Source: Serratia marcescens (lineage in GTDB: Bacteria > Pseudomonadota > Gammaproteobacteria > Enterobacterales > Enterobacteriaceae). From it: a DNA stretch of 64,000 bases. The notes beneath the pieces are model-generated. The model ran no database searches. It saw only the letters and a program-made list of their open reading frames with translations, and was not told the DNA's origin. The stretch lies in contig NZ_MJAO01000004.1 of NCBI RefSeq assembly GCF_001902635.1, forward strand, positions 1 to 64,000, read 5' to 3'. Shown here in pieces: positions 1-64,000 of the stretch (the stretch's first letter is position 1; every line of letters starts with the position of its first letter). Position numbers and translations under genes: made by a program.

Positions 1-132
1 GGCCCTGCTTTATTCTCTTGCTAGCAGAGTTCACCGAGTCGTGCGGGTGAGATCCTGCGCTCAGGTTCGAGCATCGCGCAGCGATACGACAACGCGCAGC
101 GTTGCCCGTAGGGTGAGGCCAAAGGCCGAATC

Positions 133-151
133 AATCCTGCACGACCCACCA
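133..151 (+). other. 3' end of tRNA-Lys without a tRNA body
   Basis: The 19 bases match the 3' end of enterobacterial tRNA-Lys: the end of the T arm, the acceptor strand and the encoded CCA. The bases upstream (about 36-132) do not fold as a tRNA body and look like a tRNA-operon spacer. E. coli carries the lysT/valT operon just before nadA, so this is probably the tail of that operon, and complete tRNAs would lie left of the window. Tail-plus-spacer repeats of this kind are known from the E. coli tyrT operon. Confidence 0.6.
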
Positions 152-157
152 ATTCAG

Positions 158-186
158 AAAAAAGCGCCTTTGGGCGCTTTTTTCGT
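158..186 (+). terminator. Rho-independent terminator of the tRNA operon
   Basis: An 11-bp stem (158-168 with 173-183) with a TTTG loop runs into a T-rich tract. It sits just after the tRNA-Lys 3' sequence and would end the tRNA transcript entering from the left. Confidence 0.85.
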
Positions 187-392
187 TTCTGAGTCACCGC
201 AACCTAAACCACCGCTTTCTCGTTTCAACACCGCATCGACCAGCATCCCACTCTTCTCTGAACGCGATAGGCTTTCGCCAGGCCATTATCCGCTGCGATC
301 TGCGCGGTCATTTTCTGTGTTTTTAATCCATTAAACACCAAGTGCGCAAATGTGAAAATATCAGCGGACTTTTCGCGCAATTTTAGGTATTT
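187..392. other. Intergenic stretch before the nadA promoter
   Basis: I see no convincing gene here. The 97-codon open frame that crosses it starts inside the tRNA spacer, lacks a ribosome site and reads through the terminator. The right-hand part is AT-rich and leads into the nadA promoter. Confidence 0.5.
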
Positions 393-410
393 TGTTTAGT
401 ATATAAAACG
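393..410 (+). promoter_or_regulatory. Probable NadR operator of nadA
   Basis: TGTTTAGTATATAAAACG is a near-palindrome whose left half matches the enterobacterial NadR half-site (TGTTTA-N6-TAAACA). It overlaps a TATAAA-like -10 element about 65 bp before the nadA start. NadR represses nadA in E. coli and Salmonella when NAD is plentiful. The right half is imperfect, so the call rests on position as well as sequence. Confidence 0.6.
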
Positions 411-472
411 AGGGGCGTTAAGGCAGGCGATATTCACGCGGCAGGCGCCCAGCCTAGCATGAGATTGCAGCG

Positions 473-1534
473 ATGAGTGAAATGTTTGATGTCAACGCGG
501 CGGTGTATCCCTTCCCGCCCAAACCGGTGCCGCTGGACGTAGCGGAAAAAGCCTTTTATCGCGAGAAGATCAAAGCCCTGCTCAAGCAGCGTAATGCGGT
601 GATGGTTGCCCATTATTATACCGATCCGGAAATCCAGGCGCTGGCGGAAGAAACCGGCGGCTGCGTGGCGGACTCGCTGGAAATGGCGCGTTTCGGCAGC
701 GCCCATCCAGCCTCCACGCTGTTGGTGGCCGGCGTGCGTTTCATGGGGGAAACCGCCAAGATCCTCAGCCCGGAAAAGCAGGTGCTGATGCCGACGCTGT
801 TTGCCGAATGTTCGCTGGATCTGGGTTGCCCGGAAGAAGAGTTCCATGCGTTTTGCGACAGCCACCCCAATCGCACCGTGGTGGTCTATGCGAACACCTC
901 GGCGGCGGTTAAAGCGCGCGCCGACTGGGTGGTCACTTCCAGCATCGCCGTCGAACTGATCGAACACCTGGATAGCCTGGGCGAGAAGATCATCTGGGCA
1001 CCGGATCGCCATCTCGGTAGCTACGTGCAGAAGCAGACCGGTGCCGACGTGCTGTGCTGGCAAGGCGCTTGCATTGTCCATGACGAGTTCAAGACTCAGG
1101 CGCTGCGGCGCATGAAGGCGCTTTATCCGCAGGCGGCCATTTTGGTGCACCCCGAATCGCCTCAGGCGGTGGTCGAGCTGGCGGATGCGGTGGGCTCGAC
1201 CAGCCAACTGATTCAGGCGGCGAAAACATTGCCGCATCAACAGCTGATTGTCGCCACCGATCGCGGTATCTTTTACAAGATGCAGCAGGCCTGTCCGGAC
1301 AAGGCGCTGTTCGAGGCGCCGACCGCCGGAGAAGGGGCGACCTGCCGCAGCTGCGCGCATTGCCCGTGGATGGCGATGAACGGCCTGAAAGCGATTGCAG
1401 AAGGGCTGGAGCAGGGGGGCGCACAGCATGAGATCCACGTGGACGCCGCGCTGCGTGAAAAGGCGCTGGTGCCGCTGAACCGCATGCTGGATTTTGCCGC
1501 TCAGCTTAAGATGCAGGTTAAAGGCAACGCTTAA
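473..1534 (+). CDS. nadA: Quinolinate synthase NadA
   Basis: NadA condenses iminoaspartate with dihydroxyacetone phosphate to make quinolinate, a committed step of de novo NAD synthesis in the cytosol. The 353-residue protein aligns with E. coli NadA over its whole length. The three ligands of the 4Fe-4S cluster are at Cys113, Cys200 and Cys297, the last inside a CxxCxxC motif at 291-297. The ATG at 473 gives the expected N-terminus ([14 protein letters not shown]). pnuC follows after 20 bases, so the two genes are probably cotranscribed as in other enterics, under the NadR-like site upstream. Confidence 0.97.
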
Positions 1535-1554
1535 CCGTTTAAAAGGATGACTTC

Positions 1555-2280
1555 ATGAGCTTCTTCAGTACCAGCAATATTCTGGTGCATATTCCGCTTG
1601 GCGCGGGCGGTTACGATCTGTCGTGGATCGAAGCCATCGGCACGCTGTTCGGGTTGCTGTGCATCTGGTACGCCAGCAAGGAAAAAATCATCAACTACCT
1701 GTTCGGCCTGATCAACGTCACGCTGTTCGCGGTGATTTTCTTCCAGATCCAGCTGTATGCCAGCCTGCTGCTGCAGCTGTTCTTCTTCGGCGCCAACATT
1801 TACGGTTGGTACGCCTGGAGCCGCCAGACGCAGGATAATCAGGCTGAGCTGCAGATCCGCTGGCTATCGCTGCCGAAAGCGCTGGCCTGGGCGGCGGTCT
1901 GCGTTATCGGCATCGGTCTGATGACCTTCAATATCGATCGCGTGTTCGCCTGGCTGACGCAGATCGCGGTGGCGGTGATGCAAGGGCTGGGGCTGAACGT
2001 ACAGATGCCGGCGCTGCAGCCGGATGCTTTCCCGTTCTGGGATTCGGCGATGATGGTGCTGTCCATCGTGGCGATGATCCTGATGACGCGCAAATATGTG
2101 GAAAACTGGCTGCTGTGGGTGGTGATCGATGTCATCAGCGTGGCGATTTTCGCCTATCAGGGCGTGTACGCGATGGCGTTGGAGTATGTCATCCTGACGC
2201 TGATCGCCCTGAACGGTTCCTGGCTGTGGATCAAAAGCGCCGGGCGCAATCACTCCAACCCGCTCTCTTCCGCACCATAA
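1555..2280 (+). CDS. pnuC: Nicotinamide riboside/mononucleotide transporter PnuC
   Basis: PnuC is an inner-membrane facilitator that brings nicotinamide riboside into the cell for NAD salvage. The 241-residue product is highly hydrophobic with about seven membrane segments. It matches E. coli PnuC almost end to end, including the YDLSWIEA start region and the ENWLLWVVIDVISV segment of the C-terminal half. An AAAGGATGA ribosome site precedes the ATG. It lies 20 bases after nadA and ends in a hairpin shared with the convergent zitB, so nadA-pnuC forms a complete two-gene NAD unit. Confidence 0.97.
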   Translation: MSFFSTSNILVHIPLGAGGYDLSWIEAIGTLFGLLCIWYASKEKIINYLFGLINVTLFAVIFFQIQLYASLLLQLFFFGANIYGWYAWSRQTQDNQAELQIRWLSLPKALAWAAVCVIGIGLMTFNIDRVFAWLTQIAVAVMQGLGLNVQMPALQPDAFPFWDSAMMVLSIVAMILMTRKYVENWLLWVVIDVISVAIFAYQGVYAMALEYVILTLIALNGSWLWIKSAGRNHSNPLSSAP

Positions 2281-2286
2281 CAACGC

Positions 2287-2314
2287 AGAGGGCGCCGTAA
2301 TGGCGCCCTCTTGG
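2287..2314. terminator. Bidirectional terminator between pnuC and zitB
   Basis: A 10-bp perfect stem (AGAGGGCGCC with GGCGCCCTCT) around a five-base loop lies between the two convergent stop codons. T-rich flanks are short, so efficiency is uncertain. Confidence 0.7.
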
Positions 2315-2315
2315 C

Positions 2316-3278
2316 TTAGTGGCGATGTCCCAGATGGGAGTGCGCTTCGGCATGTGAGTGTTCACTCGGTTCCGGTGCCCGGTTGATGCCGCAGTCCGGC
2401 GTCTCGCAGTGCTGGTATTCCATCTGAATGGTCACGTGGCCAATCTTGTAGTGTTCCAACAGATAAGCCTGGATGCGTTGCAACAGCCCGTCATGGTCAT
2501 GCGGCGGGACCACCTGCGCATGCAGCGTCATCAGCTTCTGTTCGCCGATCTGCCAGACGTGTACATGGTGGATGTTGCGCACTTCCGGGATGTTCAGGCA
2601 CAGGTCTTTTTGCAGCTTGGCGATATCCACCTCCTGCGGCGTGCCTTCCAGCAGTTCGTGGAAGCTCTCCTTCAATAACCGCCAGGCGCTGCGCAGCACC
2701 AGACAGGAGACCAGCACCGAGAGAATCGGGTCAATCGGCGTCCAGCCGGTGACCAGAATGACGATGGCGGCGCCGATGGCGCCCACCGAGCCGAGCAGGT
2801 CACCCAGCACATGCAGCGCGGCGGCGCGTACGTTGATATTCTTCTCTTCGCTGCCGCGATGCAGCAGCCAGAAGGCGAACAGGTTCGCCAGCAGCCCCGC
2901 CACGGCGATAATCAGCATCGGGGTACCCATCACCGGCTGCGGTTCGAAGAAACGCCGTATCGCCTCCCACAGGATGAATACTACGATCACCAGCAGCGCC
3001 GCGGCGTTGAGGAAGGCCGCCAGGGTGGTCAGGCGCAGATAGCCGAAGGTGTGGCGCGCGTTGGGTTTGCGCTGGGAGAAGTGTACCGCCATCAGCGCTA
3101 CCAGCAGCGCGGCGGCATCGGTCAGCATATGGCCGGCGTCGGCCAACAGCGCCAGCGAGCCGGACAACAGGCCGCCGACCACTTCAGCCACCATGAAGAC
3201 GGCGGTGACTAAAAAAGCGGTCAGTAGGCGTTTACTATTACTGTCTTTCGGCAGGTGTACGTGTGGCGTGTTCGACAT
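2316..3278 (-). CDS. zitB: Zinc efflux transporter ZitB (cation diffusion facilitator)
   Basis: ZitB exports Zn2+ (and Cd2+) from the cytosol in exchange for protons. The 320-residue protein has six membrane segments. The metal-site motifs HxxxD are visible as [15 protein letters not shown] in segment 2 and HVLGDLLGS in segment 5, and His-rich ends resemble E. coli ZitB. The start codon shares one base with the stop codon of the upstream kinase (TAATG), and the AAGGATGA ribosome site lies inside the kinase reading frame, so zitB is coupled to the two-component genes. In E. coli zitB is not tied to a sensor in this way, so the linkage suggests metal-responsive control here. Confidence 0.95.
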
Positions 3279-6200
3279 TATTCATCCTTATGCGTAGCGA
3301 AAGAGGGGGCGGCGGCGAGCAGAGCGTCCAGCTCCGGCAATATCTGCGCCACTAACGCGTTTAATTTAGTATAAGCCGCGGCGGCAAGCTCGCCCCGATG
3401 TGCGGTTTCCACCAGCTGTTGGCACAGCTGCGCGGCTTCCGGCCGCTGCAGCATCAGCAGGCTGCCCTTGATGCGATGGGCCGCTTGCTCCAGGCGCGGC
3501 CAGTCGTTCACGGCGGCGGCGTCTGCGAGCCGCTGCCGGTCTTGCCGCAGCGTTTCGCTGAGCGTCTGCGCCAGCCGCTGTATCATGGGGCTATCGCCGC
3601 CCGCCATCTCAGCCAGCGTTTGCCGCAGGTCAGTAAGGACTGACTTTTCTTCCTGCGCCTGCGGTTGCTGAGCCAATACCTGGCCGATCGCCGCCAGTGC
3701 GATCGGTTTGGTCAGGAAATGGTCGATCGCCACCAGCCCCGGCGGGATGCGGGTAAACTCTTGTACGTCTGCCGAACAGAGCACGATGCGGCAAGGCGGG
3801 CGCTGCAGCCGTTGTTCGTCGCGCCGGATCAGCCTGGCCAGCGTCAGGCCGTCCGGGCGTGGCATGTTATAGTCGATAAACAGCAGATCGAACGGCTGCC
3901 GGCGCTGGGCCTTCAACAGCGCATAGCCTTGTTCAAAGCGGGCGGGCTGCAGCCCGAAGTGGCGCAGCTGGCGTTCCATCAACAACAGATTGGTGGGGTG
4001 ATCGTCGATCAGCGCGGTACGCAAGGCGGAAGGCGGCAAGGCGAGGGTATGTTCCTCCAGGGCGACCGCTGGCGCTGCGCCGCTCAGCACGACCGGTATC
4101 GCCACCTCGACGCGGGTGCCGACGCCCGGCTGCGATTGCAGCTCGATGCGGCCACCCATCTGTTCGACGATCTCTTTGCAGATCGACAACCCCAGACCGG
4201 TGCCCTGCACCGAGACGCGTTGCGCGCCGCGCGCACGGTAAAACGGTTGGAACAGCTTGCTTATCTCATCGGCGGCGATGCCACAGCCGCTGTCGTCCAC
4301 CGTCAGATGCAATTCACCCTGCCGCTCATCCTGTGCGCGCCAGCCGACGTCGACTTGAATAGCGCCGCGCGCCGTGAATTTTATCGCGTTGTTTATCAAG
4401 TTGTTAGCCACCTGAAGTAAACGCTCACCATCAATGATCACCGTCTCCGGCAGCGCCGGGTCCGCTACGATGCTCAGCGTCAGCGGCCGCGCGCCGATCA
4501 GCGGTCGGTAGAGCGCATCGATGCGCGCCACCCAGGGGCGCAGCGCCACCGGTTTCGGCGCCAGCGTCAGCGAACCGGTTTCCAACCGGGCGTGATCCTG
4601 CAGGTCGTTGAGCAGGTTGAGCAGCGAAGAGGCCGAGCTGTAAATCACCGGCAGGCCTTCCGGCGCAGGCTGGCGTTTGAGCTCCAGCTCCAGCAGGCCG
4701 AGGATGGCGTGCATCGGCGTGCGCAGTTCGTGGCTGACGGTGGCGAGGAATTTGCTCTTCATGCGGTTTTCCGCTTCGGCGCGGCGGCGCGCGTGCTCGA
4801 GCTCTTCGCGTTCGCGTTTTTCACGGCGCTGCAGCATGAAACGGCGCAGCGTCAGCGCCAACAGCAGCACGGTGGCGGCGGCCAGCAGCGCCAGCAGCCA
4901 GGTGGTCTGCGGCGGCATGCGGTTATCGTTCACCGCGTCGATCAGGTTGCTGCGATCGACGATCCACTCGTCGCGCAGCGATTGCAGGGTGTCCGCCGGG
5001 ATCTGCATCAGGTTCTTATCGAGGATCGCCAACAGAAGAGGTTGATCGCGGCGCACGCCGAAGGCCACCGGATAGGGAATGTTATTGGCGGCGAAGGCCA
5101 GCTTGATGGCGCCGGAATAGCGCGACAGCGCCAAAAAGTTGGCGGAGATGACGTTATCCACCAACGCATCCAGTTGGCCGTTGGCCAGCGCGTCATACAG
5201 GGATTTGCTGTCGGCGAAGCTGACGGTCTGTTCTTGCTCCGGCACCAGTCCCTGGGCCAAATCGCCCTGTAGCACGCCGATGCGCTTACCGGCCAGATCG
5301 CTCCAGGTTGAGATGCCGTTGGCGTACTGGCCGACGTAAACGCCCCACAGCGAACGGTGGATCGGCATGCTGGCGCCATAGCGCGCCTTGACGCCGCGCG
5401 CCAGCGGCAGGGCGGCGCGGAAGCTGGCCTGGCCGGATTGCACCAGCTGATCCGCCTGCTCGGCGTTGCGTGCCCACAGCGGCGCGAAGCGCAGCCCGGT
5501 GTTTTGCGCGATGATGTTGAGAATGTCGATGGCGTAGCCGCGCGGCTGGCCGTCGGAACCGCGATAGGCGAACGGGAAGTTGTTCTCGATGGCGGCGTAG
5601 TAAACCACGCGGTGGCTCGCCACCCAGTTCTTCTCCATCGTCGTCAGATCGGCATTGCCGGTGTCGAGGTAGCTGGGGATCTTCTTGCTCCAACGGCTCT
5701 GCAGGGCGTTCATCAGCTCCATCGGCGTGTCGGCGATGGCGGTGTCCAGCGTGTCGATCAGCCGTGAGTCGGCGGCGGCGAACACGAAGGACAGGTTACC
5801 CAGATTTTCGTTGCTCTCGATCTGATAGAGCTGGCCGAGCTGCAGCTGGTCGATGATAAAGCTGGCGCTGGCCTCGTCGGCGATAAAGTAGTCGCTGCTG
5901 CCGTTGAGCAGCGAGTAGACCGCCTGCAGGTTGTTGTCGTAGCGCTGAACCTGCGACGCGACCGCCTGCAGAGCACCGCCGGATTGCATGTCGGTCAGGG
6001 CGCCGATCGCGACGCGGGCGTTGGGGGAATTGATCATCACCGGCCGATCGTTGCTGCGATCGCGCAACACGCGCAGGTTGCTGACATAGTAAGGCTGCGA
6101 GACCTTTAGCCCATGCAGCGCTTCACTCTGCGGGATGCCGTACAGCAGATCGATCTTGCCGTCGTGTAGCGCCTGCTCCAGCTGCGCCAGGTCGGCGAAG

Positions 6201-6478
6201 CCGTAAATGGCGAAGCGGATGCCGGTCACCTGCTGGATATAGCCGAGGTAGTCGGCGTTCAGTCCGTACAGATCGTCATCCACGATGATGTTGTACGGGC
6301 TGGTGTTTTCACTGATGATGCCGACGCGCAGCGTGTGGTCGCGCCAGGGATTTTTCTCGCCGACGATCAGCATGTTTTCTGGGGTATTCAGGTTGCTGAC
6401 CAACTGATAACGCACCGGCTCCGCCGCCTGCGCCAGACCGCACCACAGGATGAGCAGCAGCAGGGCGCGTCGCATCAT
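3278..6478 (-). CDS. EvgS/BvgS-like hybrid sensor kinase
   Basis: This 1066-residue protein has the layout of an unorthodox sensor of the BvgS/EvgS family. In order it has a signal peptide (1-19), two periplasmic solute-binding domains of the SBP_bac_3 type (about 48-260 and 290-510), a membrane segment (about 526-545), a dimerisation/phosphoacceptor domain with His583 in [10 protein letters not shown], an ATPase domain with GTGLGLS near 759, a receiver with Asp869 and an HPt domain with His1001. There is no room for the PAS domain found in BvgS. It overlaps the response regulator by four bases (ATGA) and zitB by one base. The ligand is unknown, and the operon makes a metal-related signal a reasonable guess. 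Confidence 0.9.
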
Positions 6479-7086
6479 GGCGCCAGCTCTTTAAACACCG
6501 CCACCAGCTCCAGCAGGTTGCCGGCGCCGGTTTTGCGCTGGATGTTTTTCTTGTGGGTGCTGACGGTCTTGTTGCTGATATGCAGCAGGTCGGCGATCTG
6601 CAGGTTGGACAGCCCCTGGCTCAGCAAGCCCAGCACCTCGAGCTCTTTGGCGGTGAGCAGCGCACCGTCCGCCGACGGCACCTCTTCGGCCAGCGCGGCG
6701 GCGGGGAAGCTCACTTCGCCGTCGAGCACCCGTTCGATCGCCTGCACCAGTTGTTCCAGCGAACTGCCTTTATGAACGAAGCCGTTGGCACCGGCGGCAT
6801 GCGCCATGCGTGCATAGACATCGGCCTCCTGCGCGGTATAGATCAGGATCGGCTGTTGCGGGTAGCGGCGGCGGATTTTTTTCAGCAGCTGCAACCCGTC
6901 GACCTGCGGCAGGCCGATATCCAGGATCACCAGGCCGAAAGCGGCCTCGGCCAACAGGGCCAGTGCCTGAAGGTCGTCCTGCGCCGCCTGCAGGCGGTAG
7001 GAACGGGAAGACTTCATTAGCGCCGCTTCCAGTGCGACATGAACCACCGGGTGGTCATCAACTAATAACAGAGAGGGCATGTTCAA
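6475..7086 (-). CDS. EvgA/BvgA-like response regulator (NarL/LuxR family)
   Basis: This 203-residue cytosolic regulator has an N-terminal receiver with acidic residues Asp10-Asp11 and phosphoacceptor Asp56 (VILDIGLP), followed by a LuxR-type helix-turn-helix from about residue 138 (LLTAKELEVLGLLSQGLSN). It is first in the minus-strand operon regulator-kinase-zitB and overlaps the kinase start by four bases, so the two are obvious partners. The 206-bp gap to the divergent aroG must hold its promoter; I see no clear repeat there that would be its own binding site. Confidence 0.92.
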   Translation of the reverse strand: MNMPSLLLVDDHPVVHVALEAALMKSSRSYRLQAAQDDLQALALLAEAAFGLVILDIGLPQVDGLQLLKKIRRRYPQQPILIYTAQEADVYARMAHAAGANGFVHKGSSLEQLVQAIERVLDGEVSFPAAALAEEVPSADGALLTAKELEVLGLLSQGLSNLQIADLLHISNKTVSTHKKNIQRKTGAGNLLELVAVFKELAP

Positions 7087-7292
7087 CTCGGGTCACTTTA
7101 TATTCTGAACGCTAGCATAGCGAAAAAGGAGGCTCTGCGCTCCCCTGATGAAACAGCACAATCTGCTGTTAATTTGGCGGTTCCAGCGGTGGGGGGCAAA
7201 GGTGATTTACAGCGCCATTCCCACAGGCTAGATTGTTTGGATCTACACCGTTACGCACTGCGAAATACCCCACGATACCGAATGGAAAAGCT

Positions 7293-8345
7293 ATGAATTA
7301 CCAAAACGACGATTTACGCATTAATGATATTAAGGAACTCCTGCCGCCGGTGGCTTTGCTGGAGAAATTCCCGGCCACTGAACGCGCAGCAAAGACGGTG
7401 TCCCAGGCCCGCAGCGCAATTCACAATATCCTTCGCGGCAGCGACGATCGCCTGCTGGTGGTGATTGGCCCTTGTTCTATCCACGATACCAAAGCCGCCA
7501 AAGAGTACGCGGGGCGCCTGCTGGCGCTGCGTGATGAACTGAGCGGCGAGCTGGAAGTGGTGATGCGCGTTTACTTCGAAAAACCGCGCACCACCGTGGG
7601 CTGGAAAGGCCTGATCAACGATCCGCAGATGGACAACAGCTTCAACATCAACGACGGCCTGCGCCTGGCGCGCAAGCTGCTGGTGGAGATCAACGACAGC
7701 GGTTTGCCGGCCGCCGGCGAATTCCTCGACATGATTACGCCGCAGTATCTGGCGGATCTGATGAGCTGGGGCGCTATCGGCGCGCGCACCACGGAATCGC
7801 AAGTGCACCGCGAGCTGGCCTCCGGCCTCTCTTGTCCGGTCGGTTTCAAGAACGGCACCGACGGCACCATCAAGGTGGCGATCGACGCCATTAACGCCGC
7901 CGGCGCGCCGCACTGCTTCCTGTCGGTGACCAAGTGGGGCCACTCGGCGATCGTCAACACCAGCGGCAACGGCGACTGCCACATTATTCTGCGTGGCGGC
8001 AAAGAGCCGAACTACAGCGCGGCGCACGTGAAGGAAGTGAAAGCCGGCCTGAGCAAAGCCGGGTTGCCGGCCCAGGTGATGATCGACTTCAGCCATGCCA
8101 ACAGCAGCAAGCAGTTCAAGAAACAGATGGACGTGAGCGCTGACGTCTGCGGGCAGATTGGCGGCGGTGAAAAAGCGATTATCGGTGTGATGATCGAAAG
8201 CCACCTGGTGGAAGGTAACCAAAACCTCGAAAGCGGCGAACCGCTGGTTTACGGCAAGAGCGTGACCGACGGCTGCATCGGCTGGCAGGACACCGAAACC
8301 GTGCTGCGCGATCTGGCGGCGGCGGTGAAAGCGCGCCGTGGCTAA
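7293..8345 (+). CDS. aroG: Phe-sensitive DAHP synthase AroG
   Basis: AroG condenses phosphoenolpyruvate with erythrose 4-phosphate to make DAHP, the first step of the shikimate pathway. The 350-residue protein matches E. coli AroG throughout, including GPCSIHD, KPRTTVGWKGL, GARTTESQ and the SHANSSKQ region. The ATG at 7293 is chosen because MNYQNDDLRI is the E. coli start; a frame open 60 bases further upstream has no homologous sequence. A TyrR box would be expected for the regulated isozyme, but only a half-match is visible near 7206-7211. It stands alone and ends in a strong terminator. Confidence 0.97.
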   Translation: MNYQNDDLRINDIKELLPPVALLEKFPATERAAKTVSQARSAIHNILRGSDDRLLVVIGPCSIHDTKAAKEYAGRLLALRDELSGELEVVMRVYFEKPRTTVGWKGLINDPQMDNSFNINDGLRLARKLLVEINDSGLPAAGEFLDMITPQYLADLMSWGAIGARTTESQVHRELASGLSCPVGFKNGTDGTIKVAIDAINAAGAPHCFLSVTKWGHSAIVNTSGNGDCHIILRGGKEPNYSAAHVKEVKAGLSKAGLPAQVMIDFSHANSSKQFKKQMDVSADVCGQIGGGEKAIIGVMIESHLVEGNQNLESGEPLVYGKSVTDGCIGWQDTETVLRDLAAAVKARRG

Positions 8346-8361
8346 TCGCGACGATACTGAT

Positions 8362-8390
8362 AAGGGGCCCGGTAGCGGGCCCTTGTTTTT
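8362..8390 (+). terminator. aroG terminator
   Basis: A GC-rich hairpin (8362-8384, one bulged G) with a GTAG loop is followed by TGTTTTT, 16 bases after the aroG stop codon. Confidence 0.85.
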
Positions 8391-8616
8391 ATACTCGACA
8401 TTCCCATTCTATATCTCTTGTTAATTTAAGGCTTACAACTAATAGGTTTATTAAATCATTAAACGACCGTCGCCACATTATTTCCCATTTTAAAAAAGAA
8501 TAATTGTCACTGCTCGCGGCATTGTGCTTATATAAGACGCTTTTTTATTCCACAAACCCCGCATGACTAAATAAGTGGGGGGTGGTATGACCTATTACTT
8601 TCAGGACGAAAGAATT

Positions 8617-9813
8617 ATGACAAGCAATACCGATACCTCGCAGTCGCTGGGGCTGCATAGAATTAAATTCCATGGGAAAGGTGGCGAATACTTCGCTATT
8701 TGGTTAGTCAATGCACTATTGACCATTGTGACTTTAGGCATCTATTCCGCCTGGGCGACGGTGCGTCGTCGTCGCTATTTTTACGGCAACACGGAGTTGG
8801 ACGGCGATCGTTTCGATTACCATGCGCAACCGTTGCAAATTTTGAAGGGACGGCTGCTGGTGATCGGCGGCATCATCGTGTTTTATATTCTGCTGGCGGT
8901 GGCGCCGCTGCTGGGGCTGCTGGCCTTATTGGCGTTGCTGGCCCTGCTGCCGTGGGTCGTTATCCGCAGCTGGCGCTACAATGCGATTATGTCGAGCTAC
9001 CGCGGCGTGCGCTTTAATTATGTCTGCCGCACCGGTCGCGCCTATTGGGCGTTACTGTTCTGCCCGCTATTACTGATTATCGGACTGTATGTCGCCTTAA
9101 TCATTTTGCTCAGTATTGGCAGCGGCTTTGGCAGCATCAGCGCCATCAGCCTTATGCTGGTGCTGACGATGATGTTGGCCGTGCCGGCATTCGCCGCCGT
9201 CAACGGTATTATTAGCGCACTGCAGCACGATCTGTACGTCAATAATCTGTTCTTCGGCCGTACGCCGTTTATTGCCGAGCTGAAAAAGTCAGCCTTTATC
9301 AAATTTTCCTTGATCGGCCTGCTCATTTTCCTGCCGTTCATGTTGGCTGCGCTGGTGTGTATGGGGTCGTTTATCCTGTCACTGTACCAAATGGTATTGA
9401 TGGGCATGCTGACGGATGAAACCGCGGATTTGCTGGTGCTGGAGAATATCGGCAGTTTACTGCTGATGATGGTGATATTGCTGATTGGTGCCTTGATTGC
9501 CGGCAGCTATCAGATCGTTGCCCAACGCAACTATCTGTTTAACCAAGCGACGCTGAACGGCAACATCAAACTGCGCTCTTCGATGCAAACGCTGCCGTAT
9601 ATGGGGCTGTTGATCACCAATACACTGATCACGCTGTTCTCGCTCGGCTTTGCTGCGCCGGTGGCGGAAGTGCGTCACGCCCGTTATCTGGCAGAAAGCA
9701 CGGCGGTCGAAGGCGACCTGGCGTTGCTGGACATTGCGGCGCATCAGGAAACCGCCAACAGCGCGGTGGCCGAAGAAGCGGTGCAGGCGCTGGATCTGGG
9801 CGGCAGCTTCTAA
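8617..9813 (+). CDS. YjgN-like DUF898 inner-membrane protein
   Basis: The 398-residue product is a polytopic membrane protein of the YjgN/DUF898 family, whose function is not established. The family pattern is clear at the N-terminus: FHGKGGEYFAIWLVNALLTIVTLGIYSAWATVRRRRY, broken here only by reading through, resembles E. coli YjgN near its start. About nine hydrophobic segments follow. The ATG at 8617 fits the E. coli N-terminus; an in-frame ATG at 8587 would add ten residues. An M48 peptidase gene starts eight bases after its stop codon, so the two are very likely coexpressed. Confidence 0.85.
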   Translation: MTSNTDTSQSLGLHRIKFHGKGGEYFAIWLVNALLTIVTLGIYSAWATVRRRRYFYGNTELDGDRFDYHAQPLQILKGRLLVIGGIIVFYILLAVAPLLGLLALLALLALLPWVVIRSWRYNAIMSSYRGVRFNYVCRTGRAYWALLFCPLLLIIGLYVALIILLSIGSGFGSISAISLMLVLTMMLAVPAFAAVNGIISALQHDLYVNNLFFGRTPFIAELKKSAFIKFSLIGLLIFLPFMLAALVCMGSFILSLYQMVLMGMLTDETADLLVLENIGSLLLMMVILLIGALIAGSYQIVAQRNYLFNQATLNGNIKLRSSMQTLPYMGLLITNTLITLFSLGFAAPVAEVRHARYLAESTAVEGDLALLDIAAHQETANSAVAEEAVQALDLGGSF

Positions 9814-9820
9814 GGCGCCA

Positions 9821-10864
9821 ATGATCCTCGAAGGTGCTTACCAGTTGCCGGGGCGGGCCGCACGTGAGGCGGCTCGCCTGCTGGTGAACGAAAGCGGCGA
9901 GGGCGTGACGCTGCAGCGGCAGGATGAGCAACGTTACATCCCGCTGGCGGACATCACCGTTTCTGCGGCGTTGGGCAATATTCCGCTGACGCTGACCTTC
10001 AGCGACGGCGCGCGCTTCGTGCCGCATGACGACGCGGCCTTCCGCCGTTGGTTCTATCAGCGCCGCTCGCCGGGTTGGGTGCATCGTCTCGAACGTCATA
10101 AACGTGGCGTCGCTCTAGCGTTGCTGATGACGCTGCTGGCGGTGGTGGCTTATGTTTATGTGGTACTGCCCTGGGCGAGCAGCGAGATCTCCATGCGCAT
10201 TCCCACGTCGGTGGAACAGACGCTGGGCGAACATACACAGACGTTTTTGAGCCAGAGCGGTTTCAAGCCTTCTGCTCTGCCGGCCGAACGGCAACAGGCG
10301 TTGCAGCAGCTGTTTCGGCAGGTGATGCCGACTGATATGCGCCAGGAGCGCACGCCACTGTCGCTGAAGTTGATGGCGGTGCCCGGTGCACCGAACGCCT
10401 TTATGTTGTCGGACGGCACGCTGGTGCTCAGCGATGGGCTGGTCGCCTTGTCGAAAAACGACGATGGGTTGGCGGCGGTGATGCTGCACGAGATGGGGCA
10501 TCACGCTCATCGCCATCCGATGCGCATGCTGGTGCGCTCGTCACTGGTGGCGTTGACGCTGATGTGGATGACCGGCGACGTGAGCGGCATTGGCGACACG
10601 CTGCTGCAGTCTGCGTCCTTCGTGAATGAAATGCAGTTTTCCCGCGGTATGGAACGTGAGGCGGATGCGTTTGCCATCGCGGAAATGCGGCGCCAGGGGC
10701 GTTCGCTGGCGGAAATGGCGGCGATCTATCGCGCGTTAGCGCAGGCACCTGAGCGGGATACGGCTGATGGCTGGGCGCTGCCGGCCTGGCTCAGCACCCA
10801 TCCGGCGATGCAGGAACGGCTGGAGGCGGTGAACAAGGCGATGGCGCAACCGCCGCGACAGTAA
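9821..10864 (+). CDS. Membrane-anchored M48-family metallopeptidase
   Basis: This 347-residue protein is a predicted zinc peptidase. Residues 1-90 form a cytosolic-looking domain, a membrane segment spans about 97-117, and the C-terminal part is an M48 catalytic domain with HEMGH at 223-227 and the third zinc ligand Glu280 in EREAD. The catalytic part would face the periplasm if the basic residues before the membrane segment stay inside. ATG 9821 is chosen because it falls eight bases after the yjgN-like stop and starts the recognisable MILEGAYQLPG sequence. Pairing with a DUF898 protein suggests envelope quality control, which is inference. Confidence 0.88.
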   Translation: MILEGAYQLPGRAAREAARLLVNESGEGVTLQRQDEQRYIPLADITVSAALGNIPLTLTFSDGARFVPHDDAAFRRWFYQRRSPGWVHRLERHKRGVALALLMTLLAVVAYVYVVLPWASSEISMRIPTSVEQTLGEHTQTFLSQSGFKPSALPAERQQALQQLFRQVMPTDMRQERTPLSLKLMAVPGAPNAFMLSDGTLVLSDGLVALSKNDDGLAAVMLHEMGHHAHRHPMRMLVRSSLVALTLMWMTGDVSGIGDTLLQSASFVNEMQFSRGMEREADAFAIAEMRRQGRSLAEMAAIYRALAQAPERDTADGWALPAWLSTHPAMQERLEAVNKAMAQPPRQ

Positions 10865-10866
10865 TA

Positions 10867-10898
10867 AAAAAGCCCCCGGTTTTCACCGGGGGCTTTTT
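10867..10898. terminator. Bidirectional terminator (M48 gene / gpmA)
   Basis: A long stem of A5GCCCCCGGT with its complement and a short TTTC loop has A and T tracts on both sides, so it works for both converging genes. Confidence 0.92.
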
Positions 10899-10913
10899 CG
10901 TTAACGGGCGAAA

Positions 10914-11666
10914 TTACTTCGCTTTACCTTGGTTGGCTACGGCAGCCGCTTTTGCAGCGATCTCGTCGGCATTGCCCAGGTAGTAACGTTTGGTTGGCTT
11001 GAAGTTCTCGTCGAACTCATACACCAATGGCACGCCGGTTGGGATGTTCAGCTCGAGGATTTCGTCTTCGCTCAGGTTATCCAGGTATTTCACCAGCGCG
11101 CGCAGGGAGTTGCCGTGCGCCGCAACGATCACGCGCTCGCCGCTCTTGATGCGTGGCAGGATCTCTTCGTCCCAGTAAGGGATAACGCGCTCGATGGTCA
11201 GCGCCAGGCTTTCGGTCAGCGGCAGCTCTTGCTCGGTCAGCGCGGAGTAACGCGGATCGTGGCCAGGGTAACGCTCGTCTTCTTTGGTCAGCTCCGGTGG
11301 GGTCACCGCGAAGCCGCGACGCCACTGTTTCACCTGCTCGTCGCCGTATTTCTCGGCGGTTTCCGCTTTGTTCAGACCCTGCAGCGCGCCGTAGTGACGT
11401 TCGTTCAGCTTCCAGGATTTTTCGGTCGGCAACCAGGCCTGATCCAGCTCGTCGAGGATGTTCCACAGGGTGTGGATCGCGCGCTTCAGTACGGAGGTGT
11501 AAGCGAAGTCGAAAGCGAAACCTTCATCTTTCAACAGCTTGCCTGCTGCTTTCGCTTCGGTGCGGCCCTTGTCGGACAGATCAACATCATACCAACCGGT
11601 GAAGCGGTTTTCTTGGTTCCACTGGCTTTCGCCGTGACGCACCAGAACCAGCTTAGTTACAGCCAT
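10914..11666 (-). CDS. gpmA: 2,3-bisphosphoglycerate-dependent phosphoglycerate mutase GpmA
   Basis: GpmA interconverts 3- and 2-phosphoglycerate in glycolysis and gluconeogenesis. The 250-residue product has the phosphohistidine motif LVRHGES at residues 7-13, the substrate residues of [12 protein letters not shown] and the second active-site histidine in [11 protein letters not shown] ribosome site (AAGGAGT) precedes the ATG. A near-consensus Fur box lies 33 bp upstream. E. coli gpmA is also a Fur target, so iron control appears to be conserved. Confidence 0.97.
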
Positions 11667-11698
11667 AGCTTAACTCCTTAATAATCTGACATTTCAAT

Positions 11699-11717
11699 GA
11701 TAACGAAAATCATTATA
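11699..11717 (-). promoter_or_regulatory. Fur box upstream of gpmA
   Basis: GATAACGAAAATCATTATA matches 16 of 19 positions of the Fur consensus GATAATGATAATCATTATC. Its near edge is 33 bp from the gpmA start codon, within promoter distance. Confidence 0.8.
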
Positions 11718-11838
11718 TTGCCGCGGGCCGGGGCTCGGCAATCGATAGTGTCTAACCATAGCCAATTTCTTGCCGCAAAGTAAGGGCTGTCGAAAGGAAA
11801 AAGCTGAATCGTTCAGGCTGGCGCTACGGCGGGAGAAA

Positions 11839-11868
11839 CGGCGCGCTGGAATCGCTCCGTGCGCGCCG
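11839..11868 (-). terminator. Possible psiF terminator
   Basis: An 8-bp GC stem (CGGCGCGC with GCGCGCCG) around a 14-base loop lies just after the psiF stop and is followed on the minus strand by TTTCTC. The T tract is weak. Confidence 0.4.
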
Positions 11869-11882
11869 TGGCGTGGGGAAAA

Positions 11883-12230
11883 TCAGGCCGATTTTTTCAG
11901 GCAGTTGCTCATAAAGGTTTTACGTGCGTCGCCCTTCAGATTCTTGGTCTTGGCGTCGGCATTGCAGGTTTTCATTTTCTGCTGCTGCGGCGTCAGGGTT
12001 TTGCCCGTCGCGGCGGTGCCTTCGGATTTCAGACAGGTGCTCATGAAGGTGGAGCGATCCGCGCCTTTCAGCGACTTGGTGGAAGCCTGCTGGTTGCAAT
12101 CGGTCATGCGTTTCTGTTGGGCCGTCTGCGCCGGGGAAGGCGTTTTTGTCGCCGTCGTCGTATCGGCCGCCATCAGATTGGTGCTCAGCATTAAGCCCGC
12201 CAGCAATGGAAGTGCAGTAATCAGACGCAT
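11883..12230 (-). CDS. psiF: PsiF-repeat periplasmic protein
   Basis: The 115-residue protein starts with a signal peptide (MRLITALPLLAGLMLSTNLMA, cleavage after residue 21). Two PsiF repeats follow, each with the form QQKRMxxCN...LKGxxRxxFMSxCLK. E. coli PsiF is a phosphate-starvation protein encoded beside phoA, and its molecular role is not known. Four cysteines, two per repeat, may form disulfides in the periplasm. ATG 12230 has a GAAGGA ribosome site. I found no clear PhoB box upstream, so phosphate control is not shown here. Confidence 0.88.
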   Translation of the reverse strand: MRLITALPLLAGLMLSTNLMAADTTTATKTPSPAQTAQQKRMTDCNQQASTKSLKGADRSTFMSTCLKSEGTAATGKTLTPQQQKMKTCNADAKTKNLKGDARKTFMSNCLKKSA

Positions 12231-12427
12231 AGGTGTTCCTTCAGCTATTGACTGGCCGCCATCGGCCAAAAATTGTGACGTTGCACAAGGCGTTGTGCTT
12301 ATCACGGTAGCCTGAGTGTAGTGCGCGCTTTGGAATAAGGAAAGGTGAGCGCCGGTAGGGGGATAGCGCTAAAAGGTAAGCATTTATAACAAATCGCCCC
12401 CGGCCGCACGGCGAGGGGCGTGGCGGG

Positions 12428-13471
12428 TTAGATAGGATAAAACTGATAATGCGTGGCGCTGCGGTAGCGGTTCCCCGGCTGCAGCCAGCAGTCCGGCTGT
12501 GGCCACTCCGGGTGATGCGGGCTGTCCGGCAAAAATTCGCTCTCCAGCGCCACGCCGGCATGGTTGGCGTAGCTGCCGCCATCGCGCGCCGGCGTGCCGG
12601 CCAGATAGTTGCCGCTGTAGAGTTGCAGCGCGGGCGCGTCGGTGAATACGCTCATCTGCACTTGCCCATCGGCGGACCACAAATGGGCCGCCGGGCTCTC
12701 CAGCGCGCCGCAGGCGCGGTGCAGCAGAAAAGCATGATCGTAGCCTTTAACCCGCTGCTGGTCACGATCGCGCAGGAAATCCTGCAGCAGCGTTTTTGGC
12801 TGGCGGAAATCCATGCCGCTGTCGTCCACCGGCGTCAGTTCGGCGCAGGGAATGCCTTCGGCGTCGACGGGCAGATAGCGATCGGCAAACAGCTGCAGCC
12901 GCTGGGCGCGGGCGTCGGTACCGGCGCCGTCCAGGTTGAAATAGGCGTGGTTGGTGAGATTGACCGGGCAGGGGCGATCGACCTGCGCCAGATAGCTGAT
13001 TTCCAGGCGATTATCATGGGTCAGGTAATAGCAAACCTGCACGTCGAGATTGCCGGGAAAACCCTGATCGCCATCCGCCGAGTGCAGCGCGTAGCAGACC
13101 TGCTGCTCGTCGTGCCGTACCCGGCGCCAGCGGCGAGCGTGAAAGCCGTCGGGGCCGCCGTGCAGCTGGTGGGCGCCCTGATTGGCGATCAGCGCATGGG
13201 ATTTCCCGTCGATGGGCAGACTGGCGTTGGCGATGCGGTTGGCGTAACGGCCGACGGTGGCACCCAGATAGGCGCTCTGGCGTTGATAATCCGCCGCGCT
13301 GCGGCATCCGAGCAGCAGCTCGCGCCGCTCACCGGATTTGAGCGGCAAGACGGCGGACAGCCAGGTGGCGCCCCAGTCCATCAGGGTGACGGTCATGCCG
13401 GCGGCGTTTTGCAGCTGCGTCAGTTGGTAAGGCTGCCCGTCGGGCGCCGCCGCCGTGGTAGCCGTCAGCAT
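12428..13471 (-). CDS. galM: Galactose mutarotase GalM (aldose 1-epimerase)
   Basis: GalM interconverts alpha and beta anomers of galactose so that GalK can use the alpha form. The 347-residue product shows the family landmarks NRIANA, the [10 protein letters not shown] segment with the catalytic histidine, and [14 protein letters not shown] near the C-terminus with the catalytic glutamate. It is last in galT-galK-galM and overlaps the galK end by seven bases, so it should be translated with galK. Identity to E. coli GalM is good but less than for galK and galT. Confidence 0.95.
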
Positions 13472-14616
13472 GCGCCGGCTCCCTGCGAGGCCTGGCAGAC
13501 ATAAAACGTTTCCCGCAGCCCACCGGTTTGCAGCGGATATTCGCGCGCCACGGCGGCGCGCACCGTTTCCACGAGATCCTGCGGCATCAGCGCGACGATA
13601 CAGCCGCCGAAACCGCCGCCGGTCATGCGCACGCCGCCGTGCGGGCCGATCGTCGCTTTGACGATCTCGACCAGCCGATCGATCGGCGGCACGGTGATTT
13701 CAAAGTCGTCGCGCATCGAGGCGTGCGATTCAGCCATCAGTCGGCCCATGCGTTGCAGATCGCCGGCCGCCAGCGCCTCGGCCGCCGCCAGGGTGCGGGC
13801 GTTCTCGCTGATGACGTGGCGCGCGCGTTTGGCCACCCGCGGGTCCAGCAGGTGTTGGCGCGCCCCAAACTGTTCCGGGCTGACGTCGCGCAGCGCCTTG
13901 ACGCCGAAGAAGCGTGCCGCTTCTTCGCACTGTTTGCGACGGGTGTTGTATTCGCTGTCCACCAGCCCGCGTTGCACGTTGGAGTTGATGATCACCACCG
14001 CGACGTTGTCCGGCATCGGTACCGCGCGGGTCTCCAATGAGCGACAGTCGATCAGCAGGGCGTTGCCGCGCCGGCCGAGCGCAGAGATCAACTGATCCAT
14101 GATGCCGCAGTTGCAGCCGACGAACTGGTTCTCCGCCTCCTGGCCGTTCAGCGCCAGCGCTACGCCGTCCAGCGGCAGGTGATAGAGCGCCTGCAGCGCC
14201 TGGCCCACCGCCACTTCCAGCGCTGCGGAGGAGCTGAGCCCCGCGCCCTGCGGCACATTACCGGCGATCACCAGGTCCGCGCCGCCGAAATCGGCGTTGC
14301 GGCGCTGAAGATGCTTCACCACGCCACGCACATAGTCGGACCAGCGCTGATCGGGATGGTTGACGATCGGATCGTCGAGCGAGAATTGATCCTGCTGGTT
14401 TTGATAATCGGCGGCGAGCACGCGGATCTGACGGTCGTCACGCTTGGCGCAGGCGATGACGGTTTGGTAATCGATGGCGCAGGGCAGCACGAAGCCGTCG
14501 TTGTAATCGGTATGTTCGCCGATCAGGTTCACCCGCCCCGGCGCCTGAATGGTCAGCGCCGGCGCGTAGCCGAAGTGTTCGGTAAACAGAGAATGGGTAA
14601 GCTGTTTCAGGCTCAT
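13465..14616 (-). CDS. galK: Galactokinase GalK
   Basis: GalK phosphorylates alpha-galactose with ATP to galactose 1-phosphate in the Leloir pathway. The 383-residue GHMP kinase carries the galactose signature [19 protein letters not shown] near residue 28, the ATP-binding loop [13 protein letters not shown] and the C-terminal GGGFGGC motif. Its start overlaps the galT stop by four bases and its end overlaps galM by seven, so the three genes form one tightly coupled unit driven by the gal promoter before galT. Confidence 0.97.
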
Positions 14617-15665
14617 GCTTGGGCTCCGGCTTCACGGTAATGAATATCGCTGACGGCGCGCAGACGTTCTGCGGCCTGTTCGGCGGTCAGGTCGCGCTGG
14701 GTTTCCGCCAACATCTCGTAACCGACCATAAATTTGCGCACGCTGGCGGAACGCAGCAGCGGCGGATAGAAATGAGCGTGCAGCTGCCAGTGCCGGTTGT
14801 CGGCGCCGTTGAACGGCGCACCGTGCCACCCCATCGAGTAGGGGAAAGAGCACTGGAACAGGTTGTCGTAGCGACTGGTCAGCTTTTTCAGCGCCAGCGC
14901 CAGATCGTGGCTTTGCGCCGCGCTGAGATCGGTGATGCGCTGTATCGCGGCTTTCGGCAGCAGCAGCGTTTCAAACGGCCAGGCGGCCCAGTAGGGCACC
15001 ACCGCCAGCCAGTGTTCGGTGTTCACCACGATGCGCTCGCCTGCGGCCAGTTCGCGCTGCGCATAGTCCAGCAGCAGCGGGGAGGCGTGTTCGCAGAAAT
15101 ACGCCTGTTGCAGGCGATCTTCGCGCTCGGCCTCGTTCGGCAGAAAACTGTTGGCCCAGACCTGCCCATGTGGGTGCGGGTTGGAACAGCCCATCGCTGC
15201 GCCTTTGTTTTCGAACAGCTGCACCCAGGGGTAGTGTTTGCCCAGCTCATCGGTTTGCGCCTGCCAGGCAGCGACCACCTGCTCCAGCGCCGGCAGCGTC
15301 AATTCGGGCAGGGTCTTGCTGTGATCGGGAGAGAAGCAGATCACCCGGCTGACGCCGCGCGCGCTCTGGCTGCGCATCAGCGGATCCCGGCTGTCGGGCG
15401 CCGGCGGCGTATCGCTCATCAGCGCGGCGAAATCGTTGGTAAAGACGTAGGTGCCGCGGTAATCCGGATTGCGATCGCCGGTTACGCGCGCGTTGCCGGG
15501 GCACAGGAAACAGTCGGGATCGTGTGCCGGCAGCATTTCCGCGGGCACGGCTTCCTGTTGGCCCTGCCAGGGGCGCTTGGCGCGGTGCGGCGAGACCAGC
15601 ACCCATTGGTCGCTCAGCGGGTTGTAGCGGCGGTGCGGATGGTCGATAGGGTTAAATTCCGTCAT
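14613..15665 (-). CDS. galT: Galactose-1-phosphate uridylyltransferase GalT
   Basis: GalT exchanges UMP between UDP-glucose and galactose 1-phosphate. The 350-residue product matches E. coli GalT from [17 protein letters not shown] onward. It has the nucleophile motif HPHGQ within [12 protein letters not shown] and the metal-site cysteines of the N-terminal half (DCFLCPGN). ATG 15665 is used because it gives the E. coli N-terminus and has AAGGAAC upstream. In E. coli galE precedes galT; here galT is first and galE is not in the window, so UDP-galactose 4-epimerase must come from elsewhere. Confidence 0.97.
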
Positions 15666-15691
15666 ACGGTTCCTTTCATGGCGCTGCGGTG

Positions 15692-15707
15692 GTGTAATCG
15701 CTTTCAA
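15692..15707. promoter_or_regulatory. gal operator OI (GalR/GalS)
   Basis: GTGTAATCGCTTTCAA matches 15 of 16 positions of GTGKAANCGNTTNCAC. Its centre is about +51 from the predicted start site and 111 bp from OE. E. coli OI is at +53.5. Confidence 0.85.
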
Positions 15708-15757
15708 TCACCGTTTTAACGCGCCCTTTGCTGGACAGGGAGAGGTTATTGCGCAAA

Positions 15758-15766
15758 AAGATAGCA
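15758..15766 (-). promoter_or_regulatory. galT extended -10 promoter
   Basis: On the minus strand TGCTATCTT fits an extended -10 element, comparable to TGCTATGG of E. coli galP1. It predicts a start site near 15751. Confidence 0.75.
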
Positions 15767-15784
15767 CGACCGCGGCGGTAAAAA

Positions 15785-15800
15785 GGTGATCTAACGCGAA
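15785..15800 (-). promoter_or_regulatory. Half-conserved CRP site of gal
   Basis: One half (GGTGA on the plus strand, TCACC on the minus) is good and the other is poor. The centre is 41.5 bp from the predicted start, the class II position used at E. coli galP1. Confidence 0.6.
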
Positions 15801-15802
15801 AA

Positions 15803-15818
15803 ATGGAATCGTTTACAC
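15803..15818. promoter_or_regulatory. gal operator OE (GalR/GalS)
   Basis: On the minus strand GTGTAAACGATTCCAT differs from E. coli OE, as I recall it, only at the last base and matches 15 of 16 consensus positions. Its centre is about 60 bp upstream of the predicted start site. Confidence 0.9.
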
Positions 15819-15913
15819 TTTGATGGCACGACCAGACAGGCGGAGGGATGCTGGTTGTAAGGTAAGGCGTGGTGTAGGGGTGAGGTACTTGTGATAGCGT
15901 TTTCACCCGGCCA

Positions 15914-15939
15914 GCCGGCAGAGAGCGCTCTCTGCCGGC
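15914..15939. repeat. 26-bp perfect palindrome after the CPBP gene
   Basis: The sequence reads the same on both strands with no spacer, its arms beginning GCCGGCAGAGAGC. It lies nine bases past the stop codon of the CPBP gene. It could act as an mRNA-stabilising hairpin or terminator, but no T tract follows. Confidence 0.6.
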
Positions 15940-15947
15940 GTCAGCCG

Positions 15948-16766
15948 TTAAGGGTGCTGATACAACGGGTAGGTGAAGAACAGCAGATGGGTCAGGTTAA
16001 GCCCGAAATGGAACAGGATCGGCACCCACAGGCGGCCGCTCCACATCCATGCCAGGCCATAGATCAACCCGGCCAGGGTGGCGAAGATCACCATCAGCAG
16101 GCCGCCGGCCAGATGCGCGGCGCCGAACACGGCGGCGGCGATGATCAGCGCCGGCCAGGCGCCCAGCCACTGGCTGAGCCGCTGTTGCAGGTAGCCACGA
16201 AACAGCGCTTCTTCGGCCATGCAGACGAAGAACAGGTTTGCCATCACGAAAGGCAGGATCCAGGCGGGTGCATGTGGCTCGACTTTCAATCCACCTAGCG
16301 CCACGGCCAGCAGCAGCAGCGCCGGTACGGCGGCCAGCAGTGCAATCCAGCTCGCTTTGCCGGCGCTGCCGCCGCGATCGGCGGAAAACAGCGTGGGCAA
16401 GCAGGCGAACAGCAGGAAGGGCACCATTGCCTTATCGAAGTTGTAGTACATGGTGAACGGCGCGCTGAGCGGGCCGGCTTTTTCGCCGTCGATCATCAGT
16501 TGATTGTGGATGCCTGGCACCCAGTGCAAGAACAGCGCCACGCAGCCGGCGACCACCAACCCTTCCAGCGCGATCGCCAGATTGCGCTGCTCGCGGAAGC
16601 GGTGGCGCAGCCCCGCCAGCGCCACAATCGCTAACAGATAACTCAGGCTGAGTGGCGTCAGCACCCCATGATAAAGCCCCATGCCCGCCGAGGCAGCCAG
16701 GATCGCCCAGGCTATCAGCCGGTTAAACGGCAAGAAAAATAACGAAGCAGCCAGTACGCCCCACAT
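15948..16766 (-). CDS. CPBP-family intramembrane metalloprotease
   Basis: The 272-residue product has about eight membrane segments and the CPBP/Abi (CAAX-protease-like) motifs: Glu185-Glu186 in EEALFRG, His218 in FGAAHLAG and His253 in HFGLN. These are the proposed metal and catalytic residues. Family members cleave membrane or prenylated substrates, or protect against bacteriocins; the substrate here is unknown. ATG 16766 has a good AAAGGGA ribosome site; a longer frame upstream has no hydrophobic sequence that fits the fold. With the next gene it occupies the place of galE in the E. coli order. Confidence 0.88.
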   Translation of the reverse strand: MWGVLAASLFFLPFNRLIAWAILAASAGMGLYHGVLTPLSLSYLLAIVALAGLRHRFREQRNLAIALEGLVVAGCVALFLHWVPGIHNQLMIDGEKAGPLSAPFTMYYNFDKAMVPFLLFACLPTLFSADRGGSAGKASWIALLAAVPALLLLAVALGGLKVEPHAPAWILPFVMANLFFVCMAEEALFRGYLQQRLSQWLGAWPALIIAAAVFGAAHLAGGLLMVIFATLAGLIYGLAWMWSGRLWVPILFHFGLNLTHLLFFTYPLYQHP

Positions 16767-16932
16767 AATATGTCCCTTTAAAATATGTACACGGCGCTCA
16801 GCGCTTTTGCGGCGTGCGAGTATGGCGAAATTGAGCGCTAGAGCGGATAGTAGCACACCAGGATGACGCGAAAGGTCGGGGCAGTGACGGATTCGTGCAT
16901 TATGCCGGCCCACACGACCGGCGGTGATGAGG

Positions 16933-17505
16933 TCAGCCTTTCATCCATGCCTGCGAACGGGTGATTTCCGCCAGGTTTTGCAGAATATCGAGGCTCTGCT
17001 GGTGGATCTCCTGCGTCGGTGCTGCGCACAGATCGTGCAGCACGGTCACCTGGAAGCCGGCGTCGTGCGCCTGACGTGCGGTGCTCTCGATCGCCAGCGG
17101 CGTGCTGACGCCCGCCAGCAGCAGATGGTGACACCGATGCTGCCGCAGCCAGGCTAACAAATTGTTACCGGAGAAGGCGCAAACCGCTGTTTTTTCAAAC
17201 TGCAGATCGGTCTCTTCCTGCTGCAACTCGGGCACCCAACGGCAGCCCGGGCTGTTTAACCGCAGCGCGCCGATCTGTTTCAGATGGTTGAACAGCGGCG
17301 AGTGGGGCGGGATGTCATGATAATCGTCGGCGAACCCCACCCGCACCCAAATCACCGGAATTTTCCGCACCCGAGCGTAGGCCGCGGCGGCATTGACGTT
17401 GGCGAGCAGGTTGCTCGCCACCACCTGTTCGCGGCAGTGGTTGGCGCGTCCTTTAGGCCCGATCAGATCCTCGATCAGGTCAATGATAATCAACGCAGCG
17501 GACAT
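16933..17505 (-). CDS. Isochorismatase-like hydrolase lacking the cysteine nucleophile
   Basis: The 190-residue product has the isochorismatase/cysteine-hydrolase fold pattern. It keeps the first acidic residue Asp9 (IIIDLIED), the lysine Lys105 (FEKTAVCAF) and the closing motif ESTARQAHDAGF. The position that carries the catalytic cysteine in nicotinamidases and similar amidohydrolases is Ala138 (GVSTPLAIEST). True isochorismatases such as EntB and PhzD also lack it, but the rest does not resemble EntB. It may use another mechanism or be non-catalytic. It is transcribed toward the CPBP gene with a 166-bp gap. Confidence 0.82.
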   Translation of the reverse strand: MSAALIIIDLIEDLIGPKGRANHCREQVVASNLLANVNAAAAYARVRKIPVIWVRVGFADDYHDIPPHSPLFNHLKQIGALRLNSPGCRWVPELQQEETDLQFEKTAVCAFSGNNLLAWLRQHRCHHLLLAGVSTPLAIESTARQAHDAGFQVTVLHDLCAAPTQEIHQQSLDILQNLAEITRSQAWMKG

Positions 17506-17601
17506 GGCGTCTCCAGAGAATGGCCTTCTTTCTTTCTATGATAAAAGGCCAAATGTGATGTGCTGCGGTGAAGTGTTGCCGGATATGTTTGCGCCGTGTA
17601 T

Positions 17602-19089
17602 TCAGGCGGAGGCCGCTTCCAGCCGCTGATGTTGGTAGCCGTAGCCGCCCTCGCCGTCAGGCACAAAGCTGAGGCGGTGGGTGATGCATTGCGGCGCGTC
17701 TTCGGCATGGTGCGACACGAACAGCAGCTGGGTGGCGCCCTGGCCGATCAGCACGTCGATGAAGCGGCGCACCAGCTGGCGATTGAGCGGATCCAACCCC
17801 TGTAACGGCTCGTCGAGGATCAGTAGCGCCGGGTGCTTCACCAGCGCACGGGCGATCAGCGCCAGCCGCTGTTGGCCCCAGGAAAGGCTGTGGAACGGGG
17901 CATCGCCACGCGCGCCGTCGAGCCCGAGCAGCGCCAGCCATTGCTCGGCCAGCTGCCGCTGACGATCCGAAACCGCCTGATAGATGCCGATCGAGTCGAA
18001 GAACCCCGACAGCACCACGTTGCGCACGCTGGTGTTGACGCGATAATCCAGATGCAGGCTGCTGCTGACGTAGCCGATATGGCGTTTGATTTCCCAGATG
18101 GTTTCCCCACTGCCGCGGCGGCGGCCGAACAGCGTCAGATCGTTGCTGTAGCCCTGTGGATGATCGCCGGTGATCAAGCTGAGCAGGGTGGATTTGCCGG
18201 CGCCGTTCGGGCCGACGATCTGCCAGTGTTCACCGGGGTTAACCTGCCAGTCGAGGTGGTTGAGGATCGGTCGATCGTTATAGCTGACCACGCCGTCGCG
18301 CAAAACGATCAGCGGCCGATCCGCCGGCAGCGTCACCTTTTGCGTCGGATCCTCGATCTCCGGCAGCGCCAGCCCGCTGAGATTTTCGCTGTGCGCCAGC
18401 TGCGCCACCAGCGCATCCGCCATCACCTGACTACGCGGCCCGCGGCTGGTCAGGGTGCAGTCCGCCAGCACGCCCACCTGCCGGACAAAATCCGGTATTT
18501 CATCGAAACGGTTGAGCACCAGCACCACGGTCTGGCCTTGGGCGGAAAGTGCGCTCAGCAGCGTGGCGAGCTGCGCGCGCGAGTGAACGTCCAGCCCGTC
18601 GAAGGGCTCGTCGAGGATCAGCAGGTCAGGCTCGGGCATCAGCGCCCGGCACAGCAGGGTTTTACGCGTTTCGCCGGTGGAGAGGTATTTGAAGCGGCGC
18701 GTCAGCAGGGCGGTGATGCCGAACTGCGCGGCCAGCCGTTCACAGCGCGCGGCGTCTTTCACCTCTTCCTGAATGATTTCCGCCGCGGTGCGGCCGGTGT
18801 CGTCCTCGTCCGCGCTGAGCAGATCGGTGTTGTTGCGTTGCCACTCGTCGCTGACCATTTTTTGCAGCTGTTCGAAGGAGATGCGCACCGCGTGCTGAAA
18901 ATCGCTGCGGCGTTCACCGCTCAGCAGAACCAGTTCGTCCGCCAGCGCGCGCGCCAGGGCGGATTTGCCGCTGCCGTTGGCGCCGACGAAGGCCCAGCTG
19001 TCGCCGGCCTGGATTTCCAGCGCGTCCAGCGTCAGGGTGCGAGTATCGCTTAAGCGGAATGAACCTTGCGAAATGTGCAACGACGACAT
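17602..19089 (-). CDS. modF: ModF, tandem ATP-binding cassette protein of the mod locus
   Basis: ModF is a cytosolic protein with two ABC ATPase domains and no known permease partner. It sits beside modE in E. coli and its role in molybdate metabolism is unresolved. The 495-residue product has Walker A motifs GANGSGKSA (about residue 35) and GPNGAGKST (second half), and signatures LSTGETRK and LSWGQQR. It aligns with E. coli ModF throughout. ATG 19089 (MSSLHISQGSFRL) is chosen by homology; seven codons upstream are also open. modE ends 90 bases upstream, so the two may share a transcript. Confidence 0.96.
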   Translation of the reverse strand: MSSLHISQGSFRLSDTRTLTLDALEIQAGDSWAFVGANGSGKSALARALADELVLLSGERRSDFQHAVRISFEQLQKMVSDEWQRNNTDLLSADEDDTGRTAAEIIQEEVKDAARCERLAAQFGITALLTRRFKYLSTGETRKTLLCRALMPEPDLLILDEPFDGLDVHSRAQLATLLSALSAQGQTVVLVLNRFDEIPDFVRQVGVLADCTLTSRGPRSQVMADALVAQLAHSENLSGLALPEIEDPTQKVTLPADRPLIVLRDGVVSYNDRPILNHLDWQVNPGEHWQIVGPNGAGKSTLLSLITGDHPQGYSNDLTLFGRRRGSGETIWEIKRHIGYVSSSLHLDYRVNTSVRNVVLSGFFDSIGIYQAVSDRQRQLAEQWLALLGLDGARGDAPFHSLSWGQQRLALIARALVKHPALLILDEPLQGLDPLNRQLVRRFIDVLIGQGATQLLFVSHHAEDAPQCITHRLSFVPDGEGGYGYQHQRLEAASA

Positions 19090-19179
19090 CACCTGTTCCT
19101 TTTTTTGCAATTATTTGCCTTAGAATTAGGCGCATTGCACGGTGATGTCAATCAACAAAAACGCAACGTCACGTTGCGC

Positions 19180-19971
19180 TTAACACAACGTGGCGACAAT
19201 CACGTGATCGGCGTTGAACAGGGCGTGTACGGCAGTGCCGACGCTTAATTGCAGACGCTGCAACTCCGCCGTCGTCAGGGTGGCACACAGGGTTTCGCCG
19301 CCCGCCAGCGTCACCAGCACCTCGCTGTGTTCGGCGCCCGGCTGAATGCCGGCCACCACGCCCGCTAGCGCGTTATCTGCGCCGGCGTTATCCGCCGCAT
19401 CGACACTTAACCGCACCCAGGGCGCTTTGATCAGCGCCAGTACCTCTTTGCCGGGCGTCAGCTGCAGCCGGTCGGCGCTTTGCTGGGTGATGGCCGCCGT
19501 CAGGCGAGTACCGCCGTCGTTCAACAAGATCGCCAGATGCTGTTGCACCTGCTGATGATCGCGTTCGATCACGGTGCCGAAAAACTGATTGCGGGCGCTG
19601 GTTTGCAGCGAGAAGCGCGAGATGGCCGCCAGCAGGCTGTCGAGCGGCAGGTCGTCTTGCTGCAATACGTCGAAGGCCTTTTGCTGCACCTGGCCCAGCA
19701 GGTCATACAGCTGTATCAACCGCTGGCCATAGTGCGTCAGCTGCGCACCGCCGCCGCCTTTACCGCCGGTGGCGCGTTCCACCACCGTTTGTTCCGCCAG
19801 CTGGTTCATTTCATTGATGGCGTCCCAGGCGCTTTTATAGCTGATGCCCGCCAGTTTGGCGCCCTGGCTGATGGAGCCGGTGTGCTGTACCTGTTTCAGC
19901 AGTGCGATGCGGCGCGGATCGGCGAACAGCTTTTGCTGGAGTTTAAGAGTCAGAAGAATTTCGGCCTGCAT
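19180..19971 (-). CDS. modE: Molybdate-responsive regulator ModE
   Basis: ModE binds molybdate or tungstate, represses modABC and activates Mo-dependent genes such as moaA. The 263-residue protein has an N-terminal winged helix (LLKQVQHTGSISQGAKLAG), the linker GGKGGGGAQLT and two C-terminal molbindin (TOBE) domains, as in E. coli ModE. ATG 19971 (MQAEILLTLKLQQ) matches E. coli. In E. coli modE is next to acrZ-modABC; here a five-gene uptake operon separates them, and the 188-bp divergent region holds a Zur box. ModE sites are visible upstream of modA and moaA. Confidence 0.97.
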   Translation of the reverse strand: MQAEILLTLKLQQKLFADPRRIALLKQVQHTGSISQGAKLAGISYKSAWDAINEMNQLAEQTVVERATGGKGGGGAQLTHYGQRLIQLYDLLGQVQQKAFDVLQQDDLPLDSLLAAISRFSLQTSARNQFFGTVIERDHQQVQQHLAILLNDGGTRLTAAITQQSADRLQLTPGKEVLALIKAPWVRLSVDAADNAGADNALAGVVAGIQPGAEHSEVLVTLAGGETLCATLTTAELQRLQLSVGTAVHALFNADHVIVATLC

Positions 19972-20077
19972 AGCACATCCTGTCGGCGGCAAAAATCTTA
20001 TTGTCGCCGATTTGGCGGCAAAGCGCCAAACGCAGTGCGGTGGAAAGCGTGGGTAATAAAGACTGGCACTGTATTAT

Positions 20078-20092
20078 TGTTATAATATAACA
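20078..20092. promoter_or_regulatory. Zur box overlapping an extended -10 promoter
   Basis: TGTTATAATATAACA is a perfect 15-bp palindrome identical to the core of the gamma-proteobacterial Zur consensus TGTTATANTATAACA; the outer GAAA/TTTC flanks are only partly kept. It contains TGTTATAAT, an ideal extended -10 element, which predicts a start site near 20093 for the operon that begins at 20160. Bound Zur would block RNA polymerase. I prefer Zur over ModE here because the best ModE alignment (20069-20092) matches only 11 of 16 positions. Confidence 0.85.
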
Positions 20093-20159
20093 TAACATAA
20101 AAACGATAAGCTTTACGCCGGTTGCGGCCGATTTTTATTTCACCACAGGGATGCTCCAC

Positions 20160-22319
20160 ATGAGTACGACACGCCGGCGTCTTCGCACGCCCAGACAATC
20201 TTTATGCCTTGCCGCCTGGGTCGGCGGCGCACTGACGGCGCCGCTGGCCATCGCTGCCGACTGCGATAAAGCCCGCAATGCCACGGGGTGCGAAGAACAG
20301 CTCACCGTGGAGGCGGCGGCCCCCGCCGGGCGCTACGATGCGTTGAGCGCCGTGAGCCGCAGCGCTTCGCAGCTCGGGCTGACCGCTCGGGAGACGCCGC
20401 GCAGCGTCGATATCATCAGCGCAAGAGCGATCCAACAGCGGGGCGATCGCTCGCTGGCCGCCGCCGTTGAGCGCGCCACCGGTCTGTCCGGCGTCGCTTC
20501 GCCAACGTTGTCCAACAACTTTTCCGCGCGCGGTTTCCGGCCGATCGCCTGGCTGTACAACGGCGTGGAGATGCCCGGCAGCACGCTGCAGCTGGGCGAT
20601 CCTTCTCATTACGACAGCGTCGAGGTGCTGCGCGGGCCGGGATCGGCATTGAACGGGCTGAGCGCCGCGGGTGGCAGCGTCAACCTGATCTCGCGGCGGC
20701 CGACCTTCAGCCGCCAGCCGTTCGAGCTCGATTATGGCTTCGGCAGCTACCGCAGCCAGCGCCTGCATCTGGGGGCCGGCGGCGCGCTGGTGGATGACGC
20801 GGTGGCGTACCGGTTGGACGTCAGCGGCAACGACAGCGGCAGCAACGTGCAGTATGAACGCGATCGGCAGAAGCGGGTTTCCGGCTCGCTGCTGTTTAAA
20901 CTGACGGACGATGCGCTGCTGACGCTGAGCCTGGATCGCATGCTCAACCGCACCAACAACCCTTACTATGGCACGCCGCTGCTGGACGGGCGCATTGCCG
21001 GCGAGCTGCGCGACATCAATTACAATAACCTCACCGACAGCCGCATCCAGAGCAACGCCACGGCATTTCAGGCCAGTCTGGACTGGTTTATGACGCCCGA
21101 CGTGGAGTGGCATAACCAATTCTATTACTACAGCGGCTTTCGCGAATGGCGCAACGTCGAGCGTTTCCGCGTCACGGCGGCGGCCCGGCCCGGCGACGTC
21201 AACCGCGACTCCTTCGGCGCCTTGGCACACGACGACGATCTGATCGGCAACCGCAGTTCGCTGGTGTTCGACCGCGCCGTCGCCGGGTTCGATAACCGGT
21301 TGCTGGTCGGCCTCGATTTGAGCAAGCGGCATTTTCAGTATTACTCCAACGGTTTCCCCGGCTCCGAAGACGTGCCGCTCGGGGCGCCGCCCAGAGAGCC
21401 GTTCGCCCAGGGCACCGACCGCCAGCGTGCGCCGGTACGCCACGTCACCCAGAACCAGTACGCCGCCTTTCTCGAAGATCGTTTCAGCCTGACCGAGCGT
21501 TTAGCGTTGCTGGGCCAGCTGCGCTACAACCACATGAATATGGACTGGCGCTTCCAGGGGCCGCAGGCAGAGAGCCGCGCGCGCACCTACGTTTTCAGCA
21601 CCTGGAGCCTGGGCCCCAGCTATGCGCTGACCGACGACCTCACGATCTACGCCAACTACACCACCGGCCAGGAGCCGGGCAACGATTTGTTCTTCCTCAG
21701 CCCAACGCAGACCGATCTGCCGCTGACGCGAGCGCGCCAGTGGGAGGCCGGCGCCAAAGGGCAGTTCTGGGAGGATAAAGGCGAGGTGACGCTGGCGCTG
21801 TACGAACTGCGCAAAGACAACCTGTTTGTGCCCGACGCGCAGCGGCCGGATGCGTTGAGTGCGGTAGGCAGGCAGACGTCGCGCGGCATCGAGCTTGGCG
21901 TGGTGCTGCGTCCCGACGAGCGCTGGGAGCTGGCCGGCAACGCCGCCTACACGCATGCCCGCTACGACGACTATCGCGGCGGCAGCCCGCTGCGCAGCTA
22001 CAACGGCAATCGCCCGGCCTATATCCCGGACTGGGCCGCCAACCTCAGCGTGCATTATCAGGCGACGGAGCGCCTGGGGCTGGTTTCTTCGCTGCGTTAC
22101 GTCGGCAGCAGTTACAACGACGACGCCAACCGCCGCAAGATGCGCGCGTACACCACGCTCGATCTGGCGGCGGACTATCAGCTGACGCCGATCGTCGATG
22201 TCGGTTTTCGCATTCGCAACGCCACCAACCAGCTGTACGCCTATCAGCGCACCTACCCGGACCAGGCGCTGATCGCGCCGCCGCGCAGCTATGAAACCTT
22301 CGTGTCGGTCAGGTTCTGA
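20160..22319 (+). CDS. TonB-dependent outer-membrane receptor (Zur-controlled, probable zinc-chelate uptake)
   Basis: The 719-residue product has a signal peptide (about 1-33, ending LAIAA), a possible TonB box near EEQLTVEA, a plug domain (about 55-170, with the plug hallmark VEVLRGPGSALNGLSAAGG) and a 22-strand barrel ending in Phe, as in FhuA-type siderophore receptors. ATG 20160 is preferred over the ATG at 20151 because AGGG is then eight bases away. The Zur box puts it under zinc rather than iron control. It is followed after four bases by a binding protein. The ligand could be free zinc complexed by a small chelator; the exact ligand cannot be told from sequence. Confidence 0.9.
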   Translation: MSTTRRRLRTPRQSLCLAAWVGGALTAPLAIAADCDKARNATGCEEQLTVEAAAPAGRYDALSAVSRSASQLGLTARETPRSVDIISARAIQQRGDRSLAAAVERATGLSGVASPTLSNNFSARGFRPIAWLYNGVEMPGSTLQLGDPSHYDSVEVLRGPGSALNGLSAAGGSVNLISRRPTFSRQPFELDYGFGSYRSQRLHLGAGGALVDDAVAYRLDVSGNDSGSNVQYERDRQKRVSGSLLFKLTDDALLTLSLDRMLNRTNNPYYGTPLLDGRIAGELRDINYNNLTDSRIQSNATAFQASLDWFMTPDVEWHNQFYYYSGFREWRNVERFRVTAAARPGDVNRDSFGALAHDDDLIGNRSSLVFDRAVAGFDNRLLVGLDLSKRHFQYYSNGFPGSEDVPLGAPPREPFAQGTDRQRAPVRHVTQNQYAAFLEDRFSLTERLALLGQLRYNHMNMDWRFQGPQAESRARTYVFSTWSLGPSYALTDDLTIYANYTTGQEPGNDLFFLSPTQTDLPLTRARQWEAGAKGQFWEDKGEVTLALYELRKDNLFVPDAQRPDALSAVGRQTSRGIELGVVLRPDERWELAGNAAYTHARYDDYRGGSPLRSYNGNRPAYIPDWAANLSVHYQATERLGLVSSLRYVGSSYNDDANRRKMRAYTTLDLAADYQLTPIVDVGFRIRNATNQLYAYQRTYPDQALIAPPRSYETFVSVRF

Positions 22320-22323
22320 CGGC

Positions 22324-23319
22324 GTGAAACGCTGGCTTGGCCTGCTGTTGTGCGCCCTGGGATTGGGCGGAGGCGTGCCGCTGCGTGCCGATGCCGTCAG
22401 CCTGCAAAATTGCGGGGTAACGCGCGATTACCCGCAGCCGCCGCAGCGGGTGCTGGTTTACGCCAATCCGGCATTGGAAAACCTGTTGGCGCTGGGGCTG
22501 GCCGGCCGCGCGATCGGCGTGGTCGGGTATGACCGCGCGCGCGATCCCGCGCCGACGGCGCCGGCCGATGCGCTGCGGGTACCGACCAGCCCAGCGCCAC
22601 CCTCGGCGGAAGCGTTGCTGCTGATGCGGCCGGATTTTGTCTATTCGGCCAGCTATTACTGGCTGCACAGCCCGGAAACGCCCGATCAGGCGCGGCTGGC
22701 GGCATGGGGCATCGGCAGCTACCTCTCTCCCGGCGCCTGCAGCGGCCAGCAAAGCGCGATCGCCGCCGCGCTGACGTTCGAAGACATTTTCACCGAGCTG
22801 CGGGAGCTGGCGCGTATTTTCAACGTCGGCCGCGCCGGTGAAGTGCTGGTCGAACGGTTGCGCGGGCAGCTGAGGGCGCTTGAGGCGCAGCGCGCGCCGC
22901 TGCCGCATTGGCGTCTGCTGTGGTGGTATGCCGGTACGCAGACGCCTTATGTGGCGGGCTGCTGCGGCGCCCCGGGCTTGCTGAGCCGCAGCGTCGGCAG
23001 CGCGAACCTGTTCGGCGATCGGCCCGAGCTGTGGCCGACGGTGTCCTGGGAAACCATCGCCGCCCGCGATCCGGATGCGATCGTGCTCGGCGATCTGCCG
23101 CGCGGCGGCCTCGGCGACAGCGCGGCGGACAAGATCGCCTTTCTGGAACATCACCCGCTGACCGCGACGCTGCGCGCCGTGCGTCAGCGGCGCTACGTGA
23201 TCCTCCCCGGTTATGACATGGACCCTTCCGCCCGCACCGTGGCGGCGCTGGGCCGTTTGATTCGGGGCCTGCAGGATTTGCCGCCGCAGGCTCCGACTTT
23301 TTCCAACAAGGAACCTTGA
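22324..23319 (+). CDS. Periplasmic binding protein of a BtuF/FecB-type importer
   Basis: The 331-residue product has a signal peptide (VKRWLGLLLCALGLGGGVPLR) and a class III binding-protein fold like BtuF and FecB: an N-lobe (PQRVLVYANPALENLLALGLAGRAIGVV is the usual opening, read in parts), a long linking helix near 150-185 and a C-lobe. GTG 22324 gives a clean signal peptide; ATG 22291 lies inside the receptor gene. Four cysteines remain (30, 139, 213, 214), and the adjacent pair in AGCCGAPG lies in the loop that faces the ligand cleft in this fold. It should hand the ligand to the FecCD-type permease downstream. Confidence 0.85.
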   Translation: MKRWLGLLLCALGLGGGVPLRADAVSLQNCGVTRDYPQPPQRVLVYANPALENLLALGLAGRAIGVVGYDRARDPAPTAPADALRVPTSPAPPSAEALLLMRPDFVYSASYYWLHSPETPDQARLAAWGIGSYLSPGACSGQQSAIAAALTFEDIFTELRELARIFNVGRAGEVLVERLRGQLRALEAQRAPLPHWRLLWWYAGTQTPYVAGCCGAPGLLSRSVGSANLFGDRPELWPTVSWETIAARDPDAIVLGDLPRGGLGDSAADKIAFLEHHPLTATLRAVRQRRYVILPGYDMDPSARTVAALGRLIRGLQDLPPQAPTFSNKEP

Positions 23320-23320
23320 T

Positions 23321-24076
23321 ATGACTGCCGTTTCATTCTCTTCGCTGCTGGACTCCTGGGATCGCCAGCAGGCGGCCTACATCGCCGAGCGGGAAGCGCG
23401 TTTTAACGCCCAGCTGGAGGTGCTGGCGCTCGCCGCCGGCCAGGATTTTCACGTGGTGGATCTGGCCTGTGGCCCAGGTTCGCTGAGCCTGCGCATTTTG
23501 CAGCGCTTTCCGCAGGCCAGGGTGACCGCCATCGATCTCGATCCGCTGCTGCTGGCGGTGGCGCGCGGCGCGCTGGCGGAGTACGGCGATCGGATCCGCA
23601 TTCTGCAGGCCGATCTGGCTGATCCCGCCTGTTTTTCCGCGCTGTCGGGCCCCGCGCCGCAGGCGGCGGTCTCCAGCACGGCGCTGCACTGGTTGATGCC
23701 GGAGCAGCAGCTGGCGCTGTACCGCAACGTCGCCAGGCTGTTGGCCGATGGTGGCGTGTTCCTGAACGCCGATCATCAGCGTTATGACCACCGCCAGCCG
23801 CGGTTGAAAGCGTTGGCCGAGCGGCACGACGAGCAAACCCAGCAGCGCGCCTGGGCAAACGGCGTCGAGGATTGGGATCGCTGGTTCGCGGGCGCGCTGC
23901 AATCGCCGGCGCTGGCCGCTTATCAGGCCGAGCGTGAAGCGCTGTTCGCCGGCCGCTCGGTGCCGCCGCCGACGCCGCTGGATTTCCAGCTCGCGGCCCT
24001 CAGACAGGCCGGTTTCAGCGAGGCGGGGACGGTGTGGCAGCTGTTGGACGACTATGTGATCGCAGGCTGGAAATAG
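23321..24076 (+). CDS. SAM-dependent class I methyltransferase within the uptake operon
   Basis: The 251-residue cytosolic protein has the SAM-binding motif VVDLACGPGSL (46-56), the acidic end of strand 2 (AIDLDPLLLAVARG) and the later motifs VSSTALHWL and LLADGGVFLNADH of the Methyltransf_25 type. It starts one base after the binding-protein stop and ends one base before the permease start, so it belongs to the same polycistron. Import operons rarely carry such an enzyme. It could modify a chelator, help release metal from the imported complex, or act on something unrelated; none of this is shown by sequence. Confidence 0.85.
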   Translation: MTAVSFSSLLDSWDRQQAAYIAEREARFNAQLEVLALAAGQDFHVVDLACGPGSLSLRILQRFPQARVTAIDLDPLLLAVARGALAEYGDRIRILQADLADPACFSALSGPAPQAAVSSTALHWLMPEQQLALYRNVARLLADGGVFLNADHQRYDHRQPRLKALAERHDEQTQQRAWANGVEDWDRWFAGALQSPALAAYQAEREALFAGRSVPPPTPLDFQLAALRQAGFSEAGTVWQLLDDYVIAGWK

Positions 24077-24077
24077 C

Positions 24078-25103
24078 ATGAACCGGCGGTTACTGCCCGA
24101 CCGTGAGGCCGGCTGGCTGCTGTTGCTGGCGGCGGCGCTGCCGCTGGCCCTGCTGGCGGCCACTCTGTCGGGGCCTGCGCCGATCGCGTGGCATGAAGCC
24201 TGGCGCATCGTATTTGGCGTCAGCGGCGGCGAAGCGCCCGATGCCGAGGTATATCAGCGCATCATCTGGTCGCTGCGCATACCGCGCGCGTTGCTGGCGG
24301 CACTGGCCGGCGCCGGGCTGGCGCTGGCGGGCACCGTGCTGCAGTCGCTGACCCGCAACCCGCTGGCCGATCCCTGGGTGCTGGGGATCTCCTCCGGCGC
24401 CGGCGTGGGGGCGGTAACGGTGTTGGTACTGGGGCTGGGCGGCGGTCTGCTGTCGGTGTCCGGCGGGGCATTTCTCGGCGCGCTGGGGGCGTTTGCGTTG
24501 GTGATGCTGCTGGCCGGGCGTTCGCTGCAGGGGGAGTCCACGCTGTTTATTCTGGCCGGGGTGGCGGTGACGCAGCTGCTCTCTGCGCTGACTTCGCTGA
24601 TCACCCTGTGGCAGGCGGACGCCAACGTTACGCGCGGCGTGATGTTCTGGCTGCTGGGTTCGTTCAGCGACGCGCGCTGGCCGCAGGTCTGGCTGTGCGG
24701 GTTGGCGCTGGCGGCGGTGCTGCTGCTTTGCTGGCTGCGGGCGGGTGAGCTGGACGCGCTGGCGTTCGGCGGTGTGACCGCCGCTTCGCTGGGGGTGGCG
24801 GTGGCTCCGCTGAAGCTGTTGCTGTATGTGGCGACCACCGCGCTGACGGCGGCGATCGTCGCGTTCAGCGGCGCGGTGGGATTTATCGGGCTGACGGTGC
24901 CGCACGTCGCCCGGCGGCTGGTCGGCTCGCGGCATCGGCTGCTGTTGCCGGCCAGCGCGCTGTGCGGCGCCCTGTTCGCCGTGGCGGCGGACACGCTGGC
25001 CAGAACGCTGTTTGCCCCGCGCGAGCTGCCGGTAGGCGTGTTGACCGCATTGTTGGGTGTGCCGGTATTCCTGCTGTTGCTGTATCGGAAGGTCAATGCA
25101 TGA
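24078..25103 (+). CDS. FecCD/BtuC-type ABC permease
   Basis: The 341-residue protein has about ten membrane segments and the FecCD family hallmarks: RIPRALLAALAGAGLALAGTVLQ, broken only by reading, then NPLADPWVLGISSGAG in the N-terminal half, and GFIGLTVPHVARRLVG for the coupling helix that docks on the ATPase. Two copies would form a type II importer. It ends on ATGA, overlapping the ATPase start by four bases. Such permeases carry siderophores, haem, B12 and, in some species, molybdate or zinc chelates, so the substrate is inferred from the Zur box. Confidence 0.93.
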   Translation: MNRRLLPDREAGWLLLLAAALPLALLAATLSGPAPIAWHEAWRIVFGVSGGEAPDAEVYQRIIWSLRIPRALLAALAGAGLALAGTVLQSLTRNPLADPWVLGISSGAGVGAVTVLVLGLGGGLLSVSGGAFLGALGAFALVMLLAGRSLQGESTLFILAGVAVTQLLSALTSLITLWQADANVTRGVMFWLLGSFSDARWPQVWLCGLALAAVLLLCWLRAGELDALAFGGVTAASLGVAVAPLKLLLYVATTALTAAIVAFSGAVGFIGLTVPHVARRLVGSRHRLLLPASALCGALFAVAADTLARTLFAPRELPVGVLTALLGVPVFLLLLYRKVNA

Positions 25104-25888
25104 CGGTTGAAAAAACGCGATCCGGCTTGTGCGCCGAGGCGGTGAGCTGGCAGGCGGGAGCGCGCACGGTGCTGGAAAATCTCAGTATCTGTGCCTTGCC
25201 CGGCGAGATCACCGGCGTGCTCGGCGTCAACGGCAGCGGCAAATCCACGTTGCTCAAGCTGCTGGCCGGGCTGCAGCCCGCTGACGGCGGCCGCGTATGG
25301 TTGGAAGGGCGCGAGATCGCCGCATTTTCCGGGCGGGAGCGCGCCAGGCGCATCGCCTTTCTCGAACAATCCGCCCCCGGCGCCTTCGCGCTGCCGGTAA
25401 AGGAGGCGGTGTTGCTGGGGCGCCTGGCCCATGTCGGCCGTTGGCGCGGATTCGCTGCCGAGGATCGCCGCATCGCCGGGCAGGCGATGGAGCAAGTGGG
25501 CATCAGCCACCTGGCCGATCGCGATTGGCAGCGGCTGTCCGGCGGCGAACAGCAGCGGGTGCATCTGGCGCGCGCGCTGGCGCAGCAAACGCCGTGGCTG
25601 CTGCTGGACGAGCCCGCCAATCATCTGGATATCGCCCATCAGCAGCAGTTTATGGCCTTGCTGCGGCGGCTGAAACTCAGCGTGGTGGTGACACTGCACG
25701 ATCTGAATCTGGCGGCCTGTTATTGCGATCGGGTGGCGCTGTTGCAGCGGGGCGCGGTTTATGCGACGGGGGCGCCGCGGCAGGCGCTGACGCCGGAGAA
25801 CATTCGCGCGGTGTACGGGCTGGAGGCCAGGCTGGCTGCGCCCGCCGGCTATGCGCCGCCGCTGATTTACTATCCCGTTCAGGATTAA
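25100..25888 (+). CDS. ABC importer ATPase (FecE/BtuD type)
   Basis: The 262-residue cytosolic ATPase carries Walker A GVNGSGKST (42-50), the signature LSGGEQQR, Walker B WLLLDEPANHLD and the switch histidine in VTLHDLNLA. It pairs with the FecCD-type permease that overlaps its start, completing a type II importer. ATG 25100 is set by that ATGA overlap. It is the last gene of the Zur-preceded operon; no good terminator follows, and acrZ starts 156 bases later with its own promoter-like sequence. Confidence 0.93.
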   Translation: MTVEKTRSGLCAEAVSWQAGARTVLENLSICALPGEITGVLGVNGSGKSTLLKLLAGLQPADGGRVWLEGREIAAFSGRERARRIAFLEQSAPGAFALPVKEAVLLGRLAHVGRWRGFAAEDRRIAGQAMEQVGISHLADRDWQRLSGGEQQRVHLARALAQQTPWLLLDEPANHLDIAHQQQFMALLRRLKLSVVVTLHDLNLAACYCDRVALLQRGAVYATGAPRQALTPENIRAVYGLEARLAAPAGYAPPLIYYPVQD

Positions 25889-26044
25889 GGCCAGCGAGCC
25901 GGGGCATCAAAGGGCACGTTTGGCCGAATACAAATTCGCCCCGCTGACTAAAATAACCCCGGTTTTACCCGTTCTTTTGGGTTAGAATAACCCTTATGCG
26001 GTGAAAGGCATTTGCCGCTCATTGGGCAGTTAAGCGAGGCTATC

Positions 26045-26194
26045 ATGTTGGAATTATTGAAAAGTCTGTTGTTTGCCGTGGTGATGGTGCCGATCGTTAT
26101 GGCGATCATTCTCGGTCTGATTTACGGTTTTGGCGAAATATTCAACGTTTTCTCCAAAGTGGGTCGTTCGAAAGAAAATCGTACTCAGCACTAA
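26045..26194 (+). CDS. acrZ: AcrZ, small subunit of the AcrAB-TolC pump
   Basis: AcrZ is a 49-residue single-helix inner-membrane protein that binds AcrB and tunes which drugs the pump exports. The product matches E. coli AcrZ nearly residue for residue over [16 protein letters not shown] and the following IILGLIYG segment. ATG 26045 is preceded by AAGCGAGG. In E. coli it also lies between modE and modA. Upstream TTTTGGGTTAGAATAACC contains a -10-like TAGAAT. E. coli acrZ responds to MarA/SoxS/Rob; I cannot confirm a marbox here. Confidence 0.93.
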
Positions 26195-26291
26195 CCGTTC
26201 CCCATCCCGATACCCGTCGGCATCGCCCGGCGGGCATTCCTCAAGTTATCTCACGCTTTGCCGATAAACCGCATGACAAGCTTTCGCGCAA

Positions 26292-26315
26292 CGTTATATT
26301 ATTTTTTATATAACG
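26292..26315. promoter_or_regulatory. ModE operator of modABC
   Basis: CGTTATAT, eight bases, then ATATAACG form a perfect ModE palindrome. It overlaps a TATATT -10 element (ATGACA 16 bases upstream as -35), so Mo-bound ModE would repress modABC as in E. coli. Confidence 0.9.
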
Positions 26316-26352
26316 AAGAGTGATAATGCACGTTAACTTGCGGAGAAAAACA

Positions 26353-27126
26353 ATGAAACAGCAATGGACCAAATGGGTTGGCGGGATCGTGTTGGCGTCG
26401 GGTCTGGTGGCTCAGGCCTCGGCGGCGGAGAAGATCACCGTGTTTGCCGCCGCGTCGCTGACCAACGCGCTGCAGGACATCGCCACCCAGTATCAAAAAG
26501 GCAAGGACGTGCAGGTGGTGTCCTCCTTCGCATCGTCCTCGACGTTGGCGCGCCAAATTGAGCAGGGCGCCCCGGCCGATCTGTTTATCTCCGCCGATCA
26601 ACAGTGGATGGATTACGCCATCGACAAGCAGCAGATGGTAAAAGATACCCGCTACACGCTGTTGGGCAACGAACTGGTGCTGATCGCCGCCAAGAGCGAT
26701 AAGCAAGATAAGATCGCCATCGACAAACAGACCGACTGGGCCAAACTGCTGAACGGCGGCCGCCTGGCGGTGGGCGATCCGGATCACGTGCCGGCCGGCA
26801 TCTACGCCAAAGAAGCGCTGGAGCACCTGGGTGCCTGGAGCGCGCTGGAACCGAAACTGGCGCGCGCCAACAACGTGCGCAGCGCCATGGCGTTGGTGGA
26901 GCGTGGTGAAGCGCCGCTCGGCATCGTCTACGGCTCCGATGCGGTCGCCAGCGACAAGGTGAAAGTGGTGGGCGTATTCCCGGAAGACAGCCACAAACCG
27001 GTTGAATATCCGATGGCAATTGTGAAAGATCGCCAAAATCCGACGGTCAGCGCTTTCTATACCTATCTGAAGGGCCCGGAAGCGGCCGCTATTTTCGAAC
27101 ATTATGGATTCACCCCGCGTAAATGA
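26353..27126 (+). CDS. modA: Molybdate-binding protein ModA
   Basis: ModA captures molybdate or tungstate in the periplasm and delivers it to ModBC. The 257-residue product has a signal peptide (1-24, ending ASA) and the class II binding-protein fold with the ligand-site sequence FAAASLTNALQDI and SFASSSTLARQIE. ATG 26353 has GGAG ten bases upstream; an open extension to 26320 runs close to the ModE operator and is not homologous. Its stop overlaps the modB start (ATGA), so modABC is coupled. Confidence 0.97.
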   Translation: MKQQWTKWVGGIVLASGLVAQASAAEKITVFAAASLTNALQDIATQYQKGKDVQVVSSFASSSTLARQIEQGAPADLFISADQQWMDYAIDKQQMVKDTRYTLLGNELVLIAAKSDKQDKIAIDKQTDWAKLLNGGRLAVGDPDHVPAGIYAKEALEHLGAWSALEPKLARANNVRSAMALVERGEAPLGIVYGSDAVASDKVKVVGVFPEDSHKPVEYPMAIVKDRQNPTVSAFYTYLKGPEAAAIFEHYGFTPRK

Positions 27127-27812
27127 TTCTGAGTGAGTACGAGTGGCAGGCGGTTGAGCTGAGCCTGAAAGTATCCGGTTTGGCGGTGGCTTGCAGTCTG
27201 CCGTTCGGCATTCTGATGGCTTGGGTGCTGGTGCGTTGTCGCTTTCCCGGCAAGGCGCTGCTGGACGGCATTATCCACCTGCCGCTGGTGCTGCCGCCGG
27301 TGGTGGTCGGCTATTTGCTGCTGATCGCTATGGGGCGGCGCGGCGCGATCGGCGAGTGGCTGTACGACTGGTTCGGGTTCAGCTTCAGCTTTAGCTGGCG
27401 CGGTGCCGCGCTGGCATCGGCGGTGGTGGCGTTTCCGCTGATGGTGCGCGCCATTCGGCTGGCGCTGGAGGCGGTGGATACCCGACTGGAGCAGGCGGCG
27501 CGCACGCTGGGCGCTAACCCGTGGCGGGTGTTTTTCACCATTACGCTGCCGCTGTCGCTGCCCGGCGTCATTGTCGGCGTGGTGCTGGCCTTCGCCCGCT
27601 CGCTGGGGGAGTTCGGCGCCACCATCACCTTCGTCTCCAACATTCCCGGTGAAACCCGCACCATTCCGCTGGCGATGTATACGCTGATCGAAACGCCGGG
27701 GGCGGAAGCCGCCGCCGCGCGCCTGTGCGCGATCGCCATCGTGCTGTCGCTGGCTTCGCTGATGATGTCCGAATGGCTGGCCCGCTGGGGCCGCAAACGG
27801 ATGGGGGTGTAA
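27123..27812 (+). CDS. modB: Molybdate ABC permease ModB
   Basis: ModB is the membrane subunit of the molybdate importer. The 229-residue protein has about six membrane segments and the EAA coupling loop EQAARTLGANPWRVFFTITLP, read in two parts, which contacts ModC. It matches E. coli ModB throughout. The start overlaps modA by four bases, and modC follows with no spacer, so stoichiometric coupling of the three subunits is likely. Confidence 0.97.
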   Translation: MILSEYEWQAVELSLKVSGLAVACSLPFGILMAWVLVRCRFPGKALLDGIIHLPLVLPPVVVGYLLLIAMGRRGAIGEWLYDWFGFSFSFSWRGAALASAVVAFPLMVRAIRLALEAVDTRLEQAARTLGANPWRVFFTITLPLSLPGVIVGVVLAFARSLGEFGATITFVSNIPGETRTIPLAMYTLIETPGAEAAAARLCAIAIVLSLASLMMSEWLARWGRKRMGV

Positions 27813-28880
27813 ATGCTGGAGCTGGATTTCTCGCAGCAGCTGGGCGATCTCAATCTCAACGTCCGCGCCGATTTGCCGGCGCAGGGCATCACCGCGATTT
27901 TCGGCCTGTCCGGCGCGGGCAAAACCTCCCTGATCAACGCCATCGGCGGTCTGACTCACCTGCAGCAAGGGCGCATCGCGCTCAACGGCCGCCCGCTGGT
28001 GGATACCGCCACCGGCCTGTGCCTGCCGCCGGAAAAGCGTCGCATCGGCTATGTGTTCCAGGATGCGCGCCTGTTCCCGCACTATCGGGTGCGCGGCAAC
28101 CTGCAGTACGGCATGGCGGCCGGCATGCGCGCGCAGTTCAACACCATCGTCGAGCTGCTGGGCATCGGGCCGCTGCTCAATCGGCTGCCGTTGACGCTGT
28201 CCGGCGGTGAAAAACAGCGGGTGGCGATCGGCCGCGCGCTGTTGACTGCGCCGGAACTGTTGCTGATGGACGAACCGCTGGCCTCGCTCGATCTGCCGCG
28301 CAAGCGCGAGCTGCTGCCGTATCTGGAGCGGCTGGCGCAGGACGTTAACATCCCCATTCTCTACGTCAGCCACAGCCTGGACGAGATCCTGCGCCTGGCC
28401 GAACAGGTGATGGTGCTGGATCGCGGCGAGGTGCGCGCTTTCGGCGGGTTGGAGGACGTTTGGGCCAGCAGCGCACTGCGGCCGTGGCTGCAACGTGAAG
28501 ATCAGAGCAGCGTGCTGCGCGTCAGCGTGATCGAGCATCATCAACGTTATGCCATGACCGCGCTGGCGCTCGGCGATCAGCGGTTGTGGGTCAGCGGCAT
28601 CGACGCCGAACTGGGCACACAACTGCGTATTCGCATCAACGCCGCCGACGTCTCGCTGGTGCTGCAGCCACCGGTCAACAGCAGCATTCGCAACGTGTTG
28701 CCGGCCAAGGTGAGCGAGTGTCTGGAGGTGGACGGGCAGGTGGAAGTGAAGCTGGCGGTCGGGGAACACGTGCTGTGGGCGCGGATTACGCCCTGGGCGC
28801 GCGACGAATTGGCGATCCGCCCCGGGCAGTGGCTATACGCACAGGTGAAAAGCGTGTCGATCAGCCGCGAGAGCCGCTAA
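27813..28880 (+). CDS. modC: Molybdate importer ATPase ModC
   Basis: ModC powers molybdate import. The 355-residue protein has Walker [10 protein letters not shown] (about 30-38), signature LSGGEKQR, Walker [13 protein letters not shown], the H-loop in YVSHSLDE and a C-terminal Mop/TOBE domain (about 285-350) that binds molybdate for feedback. It begins immediately after the modB stop codon. A GC-rich hairpin follows the gene and separates it from the convergent ybhA. Confidence 0.97.
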
Positions 28881-28885
28881 GGCAG

Positions 28886-28904
28886 GCCCTCCCGACGGGA
28901 GGGC
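28886..28904. terminator. Hairpin between modC and ybhA
   Basis: GCCCTCCC pairs with GGGAGGGC around a three-base loop between two convergent genes. Neither side has a strong T tract, so it may be a weak terminator. Confidence 0.5.
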
Positions 28905-28911
28905 GAAAAGA

Positions 28912-29730
28912 CTACAGCACGCGGGTGCGGATCACCTCGGCGATGCCCGGCTGCAGGTTATCGGCGATCACCAGATCGGCGCGTTCCTTGATCGCGTCAT
29001 CGGCGTTGCCCATCGCCACCCCCAGCCCGACCGCTTCCAGCATGCTGATGTCGTTGTAGTTGTCGCCGAACGCCACCACCTGATCCATGCTCAGCCCCTG
29101 CGACTCCACCCATTGGCGCAGGCGTTTGCCTTTGCTGTTGCCGCCTTTGGCGATATCCACCTGATCGTGCCAGGACCATTCGCACGCCAACCCCAGCTCT
29201 TTCTCCACCGTGTCGGCAAACTCGCGCAGCATCGGAGTATCGGCGTGCGAGGTGGCGAATTTCCAGATCGCCTGCGCGTCGTCGGCCGCCTGCGCCAGGC
29301 TGCCGACCTGCAGCAGCGTCGGGCGCTGCGCCGCCGGCAGGGTTTCGGCCCAGGCCAGCGAGCGGGTCACGTGGCCGCTCGGCTCCTGATATAGCATGGC
29401 GTCGTCGACGTACATCAGCCCGTGAATGTCGGTCTGTTTGAGCATCTGCAGCACCTGCTTGGCCTGATCTTTTGCCAGCGGATCGGCGGCCAGCACCTTT
29501 TTCTGCTGAAAATCATACAGGTAGGTGCCATTGCAGCAGATGGCCGGGGTGTCTATTTGCAATGCCTGGTAGAACGGATGGATGGCGACGTGGTGACGGC
29601 CGGTGACCACCACCACCTGGATGCCGGCGGCGCGCGCCTGGGCCAGCGCTTCCAGCGACTGCGGTAAGATGCGTTTTTGGTTGTCCAGCAGGGTGCCGTC
29701 AAGATCGAGGGCGATGACGCGGTAGCTCAT
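28912..29730 (-). CDS. ybhA: HAD-family sugar/cofactor phosphatase YbhA
   Basis: YbhA is a Cof-type HAD phosphatase; the E. coli enzyme hydrolyses pyridoxal phosphate and some sugar phosphates in vitro. The 272-residue protein has the nucleophile motif ALDLDGTLLD near the N-terminus, motif II VVTGR, and the terminal motif GDNYNDISML. The ATG at 29730 (MSYRVIALDLDGT) agrees with E. coli; the frame is open further upstream without homology. It lies between modC and pgl as in E. coli, transcribed against modC. Confidence 0.95.
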   Translation of the reverse strand: MSYRVIALDLDGTLLDNQKRILPQSLEALAQARAAGIQVVVVTGRHHVAIHPFYQALQIDTPAICCNGTYLYDFQQKKVLAADPLAKDQAKQVLQMLKQTDIHGLMYVDDAMLYQEPSGHVTRSLAWAETLPAAQRPTLLQVGSLAQAADDAQAIWKFATSHADTPMLREFADTVEKELGLACEWSWHDQVDIAKGGNSKGKRLRQWVESQGLSMDQVVAFGDNYNDISMLEAVGLGVAMGNADDAIKERADLVIADNLQPGIAEVIRTRVL

Positions 29731-29908
29731 AGGGTTCTCGTTATCGTTAGCCATAAAATTAATCCGATGGTACACCGGATAGCCAATGGAGAAAACCGCG
29801 TGAGCTTCCGGTGCTAAGCAGGGTTGCCATGCGACGGATGTGCGGTAAGCTAGGGATAATCGAACGGCCTGAAACCGGTTCCTCTTTTACCCTTTGCAAG
29901 GAGAACAC

Positions 29909-30904
29909 ATGAAGCAAATCGTTTATGTCGCCAGCCCGGAGAGCCAGCAGATCCACGTCTGGCAGTTGAGCGACGCCGGCGCGCTGGCGCTGCTGCAAAC
30001 CGTTGACGTACCGGGCCAGGTGCAGCCGATGACCCTTCATCCGGACAAGACCCACCTGTACGTCGGTGTGCGTCCGGCGTTCGGCGTCGTCAGCTACCGC
30101 ATCGAGGCGGACGGCACGTTGCAGCAGGCAGGCATGGCGCCGCTGCCGGGTAGCCCGACCCATATCTCCACCGACTTGCAGGGGCGTTACCTGTTCTGCG
30201 CCTCCTACAGCGGCAACTGCGCCAGCGTCAGCCCGATCGGCCACGACGGCGTAGTGACGGCGCCTATTCAGCAGATCGACGGCCTGACCGCGCCGCACTC
30301 GGCGAACATCGATCCGACCAACCAGCTGGTGTTGGTGCCGTGCCTGAAAGAAGACCGCATCCGCCTGTTCAACCTGAGCCTGGCCGGCCAGTTGACGCCG
30401 CACGCGCAGGACGCGGTGGCGACCGCCGCCGGCGCCGGCCCGCGTCATATGGCGTTCCACCACAACCACAAGTTCGCCTACTGCGTCAATGAACTGGACG
30501 GCACGGTGGACGTGCTGGCCATCTCGGAAAACGGCGGCAAGTACACCGTGACGCAGACGCTGGACATCATGCCGGCCGACTTCGACGGCACCCGCTGGGC
30601 GGCGGACATTCATATCACGCCGAACGGCCGCTTCCTGTACACCAGCGATCGCACCGCCAGCATTCTGACCATCTTCAGCGTTTCCGAAGACGGCGGCACG
30701 CTGAGCGTGGTCGGCCATCACCCGACCGAAGCGCAGCCGCGCGGTTTCAACATCGATCACAGCGGCCGCTTCGTGATTTCGTCCGGCCAGAAATCCGATC
30801 ACATCGCGGTGCATGAGATTGACCAGCGCAGCGGCGAGTTGACCACGCTGGCGCGTTATCCGGTGGGCAAAGGCCCGATGTGGGTGAGCGTCTTGGCGAA
30901 GTAA
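29909..30904 (+). CDS. pgl: 6-phosphogluconolactonase Pgl
   Basis: Pgl hydrolyses 6-phosphogluconolactone in the oxidative pentose phosphate pathway. The 331-residue protein is the seven-bladed propeller type found in E. coli (formerly YbhE), with repeated blades such as [19 protein letters not shown], read in part, and [27 protein letters not shown] gives a strong ribosome site for ATG 29909. It is a single gene with a terminator. Confidence 0.96.
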
Positions 30905-30928
30905 TTCGGCAGCCTGGCAAATAGGGGA

Positions 30929-30957
30929 AGCGCGGTTCGGTTGAGCCGCGCTTTTTA
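30929..30957 (+). terminator. pgl terminator
   Basis: A 7-bp GC stem (AGCGCGG with CCGCGCT) and a ten-base loop are followed by TTTTTATT, 25 bases after the pgl stop. Confidence 0.8.
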
Positions 30958-30969
30958 TTGGTGGGGGAA

Positions 30970-31452
30970 TCAGTTGAACGTCACCGTCAGCGTGGCGCTG
31001 CCGAGGCTGTGGAAATGGACGTTAAAGCCCACCAGCGCGCCGCTGGAACCCTCGTCCACCTCGATGCTTTCCACGTCCAGCGCATGTACGGTGAACTGGT
31101 AGCGGTGGCTTTCGCCCTGCGGCGGCGCCGCACCGCCGTAGCCGGCCGAGCCGAAGTCGGTGCGGGTCTGCAGCGCGCCGGCGGGCAGTGGGGCTTTGCC
31201 GGAGCCTGCGCCCTGCGGCAGCTCGCGCACATCGGCGGGAATATTGGCCACGATCCAGTGCCACCAGCCGGAGCCGGTCGGGGCATCGGGATCGTAAACG
31301 GCGATCACGAAGCTCTTGGTGCCGGCCGGCACGCCGTCCCAGGCCAGGTGGGGCGAGAGGTTATCGCCGTGGTAGCCCATGCCGTTGAAGACCTGCTGCT
31401 GCGGCAGCTTGCCGCCGTCCTGCAGACTGTTGCTGTACAAACGAAAAGCCAT
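30970..31452 (-). CDS. ybhB: YbhB, Raf-kinase-inhibitor-like (PEBP) protein
   Basis: The 160-residue protein belongs to the bacterial PEBP/RKIP family. The ligand-pocket segments are present: DPDAPTGSGWWHW and the HRYQFTVHALD strand that closes the anion-binding site. The molecular role is not established; family members bind phospholipid headgroups or anions. There is no signal peptide, so it is cytosolic. It matches E. coli YbhB across its full length and sits next to bioA as in E. coli. Confidence 0.94.
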   Translation of the reverse strand: MAFRLYSNSLQDGGKLPQQQVFNGMGYHGDNLSPHLAWDGVPAGTKSFVIAVYDPDAPTGSGWWHWIVANIPADVRELPQGAGSGKAPLPAGALQTRTDFGSAGYGGAAPPQGESHRYQFTVHALDVESIEVDEGSSGALVGFNVHFHSLGSATLTVTFN

Positions 31453-31609
31453 AGTGACTCCCAGTTGTCGGTAAATGCTGAACCCTTAAGCTAGATCTTT
31501 TTGGCGGGGTAATACAAGCGGCATTGCCATTCGCCAACGGCGGCGCGGATCGGTTACCATGGCGGCATCTTCCTCCCTACAGACTGCCGGATAGCCAAAC
31601 GACGCCACC

Positions 31610-32011
31610 ATGATTTCACTGAAAAAACGCACGCCGTGGTTCGGCTGGCTGCGCCGTTGGGCCAAAAGCATCAAGCGCGATATTTACGCGCTGTGGCTGG
31701 CCGCCCGCGATCGGCGCACCCCGTGGTACGCCAAACTGATCGCGCTGCTGGTGGCCGGCTATGCGATCTCGCCGATCGATCTGATCCCTGACTTCATTCC
31801 GGTGCTGGGCTATCTGGACGACGTGATCATCGTGCCGCTGGGCATCATGCTGGCGGTGCGCCTGATCCCCAAACCGCTGATGGCCGAGCTGCGCGAGGAG
31901 GCGCAAAAGCGCGTCGACAACCCCACCGGCCGCATGGCGGCGGTGACGATCATTGTGCTGTGGCTGCTGTGTCTGGGGCTGCTGGCCCGTTATCTGGACC
32001 AGCATTGGTAA
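31610..32011 (+). CDS. DUF1232 (YkvA-like) membrane protein
   Basis: The 133-residue protein carries the DUF1232 core: [23 protein letters not shown] (read in parts) then [19 protein letters not shown] hydrophobic C-terminal helix sits near 105-128. Function is unknown. The basic N-terminus suggests it faces the cytosol. It converges on bioA with only three bases between the stop codons and is absent at this point in E. coli, so it is an accessory gene inserted between ybhB and bioA. Confidence 0.88.
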
Positions 32012-32014
32012 GGT

Positions 32015-33289
32015 TCAGCGCGCGGCGGCGGCCACGGCGGCCGTCAGGCGGCTGAGCTGCTCAGCTTCGATGATGTAAGGCGGCATCAGGTAAATCAGTT
32101 TGCCAAACGGCCGGATCCACACCCCGCGCTCGACAAACCCGCGCTGCAGCTCGGCGACATCCACCGGCTCGCGCATCTCCACCACCCCAATCGCACCCAG
32201 CACCCGCACGTCCGCCACCTTCGGCAGCGCCGCCAACGGCAGCAGTTCCCGCTTCAGCTGAGCTTCGATGGCGCTCACCTGCGCCTGCCAGCGGTTTTCC
32301 GCCAGCAGCGCCAGGCTGGCGTCCGCCACCGCGCAGGCCAGCGGGTTGCCCATAAAGGTCGGCCCGTGCATAAAGCAGCCGGCCGCGCCGTTGCTGATGG
32401 TCTCCGCCACGTGGCGGGTGGTCAGGGTGGCGGAAAGGGTCATGTAACCGCCGGTCAGCGCTTTGCCCAGGCAGAGAATGTCCGGCACCACCTGCGCGTG
32501 CTCGCAGGCGAATAGTTTGCCGGTACGGCCGAAGCCGGTGGCGATCTCGTCGGCGATCAACAGCACCTGATGGCGATCGCACAGCTCGCGCACCCGCTTG
32601 AGGTAGGTCGGGTGGTAGATGCGCATGCCGCCGGCGCCTTGCACCACCGGCTCCAGGATCACCGCCGCCACGTCACCGGCGTGCTGTTCCAGCAGCACGG
32701 CGAATGGCGCGATGTCCTCTTCGCGCCATTCGTCGTCGAAGCGGCACTGCGGCGCGGTGGCGAACAGGTGCGGCGCCAGATAGCCCTGATAGAGGCTGTG
32801 CATCGAGTTGTCCGGATCGCAGACCGACATCGCGCCGAAGGTATCGCCGTGATAGCCGTGGCGCAGCGTCAGGATGCGCTGCCGCCGCTCGCCGCGCGCC
32901 TGCCAGTACTGCAGCGCCATCTTCAGCGACACTTCCACCGCCACCGAACCGGAATCCGCCAGGAACACGCACTGCAGCGCTTCCGGCGTCATCTCCACTA
33001 ACCGACGGCACAGCGAGATGGCGGCCGGATGGGTGATGCCGCCGAACATCACGTGCGACATCTTCTCCAATTGCCGGCTGGCAGCCTGATTCAGGTGCGG
33101 GTGGTTGTAACCGTGAATCGCTGCCCACCAGGAGGACATGCCGTCCACCAAACGCCGGCCATCCGCCAGCTGCAGCTCGACGCCGCTGGCCGACGCGATC
33201 GGGTAACAGGGTAACGGGCGGCTCATGGAGGTGTAGGGGTGCCAGATATGACGTTGGTCAAATGCCAGGTCGGAAGCGGTGACAGACAT
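32015..33289 (-). CDS. bioA: DAPA aminotransferase BioA
   Basis: BioA converts KAPA to DAPA in biotin synthesis, using SAM as amino donor and PLP as cofactor. The 424-residue protein matches E. coli BioA: substrate-site [22 protein letters not shown], the PLP aspartate in [15 protein letters not shown] and the Schiff-base lysine in [15 protein letters not shown] 33289 ([16 protein letters not shown]) fits the E. coli start. That leaves only two bases between the start and the BirA operator, and no ribosome site is visible, so the leader must be very short. It is divergent from bioB. Confidence 0.96.
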
Positions 33290-33291
33290 GC

Positions 33292-33325
33292 TTGTAAACC
33301 AAATTGAATTAAGATTGGTTGACAG
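33292..33325. promoter_or_regulatory. BirA operator between bioA and bioB
   Basis: TTGTAAACC, 16 bases, then GGTTGACAG match the E. coli bio operator (TTGTAAACC-N16-GGTTTACAA) with two differences in the right arm. Biotinyl-AMP-bound BirA would repress both directions. Confidence 0.9.
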
Positions 33326-33346
33326 TATATCCACAATATTTAAACT
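33319..33346 (+). promoter_or_regulatory. bioBFCD promoter
   Basis: TTGACA (33319-33324), 16 bases, TAAACT (33341-33346). The -35 box lies inside the right arm of the BirA operator, which explains repression. Confidence 0.75.
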
Positions 33347-33377
33347 GGCGACACTTTTTCGTTTTGGAGACGCCATG

Positions 33378-34415
33378 ATGGCCGACCGCATTCACTGGAC
33401 AGTAGGGCAAGCCCAGGCCCTGTTTGATAAACCGTTGCTTGAACTGCTGTTCGAAGCGCAAACCGTACACCGCCAGCACTTCGACCCGCGTCAGGTGCAG
33501 GTCAGCACGCTGCTGTCGATCAAGACCGGCGCCTGCCCGGAAGACTGCAAATACTGCCCGCAAAGTTCGCGCTACAAGACCGGTCTGGAGTCGGAGCGGT
33601 TGATGCAGGTCGAGCAGGTGCTGGAATCGGCGCGCAAGGCCAAGGCGAACGGCTCGACCCGTTTTTGCATGGGCGCGGCGTGGAAGAACCCGCACGAGCG
33701 CGATATGCCTTATCTGCAGCAGATGGTGCAGGGCGTGAAAGCGATGGGCATGGAAACCTGCATGACGCTGGGCACGCTGGACGGCACTCAGGCCGAGCGG
33801 CTGGCGGAGGCCGGGCTGGATTACTACAACCATAACCTCGACACCTCGCCGGAATTCTACGGCAACATCATCACCACCCGCAGCTATCAGGAGCGCCTGG
33901 ATACGCTCGATAAAGTGCGCGATGCCGGCATCAAAGTGTGCTCCGGCGGCATCGTCGGGCTGGGGGAAACGGTGCGCGACCGCGCCGGGCTGCTGGTGCA
34001 GCTGGCCAATCTGCCGAAGCCGCCGGAGAGCGTGCCGATCAACATGCTGGTGAAGGTGAAAGGCACGCCGCTGGCGGATAACGACGATGTCGAACCGTTC
34101 GATTTTATCCGCACCATCGCGGTAGCGCGCATCATGATGCCGTCCTCTTATGTCCGTCTCTCCGCCGGCCGTGAACAGATGAACGAACAGACCCAGGCGA
34201 TGTGCTTTATGGCCGGTGCCAATTCAATCTTCTACGGCTGCAAGCTGCTGACCACGCCGAACCCGGAAGAAGACAAAGACCTGCAGCTGTTCCGCAAGCT
34301 GGGGCTGAACCCGCAGCAGACCGCCACCGAACACGGCGACAACCAGCAACAGCAGGTGCTGGCTAAGCAGCTGCTGAACGCCGATACCGCCGAGTTTTAC
34401 AACGCGGCGCTGTGA
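33378..34415 (+). CDS. bioB: Biotin synthase BioB
   Basis: BioB is a radical SAM enzyme that inserts sulfur into dethiobiotin. The 345-residue protein has the cluster motif CPEDCKYC (CxxxCxxC) and further conserved cysteines in GSTRFCMG and KVCSGGIVG that, in the family, ligate the auxiliary 2Fe-2S cluster. ATG 33378 gives MADRIHWT like E. coli MAHRPRWT; an ATG three bases earlier is equally possible, and TTTTGGAG serves both. It opens the bioBFCD operon, overlapping bioF by one base. Confidence 0.97.
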
Positions 34416-35566
34416 TGAGCTGGCCACAACGCATCGAGCAGGCGCTGGCAGAGCGGCGCCTGAACGCCGCCTACCGTCGGCGGCAAACCACCGAGGGCGG
34501 CAATGGCCGCCAGATTCGGCTCGACGATCGTCTTTACCTGAACTTCTCCGGCAACGACTACCTGGGGTTGAGCCAGGATGCGCGGGTGATCGCCGCCTGG
34601 CAGCAGGGCGCGCAGCGTTACGGCGTCGGCAGCGGCGGTTCGGGCCACGTCACCGGTTTTTGCGCAGCGCATCAGGCGCTGGAGGAGCAATTGGCGGCGT
34701 GGCTCGGCTACCCGCGCGCGCTGCTGTTCATCTCCGGTTACGCCGCCAACCAGGCGGTACTGGCGGCACTGATGCAGAAGGGCGACCGTATTTTGGCCGA
34801 TCGCCTCAGCCACGCCTCGCTGCTGGAGGCGGCGGCGCAATCGCCGGCCGAGCTGCGCCGCTTCCAGCACAATCAGCCGCAGGCGCTGGCGGATCTGCTG
34901 GCCAAACCTTGCGATGGGCAGCGGCTGGCGGTGACCGAAGGGGTATTCAGCATGGACGGCGACAGCGCGCCGCTGGCGGAGCTGCACCGTTTAACCCGTG
35001 CGGCGGGTGCCTGGCTGATGGTGGACGATGCCCACGGCGTCGGCGTGCGCGGTGAGCAAGGCCGCGGCAGCTGCTGGCAGCAGGGCGTGCGCCCTGAACT
35101 GCTGGTGGCGACCTTCGGCAAGGCGTTCGGCGTCAGCGGCGCGGCGGTATTGTGCGATGACGCGACCGCCGAGTACCTGCTGCAGTTCGCCCGCCATCTG
35201 ATTTACAGCACCGCGATGCCGCCGGCGCAGGCCTGCGCGCTGCAGGCGGCGCTGGCCTGCATTCGAGAGGGCGATGAACTGCGCAGCCGGCTGCAGGACA
35301 ACATCCGCCGTTTCCGCCAGGGCGCGGCGCCGCTGGCGCTGACTCTGACGGACTCCGACACCGCCATCCAGCCGCTGCTGGTGGGTGACAATCAACGCGC
35401 GCTCGATCTGGCGGCCAGCCTGCGAGAGCGCGGGCTGTGGGTGAGTGCCATCCGCCCACCGACGGTACCGCCGGGCGGTGCGCGGCTGCGCATCACCCTG
35501 ACGGCGGCGCATCAGCCGCAGGACATCGATCGCCTGCTGGAGGTATTGCATGACGTTAGCCAATGA
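34415..35566 (+). CDS. bioF: KAPA synthase BioF (8-amino-7-oxononanoate synthase)
   Basis: BioF condenses pimeloyl-ACP with alanine, using PLP, to make KAPA. The 383-residue product shows [11 protein letters not shown], the substrate-binding [22 protein letters not shown] and the PLP lysine in [11 protein letters not shown]. The TGATG overlap with bioB fixes the ATG at 34415. The 3' end overlaps bioC by 17 bases. Confidence 0.97.
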
Positions 35567-36317
35567 CACGGTGAACAAACAGGCGGTCGCCTCGGCCTTC
35601 AGCCGTGCCGCCGGCAGCTACGATGCCGCTGCCGAGTTGCAGCGTGACGTTGGCGAGCGCTTACTGGAGATGGGAAGTGCCCAGCCGGGCGAACGGCTGC
35701 TGGACGCCGGCTGCGGCACCGGCTATTTCAGCCGCCTGTGGCGGGAGCGCGGCATGCAGGTAACCGCGCTCGATCTGGCGCCGGGTATGCTGGACGTCGC
35801 CCGCCAACGCCAGGCGGCACATCATTATTTGCTGGGTGATATTGAACAGGTACCGCTGCCCGATGCGGCGATGGACATCTGTTTCAGCAGCCTGGTGGTG
35901 CAGTGGTGCAGCGATCTGCCCGCCGCGCTGGCGGAGCTGTACCGCGTGACCCGCCCCGGCGGCGTGATCCTGTTTTCCACGCTGGCGGCGGGATCGCTGC
36001 AGGAATTGGGGGACGCCTGGCAGCAGGTGGATGGCGAGCGCCACGTGAACGCTTTCCTGCCGCTGGCGCAGATCCGCGCCGCCTGTGCTGACTATCGACA
36101 CGCGCTGGTCACGGAGTTGCGTACCCTGAACTACCCGGACGTGATGACGCTGATGCGTTCGCTCAAAGGCATCGGGGCCACGCATCTGCATCAGGGGCGC
36201 GAGGGCGGCCTGATGTCGCGCGGCCGTCTCGCCGCGTTGCAAGCGGCTTACCCGTGCCGGCAGGGGCAGTTCCCGCTCAGCTATCATCTGGCTTATGGAG
36301 TGATTTATCGTGATTAA
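35550..36317 (+). CDS. bioC: Malonyl-ACP O-methyltransferase BioC
   Basis: BioC methylates malonyl-ACP so that fatty acid synthesis can elongate it to a pimeloyl chain. The 255-residue protein has the SAM motif [13 protein letters not shown] near residue 49 and the conserved [16 protein letters not shown] segment. It starts [17 protein letters not shown], close to the S. marcescens BioC as I recall it and slightly longer than the E. coli protein. It overlaps both neighbours, as expected for translational coupling. Confidence 0.97.
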
Positions 36318-36984
36318 ACGTTGGTTCGTGACCGGCACCGACACCGAAGTGGGGAAAACCGTCGCCAGCAGCGCCCTGCTGCAGGCCGCCAACCGGGCGG
36401 GCTACCGCAGCGCCGGTTATAAGCCGGTGGCTTCCGGCAGCGAAATGACCGCCGAGGGGCTGCGCAACGGCGACGCGCTGGCGCTGCAGGCCAACAGCGG
36501 CGTGGCGCTGCGTTACGACGAAGTGAACCCTTACGTTTTTGCCGAACCGACCTCGCCGCATATCGTCAGCGCCGATGAAGGCCGGCCGATCGACGCGGCG
36601 CGGCTGTCCGATGGCCTGCGCAGGCTGGAGCAGCGCGCCGACTGGGTGTTGGTCGAGGGCGCCGGCGGGTGGTTTACCCCACTATCGGCACAGTACACCT
36701 TCGCCGACTGGGTGCAGCAGGAGCAGTTGCCGGTGATCCTGGTGGTAGGCATCAAACTGGGCTGCATCAACCACGCGGTGCTGACGGCGCAGGCGGTAAA
36801 ACAGGCGGGGCTGACGTTGGCCGGTTGGATCGCCAACGACGTGGTGGCTCCGGGGCGGCGGCATCAGGAATACCTGGCCACGCTGCGCCGCATGTTGCCG
36901 GCGCCGCTGCTGGGTGAAATTCCGCACCTGCCGCAGGCCGAGCAGGCGCCGTTGGGGCAGTATCTGGATATCAGCCTGCTGTAA
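36310..36984 (+). CDS. bioD: Dethiobiotin synthetase BioD
   Basis: BioD closes the ureido ring of DAPA with CO2 and ATP to form dethiobiotin. The 224-residue protein has the P-loop FVTGTDTEVGKTV at residues 6-18, KPVASGSE and VEGAGGWFTPL. The start overlaps the bioC end by eight bases. It ends the bio operon; a short hairpin follows at the stop of the next convergent gene. Confidence 0.97.
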   Translation: MIKRWFVTGTDTEVGKTVASSALLQAANRAGYRSAGYKPVASGSEMTAEGLRNGDALALQANSGVALRYDEVNPYVFAEPTSPHIVSADEGRPIDAARLSDGLRRLEQRADWVLVEGAGGWFTPLSAQYTFADWVQQEQLPVILVVGIKLGCINHAVLTAQAVKQAGLTLAGWIANDVVAPGRRHQEYLATLRRMLPAPLLGEIPHLPQAEQAPLGQYLDISLL

Positions 36985-36991
36985 ACTCTCA

Positions 36992-37012
36992 ATGAGGGGG
37001 CTCACCCCTCAT
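36992..37012. terminator. Hairpin between bioD and the UrtE-like gene
   Basis: ATGAGGGG pairs with CCCCTCAT around GCTCA. The hairpin overlaps the stop codon of the convergent gene and no strong T tract follows, so termination is possible but weak. Confidence 0.45.
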
Positions 37013-37730
37013 CTTCCTTCTGTCCCACCAGCCCGGCGCCGATCAGCGCCTCATCCAGCTGCGCCAGCGCGCCGTGCGCCACAGTGCGCCCGCTATCCAA
37101 CAGGCAGAAGCGGTCCGCCACCCGGCGCACGAACGCTAACTGATGCTCCACCAGTAAAATGGTCATGCCCAGCTCGCGGTTGAGCCGGCGGATCACATTG
37201 CCGATGTCGGCGGCAATCGAGGGCGGCACGCCCGCCGTCGGTTCGTCGAGGATCAGCAGCGTCGGTTCCTGCGCCAGCGCCCGACCGATCGCCAACTGGC
37301 GTTGGGCGCCCACGCACAGATCGCCGGCGCGGCGCGCGCGCATCTGGCGCAGATGGGGAAACAGGCTGTAGATCAGCGGCGGAATGCGGCGAGGGGCGCC
37401 GCGCCCGGCCATTTGCGCCACCTGCAGATTTTCCTCCACGCTCAGCTGCGAGAAGAGTTGCCACCCCTGGGGCACGTGGCTGATGCCCAGCGCGGCGCGG
37501 CGCTCCATCGGCTGCAACAGCAGGTTTTGCGGCGGCCGATCCACCGGCTGCCAGGTCATGCTGCCGCTCACGACCGGCACATGCCCCATGATGCAGTTGA
37601 CCAGCGTGGTTTTGCCCACACCGTTGCGCCCAAGCAGCACGGTGCACTGGCCGCGCGGCAGCTCCAGGTTGATGTCCCACAGGGTGTGGTTCTGCCCGTA
37701 AAATTGATTGACCGATCTCAGGCTCAGCAT
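37002..37730 (-). CDS. Orphan UrtE/LivF-like ABC ATPase with a degenerate signature
   Basis: The 242-residue protein resembles UrtE, the urea/short-amide member of the LivF group: VNQFYGQNHTLWDINLELPRG, read in parts, then Walker A GRNGVGKTT (34-42), VPQGWQLF, Walker B LLILDEPTAG and His196 in VEHQ. The signature that is normally LSGGQ reads LCVGAQ (138-143), which removes the Ser-Gly pair that contacts ATP across the dimer. No permease, binding protein or second ATPase is nearby. It may be a decaying remnant of a urt cluster or a repurposed ATPase. Confidence 0.8.
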   Translation of the reverse strand: MLSLRSVNQFYGQNHTLWDINLELPRGQCTVLLGRNGVGKTTLVNCIMGHVPVVSGSMTWQPVDRPPQNLLLQPMERRAALGISHVPQGWQLFSQLSVEENLQVAQMAGRGAPRRIPPLIYSLFPHLRQMRARRAGDLCVGAQRQLAIGRALAQEPTLLILDEPTAGVPPSIAADIGNVIRRLNRELGMTILLVEHQLAFVRRVADRFCLLDSGRTVAHGALAQLDEALIGAGLVGQKEDEG

Positions 37731-38383
37731 TTGGCATTCTCCTCATAGACGTCCGTGCCACTCGTTGGCGGGGGACTGCAAAGGCCGCGTTGGCGGTTGA
37801 TTTCCCGAGTGTGGCAATGTCTGGAATAAAATGCCGTCTGTCCGATAAACCTGGGCAAGATCTGCGGTGGACGGAATGACGGTCAATATGTCGTTAAAAA
37901 CGACGCTTATGACGACTTGGTGTCGTTCTTGCGCTTTTGCGAACGATAGCGCGGCGGCCGTTGACCGCTGCGAGGCAGCGCATGATGCCGCCGCGCTTCG
38001 TTTACGCGCAGGAAGATAAAGCAACTCCCAGGCCAGGTTTACCGCCAGGCGAAAACGGGGCTTGTTATCGCCGTGTTAACCGGCCGTCAGGCCTGACGCA
38101 TTCTGCCGCGGCGGCCCGAAAATACGCGGGGAGGTTAACCAGGACGTTTTTTGCACTCTTGTGGTGCTCTTGGGCAAGGTACTGGTGCAAGGCGTTGCGC
38201 CGCCGTCAAGGGCGATCCGCGTTAAAGGGGGCAATGCGATTTTGGCAATGGGGATTTTTAGTATTAATCGGCATAAACAAAGCGATATTTTTATGAAAAA
38301 ATAACTAAAAAAGACGTTTTGGCGAGTGTAAAGGGCGAAAAGCTTTCTTTCTGTAACTCCCGCCACGGGCGGGGCGGTGAGAG

Positions 38384-38406
38384 TTATCCACTATTCCTGT
38401 GGATAA
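38384..38406. promoter_or_regulatory. Inverted pair of DnaA boxes upstream of uvrB
   Basis: TTATCCACT (38384-38392) faces TGTGGATAA (38398-38406), the complement of the perfect DnaA box TTATCCACA. E. coli uvrB also has DnaA boxes in its upstream region. Confidence 0.75.
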
Positions 38407-38703
38407 CCTTGTGTATTAGATTTAGAAAAACGCCGTAAAGCGAGAGCGGACGCGGGTTCTGTTCGCTTTGTCCGCATTCTCGTCTTTTTATTAAAGTTAA
38501 TAATTATCAATAGTTTAATTAAAATCAAGACGCAAGGGCATTGTTCAGGTCTCTATGTATGATTTTTCGCCGCGGTGCTATCAATAAGTTAATTCGCGGC
38601 AAGTTCTGGGGATAAATCTGTTATTGACAATAAAAATGTCACCCGGCTGTAACGGCACGGTGCAACGGCGCCGCCGTGGCGCAGGGCGCGGCGACGAATC
38701 CGC

Positions 38704-38731
38704 TTGAAGCTGGTTTTATATCCAGTATCAT
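38704..38731 (+). promoter_or_regulatory. LexA-controlled uvrB promoter
   Basis: TTGAAG (-35), 16 bases, TATCAT (-10). The spacer is filled by the LexA box at 38708-38727 (CTG, ten bases, CAG, with the flanking TA at its right end), so LexA would block polymerase. The start site would be near 38738, giving a leader of about 97 bases. Confidence 0.85.
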
Positions 38732-38834
38732 GAGCACTGGCGCAAATCGCCGACACTTTCCATAATGAGGGGCCATGTCCGGCGCGAGCCGAATGGCCGC
38801 CTGAGCGCGCGCATCTCCACAGGGTAGCCGAGCA

Positions 38835-40847
38835 ATGAGTAAACTTTTCAAACTGCATTCAGAGTTCAAACCGGCCGGCGATCAGCCGGAAGCCATCCGC
38901 AAGCTGGAAGAGGGGCTGGAAGACGGCCTGGCGCACCAGACGCTGCTGGGGGTGACCGGTTCGGGCAAGACGTTCACCATCGCCAACGTGATAGCCGATC
39001 TGAATCGGCCGACCATGGTGCTGGCGCCGAACAAAACGTTGGCGGCGCAGCTGTATGGCGAGATGAAAGAGTTCTTTCCGGAGAATGCGGTGGAGTACTT
39101 CGTTTCTTACTACGATTACTACCAGCCGGAAGCCTATGTGCCCAGCTCCGACACTTTCATTGAAAAAGACGCCTCGGTGAACGAACACATCGAGCAGATG
39201 CGCCTTTCCGCCACCAAGGCGTTGCTGGAACGGCGCGACGTGGTGGTGGTGGCGTCGGTGTCGGCGATCTACGGCCTGGGCGATCCGGACCTTTACCTGA
39301 AGATGATGCTGCACCTGACCCAGGGGATGATCATCGATCAGCGTTCTATTTTGCGCCGGCTGGCGGAGCTGCAGTATTCCCGCAACGATCAGGCCTTCCA
39401 GCGCGCCACCTTCCGCGTGCGCGGCGAGGTGATCGACATCTTCCCGGCGGAGTCGGACGAGCTGGCGCTGCGCGTCGAGCTGTTCGACGACGAAGTGGAG
39501 CGGCTGTCGCTGTTCGATCCGCTGACCGGGCAGATCGAGCAGGTGGTGCCGCGCTTTACCATCTACCCGAAATCGCACTATGTGACGCCGCGCGAGCGGA
39601 TCATGCAGGCGATGGAGGAGATCAAGGTCGATCTGGCGGACCGCCGCAAGGTGCTGTTGGCCAACAGCAAACTGCTGGAAGAGCAGCGCCTGACGCAGCG
39701 CACCCAGTTCGATCTGGAGATGATGAACGAGCTGGGTTACTGCTCGGGCATCGAAAACTACTCGCGCTACCTGTCCGGGCGCGCCGAGGGCGAGCCGCCG
39801 CCGACGCTGTTCGATTACCTGCCGGCGGACGGCCTGCTGGTGGTGGACGAATCCCACGTCACCATTCCGCAGATCGGCGCGATGTTCAAGGGCGACCGCG
39901 CGCGCAAGGAAACGCTGGTGGAGTACGGCTTCCGCCTGCCGTCGGCGCTGGACAACCGCCCCTTGCGCTTCGAAGAGTTCGAGGCGCTGGCGCCGCAGAC
40001 CATCTATGTCTCCGCGACGCCGGGCAAATATGAGCTGGAGAAATCCGGCGGCGATCTGGTCGATCAGGTGGTGCGCCCGACCGGGTTGCTGGATCCGATC
40101 GTGGAGGTGCGGCCGGTCGCCACCCAGGTGGACGATCTGCTCTCCGAGATCCGCAAACGTGCGGCGATCAACGAGCGCGTGCTGGTGACCACCCTGACCA
40201 AACGCATGGCGGAAGATCTGACCGAATACCTGGAAGAGCATGGCGAACGCGTGCGCTACCTGCACTCGGACATCGATACCGTGGAACGGGTCGAAATCAT
40301 CCGTGACCTGCGTCTGGGCGAGTTCGACGTGCTGGTGGGCATCAACCTGCTGCGTGAGGGGCTCGACATGCCTGAGGTCTCGCTGGTGGCGATTCTGGAC
40401 GCCGATAAGGAAGGCTTCCTGCGTTCCGAGCGTTCGCTGATCCAGACCATTGGCCGCGCGGCGCGTAACCTGAACGGCAAGGCGATCCTGTACGGCGATC
40501 GCATCACCGATTCGATGGCCAAGGCGATCGGCGAAACCGAGCGGCGCCGCGCCAAGCAGCAGGCGTACAACGAAGCCAACGGCATCGTGCCGCAGGGGCT
40601 GAACAAGAAGATCGGCGATATTTTGCAAATCGGCCAGCCGGTCAACCGCGCCAAGAGCAAAGGCAAGGGCAAGGCGGTGGACAGCGGCGCTCAGCTTCAG
40701 AACCTTACGCCGAAAGCGCTGGATCAGAAAATCCGCGATCTGGAGGCACAGATGTACACCCATGCGCAGAACCTGGAATTTGAGCAGGCGGCTGCGCTGC
40801 GCGACGAGATCCACCAGCTGCGCGAGCAGTTCATCGCGATTTCCTGA
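38835..40847 (+). CDS. uvrB: Excinuclease ABC subunit UvrB
   Basis: UvrB verifies DNA damage and nucleates incision in nucleotide excision repair. The 670-residue protein has Walker [11 protein letters not shown] (about 39-48), the beta-hairpin region [21 protein letters not shown] (read in parts), the DEAD-like box VVDESHVT, helicase motif [11 protein letters not shown] and a C-terminal UVR domain (about 630-668) that contacts UvrC. The LexA box upstream makes it part of the SOS response. Confidence 0.98.
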
Positions 40848-40947
40848 CCGTTGGATGGCGCCTGCGTTGCGGGCGTCGAAATTCCTTGTCGGCCGCGCCA
40901 AAGCTGTTAAGGTGTGCGGCCCGATCTGACCACGAAGAGTACCGAAC

Positions 40948-41214
40948 ATGAGCCAACACCAGTCCAAAGACCCGCTGCACGGCGTGACGCTGGAGCAACT
41001 GCTGAATAAACTGGTGGATCACTACGGTTGGTCCGAGCTGGGCGCGCGCATTCGCATCAACTGCTTCCGCAGCGATCCGAGCATTAAGTCCAGCCTGAAG
41101 TTTTTGCGTCGCACGCCCTGGGCGCGCAAAGAGGTGGAAGATCTGTATATCGATATGGTCAGCCATCCCGCCCCAGCCAGCGATAATCCTTGGCTGCGTG
41201 GGCGAGACGGCTAA
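40948..41214 (+). CDS. VF530-family (DUF2132) DNA-binding-like protein
   Basis: The 88-residue protein matches the VF530/DUF2132 family: [21 protein letters not shown], read in parts, then [28 protein letters not shown]. Structures of this family show a small helical fold like DNA-binding domains, but no function is proven. A frame starting with ATG 40948 and the upstream AAGAGT fits. It sits between uvrB and the convergent yvcK. Confidence 0.88.
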
Positions 41215-41220
41215 ATTCGA

Positions 41221-42138
41221 TCAGCGGCGGGCGGCCAGCTCCACCAGCGCGCTATCCAGCGCCTGACGCAGCAGTTGGCGATCGTGGCGGTAGGGGATGT
41301 CGGTTGCTTCCAGCGGCTGCTGAATCACCACCCGATCCTGCACCTCGCTGGCGTCCACCGCCGGGCCGACGATCAGCGCATCGATCATCGGGCGGCCGAT
41401 CTTCTCTTCCATCAGCGTCAGTTTATCCCTTAACGACAGCGCCGCGGCGGCTACGCTCAGCTCGCGGCCAAGGTTGCCGATATAGATCATGTTGGCACTG
41501 CTGCGGCGCAGCGCCTGGGTGAGATCGTCCAGCAGCAGCAGCGGCATCAGGCTGGTGAGGAAACTGCCCGGCCCGATCAGGATCACATCGGCCTGCGCGA
41601 TGGCGTCCAGCGCCTCGCGCGTGGCGCTGACCGGCGGCGACAGCATCAGCTCCTGCGGCATATGGGCCAGTTGATCGACATTCACTTCACCGTAAACGTG
41701 ATTGCCTTCGTGATCGTGCGCCATTAAATCCACCGGCTGCTCCGACATCGGGATCAGCGCTGCGTCCACCTTCAGCAGGCTGCGCACCAGGTTGATCGCT
41801 TCCAGTGGGCGCACGCTCAGGTGATCCAGCGCTTTCAGCATCAGGTTGCCGAGGTTGTGGCCGGCCAGTTCGCCATTGCCGCTGAAGCGGTATTCGAACA
41901 TCGCCGAGGCGACGCTCGGTTCGGTGATCAGCTGGTTGAGGCAGTTGCGGGTATCGCCCCAGGCAATGCCGCCTTCTGAGCGGCGGATGCGGCCGGTGGA
42001 ACCGCCGTTGTCGGTGGTGGTGACGATGCCGGTCAGGCGGGAACCTAGGGATGACAGGGCCGACATCACACGGCCCAGACCGTGTCCGCCGCCTAACGCC
42101 ACCACGCGGTCGAGATCGGCCAGGGTACGATTACGCAT
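41221..42138 (-). CDS. yvcK: YvcK-family (CofD-like) protein
   Basis: The 305-residue protein (YbhK in E. coli) belongs to the YvcK/CofD-like family, which binds UDP-sugars in Gram-positive bacteria and affects growth on gluconeogenic substrates. Landmarks are [17 protein letters not shown] at the start, [20 protein letters not shown] and [18 protein letters not shown] 42138 agrees with E. coli; the frame stays open upstream but without homology. It is divergent from moaA, with about 540 bp between. Confidence 0.93.
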
Positions 42139-42436
42139 AAATTTCCTTACAAAGGGGCTGAACTGCCCGCATAAGGTAGCGGATCCGGCGCAAAAACGCG
42201 ATATACCCGTTTGCTGTTGCGCTGGCCGTGCAGTGCTCGGTTGATCCGTGGACTTCACCCCTTCGGGGCCGCTGCAAGCAGCGTTTCAATTCGCTTCCGG
42301 TCTATTTTTCTCATGGTTACCGGCGGAGGCAACGCCGGTGATTTAGGGGATAAGAGTGTCATTTACGTGATTCTGGTCAATTCGTCCACGCAAGCGATGT
42401 TTATCATGGTTTACCAGATCACGCGGCGTCTAAAAA

Positions 42437-42460
42437 CGCTGTATAGACAAATATATAGCG
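42437..42460. promoter_or_regulatory. ModE site upstream of moaA
   Basis: CGCTGTAT, eight bases, ATATAGCG form a ModE-type palindrome with the same geometry as the modA operator. Its centre lies about 58 bp before the predicted start site, as expected for an activator; ModE activates moaA in E. coli. Confidence 0.85.
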
Positions 42461-42470
42461 AATTTGCGCG

Positions 42471-42500
42471 TTGGCTATCGCTGCCGATTAGCGCTAGAAT
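42471..42500 (+). promoter_or_regulatory. moaA promoter
   Basis: TTGGCT (42471-42476), 18 bases, TAGAAT (42495-42500). The predicted start near 42507 leaves a leader of about 170 bases that carries the riboswitch. Confidence 0.65.
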
Positions 42501-42554
42501 TCTGCTGAAAACCACGGTTTCGTTCCGGCTACTCAGGTAGCGGGAAGAGAAATC

Positions 42555-42675
42555 AAACTCCTAGCCCCTGCGCCTACGTTGTTCATCAGGAACGATATGG
42601 CGCCTGGGCCGTGGCGAAGTCAGCCACCAGGGTGCAGAGGGGAAACGCTCGCATCTCCCGACTTTGGAAAGGTGT
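42555..42675 (+). ncRNA. Molybdenum cofactor (Moco) riboswitch
   Basis: The moaA leader contains the characteristic Moco RNA motif: GCGCCTACGTTGTTCATCAG, AACGATATGGCGC, then GTGGCGAAGTCAGCCAC and a GAGGGGAAAC hairpin just before the ribosome site GGAAAGG. It closely resembles the E. coli moaA leader. Cofactor binding is expected to hide the ribosome site and lower MoaA synthesis. Confidence 0.92.
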
Positions 42676-42676
42676 T

Positions 42677-43663
42677 ATGGTGCCGCAACTCATTGATGCT
42701 TATGAGCGCAAGTTCTATTACCTGCGCTTGTCGATCACCGACGTGTGCAACTTTCGTTGCACCTATTGTCTGCCCGACGGCTACAAGCCGAGCGGCAGCC
42801 CGAAAAGCTTCCTGTCGCTGGATGAAATCCGCCGCGTCAGCCGCGCGTTCGCCGAACTGGGCACCGAAAAGGTGCGTCTGACCGGTGGCGAGCCCTCGCT
42901 GCGCCGCGATTTTACCGAGATCATCGCCGCCGTGCGGGAAAACCCGGCCATCCGTACCCTGGCGGTCACCACCAACGGCTACCGTCTGGCGCGCGACGTC
43001 GCCGCCTGGCGTGACGCCGGCCTGACGGCGATTAACGTCAGCGTCGACAGCCTGGATCCCCGCCAGTTTCACGCCATCACCGGTCAGGACAAGTTCCGCC
43101 AGGTGATGGACGGCATCGACGCCGCCTTCAGCGCCGGTTTCAGCAAGGTTAAGGTCAACGCGGTGCTGATGCGCGACGTTAACCACCAGCAGCTCGGTGC
43201 CTTTCTCGCCTGGATTAAAGACCGGCCGATCCAGCTGCGCTTTATCGAACTGATGGAAACCGGCGAGGGCGGCGAGCTGTTTCGCAAACACCATGTCTCC
43301 GGTGAGGTGATTCGCCGGCAGCTGGAGCAGCAGGGGTGGCAGCGCCAGGCGCGCGGCCGCAGCGACGGCCCGGCGCAGGTGTTCAGCCACCCGGACTACC
43401 AGGGCGAGGTGGGTCTTATCATGCCGTACGAAAAAGACTTCTGCGCCAGCTGCAACCGGCTGCGCGTTTCTTCCATCGGCAATTTGCATCTGTGTCTGTT
43501 CGGCGAGCAGGGGGTGCCCCTGCGCGATCTGCTGGCGGACGACGGCCAGCTCGATGCGCTGAAGGCGCGCATCCAGAGCGGGCTGTTGAGCAAAAAGCAG
43601 ACCCATTTCCTGCATCAGGGTAACAGCGGGATTACCCAGAACCTGTCGTTTATCGGCGGTTGA
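42677..43663 (+). CDS. moaA: GTP 3',8-cyclase MoaA
   Basis: MoaA is a radical SAM enzyme that converts GTP to 3',8-cyclo-GTP, the first step of molybdenum cofactor synthesis. The 328-residue protein has the N-terminal cluster motif CNFRCTYC and the C-terminal cluster cysteines in [10 protein letters not shown] and a later LHLCLFG, and it ends in GG as needed for activity. GTG/ATG choice is settled by homology to E. coli (MASQLTDAF) and the GGAAAGG site, giving ATG 42677. It heads moaABCDE. Confidence 0.97.
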
Positions 43664-43672
43664 TACCCACAT

Positions 43673-43709
43673 ATTTCAAGCCGCAGCGTTGTTGGCTGCA
43701 ACTTGAAAT
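43673..43709. repeat. Imperfect inverted repeat between moaA and moaB
   Basis: ATTTCAAGCCGCAGC faces GGCTGCAACTTGAAAT with a short loop. It resembles the dispersed palindromes common in Serratia and Yersinia intergenic regions and may form an mRNA hairpin inside the operon. Confidence 0.6.
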
Positions 43710-43743
43710 CTGTTGGGATCTCAGAATAGGAGCCTATTGAACC

Positions 43744-44262
43744 ATGAGCCATGCGAGCAGCGAGTTTATTCCGGCGCATATCGCCATCCTGACCGTGTCC
43801 GACAGTCGCGGCGCGGCGGAAGACACCTCCGGCCAATATCTGCAGGAAGCGGCGCAGGAAGCCGGCCATCAGGTGGTGGATCGCGCCATCGTCAAAGATG
43901 ATATTTACCAGATCCGCGCGCGGGTTTCCGCCTGGATCGCTGATGACAACGTGCAGGCGGTGTTGATCACCGGCGGCACCGGTTTTACCGCGCGCGACAA
44001 TACGCCGGAAGCGCTGTTGCCGCTGTTCGACAGAGAGGTGGAAGGGTTCGGCGAACTGTTCCGCATGGTGTCGTACGAAGAGATCGGTACCGCAACGATC
44101 CAGTCGCGCGCGCTGGCCGGCCTGGCCAATCGGACGGTGATTTTCGCCATGCCGGGTTCCACCCGCGCCTGCCGTACCGCCTGGGAGCGGATTATCGAAG
44201 AGCAGTTGGACGCGCGTCATCGCCCGTGCAACTTCCAGCCCCATTTGAAGAAGCCTGAGTGA
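43744..44262 (+). CDS. moaB: MoaB, molybdopterin adenylyltransferase-like protein
   Basis: MoaB shares the MogA/MoeA G-domain fold and binds molybdopterin; in E. coli it is not required for cofactor synthesis while MogA is present. The 172-residue protein has the core motif [21 protein letters not shown], read in parts, and [23 protein letters not shown] precedes the ATG. The stop shares a base with the moaC start (TGATG). Confidence 0.96.
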
Positions 44263-44741
44263 TGACACAGCTAACCCACATTAACGCCGCCGGCGAAGCC
44301 CATATGGTCGACGTTTCCGCTAAGGCCGAGACGGTGCGCGAGGCGCGTGCCGAAGCCTTTGTCGAGATGTTGCCCGCCACGCTGGCGATGATCGTCGACG
44401 GCAGCCATCACAAGGGCGACGTGTTCGCCACGGCGCGCATCGCCGGCATTCAGGCGGCCAAACGCACCTGGGAGCTGATCCCGCTGTGCCACCCGCTGAT
44501 GCTGAGCAAGGTCGAAGTGCAGTTGGAGGCGCAGACGGAACACAACCGGGTGCGCATTGAAACCTGCTGCCGGCTGACCGGCAAAACCGGCGTCGAGATG
44601 GAGGCGCTGACCGCCGCCTCGGTGGCGGCATTGACCATCTATGACATGTGCAAAGCGGTACAGAAAGACATGGTGATCGGCCCGGTGCGCCTGCTGGCGA
44701 AAAGCGGCGGCAAATCCGGCGATTTTAAGGTGAATGCATGA
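44262..44741 (+). CDS. moaC: Cyclic pyranopterin monophosphate synthase MoaC
   Basis: MoaC converts the MoaA product into cyclic pyranopterin monophosphate. The 159-residue protein has the active-site segments [13 protein letters not shown], then [24 protein letters not shown], read in parts, and the terminal KSGGKSG. The ATG at 44262 is favoured over the GTG that overlaps it upstream. Its end overlaps moaD by four bases (ATGA). Confidence 0.97.
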
Positions 44742-44983
44742 TCGATATTCTTTTCTTCGCGCAGGTGCGCGAACTGGTGGGTACCGGCGGCCTGTCGATG
44801 CCGGCGGATTACCCGACCGTCGAGGCGTTGCGCCAGGCGCTGTGTGCGCGCGGCGATCGCTGGGCGCTGGCGCTGGAATCCGGCAAGCTGCTGGCGGCGG
44901 TCAATCAGTCGCTGGTGGCGGCGGATCATCCGTTGCGCGCCGGCGATGAAGTGGCCTTCTTCCCACCGGTTACCGGGGGGTAA
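44738..44983 (+). CDS. moaD: Molybdopterin synthase small subunit MoaD
   Basis: MoaD is the ubiquitin-like sulfur carrier of molybdopterin synthase. The 81-residue protein ends in FFPPVTGG; the terminal Gly-Gly is adenylated by MoeB and converted to thiocarboxylate. Its start overlaps moaC by four bases and moaE follows two bases after its stop, consistent with a paired MoaD-MoaE complex. Confidence 0.97.
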
Positions 44984-44985
44984 GC

Positions 44986-45453
44986 ATGGAAAACACCCGC
45001 ATTCGCGTGGGCGAAGCGCCGTTCAACGTCGGCGACGAATACCAGTGGCTGGCGCAGTGCGACGCCGACGGCGCGGTGGTGACCTTCACCGGCAAGGTGC
45101 GCAACCATAACCTGGGGGACGACGTCAGCGCGCTGACGCTGGAACACTACCCCGGCATGACCGAGAAGGCGCTGGCGGAGATCGTGGCCGAGGCGCGCAG
45201 CCGTTGGCCGCTGCAGCGCGTGACGGTGATCCACCGCGTCGGCGCGCTGTATCCCGGCGACGAGATCGTGTTCGTCGGCGTAACCGGCGCGCACCGCAGC
45301 ATGGCGTTCGCCGCCAGCGAGTTCATCATGGACTACCTGAAGACCCGTGCGCCGTTCTGGAAGCGCGAAGCGACCGGCCAGGGCGATCGCTGGGTGGACG
45401 CCCGCGACAGCGATCGTCAGGCGGCGCAGCGCTGGCAAAACGCGGCTAAATAA
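44986..45453 (+). CDS. moaE: Molybdopterin synthase catalytic subunit MoaE
   Basis: MoaE uses the MoaD thiocarboxylate to place two sulfurs on the pterin. The 155-residue protein contains VVTFTGKVRNHN, LEHYPGMTEKAL, the catalytic-region HRVGAL and the FWKREATGQGDRWVDAR segment with the active-site lysine of the family. It is last in moaABCDE, followed by 130 bases before ybhL. Confidence 0.96.
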   Translation: MENTRIRVGEAPFNVGDEYQWLAQCDADGAVVTFTGKVRNHNLGDDVSALTLEHYPGMTEKALAEIVAEARSRWPLQRVTVIHRVGALYPGDEIVFVGVTGAHRSMAFAASEFIMDYLKTRAPFWKREATGQGDRWVDARDSDRQAAQRWQNAAK

Positions 45454-45583
45454 CGCGTCAACAGCGGAAACAAATCAAGACCTTTGCCGCTTTCGCGCGG
45501 CATATTCTGTGGTACGCTTATAGCAGGCGAAGCCCCGCTCAAGGGGCTTCGGAATCTTGTTTACTACGCAAAAGGTAACCGTC

Positions 45584-46294
45584 ATGGACCGATATCCACG
45601 CTCTAATGGTTCAATCGTCGAACGTGCCAACAGCGGCATTCAGGCCTACATGGCGCAGGTTTACGGCTGGATGACCTGCGGTCTGCTGCTGACGGCGTTC
45701 GTTTCCTGGTATGCGGCCAACACGCCCGCCATCCTCAACTTCATCTTCTCCAGCCAGATCACCTTCTTCGGTCTGATCATCGCCCAGCTGGCGCTGGTGT
45801 TCGTGATTTCCGGCATGGTCAACCGCCTGAGCGGCGCGGTGGCCACCTCGCTGTTCATGCTGTATTCGGCGCTGACCGGGTTGACGCTGTCGAGCATCTT
45901 CATCGCTTACACCTACAGCTCGATCGCCAGCACCTTCGTGGTCACCGCCGGCATGTTCGGCGCCATGAGCCTGTACGGCTATACCACCAAGCGCGATCTG
46001 AGCGGCTTTGGCAGCATGTTGTTCATGGCGCTGATCGGCATCGTGCTGGCCTCGCTGGTGAACATCTGGCTGAAAAGCTCCGCGCTGATGTGGGCGATCA
46101 CCTACATCGGGGTGGTGGTGTTCGTCGGCCTGACCGCGTACGACACGCAAAAACTCAAGGCGATGGGCGAGCAGCTGAACGCCGATGACAAAGACGGCTT
46201 CCGCAAGTACGCCATCGTCGGCGCGCTGACGCTGTATCTCGACTTCATCAACCTGTTCCTGATGTTGTTGCGTATCTTCGGCAACCGCCGCTAA
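45584..46294 (+). CDS. ybhL: YbhL, Bax inhibitor-1 family membrane protein
   Basis: The 236-residue protein has seven membrane segments and the BI-1 (UPF0005) family pattern, including TLSSIFIAYTYSSIASTF (read as one helix) and AYDTQKLK with the aspartate of the family's pH-sensing pair. Bacterial relatives conduct calcium in vitro; the E. coli role is unknown. ATG 45584 (MDRYPRSNGSIVERA) matches E. coli and has AAAGGTAACC upstream. It ends in a strong terminator. Confidence 0.95.
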   Translation: MDRYPRSNGSIVERANSGIQAYMAQVYGWMTCGLLLTAFVSWYAANTPAILNFIFSSQITFFGLIIAQLALVFVISGMVNRLSGAVATSLFMLYSALTGLTLSSIFIAYTYSSIASTFVVTAGMFGAMSLYGYTTKRDLSGFGSMLFMALIGIVLASLVNIWLKSSALMWAITYIGVVVFVGLTAYDTQKLKAMGEQLNADDKDGFRKYAIVGALTLYLDFINLFLMLLRIFGNRR

Positions 46295-46312
46295 ATCCGT
46301 AGGATTTACCAG

Positions 46313-46342
46313 GCTCTGCATGTTACATGCAGAGCTTTTTTT
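46313..46342 (+). terminator. ybhL terminator
   Basis: A perfect 10-bp stem (GCTCTGCATG with CATGCAGAGC) and TTA loop run into seven T residues. It abuts the end of the convergent ybhR. Confidence 0.93.
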
Positions 46343-47447
46343 ATGCGATTTTGCGGCGGAACAGCGCATAGGCGGCGCTGCCGGTGGTGGCGGTGATCAC
46401 CAGCAGCGGCCACAGGCTGTGCCAGATGATGTCGAAGCTGGCGTCCTTCAGGTAGATCTGCTTGGTGATGTCGGTAAAGTGGCGTATCGGGTTAACCCAG
46501 GTCAGATCCTGCAGCCACACCGGCATGTTCTCCACCGGTGAGACATAGCCGGAGAGCAGGATCGCCGGCATCATGAACACGAACACACCGATAAACGCCT
46601 GCTGCTGCGTGGCGCACAGCGACGAGATCAGCAGGCCGAAGCCCACCAGCGACAGCCCATAGATCAGCATGGTGGCGTAGAACAGCGGCAGCGATCCGGC
46701 GAACGGGATCTGATACATAAAGATGCCGATCAGCAACACGACGGTGGCGTGGAAGCTGGCGACGATCAGCGCCGGCACCGCCTTGCCGATAAAGATCTGC
46801 CAGGTAAGCAGCGGCGAAACCAGCAGCTGTTCCAGCGTGCCCTGCTCACGTTCACGCGCCACCGACAGCGAGGTGACGATCAGCACGCCGATGGTGGTGA
46901 TCATGGCGATCAGCGAAGGCACCACGAACCATTTGTAGTCCAGATTCGGGTTATACCAGTTGCGCACCATCAGTTCGCTGTTGTTGGGTTTAGCGCGACC
47001 GCCGAGCAGCTCGTTCTGATATTCCTGCACGATTTGCTGTAGGTAGTTGGCGGCGATCTGCGCGCTGTTGGAGTTGCGCCCGTCGAGCAACAGCTGCAGC
47101 GGTGCGGTGTTGCCGGTGGCGATATCGCGCGAGAACTGCGCCGGGAAGCGGATCAGCAGCAGCGCACGTTGATTGTCGATAATGGGCTTAATCTCCTGCG
47201 GGCTGCGCAACAGCAGCACATGGGAGAAAGCCTTGGCTTTGGCGAAGCGCTGGGTCAACTCCACCGAAGCCTGGCCGTTGTCCTCGCTGTAAACCGCGAT
47301 GGTGGCGTTGGTCACCTCCAGCGTCGCGGCGAACGGAAACAGCAGCACCTGCAGGATCACCGGCATGATCAGGATGGCGCGGGTTTGCGGATCGCGCAGT
47401 AGCGCCTGCATTTCCTTAATGATGAGCGTCAACAGACGATGAAACAT
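46341..47447 (-). CDS. ybhR: ABC-2 type permease YbhR
   Basis: YbhR is one of two inner-membrane permeases of the YbhGFSR exporter. The 368-residue protein has one N-terminal membrane helix, a large periplasmic domain (about 45-180) and five C-terminal membrane segments, with the ABC-2 motif [16 protein letters not shown] at the cytosolic coupling site. In E. coli the system affects drug sensitivity and Na+/Li+ export has been reported. It is last in cecR-ybhGFSR, 12 bases after ybhS. Confidence 0.95.
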
Positions 47448-47459
47448 CGTTCTTTCTCC

Positions 47460-48614
47460 TCAATCCAGCCGGCGCTGGGTTTTCCAGGCCGTCAGGCCGA
47501 TGAACAGCACGGCGGAAGCGATCAGGAACAGCAGATTGATCAGCAGCACGGTACTGACATTGCCTGCCAGGAACAGCGTTTGCAGCGTGCTGACGAAGTA
47601 GCGCGCCGGAATGATGTAGGTCACCGCGCGCACGATGGCCGGCATGCTGTCGATCTGGAAGATGAAGCCGGACAGCATGATCGACGGCAAGAAGGCGGCG
47701 TTTAGCGCCACCATCGCCGCATTGAACTGATTGCGGGTGAGGGTGGAGATCAACAAGCCCATGCCGAGGGTGCTGGCAAGGAACAGGCTGCTGATCAAAA
47801 GCAGGATCAGCAGCGAACCGCGATAGGGCACGCCGAGCACCCAGACCGCCACCGCCATGCACAGCGCCATGGCGGCCATGCCGAGGAAGTAATAAGGGAT
47901 CAGCTTGGAGAGCAGCAGCTCGCTGCGCGTCACTTGGGTGGAAAGCAGGGCCTCCATGGTGCCGCGCTCCCATTCGCGGGCGATCACCAGCGAGGTGAGG
48001 ATGGCACCGATCACCGTCATGATGATGGTGATGGCGCCGGGAATGATGTAGTGCCGGCTGATGGCCGCCGGGTTGAACCAGTAGCGCATCTGCACGTCAA
48101 TCAGCGGCTTGTCGCTGTTCCCCCGATCGGCGGCGCGTTGCTGTTGCCACACTTGCCATACCCCCTGGGCGTAGCCCTGCACGAAGTTGGCGGTGTTCGG
48201 CTCGCTGCCGTCGGTGATCACCTGAATCGGCGCGTTGTCGTGCGGGCGCGCCATGCGCTGGTCGAAATCCACCGGGATCACCACCAGGCCGCGGATCGTG
48301 CCGGCCTGCATCTGCTGGATCAGCTGCCGGCGATTGTCGCTGATAGTCGGTTCGATATAGGGCGAACCGGCGAAGGCATGGGCCAGATCGCGCGCGTCTT
48401 CGCTCTGCTGCTCCATCAGGATGCCCAGATGCAGCTTGCTGGAGTCTAGGTTGATGCCGTAGCCGAAGATAAACAGCAGCATCAGTGGGATGACGAAGGC
48501 GATCAGGCCGCTGCTGGGATCGCGCAGAATTTGCCGCGTTTCTTTCAGGCACAGCGCGCGCAGCCGGCGCCAGGAGAAGCCGCTGTTGTCGATTGGGGGT
48601 CGATTGCCGCTCAC
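47460..48614 (-). CDS. ybhS: ABC-2 type permease YbhS
   Basis: The 384-residue protein is the second permease of the YbhGFSR exporter and has the same layout as YbhR: an N-terminal helix ([14 protein letters not shown]), a periplasmic domain and a C-terminal membrane bundle, with the coupling motif [17 protein letters not shown]. Its start overlaps the ybhF stop by four bases, and ybhR follows, so YbhR and YbhS probably form a heterodimer. Confidence 0.95.
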
Positions 48615-50347
48615 CGCTGTTCCTCCTCGTCGTAGCCCTGCACCAGCTCGATAAACGCCTGTTCCATCGAGGGGGTGGGATTGTCGTCGCGCGCCACCTG
48701 TTGTTTGAGATCGTCCGGCGTACCGGCGGCGATGATCTTGCCGCGATACACCAGGCCGATACGATCGCAGTACTCCGCCTCGTCCATAAAGTGAGTGGTT
48801 ACCATCACCGTGACGCCCTTATCGACCATACCGTTGATGTGCAACCAGAACTCGCGCCGCGTCAGCGGATCGACGCCGGAAGTCGGTTCGTCGAGAAACA
48901 GGATATCCGGCTCGTGCATCAGCGCGCAGGCCAGCGCCAGGCGCTGTTTGAAGCCGAGCGGCAGCGCGTCCGGCGTCTGGTCGAGGATCGGCGCGAAGTT
49001 GAAGGCGCGGGACATTTCGCCGATCTTTTCGCGCTGCGCCTTGCCGCTCAGGCCATAGACGCCGGAGAAGAACTTCAGGTTCTGCGCCACCGTCAGGTTG
49101 CCGTACAGCGAGAATTTCTGCGCCATATAGCCGAGGCGTTGGCGCGCCTTGCCGGAGCTGGTCTTCAGATCCATCCCCAGCACCAGCGCTTTACCGCTGG
49201 ACGGCACCAGCAGGCCGCACATCATTTTGAAGGTGGTGGACTTGCCGGCGCCGTTCGGGCCGAGCAGGCCGAAAATCTCGCCGCGCCGCACCTGGAAATC
49301 GACATGATCGGTGGCGGCGAAGTCGCCGAATTTTTTGGTCAGCTGCACCGCTTCGATCACCGTTTCGCTGCTTTCACCGTTGACGGTCGGCATGATCTCC
49401 GCCAGCGCTGAGCGGTGGCTGGGGCCGCCGCCGAGCAGATCGATAAACGCATCTTCGAAGCGCGGATCCGCTTCGTTCAGCTCGGCGTCCGGTAGATCCA
49501 GCGCCTGCAACAGCTGCCGATGATCCTCGCCTTCCTTCAGGATCAGGCGCAGATACTTGCCCTGGATCACGCCGTCGGTGACCGCCGGCAGGCAGATCGC
49601 CCGTTGCAGCAACGCTCGATGGCTGCCGGGGGGCGCGGCGATCAACACCGTGCGGCCGGCCATGCGCCGGGTCAGCTCCTGCGGCGCACCGCTGAACAGC
49701 AGCTCGCCCTCGTTGAGCAGCAGCACTTCGCGGCACTGCTCGGCTTCGTCGAGGTAGGAGGTGCTCCACAGGATCAACATGCCGTCATTGGCCAGCTCGT
49801 GCACCATGCGCCACAGCTCGCGGCGCGAGATCGGATCGACGCCGACGCCCGGTTCATCCAGCAACAGCACCTGGGGTTCGCCCACCAGCGTGCAGGCCAG
49901 GCCGAGCTTCTGCTTCATGCCACCGGACAGCTTGCCCGCCAGCCGTTCGGTGAAGCGGGTCAGATCGGTGAATTTCAACAGCCGTTCGAAGGTCTGGCGG
50001 CGAAGATCGCCGGTGACGCCGCGCAGATCGGCGTACAGCGTCAGGTTTTCCATCACCGTCAGATCTTCATACAGGCCGAATTTTTGCGGCATATAGCCGA
50101 GGATCGCGTGCAGTTGACGATCCTGCGCGATCGGATCCAGCCCGGCGACCCGCAATTTGCCGTTGCTGGGCTGCAGCAGGCCGGCCAGCATGCGCAGCAG
50201 GGTGGTTTTGCCGGCGCCGTCCGGGCCGACCAGCCCGATGACCGCGCCGCTGCGCAGGGTGGTGGTCAGGCTGGCGACCGCCGGTTTCGCAAGCCGCGGG
50301 AAGCGTTTCTCCAACCCTTCCAGCTCAATGGTGTGCGCCTGTTCCAT
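48611..50347 (-). CDS. ybhF: Tandem ABC ATPase YbhF
   Basis: YbhF energises the YbhRS permease pair. The 578-residue protein has two ATP-binding cassettes: Walker [10 protein letters not shown] and signature LSGGMKQK in the first, and GPNGAGKST with the altered signature LPLGFKQR in the second. Walker B occurs as [12 protein letters not shown] and [12 protein letters not shown]. The linker contains a region without motifs (about 220-320). It overlaps ybhS by four bases and follows ybhG by eight. Confidence 0.95.
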
Positions 50348-50355
50348 GGCCGGCC

Positions 50356-51342
50356 TCAGGGTTTGGCGAAGCGCAGAGTGACCGGCATGCCCTGGCGCAG
50401 CGCATCGTCGGCGTCGGTGACGATCACCCGCAGGCGGTACACCAGATCGGTGCGCAGGTCCGGCGTTTCGACGCTTTTCGGCGTGAATTCCGCGGTCGGC
50501 GAGACGAAGCCGATCTTGCCGTGGTAAGGCTTGCCAGGCCGGCCGTCGGTGTAGATCGCCAGTTCGGTGCCGGGCACCGCCTGGGCCAAACTGGTTTCAT
50601 TGACGTAGGCGCGCACCCATACCGGGCGAGTCAGCGACAGGGTGAACACCGTGCCGCCGGCACCGAGCATGGTGCCCGGTTCCACCGCGCGGGTCAGCAC
50701 CGTACCGGCGGAAGGGGAGATCAGCGTGGCGTCTTGCAGGTTCAGCTGCGCCTGCGCCAGCGCCGCTTCGCTTTGCGCCATATCGGCCTTGGCCTGTTCG
50801 ATCTCTTGCGGACGGTTGCCGCTGCGGTATTGCGCCAGCTTGTCCTTCGCCGCCTGCAGGTTGGCCTGCGCCTGATTGCGGGCGGTGAGTGCATCGTCCA
50901 GCGCGTCGGCGGACGTGGCGTTTTTCGCCCACAGCCCCTGCTGGCGCTTCAGGAAGCTATCGGCGTAAGTGAAGGCGGACTGGCGCTGCGCCATTTCCGA
51001 CCGCACCTGGGCTATCTCTTCGGTGCGATAGCCGGCCTGCAGCAGCGACAGCCTGGCGCGCGCGCTGCCGACGTTGGCCTCGGCCTGCTGCAGCGCGTTG
51101 CGGTAGGGGGCATCGTCCAGTTTGCCGAGCAGTTGGCCCGGTTGCACGGCGTCGCCTTCATCCACCGTCAGCGACGCCAGGCGGCCGTCGACGCGAAAGC
51201 CGAGGTTGACCGTGCGGATATCGACGTTGCCGTACAGCGTCAACGGCCGATCCTGCTGCCGTTGGTAATGCCATACCCCGTAAGCGGCGGCCGCGATCAG
51301 CAGAATCAACAACACGATCAAGGCACTGCGTTTTTTGTTCAT
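50356..51342 (-). CDS. ybhG: YbhG, HlyD-type membrane-fusion protein
   Basis: YbhG is the periplasmic adaptor of the YbhGFSR exporter, linking the pump to an outer-membrane channel such as TolC. The 328-residue protein has an N-terminal membrane anchor (about 7-27), a biotinyl-lipoyl-like half ([19 protein letters not shown]), a long coiled coil of Ala/Gln-rich helices (about 75-210) and a beta-barrel C-terminal part. The start is 101 bases from the cecR stop. Confidence 0.95.
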
Positions 51343-51443
51343 AACACTCCCTGCCTGTGAATATTAAACCTTACGCCTGTCGAGCTACGGCCAGGCGGCC
51401 AGCTCGTGCAGCCACCAACGCCGTAACGTGAAAGGCGACGGGT

Positions 51444-52142
51444 TCACGCGCCATGACGTTGGCGCAGCCCAACAACCAAAATCTCGATATGTTCGCTCAA
51501 CACGGCGCCGATTTGCGCCGCTTCGCGCTCGCCAATCTCTTGCCAGCCGGCCTGACGGCGGATGGTTTCTTGCGCCACGCGGAACGACAGCACCTCGCCG
51601 ACCAGCGCATGGGTATGCAGCACGATGCGGGTCGAGTTTTCATCGAGTCCGGTCGCAGCCGACAGCAGGCGGCACAGCCGTTCGTGCATCGGTGCGATCA
51701 CCTGGCGGTGGATCAGCGGGTAGGCGTCGGTGGGGGCAAGCTGTTCGCGCGACATGATTTTGCTCAGGTTCAGCGTGTGCGGCTGGGTCATCAGTTCGCT
51801 GAAGGCCAGTAGGCCACGCTGCAGCAGGCGCAGCGCCGCGTCGGGCGATCGCCGTTCTGCCGGTAAGCGCCGAAAGCGATCGACTTCTGCGGCCAGCGGG
51901 GCGAACACCTGCTGGATGAAATCGGCGAGCGACTGCGCAACCGCCAGATACAACCCCTCTTTCGAGCTGAAATAGTAGGTGATGGCGGCGATGTTCTGGC
52001 CGGCGCGCTGGGCGATGTCGCGGGTGGTGGCGCCCTGCAGGCCGTATTCGCCGAACAGTTCGATCGCTGCGGCGAGCAGCTGCCGACGCGTCTGTTCGCC
52101 GCGCGCCCGGCCGGCGGCCTGATGATGTACGGAAGCTGACAT
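51444..52142 (-). CDS. cecR: TetR-family regulator CecR
   Basis: CecR (YbiH) in E. coli represses its own operon with ybhGFSR and the divergent rhlE, and affects sensitivity to cefoperazone and chloramphenicol. The 232-residue protein has a TetR helix-turn-helix (about 20-65: ATTRDIAQRAGQNIAAITYYFSSKEGLYL in parts) and a ligand domain that matches CecR in the MSREQLAPTDAYPLIHRQVI segment. A 26-bp perfect palindrome 13 bases upstream of the start is the likely operator. No strong ribosome site is seen. Confidence 0.93.
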   Translation of the reverse strand: MSASVHHQAAGRARGEQTRRQLLAAAIELFGEYGLQGATTRDIAQRAGQNIAAITYYFSSKEGLYLAVAQSLADFIQQVFAPLAAEVDRFRRLPAERRSPDAALRLLQRGLLAFSELMTQPHTLNLSKIMSREQLAPTDAYPLIHRQVIAPMHERLCRLLSAATGLDENSTRIVLHTHALVGEVLSFRVAQETIRRQAGWQEIGEREAAQIGAVLSEHIEILVVGLRQRHGA

Positions 52143-52154
52143 CGGTCACGCTCG

Positions 52155-52180
52155 AAGTTAATCAATCATATGATTAACTT
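52155..52180. promoter_or_regulatory. Palindromic operator, probably of CecR
   Basis: AAGTTAATCA, six bases, then TGATTAACTT are perfect 10-bp arms in the cecR-rhlE divergent region. The size and position suit a TetR-family dimer acting on its own promoter. Confidence 0.75.
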
Positions 52181-52304
52181 TATGTCAGATCGTTTAAAAC
52201 GCAACCGCTAACCATAATGAGTTATGTGATCGGCTTCAGACAATGCTGAATTTACGGCAGATTGTGCTCTCTACGCGTAAAAGTGCTTTTTATTGCGCGA
52301 CTTC

Positions 52305-52313
52305 TGTTACAAT
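52305..52313 (+). promoter_or_regulatory. rhlE extended -10 promoter
   Basis: TGTTACAAT is a good extended -10; no clear -35 is seen. It predicts a start near 52320 and a leader of about 120 bases before the rhlE ATG at 52440. Confidence 0.55.
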
Positions 52314-52439
52314 CGCCGCCTGGTGCACTGCAGTTTGTGCCAATCCCTCGTGGTCATGCTTAATGCCCCGTCTGATCATCCTCCCAGGAAACTGCACCGA
52401 ACACCGTTAGGTTAGGGGGGATCTGGAGTTTTTCTCTTT

Positions 52440-53831
<1,392 letters not shown>

Positions 53832-53850
53832 GCCTGATTGCTCAAAGAGT

Positions 53851-53879
53851 AAGCCGCCGATACGGGCGGCTTTTTTTTT
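53851..53879 (+). terminator. rhlE terminator
   Basis: AAGCCGCC pairs with GGCGGCTT around GATACG and is followed by a run of nine T residues that begins inside the stem. Confidence 0.93.
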
Positions 53880-53945
53880 GCCTGGCGGAACGGCATTTTC
53901 GTACTAGGCTGGACGGTGGTTAACCTTACATTCCAGGAGACGGAG

Positions 53946-54905
53946 ATGAAATTGAAGTGCGCAATTCTCGATGATTACCAGCAGGTAGCGCTCAAGATGG
54001 CGGATTGGTCGGTGTTGGCCGATCGGGTGGAGGTGTCCGCCATCAGCGCGCACTTTACCGATGAGGCGGAGCTGGCGGTGCATCTGCAGGAGTGCGACAT
54101 TCTGGTCATCATGCGCGAGCGCACGCCGATGACCGCCTCGCTGCTGGCACGGCTGCCGAAGCTGAAGCTGCTGATCACCTCCGGCATGCGCAACGCCGCT
54201 ATCGATTTGGCCGCCGCCGCCGAGCGCGGCGTGGTGGTGTGCGGCACCAGCAGCGGGTCGGCGGCGCCGATGGAGCTGACCTGGGCACTGCTGCTCGGGT
54301 TGGCGAAGCATATCGTGCCGGAAAGTGTCGGGCTGCGGAACAACGGCCCGTGGCAGCTGGGCTTAGGCGTCACGCTGCAGGGGAAAACGTTGGGCCTGCT
54401 GGGGCTGGGCAAGATCGGCGGCCAGATGGCCAAGGTGGCGCAGGCGTTCGGCATGCGGGTGCTGGCCTGGAGCCAGAACCTGACGGCGGAACGGGCGGCG
54501 CAGGAAGGCGTTGAGCTGGCGCCGTCCAAACGGGCGCTGTTCGAGCAGAGCGATTTTGTTTCCATCCACCTGGTGCTGAGCGATCGCAGCCGCGGGCTGG
54601 TGGGGCGGGATGAACTGGCGGCGATGAAGCCTACGGCTTACCTGATCAACACCTCGCGGGCCGGGATCGTCGATCAGGCGGCGTTGGCGGACGCCCTGCA
54701 GCAAAGGCAGATCGCCGGCGCCGGGCTGGACGTGTTCGAGACGGAGCCGCTGCCGGCCGACGATGCGTTCCGCCGCCTGCCCAACGTGCTGGCGACGCCG
54801 CACGTAGGTTATGTGGCGGACGATAACTATCGCGCCTACTTCACCGAGGCGGTTGAGGACATTGTTGCGTTTCTCGCCGACCAGCCGATCCGCCGGCTGG
54901 GCTGA
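53946..54905 (+). CDS. D-2-hydroxyacid dehydrogenase family protein
   Basis: The 319-residue protein belongs to the D-isomer-specific 2-hydroxyacid dehydrogenase family (NAD-binding). The Rossmann motif GLLGLGKIGGQMAK is near residue 140, and the catalytic triad is read from TSRAGIVD (Arg), FETEPL (Glu) and ATPHVGY (His). The substrate is not evident; relatives include glyoxylate/hydroxypyruvate reductases and phosphoglycerate dehydrogenases. ATG 53946 with CAGGAGACGGAG upstream is preferred over the longer frame. It appears to be a single gene. Confidence 0.9.
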   Translation: MKLKCAILDDYQQVALKMADWSVLADRVEVSAISAHFTDEAELAVHLQECDILVIMRERTPMTASLLARLPKLKLLITSGMRNAAIDLAAAAERGVVVCGTSSGSAAPMELTWALLLGLAKHIVPESVGLRNNGPWQLGLGVTLQGKTLGLLGLGKIGGQMAKVAQAFGMRVLAWSQNLTAERAAQEGVELAPSKRALFEQSDFVSIHLVLSDRSRGLVGRDELAAMKPTAYLINTSRAGIVDQAALADALQQRQIAGAGLDVFETEPLPADDAFRRLPNVLATPHVGYVADDNYRAYFTEAVEDIVAFLADQPIRRLG

Positions 54906-54989
54906 CGGCGTTTTTAATGCCCGCAGAGGCTTGTCTGGCGCGGGCATTCACCCGTATCATTGCGGGTCTTTTTTTAGCTGGGATTGGTC

Positions 54990-55922
54990 ATGCGCGTATT
55001 ATTGGCTCCGATGGAGGGCGTTCTCGATTCTTTGGTGCGTGAGTTGCTCACCGAGGTGAACGACTACGATCTGTGCATCACCGAATTTTTGCGCGTGGTC
55101 GATCAGCTGTTGCCGGCCAAGTCGTTCTACCGGCTGTGCCCGGAACTGCGTCACGCCAGCCGCACGCCGTCGGGCACGCTGGTGCGGGTACAGCTGCTGG
55201 GGCAGTACCCGCAGTGGCTGGCGGAGAACGCCGCCCGCGCGGTGGAGCTGGGTTCTTACGGCGTCGATCTCAACTGCGGTTGCCCGTCCAAGCTGGTGAA
55301 CGGCAGCGGCGGCGGGGCGACGCTGCTCAAAGATCCTGAATTGATCTACCAGGGCGCCAAGGCGATGCGTGCGGCGGTGCCGGCCCATCTGCCGGTCACG
55401 GTGAAGGTACGCCTGGGCTGGGACTCCTCCAACCGCAGTTTTGAAATCGCCGACGCGGTGCAGCAGGCGGGCGCCAGCGAGCTGACGGTGCATGGCCGCA
55501 CCAAAGAGGACGGCTACAAGGCGGATCGTATCAACTGGGCGGCGATCGGCGAGATCCGTCAACGGCTGAGCATCCCGGTGATCGCCAACGGCGAGATCTG
55601 GGATTACCAGAGCGCGCAGGATTGCCAGCAGGCGACCGGCTGCGACGCCATCATGCTGGGGCGCGGCGCGCTCAACGTGCCGAACCTGAGCCGGGTGGTG
55701 AAGTACAACGAACCGCGCATGCCCTGGCCGCAGGTGGTCGAGCTGCTGCAAAAATATGTCCAGCTGGAAAAGCAGGGCGATACCGGCCTGTATCACGTGG
55801 CGCGTATCAAACAGTGGCTGGGCTATTTGCGCAAAGAATATGACGAAGCCACCGAGCTGTTCAGCGAAATACGCGCGCTGACGACCTCGGGAGATATTGC
55901 ACGCGTCATCTGCCGCAGCTAA
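54990..55922 (+). CDS. dusC: tRNA-dihydrouridine16 synthase DusC
   Basis: DusC is an FMN enzyme that reduces uridine 16 of tRNA. The 310-residue protein has the FMN-binding start [11 protein letters not shown], the catalytic cysteine in [17 protein letters not shown] and the C-terminal recognition domain. ATG 54990 ([10 protein letters not shown]) matches E. coli DusC. A terminator follows two bases after the stop. In E. coli dusC is elsewhere, so the neighbourhood differs. Confidence 0.96.
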
Positions 55923-55923
55923 A

Positions 55924-55950
55924 AATAAACCCGCACGCGGCGGGTTTATT
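55924..55950. terminator. dusC terminator (bidirectional)
   Basis: An 11-bp perfect stem (AATAAACCCGC with GCGGGTTTATT) and a five-base loop lie between the convergent stops of dusC and the 88-codon gene. Confidence 0.85.
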
Positions 55951-55963
55951 TAAATCGCTATTA

Positions 55964-56230
55964 TCAGGCGGCTTTGTCGAGACGGTTCATTTCAATCTCG
56001 ATATCCTGAATGGTTTTTTCCAGCCCTTCCAGACAGGCGCCTTGTTTATTCAGCAGATCGTTGACGGCTTCGGCGAATGCCTTATTTTTGCATTCGCCGT
56101 GATCGAAGGCCAGCCAGTGTGCGGAGAGCGTCTCGGTGTTAGACTGCGCGTAGTGGCGCATTTCCTTCAGCTGAGAAGCGACGTTGCGTAAATTATCCAG
56201 CTGCGCCTTTGCGTTTGCATTGTTGCTCAT
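55964..56230 (-). CDS. Small helical protein of unknown function
   Basis: The 88-residue protein is not recognised. It is almost all helical, acidic, without signal peptide or membrane segment, and contains two cysteines (ECKNK and GACLE). The spacing, with a central Trp-containing turn between two long helices, is reminiscent of WXG100-like hairpins, but the WxG motif is absent, so this is only a shape comparison. ATG 56230 is preceded by AAGGAGAAATTC, an excellent ribosome site, which supports it as a real gene. It is AT-richer than its neighbours. Confidence 0.7.
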   Translation of the reverse strand: MSNNANAKAQLDNLRNVASQLKEMRHYAQSNTETLSAHWLAFDHGECKNKAFAEAVNDLLNKQGACLEGLEKTIQDIEIEMNRLDKAA

Positions 56231-56291
56231 GAATTTCTCCTTGAGTTGGCCGTTAAATAATTTTCACTGCGGGGTTAAGCTTAGCCTATCT

Positions 56292-56335
56292 AAATAAAAA
56301 TATCACCCATGATGATTCGGGTGGTTATTTTTATT
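56292..56335. repeat. Long AT/GC hairpin upstream of the small gene
   Basis: AATAAAAATATCACCC and GGGTGGTTATTTTTATT pair with one bulge around a ten-base loop. It lies in a 240-bp AT-rich gap and could be a terminator for either direction or a cis element of the small gene. Confidence 0.55.
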
Positions 56336-56418
56336 GAGGGTGCCGCGTTTATGCTTCGGTTGGACAATGACTTGGGTGGCGTTGTAAAAATAAATACGGT
56401 TTCTATGGCAGTTATTTT

Positions 56419-56442
56419 CGGCCACCCCATTCGGGATGGCCG
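56419..56442 (-). terminator. Terminator of the uhp-afu operon
   Basis: On the minus strand CGGCCATCCC pairs with GGGGTGGCCG (nine of ten) around GAAT, about 29 bases past the afuC stop. The following AAAATAAC has no T run, so it may be weak. Confidence 0.5.
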
Positions 56443-56470
56443 TTATTTTAACGCTTAAGCGTGATGCTTA

Positions 56471-57517
56471 TTACGCCGCGTCCGCCAGCACAAACATGCC
56501 GTAGGGGTGAATTTCCAGATAATACTGCTCGCCGACGTTCGGCTGCAGGCGGGTGGCGTTGACCTGCAGCAAAATCTGCTGCCCGCGCCACGTCACCGTC
56601 ACCTCATACTGCGGCCCCATGTAGGCGACATGTTGGATCACGCAGCGCTGGCTGTCATCGCCACGCTCGCTCAGCGTGATCGCCTCCGGCCGCACGCCCA
56701 CCGTGCCGGCGCCCTCGGCGGCAAAATGCGCAGGGCGTGGCAGACGATAGCCGCCGATATCGACATGCTCCGCGCTGAAGTTGGCCGGGAACAGGTTGGC
56801 GTCCCCCATAAAGCTCGCCATAAAGCGCGACGCCGGTTGCCGATAGAGGTCCTGTGGCGAGCCTATCTGCATGATATGCCCCTTGTTCATCACCAGCACG
56901 GTGTCTGATACCGCGAAGGCCTCGCTCTGATCGTGGGTCACGTACAGCGAGGTGATATCAAACTGCTTTTGCAGCTCGCGGATCTTTTCGCGCATGCTGC
57001 GGCGCAGGTTGGCGTCGAGGTTGCTCAGCGGCTCGTCAAACAACAGCACTTTCGGCTTGAGGATCAGCGCGCGCGCCAGCGCCACACGCTGCTGTTGGCC
57101 GCCGGAGATCTGATCGACATAGCGATCGTCGAACCCTGCCAGATCCACCATCGCCAGCGCTTCCTGCACGCGCGCTTTCACTTCGGCGCGCGGAATGCCG
57201 AGCATCTTCAGCCCATAGCCGACGTTTTCCCCCAGCGACATATGCGGGAACAGGGCATAAGACTGGAACACCATGCATATATCGCGTTGCTGAATGGAAC
57301 TGTGGGTGACGTCTTCACCATCAATGAATATCTGCCCGTCGCTCGGTTTTTCCAGCCCGGCGACCAGGCGCAGAATAGTGGTCTTGCCGCAGCCGGAAGG
57401 GCCGAGCAGCGTCACCATTTGCCCCTGAGGGATGGTGAGCGTGATGTTATCGATCACCGTGTTGCTGCCGAATCGCTTGGAAACGTTGCGCAGTTCGACG
57501 AAATTTTTCTGACTCAT
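56471..57517 (-). CDS. afuC: ABC importer ATPase AfuC (FbpC-like)
   Basis: AfuC powers the AfuABC importer. The 348-residue protein has Walker [10 protein letters not shown] (about 38-46), signature ISGGQQQR, Walker [13 protein letters not shown], the H-loop in YVTHDQSEA and a C-terminal TOBE domain. It is nearly identical in kind to the E. coli AfuC/FbpC protein. AfuABC was first annotated as ferric iron transport; work on Actinobacillus and Citrobacter showed the AfuA system to carry hexose phosphates, which fits the Uhp-type genes upstream. ATG 57517 ([11 protein letters not shown]) is chosen by homology. Confidence 0.93.
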
Positions 57518-57528
57518 AATGCGCTCCA

Positions 57529-59607
57529 TTACGCCTGGTTTTTGGCTTTTGAACGGGAGATGCGTGCCTCGCCGATCAGCCAGTCAAAGATGAAAATAAT
57601 CGCCAGCATCACCACGATCAGAATTGAACCGTAGGCAATCGCCACGCCGTATTCGCCGTCTTCCACGCGGTTGAGGATGTAGGCGGTCGCCACGCGGGTA
57701 TCGGGCGTCACCAGGAAGACGATGGCGCTGACGGTGGTGATGGCGCGCACGAAGCTGTAGATCAGCGCCGACAGGATCGCCGGGCGTAGCAGCGGCAGCA
57801 GGATGTGCGTGATGGTGCGCAGCGAGCCGGCCCGCAGGCTGAGCGAAGCTTCGTCCAGCGATTTGTCTATCTGGCCCAGCCCGGCGATCCCGGCGCGAAT
57901 GCCCACCGGCACGTTGCGCATCACCATGGACATAATCACGATGGCCGCCGTACCGGTGAGGTACACCGGCGCGCTGTTAAAGGCGAGAATGTAAGAGACG
58001 CCCGCCACGGTGCCCGGTACCGCAAAGCACAGCATGGTGGTGAACTCGATGGTCTTTTTGCCCTTGAACTGTTGGCGTACCACGATCCAGGCGATCAGCA
58101 GACCGAACGCGGCGGTGATCGGCGCGGCGATCCCGGCGTACAGCAGCGTGTCGAGCAGCGAAGGCCAGGCGCCGTCGCTCATGCCTTGGCCGAACAGCTT
58201 GATGAAGTTATCCAGCGTCAGCGTGTAATCCACGCCCCAGTTAACGGTGAAGCTGCCGTAGAAAATGCTGCCGTAGAGCAGGGCGTTAAAGGCGATCCAC
58301 ACCGCCAGCAGCGCGATTACGCTCCATACCAGCGTGACCGGCAGCGGTTGCACGTCGCCGCGATACGATTTGCCGGACACGGTGACGTAGGAACGTTTGC
58401 CGATCCACATATACTGGATGCAGAACACCAGCAGCGAGAACAGCAGCAGGAAGGCGCCGAGGGTGCTGGCGGCCTGATAATCGAGCTGCGAACCGGTGAT
58501 GTAGAAATAGATTTGCGTCGCCAGCACGTCGAAGTTGCCGCCGAGCACCAGCGGGTTGCTGAAATCGGCCAGCGATTGCACCACCACGATCAAAAACGCG
58601 TTGGCCAGCGCCGGTTTCAGCAGCGGCATGAACACGCCGTTAAAGGTTTGCCAGCGGCTGGCGCGCAGGGTGTAGGAGGCTTCTTCCAACGACGGGTGGA
58701 TCGTTTTGATCGCGCCGTCGAGGATCATGAACGCCATCGGGGTGAACGCCAGCACCTGTGCCAGCCAGATGCCGGTAAAGCCGTACAGCCAGTTGGTGTT
58801 GGTCAAGCCGAACCAGGCCACCATCCATTCGGTGACGTAGCCGGAGCGCCCCATCATCAGCGTGACGCCCAGACCGACGACGAACGGCGGCGTGACGATG
58901 GGCAGGATGGAGAAGATGCGGCCGATAATGGCGCTGCGCTTGGCGATGCGGGTGGTGTAAATCGCCAGCACCAGGCCGAAGAAGGTGCAGCCGGCACCCA
59001 CCGCGATCGACAGGGCGATGGAGTTGAGGATCACCTGAATGATATGTGCCTGCGACAGCACGCCCATAAACGCCAGCGGCGCGAACTCACCCGCCTGGTC
59101 GGTGAACATCGGGACGAAAATGGCGATGCTCGGCCAGACGATAAACACGCCGATCAACGCCACGATGGCGACCAGCGCGCCGATCACGAAGCGGTCGCCG
59201 CCCAGCCATTCGAGGCGGGTCAGCGCCAGCGTCATGATGGCGCCCAGCGCGGCAAATTGCACCAGGGTGGCGTAGCCTAAACCGCGTCCCGCCACCGTGG
59301 CGCTGGCGACGATAAAGGCCATGCACAGCAGCGCCCAACCGGCGTCGAACGCGTGGCGGCTGCGCCGTTCACGGCCCGCCGCGGTGTAAGGGCGAAGCAG
59401 CAGCAGGCTCGGCAACAGGCACCAAAGCCAGCTGATATTGCGGTTTGACCAGCCGTAAGCCGCGAGAATTTCATCGCCGGTGGACTCCAGCAGGCCGTAA
59501 TCCAGGCTCCAGCTCGGCAGCAGGGCGAACGCCAGCCAGCCAAGCAGAACCCAAAGGAATATCGCATCTCGTTTATTTACGAGATGGAGTGCATGTGTAT
59601 GTGACAT
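57529..59607 (-). CDS. afuB: ABC permease AfuB (fused double permease)
   Basis: The 692-residue protein has two BPD-type permease halves fused in one chain, about 14 membrane segments in all. EAA-like coupling loops occur in each half ([17 protein letters not shown] and [16 protein letters not shown]). This FbpB-like layout is typical of AfuB. The start at 59607 ([14 protein letters not shown]) lies 66 bases after the afuA stop, with a stem-loop-like spacer that may lower its expression relative to AfuA. afuC follows after 11 bases. Confidence 0.93.
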
Positions 59608-59673
59608 AAGTTTCCCGGTGTTCAGGCCGGGTAAGGCGCGAGGCTTACCCGGCAACAGGCGCAGAATGTGGGT

Positions 59674-60705
59674 TTATTTACCCATCTTGACTTCGCTGAC
59701 CCATTTATTGATCAGCGCCTTGCGGACGTCGGTCGAGCCGTACTTATCCATGTCGTAGTTGATCAGCTTCAGGTCGTCGAGCTTCAGCGAGTTCGGCGAG
59801 GTTTCGGCGGTGGTGTTGGTCAGGATCTGATAGGACTTGCCTTTCTTCCACGCCAATTCCTGCGCCTCTTTCGACAGCACCCAATCCACGAACAGTTTGG
59901 CGTTGTCGAGGTTGCGCGCGTCCTTGAGGATGCTGACGCCGCCGATTTCGTAGCCGGTGCCTTCACACGGCGAGATCAGTTCAAGCGGCGCGCCCTGTTC
60001 TTTTTCGAGCGAGTAGTCATGCAGGAAACCGATGCCGATCGCCGTTTCACCGCGGGCGGCGTTGCGCGCCGGGGCAATGCCGGACTTGGTGTACTGCGAG
60101 ACGTTGGCGTTCAGTTGCTTCAGGTAATCGAACGCCTGATCGTCACCCCACAGTTGGGCAAAGGTCGCCAGCGCGGTGTAGGCGGTGCCGGAGCTTTGCG
60201 GATCGGCGATTTGAATCTCGCCTTTGTATTCCGGCTTGGTCAGGTCTTTCCAGCACTTGGGCACCGGCAGGTTTTTCTCTTTGAGGCGCTGGGTATTGAC
60301 GCCAAAGCCGAGAATGCCGACGTAGACCGCCGAGGAGTAGTTGCCTTTCAGCTTCGCCGGGTCGCGGAATTGCTCCATCACCTGTCCGAGGTTCGGCGAT
60401 TTGTACGGCTGCAGCAGCCCCATTTCACCGGCCTGGGATTGCGGATCGAGCGTGCCGCCGTACCAGACGTCCGCCTGCGGGTTTTTCTTCTCGGCGTCCA
60501 CCTTCGCCAGCGTGCTGCCGGAACCGTTGCGGATGAACGAGGTTTTCACGTCATATTTCTCGCCGAAGGCTTTGGTTTCCGCTTCGCACATTTCATTGGT
60601 GGCGCTGCAGTAGACCACCAGGCGGCCCTTGGCGTGCGCGGTGCCGCTCAGGGTCGCCAGCGCGATGCCGGAGGCTATCAGGGTAGTGACCAACGTTTTT
60701 TTCAT
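59674..60705 (-). CDS. afuA: Periplasmic binding protein AfuA
   Basis: AfuA captures the substrate in the periplasm. The 343-residue product has a signal peptide (1-25, ending THA) and an extracellular solute-binding type 1 fold with the opening VVYCSATNEMCEAETKAFGEKY and later NGSGSTLAKV and GIAPARNAARGE. Two to three cysteines suggest a disulfide. The AfuA family of pathogens binds glucose 6-phosphate and related cyclic hexose phosphates; the iron-binding tyrosine pair of FbpA is not evident. The ATG overlaps the stop of the UhpC-like gene (ATGA), tying the importer to its sensor operon. Confidence 0.92.
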   Translation of the reverse strand: MKKTLVTTLIASGIALATLSGTAHAKGRLVVYCSATNEMCEAETKAFGEKYDVKTSFIRNGSGSTLAKVDAEKKNPQADVWYGGTLDPQSQAGEMGLLQPYKSPNLGQVMEQFRDPAKLKGNYSSAVYVGILGFGVNTQRLKEKNLPVPKCWKDLTKPEYKGEIQIADPQSSGTAYTALATFAQLWGDDQAFDYLKQLNANVSQYTKSGIAPARNAARGETAIGIGFLHDYSLEKEQGAPLELISPCEGTGYEIGGVSILKDARNLDNAKLFVDWVLSKEAQELAWKKGKSYQILTNTTAETSPNSLKLDDLKLINYDMDKYGSTDVRKALINKWVSEVKMGK

Positions 60706-62006
60706 TGTTTTATCCTTTGATCGGTAGAGGTAGTAACGCTCGCCATCAGCAGCGGCATCAGCAATAAACCCATAAGGACTGCGGCGATCGACAATAAACT
60801 GAACATGCCTGACCAGCCGTAACCTTCGATGACCCGCGACAGGGGCCAACCCGCCAGCGCTGCCCCCAGATAGGCGAACAGGCCGAGAAAACCGGTGATG
60901 GAGCCCGCCGCACCTTTGTGCCCGCATTCCACGGCGGCGAGGCCAATCAGCATCTGTGGGCCGAAGACAAAAAAGCCCACCGCAAAGAAACAGCCTGCCA
61001 GCAGCGCGTAGTGATGCACCGGCGCCAGCCACAGCGCGGCGACGGAAACCATCAGCCCGAGTGTGAACAGCAAAATCATCGGCGCGCGCTGCCCGCCGAA
61101 CAGCAAATCCGAACCCCAGCCGGCGAACAGCGCGCCGAGCAGGCCGCCTATCTCGAACAGCATCACCGTCGCGTTGGCGCTGAGCAGGTTGACGCCGTGG
61201 CTTTCCGTCAGCCAGAGATTGCCCCAGTCGTTCAACGCGATGCGGATCAGGTAAACCAGCACGTAAGAGACGCCGAGCAGCCAGATCATCGGGTTCTGCA
61301 GCATCGTGGTGCGCAGCATCCGCCACAGCCCCATCGGCGGGCTTTGCTGTTCCTGCCGCAGTTCCAGCGGATCGTGGCGCCACTGGCCGACCGACGGCAG
61401 GCCTTCTTCCTGCGGCGTGCCTTTCAGCTGCCGCGTAAGCCAGATCCCCAGCGCCATGCTGACGGCGCCCGGGATCAACATCGCCGCCTGCCAGCTCCAG
61501 CGCTGGGCGGCGAAGGCGCTGATCAGCGGCACGAGCGCGCCGCCGAGGTTGATCGACATATTCCAGCAACCCCACCAGAAGCCGCGCTCGTTGCGCGAAT
61601 ACCAGTGCGTCAGCAGCCGTGCGCAGGGCGGCCAACCCCAGCCCTGAAAGAAGCCGTTCAGCGCCCAGACCGCCAGCAGCAGCGTCAGCGATTCGCCGAA
61701 GGCGAACGCCACGTTCAGCAAACCGGTGGCGAACAGGCCGATCCCCATAAACCCGCGCTGCCCGTGGCTGTCGTGCCACAATCCGGCGGCGAATTTCGAC
61801 AGGCCGTAGCTCAGATAAAACAGCGAGCCGAGCAGGCCGATATCCCCTTTATCCAGCCCCAAATCCATTTGCAGCGCCGGCAGCACGTAATTCACGCTTT
61901 TGCGCGTCAGGTAAAAGGCGGCGTACCCGATGACCATGTACAGCAACAGTCGCGGGCGCAGCGCGCGGTAACGGTGATCGATTTCAGATGCCGAGCGTGC
62001 CTGCAT
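60702..62006 (-). CDS. UhpC-like MFS hexose-phosphate sensor/transporter
   Basis: The 434-residue protein is a 12-helix MFS protein of the organophosphate:phosphate antiporter group. Its closest type is UhpC, the membrane receptor that senses external glucose 6-phosphate and signals to UhpB: YMVIGYAAFYLTRKSVNYVLPAL, read in parts, NGFFQGWGWPPCARLLTHWYS and WNMSINLGGALVP. Arginines of the phosphate-binding sites (R in YLTRK and in YLIRIALNDWG) are kept. It ends on ATGA, coupling to afuA. No UhpT-type effector gene is visible in the window. Confidence 0.88.
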   Translation of the reverse strand: MQARSASEIDHRYRALRPRLLLYMVIGYAAFYLTRKSVNYVLPALQMDLGLDKGDIGLLGSLFYLSYGLSKFAAGLWHDSHGQRGFMGIGLFATGLLNVAFAFGESLTLLLAVWALNGFFQGWGWPPCARLLTHWYSRNERGFWWGCWNMSINLGGALVPLISAFAAQRWSWQAAMLIPGAVSMALGIWLTRQLKGTPQEEGLPSVGQWRHDPLELRQEQQSPPMGLWRMLRTTMLQNPMIWLLGVSYVLVYLIRIALNDWGNLWLTESHGVNLLSANATVMLFEIGGLLGALFAGWGSDLLFGGQRAPMILLFTLGLMVSVAALWLAPVHHYALLAGCFFAVGFFVFGPQMLIGLAAVECGHKGAAGSITGFLGLFAYLGAALAGWPLSRVIEGYGWSGMFSLLSIAAVLMGLLLMPLLMASVTTSTDQRIKQ

Positions 62007-62090
62007 AGCCGCCTCCCTGGTGCTGACTATAAGAAGGTGAAAAGGAAAGGGGATGAGATAAAGTCCGGAGTGGCTAAGACTTTTTCCTAG

Positions 62091-63632
62091 TTAGTCGGCG
62101 GTTTGTTGCAAATTTGTGGGCAGGTTAACAATTACCCGCGTGCCGCGCTGCGTTTCCAGCGTCATTTCGCCGCCGAGCGCGCTGACCCGTTCGCGCATCC
62201 CTTGAATGCCGAAGCCGGGCTGCTTGCCCGCACGGATGCCGACGCCGTTGTCCCGCACCTCAAGGTGTAAAAGCGCGCCTTGCTGATACAAAACGATGGC
62301 GACCTCGCTGGCCTCGGCGTGCTTGCACACGTTGTTGAGCAGTTCTTGCAGCAGCCGATAGAGGGTGAAGCGCACCGTTTCGCCGGCGGGCGTGTCGGTC
62401 AGCCGGTAGTCGAAACGGCAGCGGATGCCCCGTTCGGCAAAGGCGAATTCGTTCAGCAGGTGGTGAAGTGCCTCTTCGAACGCCAGTTCGTCCAGCGCGG
62501 GCGGGCGAAGCTGGCGCAGCAGCTGGCGCGTAGAGTGGTGAATGCGCCGGGCGAGTTCGCCTATCTGGTGTGCGGCGGCCTGGGTTTGCGCCGGATCGTG
62601 CGCCCGCTTGACCAGCTGCGACTGGATTTGAATGGCGGTGATGTTTTGGCCGATTTCATCGTGCAGCTCGCGCGCCAGGTTTTTCCGCGTGTCTTCTTCG
62701 GTGTGGATCAGTTGTTCGGTCAGCGCCCGCCGCGCCGCCAGCTCTTCTTCCAGGCGGCGGCGATAGTGGTGCAGGTTTTGCGCCAGGTGTTGCTGACGGC
62801 TGATGGCGATGCCCAGGCCGATGCCGAGCAGCGCCTGCGTCGCCAGAAAAATTTCCAGCTCGACCAGATTGCCGAACCCCACGCCGACCTGCCGGGCTAT
62901 GGTGATCATCATGCTGCCGAGCAGGCCGGACAGCACGCCGCCCTGCCAGCCGAATTTCCACGCCATCACTACGTTCGGCAGAAACACCACGATCAGCAGC
63001 AGGCGCTCGATTTCCGGTGACAGCACCATCTGCGTACCGATGCCGATCACGAAGAACAGGCTGCACCAGATGATTAAAGACGCGCGCAGCGGCGGGTTGG
63101 TGGTGTCCAGCCCCAGCAGGTGGTAACGGTGCTGCTGGCGCAGAAATTCAAAGATCAGGTAGACGAACGGGGTCAGCAAGACGCCGCCGGTAAATGATGC
63201 CAGGCCGAGCAGCATCGTCGGGCTTGGCACGAACGGTGAAAGCAGGGCGGTGTTGAGCAGCGAAGTGGCGGTCACCGCGGCCAGCAGCAGCGTCAGCCGC
63301 TGCCAGTAGAGCGGAAAACGGTGCCAGAGTCGTTGCGCGACCGCAGCCGGAAGCAGGGTGATGAACGGCGCGGCCAGCAGGCCGTAGCCGCTCAGCAGGC
63401 GTTCGCCGTGCAGCCAGCACAGCAGCAGCAACGGTGGCACGATCAAGGCGGGCCAATAGCGACGCGCCAGCAGGATCAGCAGCGCGAGATAGACGCCGTG
63501 CGGCAGAAACAGCGCCGCCTGATTGCCGTTGTGGGTCAGATAAAAACCGAGCGTCCACAGCATCAGCCAGCCGCTGCCCCAGGCCAACAGGATAAACAGC
63601 GAGATAACCCAGGGCCGGAGTTTGGGCGACAT
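62091..63632 (-). CDS. UhpB-like sensor histidine kinase
   Basis: The 513-residue protein has about eight N-terminal membrane segments (MASE1-like) and a cytosolic kinase of the HPK7 group, as in UhpB. The phosphoacceptor is His324 in ARELHDEIGQ, and the ATPase motifs are NNVCKHA, DNGVGI and GFGIQGMRERV. ATG 63632 (MSPKLRPWVIS) shares one base with the stop of the UhpA-like gene. In the Uhp system UhpC and UhpB form a complex that responds to external hexose phosphate. Confidence 0.9.
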   Translation of the reverse strand: MSPKLRPWVISLFILLAWGSGWLMLWTLGFYLTHNGNQAALFLPHGVYLALLILLARRYWPALIVPPLLLLCWLHGERLLSGYGLLAAPFITLLPAAVAQRLWHRFPLYWQRLTLLLAAVTATSLLNTALLSPFVPSPTMLLGLASFTGGVLLTPFVYLIFEFLRQQHRYHLLGLDTTNPPLRASLIIWCSLFFVIGIGTQMVLSPEIERLLLIVVFLPNVVMAWKFGWQGGVLSGLLGSMMITIARQVGVGFGNLVELEIFLATQALLGIGLGIAISRQQHLAQNLHHYRRRLEEELAARRALTEQLIHTEEDTRKNLARELHDEIGQNITAIQIQSQLVKRAHDPAQTQAAAHQIGELARRIHHSTRQLLRQLRPPALDELAFEEALHHLLNEFAFAERGIRCRFDYRLTDTPAGETVRFTLYRLLQELLNNVCKHAEASEVAIVLYQQGALLHLEVRDNGVGIRAGKQPGFGIQGMRERVSALGGEMTLETQRGTRVIVNLPTNLQQTAD

Positions 63633-64000
63633 CAATGCCCCGCCAGCAGCTGATGATCGAGGGCGAAGTGCACCAGCTCGATGGTGCTGTTGCATTGCAG
63701 CTTGCCCAGCACGTTGGCGCGATGCACGTGCACCGTTTTATGGCTGAGATCGAGCTTGAAAGCGATCTCCTTTACGCTGTCGCCTCTGACCAGCAGATCG
63801 AAAATTTCGCGCTCGCGCGGGGTCAGCGCTTCCAGCGCCGTGGCCGGCTGTTCGCCGCCGCGCAGCGCCCGCAGCGCATCGGCGCACAGGTAATGGCCGC
63901 CCATATCGACGGAGCGCACCGCTTGCACCAGCTCTTCCGGCCCGCAGCGTTTGGTCAGATAGCCGCTGGCGCCGGCATCCAGCGCGCTCTGCACGAAGGT
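63632..64000 (-). CDS. UhpA-like response regulator (partial, runs off the window)
   Basis: Only the C-terminal 122 codons are in the window. The end of the receiver (SALDAGASGYLTKRCGPEELVQAV) carries the conserved lysine, and the LuxR-type helix-turn-helix is TPREREIFDLLVRGDSVKEIAFKL then SHKTVHVHRANV. This is NarL/UhpA-type. It is first in the minus-strand set and would switch on the transporter genes downstream when UhpB phosphorylates it. The promoter lies beyond position 64000. Confidence 0.9.
   Translation of the reverse strand, partial: TFVQSALDAGASGYLTKRCGPEELVQAVRSVDMGGHYLCADALRALRGGEQPATALEALTPREREIFDLLVRGDSVKEIAFKLDLSHKTVHVHRANVLGKLQCNSTIELVHFALDHQLLAGH

Follow-up and report, generated by a model that had tools for sequence, protein, structure and literature searches.

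A predicted Zur-controlled metal-chelate importer operon with a methyltransferase gene in Serratia marcescens and its relatives

Organization of the five-gene operon and its control region

We analyzed a 64,000-nucleotide stretch of DNA (the window) from Serratia marcescens, comprising positions 1-64,000 of the forward strand of contig NZ_MJAO01000004.1 in the assembly GCF_001902635.1. The examination revealed five co-directional genes on the plus strand downstream of a Zur-type box, which touch or overlap each other. The first gene (20160-22319) encodes a TonB-dependent receptor of 719 amino acids (PF00593 and PF07715), and the second (22324-23319) a periplasmic binding protein of the vitamin B12/siderophore class (PF01497). 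They are followed by the genes for a class I SAM-dependent methyltransferase of 251 amino acids (23321-24076, PF13649), a FecCD-type permease (24078-25103, PF01032 at 293.6 bits) and an ABC ATPase (25100-25888, PF00005). All five proteins match these Pfam families above the curated cut-offs, and the tight, co-directional arrangement agrees with an earlier note on this DNA, which had read the same five genes as an operon. Among the NCBIfam matches listed, none of the five proteins scored above a model's cut-off, and the best matches of the receptor were siderophore-receptor models (TIGR01783, 211 with a cut-off of 223.5). For the receptor, we preferred the start at position 20160 over that at 20151, since the Met at 20160 is invariant in 20 aligned receptors; a stop codon is located between positions 20151 and 20160 in the two clade-2 Serratia loci inspected. 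The GTG start of the binding protein was read by eye and agrees with a homologue of 331 amino acids. The structure model of the methyltransferase had a pLDDT of 94.5, and its nearest folds were CysG and BelI.

On the left, the operon is flanked by modE on the minus strand (19180-19971; NF007957, 473.9 bits with a cut-off of 369). On the right, locus comparison places a small gene on the plus strand (26045-26194), which we take to be acrZ, and modA lies beyond it, starting from about 26353. A ModE-type box precedes modA at 26292-26315 and is separate from the Zur operator.

The putative Zur operator is the perfect 15-bp palindrome TGTTATAATATAACA at 20078-20092, exactly as the earlier note had read it, and it is kept in the relatives described below. 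When the window was scanned for the palindrome with up to three mismatches, three matches were found against a shuffle expectation of 0.14, and all three represent the same place. The earlier note had also placed an extended -10 element inside this core; by eye, TGTTATAAT can indeed be read as such at 20078-20086 on the plus strand, but a promoter scan that requires two hexamers listed no promoter at this position. Since the operator includes this putative extended -10, the repressor, once bound, would cover the promoter. In addition, an 18-mer at 20079-20096 fits the purine-pyrimidine skeleton that the accessible text of PMC4219657 gives for two E. coli Zur dimers, a loose pattern with 295 fits in the 64-kb window. 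The skeleton fits the box of the window and nine of the ten boxes of the other Enterobacterales operons, the exception being L144, and it does not fit the ppiB/cysS box or the DUF1007 box of the own genome.

Downstream of the operator, the 24-nt leader TTTTTATTTCACCACAGGGATGCT at 20132-20155, on the plus strand, contains the ribosome-binding site and is conserved genus-wide. It is identical in 15 of the 19 other operons of the genus and carries one mismatch in the remaining four, and the best matches in five loci of other Enterobacterales have 8-9 mismatches. The conserved leader exceeds the length that a ribosome-binding site requires. An attenuator in the leader was considered because a GC-rich stretch lies before TTTTTATTT; the z-scores of five folded leaders ranged from -0.9 to 0.3 and gave it no support. 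A search for a cobalamin riboswitch in 19000-27200 returned just three Rfam matches, each unrelated and below the gathering score.

Conservation of the Zur box and the insertion site

We then scanned the own genome (5.26 Mb, 65 contigs) for the Zur palindrome. Four perfect boxes were found: one each upstream of the L31 gene (rpmE2) and of folE2, one in the gap that separates ppiB from cysS, and the one that precedes the operon described here. The single site with one mismatch precedes a DksA-family gene, and four of the ten sites with two mismatches are located at znuA, zinT, a gene of the DUF1007 family and a gene for an ABC ATPase; no such gene was seen at the inspected ones among the other six (L009 and L010 left out). 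We take L31 (rpmE2), folE2 and the families at the other best sites to be typical Zur targets. With up to three mismatches the genome count was 85, which does not exceed the 95 of a reversed-pattern control, and therefore only the best sites carry weight. The Zur protein itself is encoded in the genome (NF008646, 240 bits with a cut-off of 167). Two of these sites deserve separate mention. The perfect palindrome between the divergent ppiB and cysS genes (G000:C3:264019-264033) may mark an additional Zur target; the product of cysS, cysteinyl-tRNA synthetase, is a zinc enzyme. A distance of about 3 kb separates the ABC ATPase gene with the two-mismatch box from the L31 gene and its perfect box (C3:170000-176500 of the own genome).

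Within the genus, the binding protein is present in 20 of 30 genomes, with an identity of at least 88% in 12 and of 66-68% in eight (own genome included in the 30, the 20 and the 12). In all 19 other operons of the genus, modE on one side and acrZ/modA on the other enclose the five genes, and a box with zero to two mismatches starts 67-75 bases 5' of the aligned receptor start. The clade-1 box is perfect in eight of 11 genomes and reads TGTAATAATATAACA in three, and the clade-2 box reads TGTTATAACATAACA in seven of eight genomes, the last one having two mismatches. The operon is absent from ten genomes of the genus. Six of these have modE, and all six show an empty site, in which acrZ is located about 190 bases from modE and is followed by modA; the other four (1.5, 1.9, 2.5 and 3.6 Mb) gave no modE match. 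In the genomes of three family members outside the genus, the modE-acrZ gap was 110-163 bases, and modA was seen in two of them. These empty sites indicate that the operon was inserted between modE and acrZ, as the earlier note had proposed for the mod locus, or was cleanly lost from it. When 369 genomes of the class were searched with the binding protein, four including the own one had a match at 1e-30, indicating that the close form is rare outside the genus.

Two other genomes of the genus, G003 and G007, contain a second cassette (ATPase, binding protein and permease) with a perfect Zur box, at a distance of about 68 kb from their first one (L065:3691-6473 and L078:3259-6029), and similar boxed sets occur in two other genera (L075 and L076). 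Weaker paralogue sets in G001, G012, G036 and G046 have no box better than three mismatches, and a binding-protein search did not find the second-cassette paralogue in the own genome.

The methyltransferase-importer cassette in two phyla

To follow the cassette further, named genomes were scanned with a methyltransferase alignment, which yielded 245 relatives via two peptide patterns, and the best 80 loci were kept. The binding protein and the permease both accompany the methyltransferase at 73 of these 80 loci, the permease does so at 75, and a match to the ATPase lies near it at 63. Ten loci (L093-L100, L110 and L144) contain the receptor, binding protein, methyltransferase and FecCD permease in the order of the window, and their hosts are Cedecea, Citrobacter, Enterobacter, Klebsiella, Shimwellia, Biostraticola and an Enterobacterales bin. 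No adjoining ATPase gene and no modE or modA match was found in these ten loci, so that their permease must borrow an ATPase. A box with one or two mismatches from the consensus precedes the receptor in all ten, and in L093 and L094 it forms the perfect 18-bp palindrome GTTATGTTATAACATAAC. A gene that looks by eye like znuA lies about 4 kb from the end of the operon in Cedecea davisae (L100). Related methyltransferase operons in Pelistega and a Rhizobiales bin (L137 and L143) have no box near the enterobacterial consensus. Based on the box kept in all 19 same-genus operons and all ten operons of other Enterobacterales, and on the encoded Zur protein, we suggest that the Zur control proposed in the earlier note is well supported by comparative sequence, and repression would be the expected mode of this control.

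The majority of the remaining kept loci belong to Actinomycetota; they contain a binding protein, a methyltransferase, a permease and an ATPase, and for the most part the order is that of the window. For these, we built a Zur matrix from just nine sites, which are predicted in M. smegmatis in the accessible part of PMC7174638, and counted 53 cassettes of 56 loci, leaving out three in which no binding protein precedes the methyltransferase. With a threshold of 17 bits, which was chosen after the score list was known, a box of at least this score lies between -500 and +40 of the binding protein in 27 of the 53 cassettes; shuffling (20 times) gave a mean of 0.15 and at most one, and the box density upstream of the cassettes was 85 times that across the rest of the loci. 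The 26 cassettes with no strong box include all seven of the Rhodococcus group, all three of Aeromicrobium and all five Patulibacter, Solirubrobacter and Conexibacter loci. In 11 cassette genomes, the actinobacterial palindrome with at most one mismatch occurs 7-21 times, compared with 0-6 times for the reversed control. When 19 of the actinobacterial sites were read by eye, several were found before znuA-like, L28 or L32 genes and two before the cassette. By eye, a further Zur-like box near a cassette was seen before a ZnuA-like gene (L129:15352-16331).

G498, a mycobacterial-group genome, has a methyltransferase that is 44% identical to the one of the window and is encoded divergently from the binding protein, permease and ATPase genes, with a box of 28.6 bits located between them. 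In Enterobacter BIGb0383 (L162:7929-8807), a lone relative of the methyltransferase (41%) is preceded by a Zur-like box, the start of which lies 72 bases upstream, and farther up by a Fur-like box. Judged from the sequences of these two loci, the methyltransferase follows the Zur switch even when the gene order breaks. By eye, the neighbors of the lone gene of BIGb0383 look like genes for a glycosyltransferase and FadL.

In a tree of 81 methyltransferases, the enzyme of the window groups with 19 other cassette enzymes of Enterobacterales in one starred clade. The deep forks of this tree are weak, and thus we do not claim a direction of transfer. A scan of viral contigs with the methyltransferase found no relative, and the plasmid scan returned 18 records, all below 60% identity, seven of them from Streptomyces. 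In a partly accessible published data set, the class I methyltransferase MSMEG_6055 of M. smegmatis is listed with a 498-fold increase in a zur mutant (q value of 1.00) and a 28-fold increase with TPEN, and it has two predicted Zur sites. By this description, MSMEG_6055 may be a member of the methyltransferase cassette group, and a search of 60 genomes from the genus of Mycolicibacterium wolinskyi gave three matches at 1e-40. In another source available in part, the methyltransferase pden2984 of Paracoccus denitrificans, encoded two loci from an Fe/B12-type ABC set, was 1.5-1.6-fold up at low zinc. A literature search with limited coverage of subscription journals listed no report of the five-gene set or of a cassette shared across phyla. 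Based on these comparisons, the most informative gene of the operon is the methyltransferase, which the earlier note had named and left aside. What appears to be new here is an importer cassette that occurs in two phyla, includes a methyltransferase and is often linked to Zur; it represents a variant of metallophore uptake.

Comparison with known systems and the proposed function

According to the available parts of PMC11481552 and PMC13083405, PA2911-2914 of Pseudomonas aeruginosa is a Zur-regulated set proposed to import pyochelin-cobalt, thereby coping with zinc shortage. The earlier note had likened the operon to this set, and by description the likeness stands loosely, with Zur-type control of a TonB receptor and an ABC importer resembling siderophore/vitamin B12 uptake in both. 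However, PA2911-2914 consists of four genes, a methyltransferase is not mentioned in the accessible text of PMC11481552, and the proposed cargo is pyochelin-cobalt, so that zinc control need not imply a zinc cargo. It is possible, although we would not favor it, that the operon imports a cobalt-metallophore under zinc starvation and that cobalt stands in for zinc, which changes only the metal of the explanation preferred below. The published operon of similar composition points this way, as does the class of the binding protein and permease, which also includes vitamin B12 importers; on the other hand, that operon is likened by description, has no methyltransferase reported in the text available, and the sequence of the window carries no sign of metal identity.

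Within the genus, FecCD importers with a Zur-type box are less rare than the earlier note had implied. Opine zincophore operons of the yersinopine type in three Serratia-genus genomes (L215, L216 and L217; three of the five opine-positive genomes, viewed widely) likewise have a Zur-like box, with one mismatch, and an importer of the PF01497 class that includes a FecCD permease and an ATPase. These operons differ from that of the window in encoding an opine dehydrogenase (PF10100) and an importer of their own, and they contain no match at 1e-3 to the receptor, binding protein or methyltransferase of the window. PF10100 was found in five of the 12 same-genus genomes searched, and it is absent from the own genome and from all 25 non-Serratia cassette genomes searched. 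Since the own genome has no opine dehydrogenase, zincophore uptake here cannot simply mean uptake of a self-made opine. Nicotianamine synthase (PF03059) was not found in 15 genomes, a list that does not include the five opine-dehydrogenase genomes, and the negative result therefore gives no proof that CntL would have been detected by this search.

In the accessible part of PMC7438024, actinomycetes with FecCD-only opine clusters are described to encode an extra methyltransferase, which is suggested to modify the zincophore; this remark is the nearest printed precedent we found for the methyltransferase-importer linkage. It would agree with a biosynthetic methyltransferase that finishes or marks a self-made metallophore, which the importer then retrieves. 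We regard this as doubtful, considering the distribution of PF10100 described above and the opine operons of three of the five opine-positive Serratia genomes, which have no counterpart of the window's methyltransferase.

Other known systems were compared at the level of the single proteins. The best NCBIfam models for the binding protein and the ATPase were those of EitABCD and the 'F420-0' ABC transporter, and the binding protein scored far under both cut-offs (111.8 of 640 and 173.4 of 392.4). The nearest solved receptor by sequence is CrtA (BfrG) of Bordetella (E 1.2e-63), which the available part of PMC12914433 describes as a TonB transporter for copper chelates, linked to copper and not to Zur. 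By eye, Glu337 and His358 of CrtA align with Glu337 and His360 of the window's receptor, whereas the CrtA ligand residues Tyr130, Trp265 and Arg395 are not matched and Gln356 falls in a gap. CysG and BelI, the nearest folds of the methyltransferase, are metal-dependent carboxyl O-methyltransferases of antibiotic pathways according to the accessible text of PMC11408123. However, only the first His of their His-His-Asp metal motif aligns with the window's enzyme (His123), and the second position is Trp124.

The matches of the receptor, binding protein and permease to siderophore-uptake models could also suggest an ordinary Fur-controlled importer of iron-siderophores, in which the palindrome is incidental. 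This is very unlikely, because the best Fur-box match in the modE-receptor spacer has seven mismatches in 19 positions, and the Zur-type box is conserved genus-wide and family-wide. A ModE site, with the operon belonging to molybdate/tungstate metabolism like its neighbors modE and modA, can hardly be entertained despite this location and similar half-sites, because the best promoter match has five mismatches in 16 positions compared with the perfect match before modA at 26292, the same 15-mer also precedes rpmE2 and folE2, and a box kept throughout the genus and in ten operons with no modE or modA match in their loci fits Zur and does not fit ModE.

Sequence comparison establishes the operon, its conserved operator, its insertion site and the linkage of methyltransferase and importer in two phyla. 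On this basis, we consider it likely that the operon encodes a Zur-repressed metal-chelate importer for zinc starvation, with the methyltransferase acting on the cargo. When zinc is available, zinc-loaded Zur would sit on the operator, cover the -10 element and shut the operon; when zinc drops, Zur would leave the operator and the operon would be switched on. The receptor would then bring a complex of metal and ligand through the outer membrane, from where the binding protein would pass it to the FecCD-ATPase importer, and the cytoplasmic methyltransferase would act on the imported ligand. The protein families point to chelate import, and the regulation suggests both the use in zinc starvation and the metal, which would be zinc or a zinc-replacing cobalt; zinc as the cargo, which the earlier note had favored, is plausible, and the imported ligand is the presumed substrate of the methyltransferase. 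Against this explanation we counted the 26 of 53 actinobacterial cassettes with no strong box, the operons L137 and L143 with no box close to the enterobacterial consensus, the ten Enterobacterales operons without an ATPase gene, and the receptor that matches siderophore models.

A more specific and rather speculative extension is that these cassettes are zinc-starvation importers across the two phyla in which the methyltransferase serves as an unloading enzyme. Methylation of a coordinating group, perhaps a carboxylate, would release the metal in the cytoplasm. This is proposed because zinc (or cobalt) is not freed from a chelate by reduction, unlike iron. To our knowledge, the unloading of redox-inert metals from imported chelates in bacteria is largely open, and we know of few worked examples of zinc import across the outer membrane.

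Across Serratia and some other Enterobacterales, as well as many actinobacteria, the gene of one enzyme accompanies the importer and frequently also the zinc switch, and the question of what the methyltransferase acts on is thereby reduced to one about a single protein. For genes whose closest models are called 'F420-0 transporter' or 'siderophore receptor', this linkage offers a clue to their biology.
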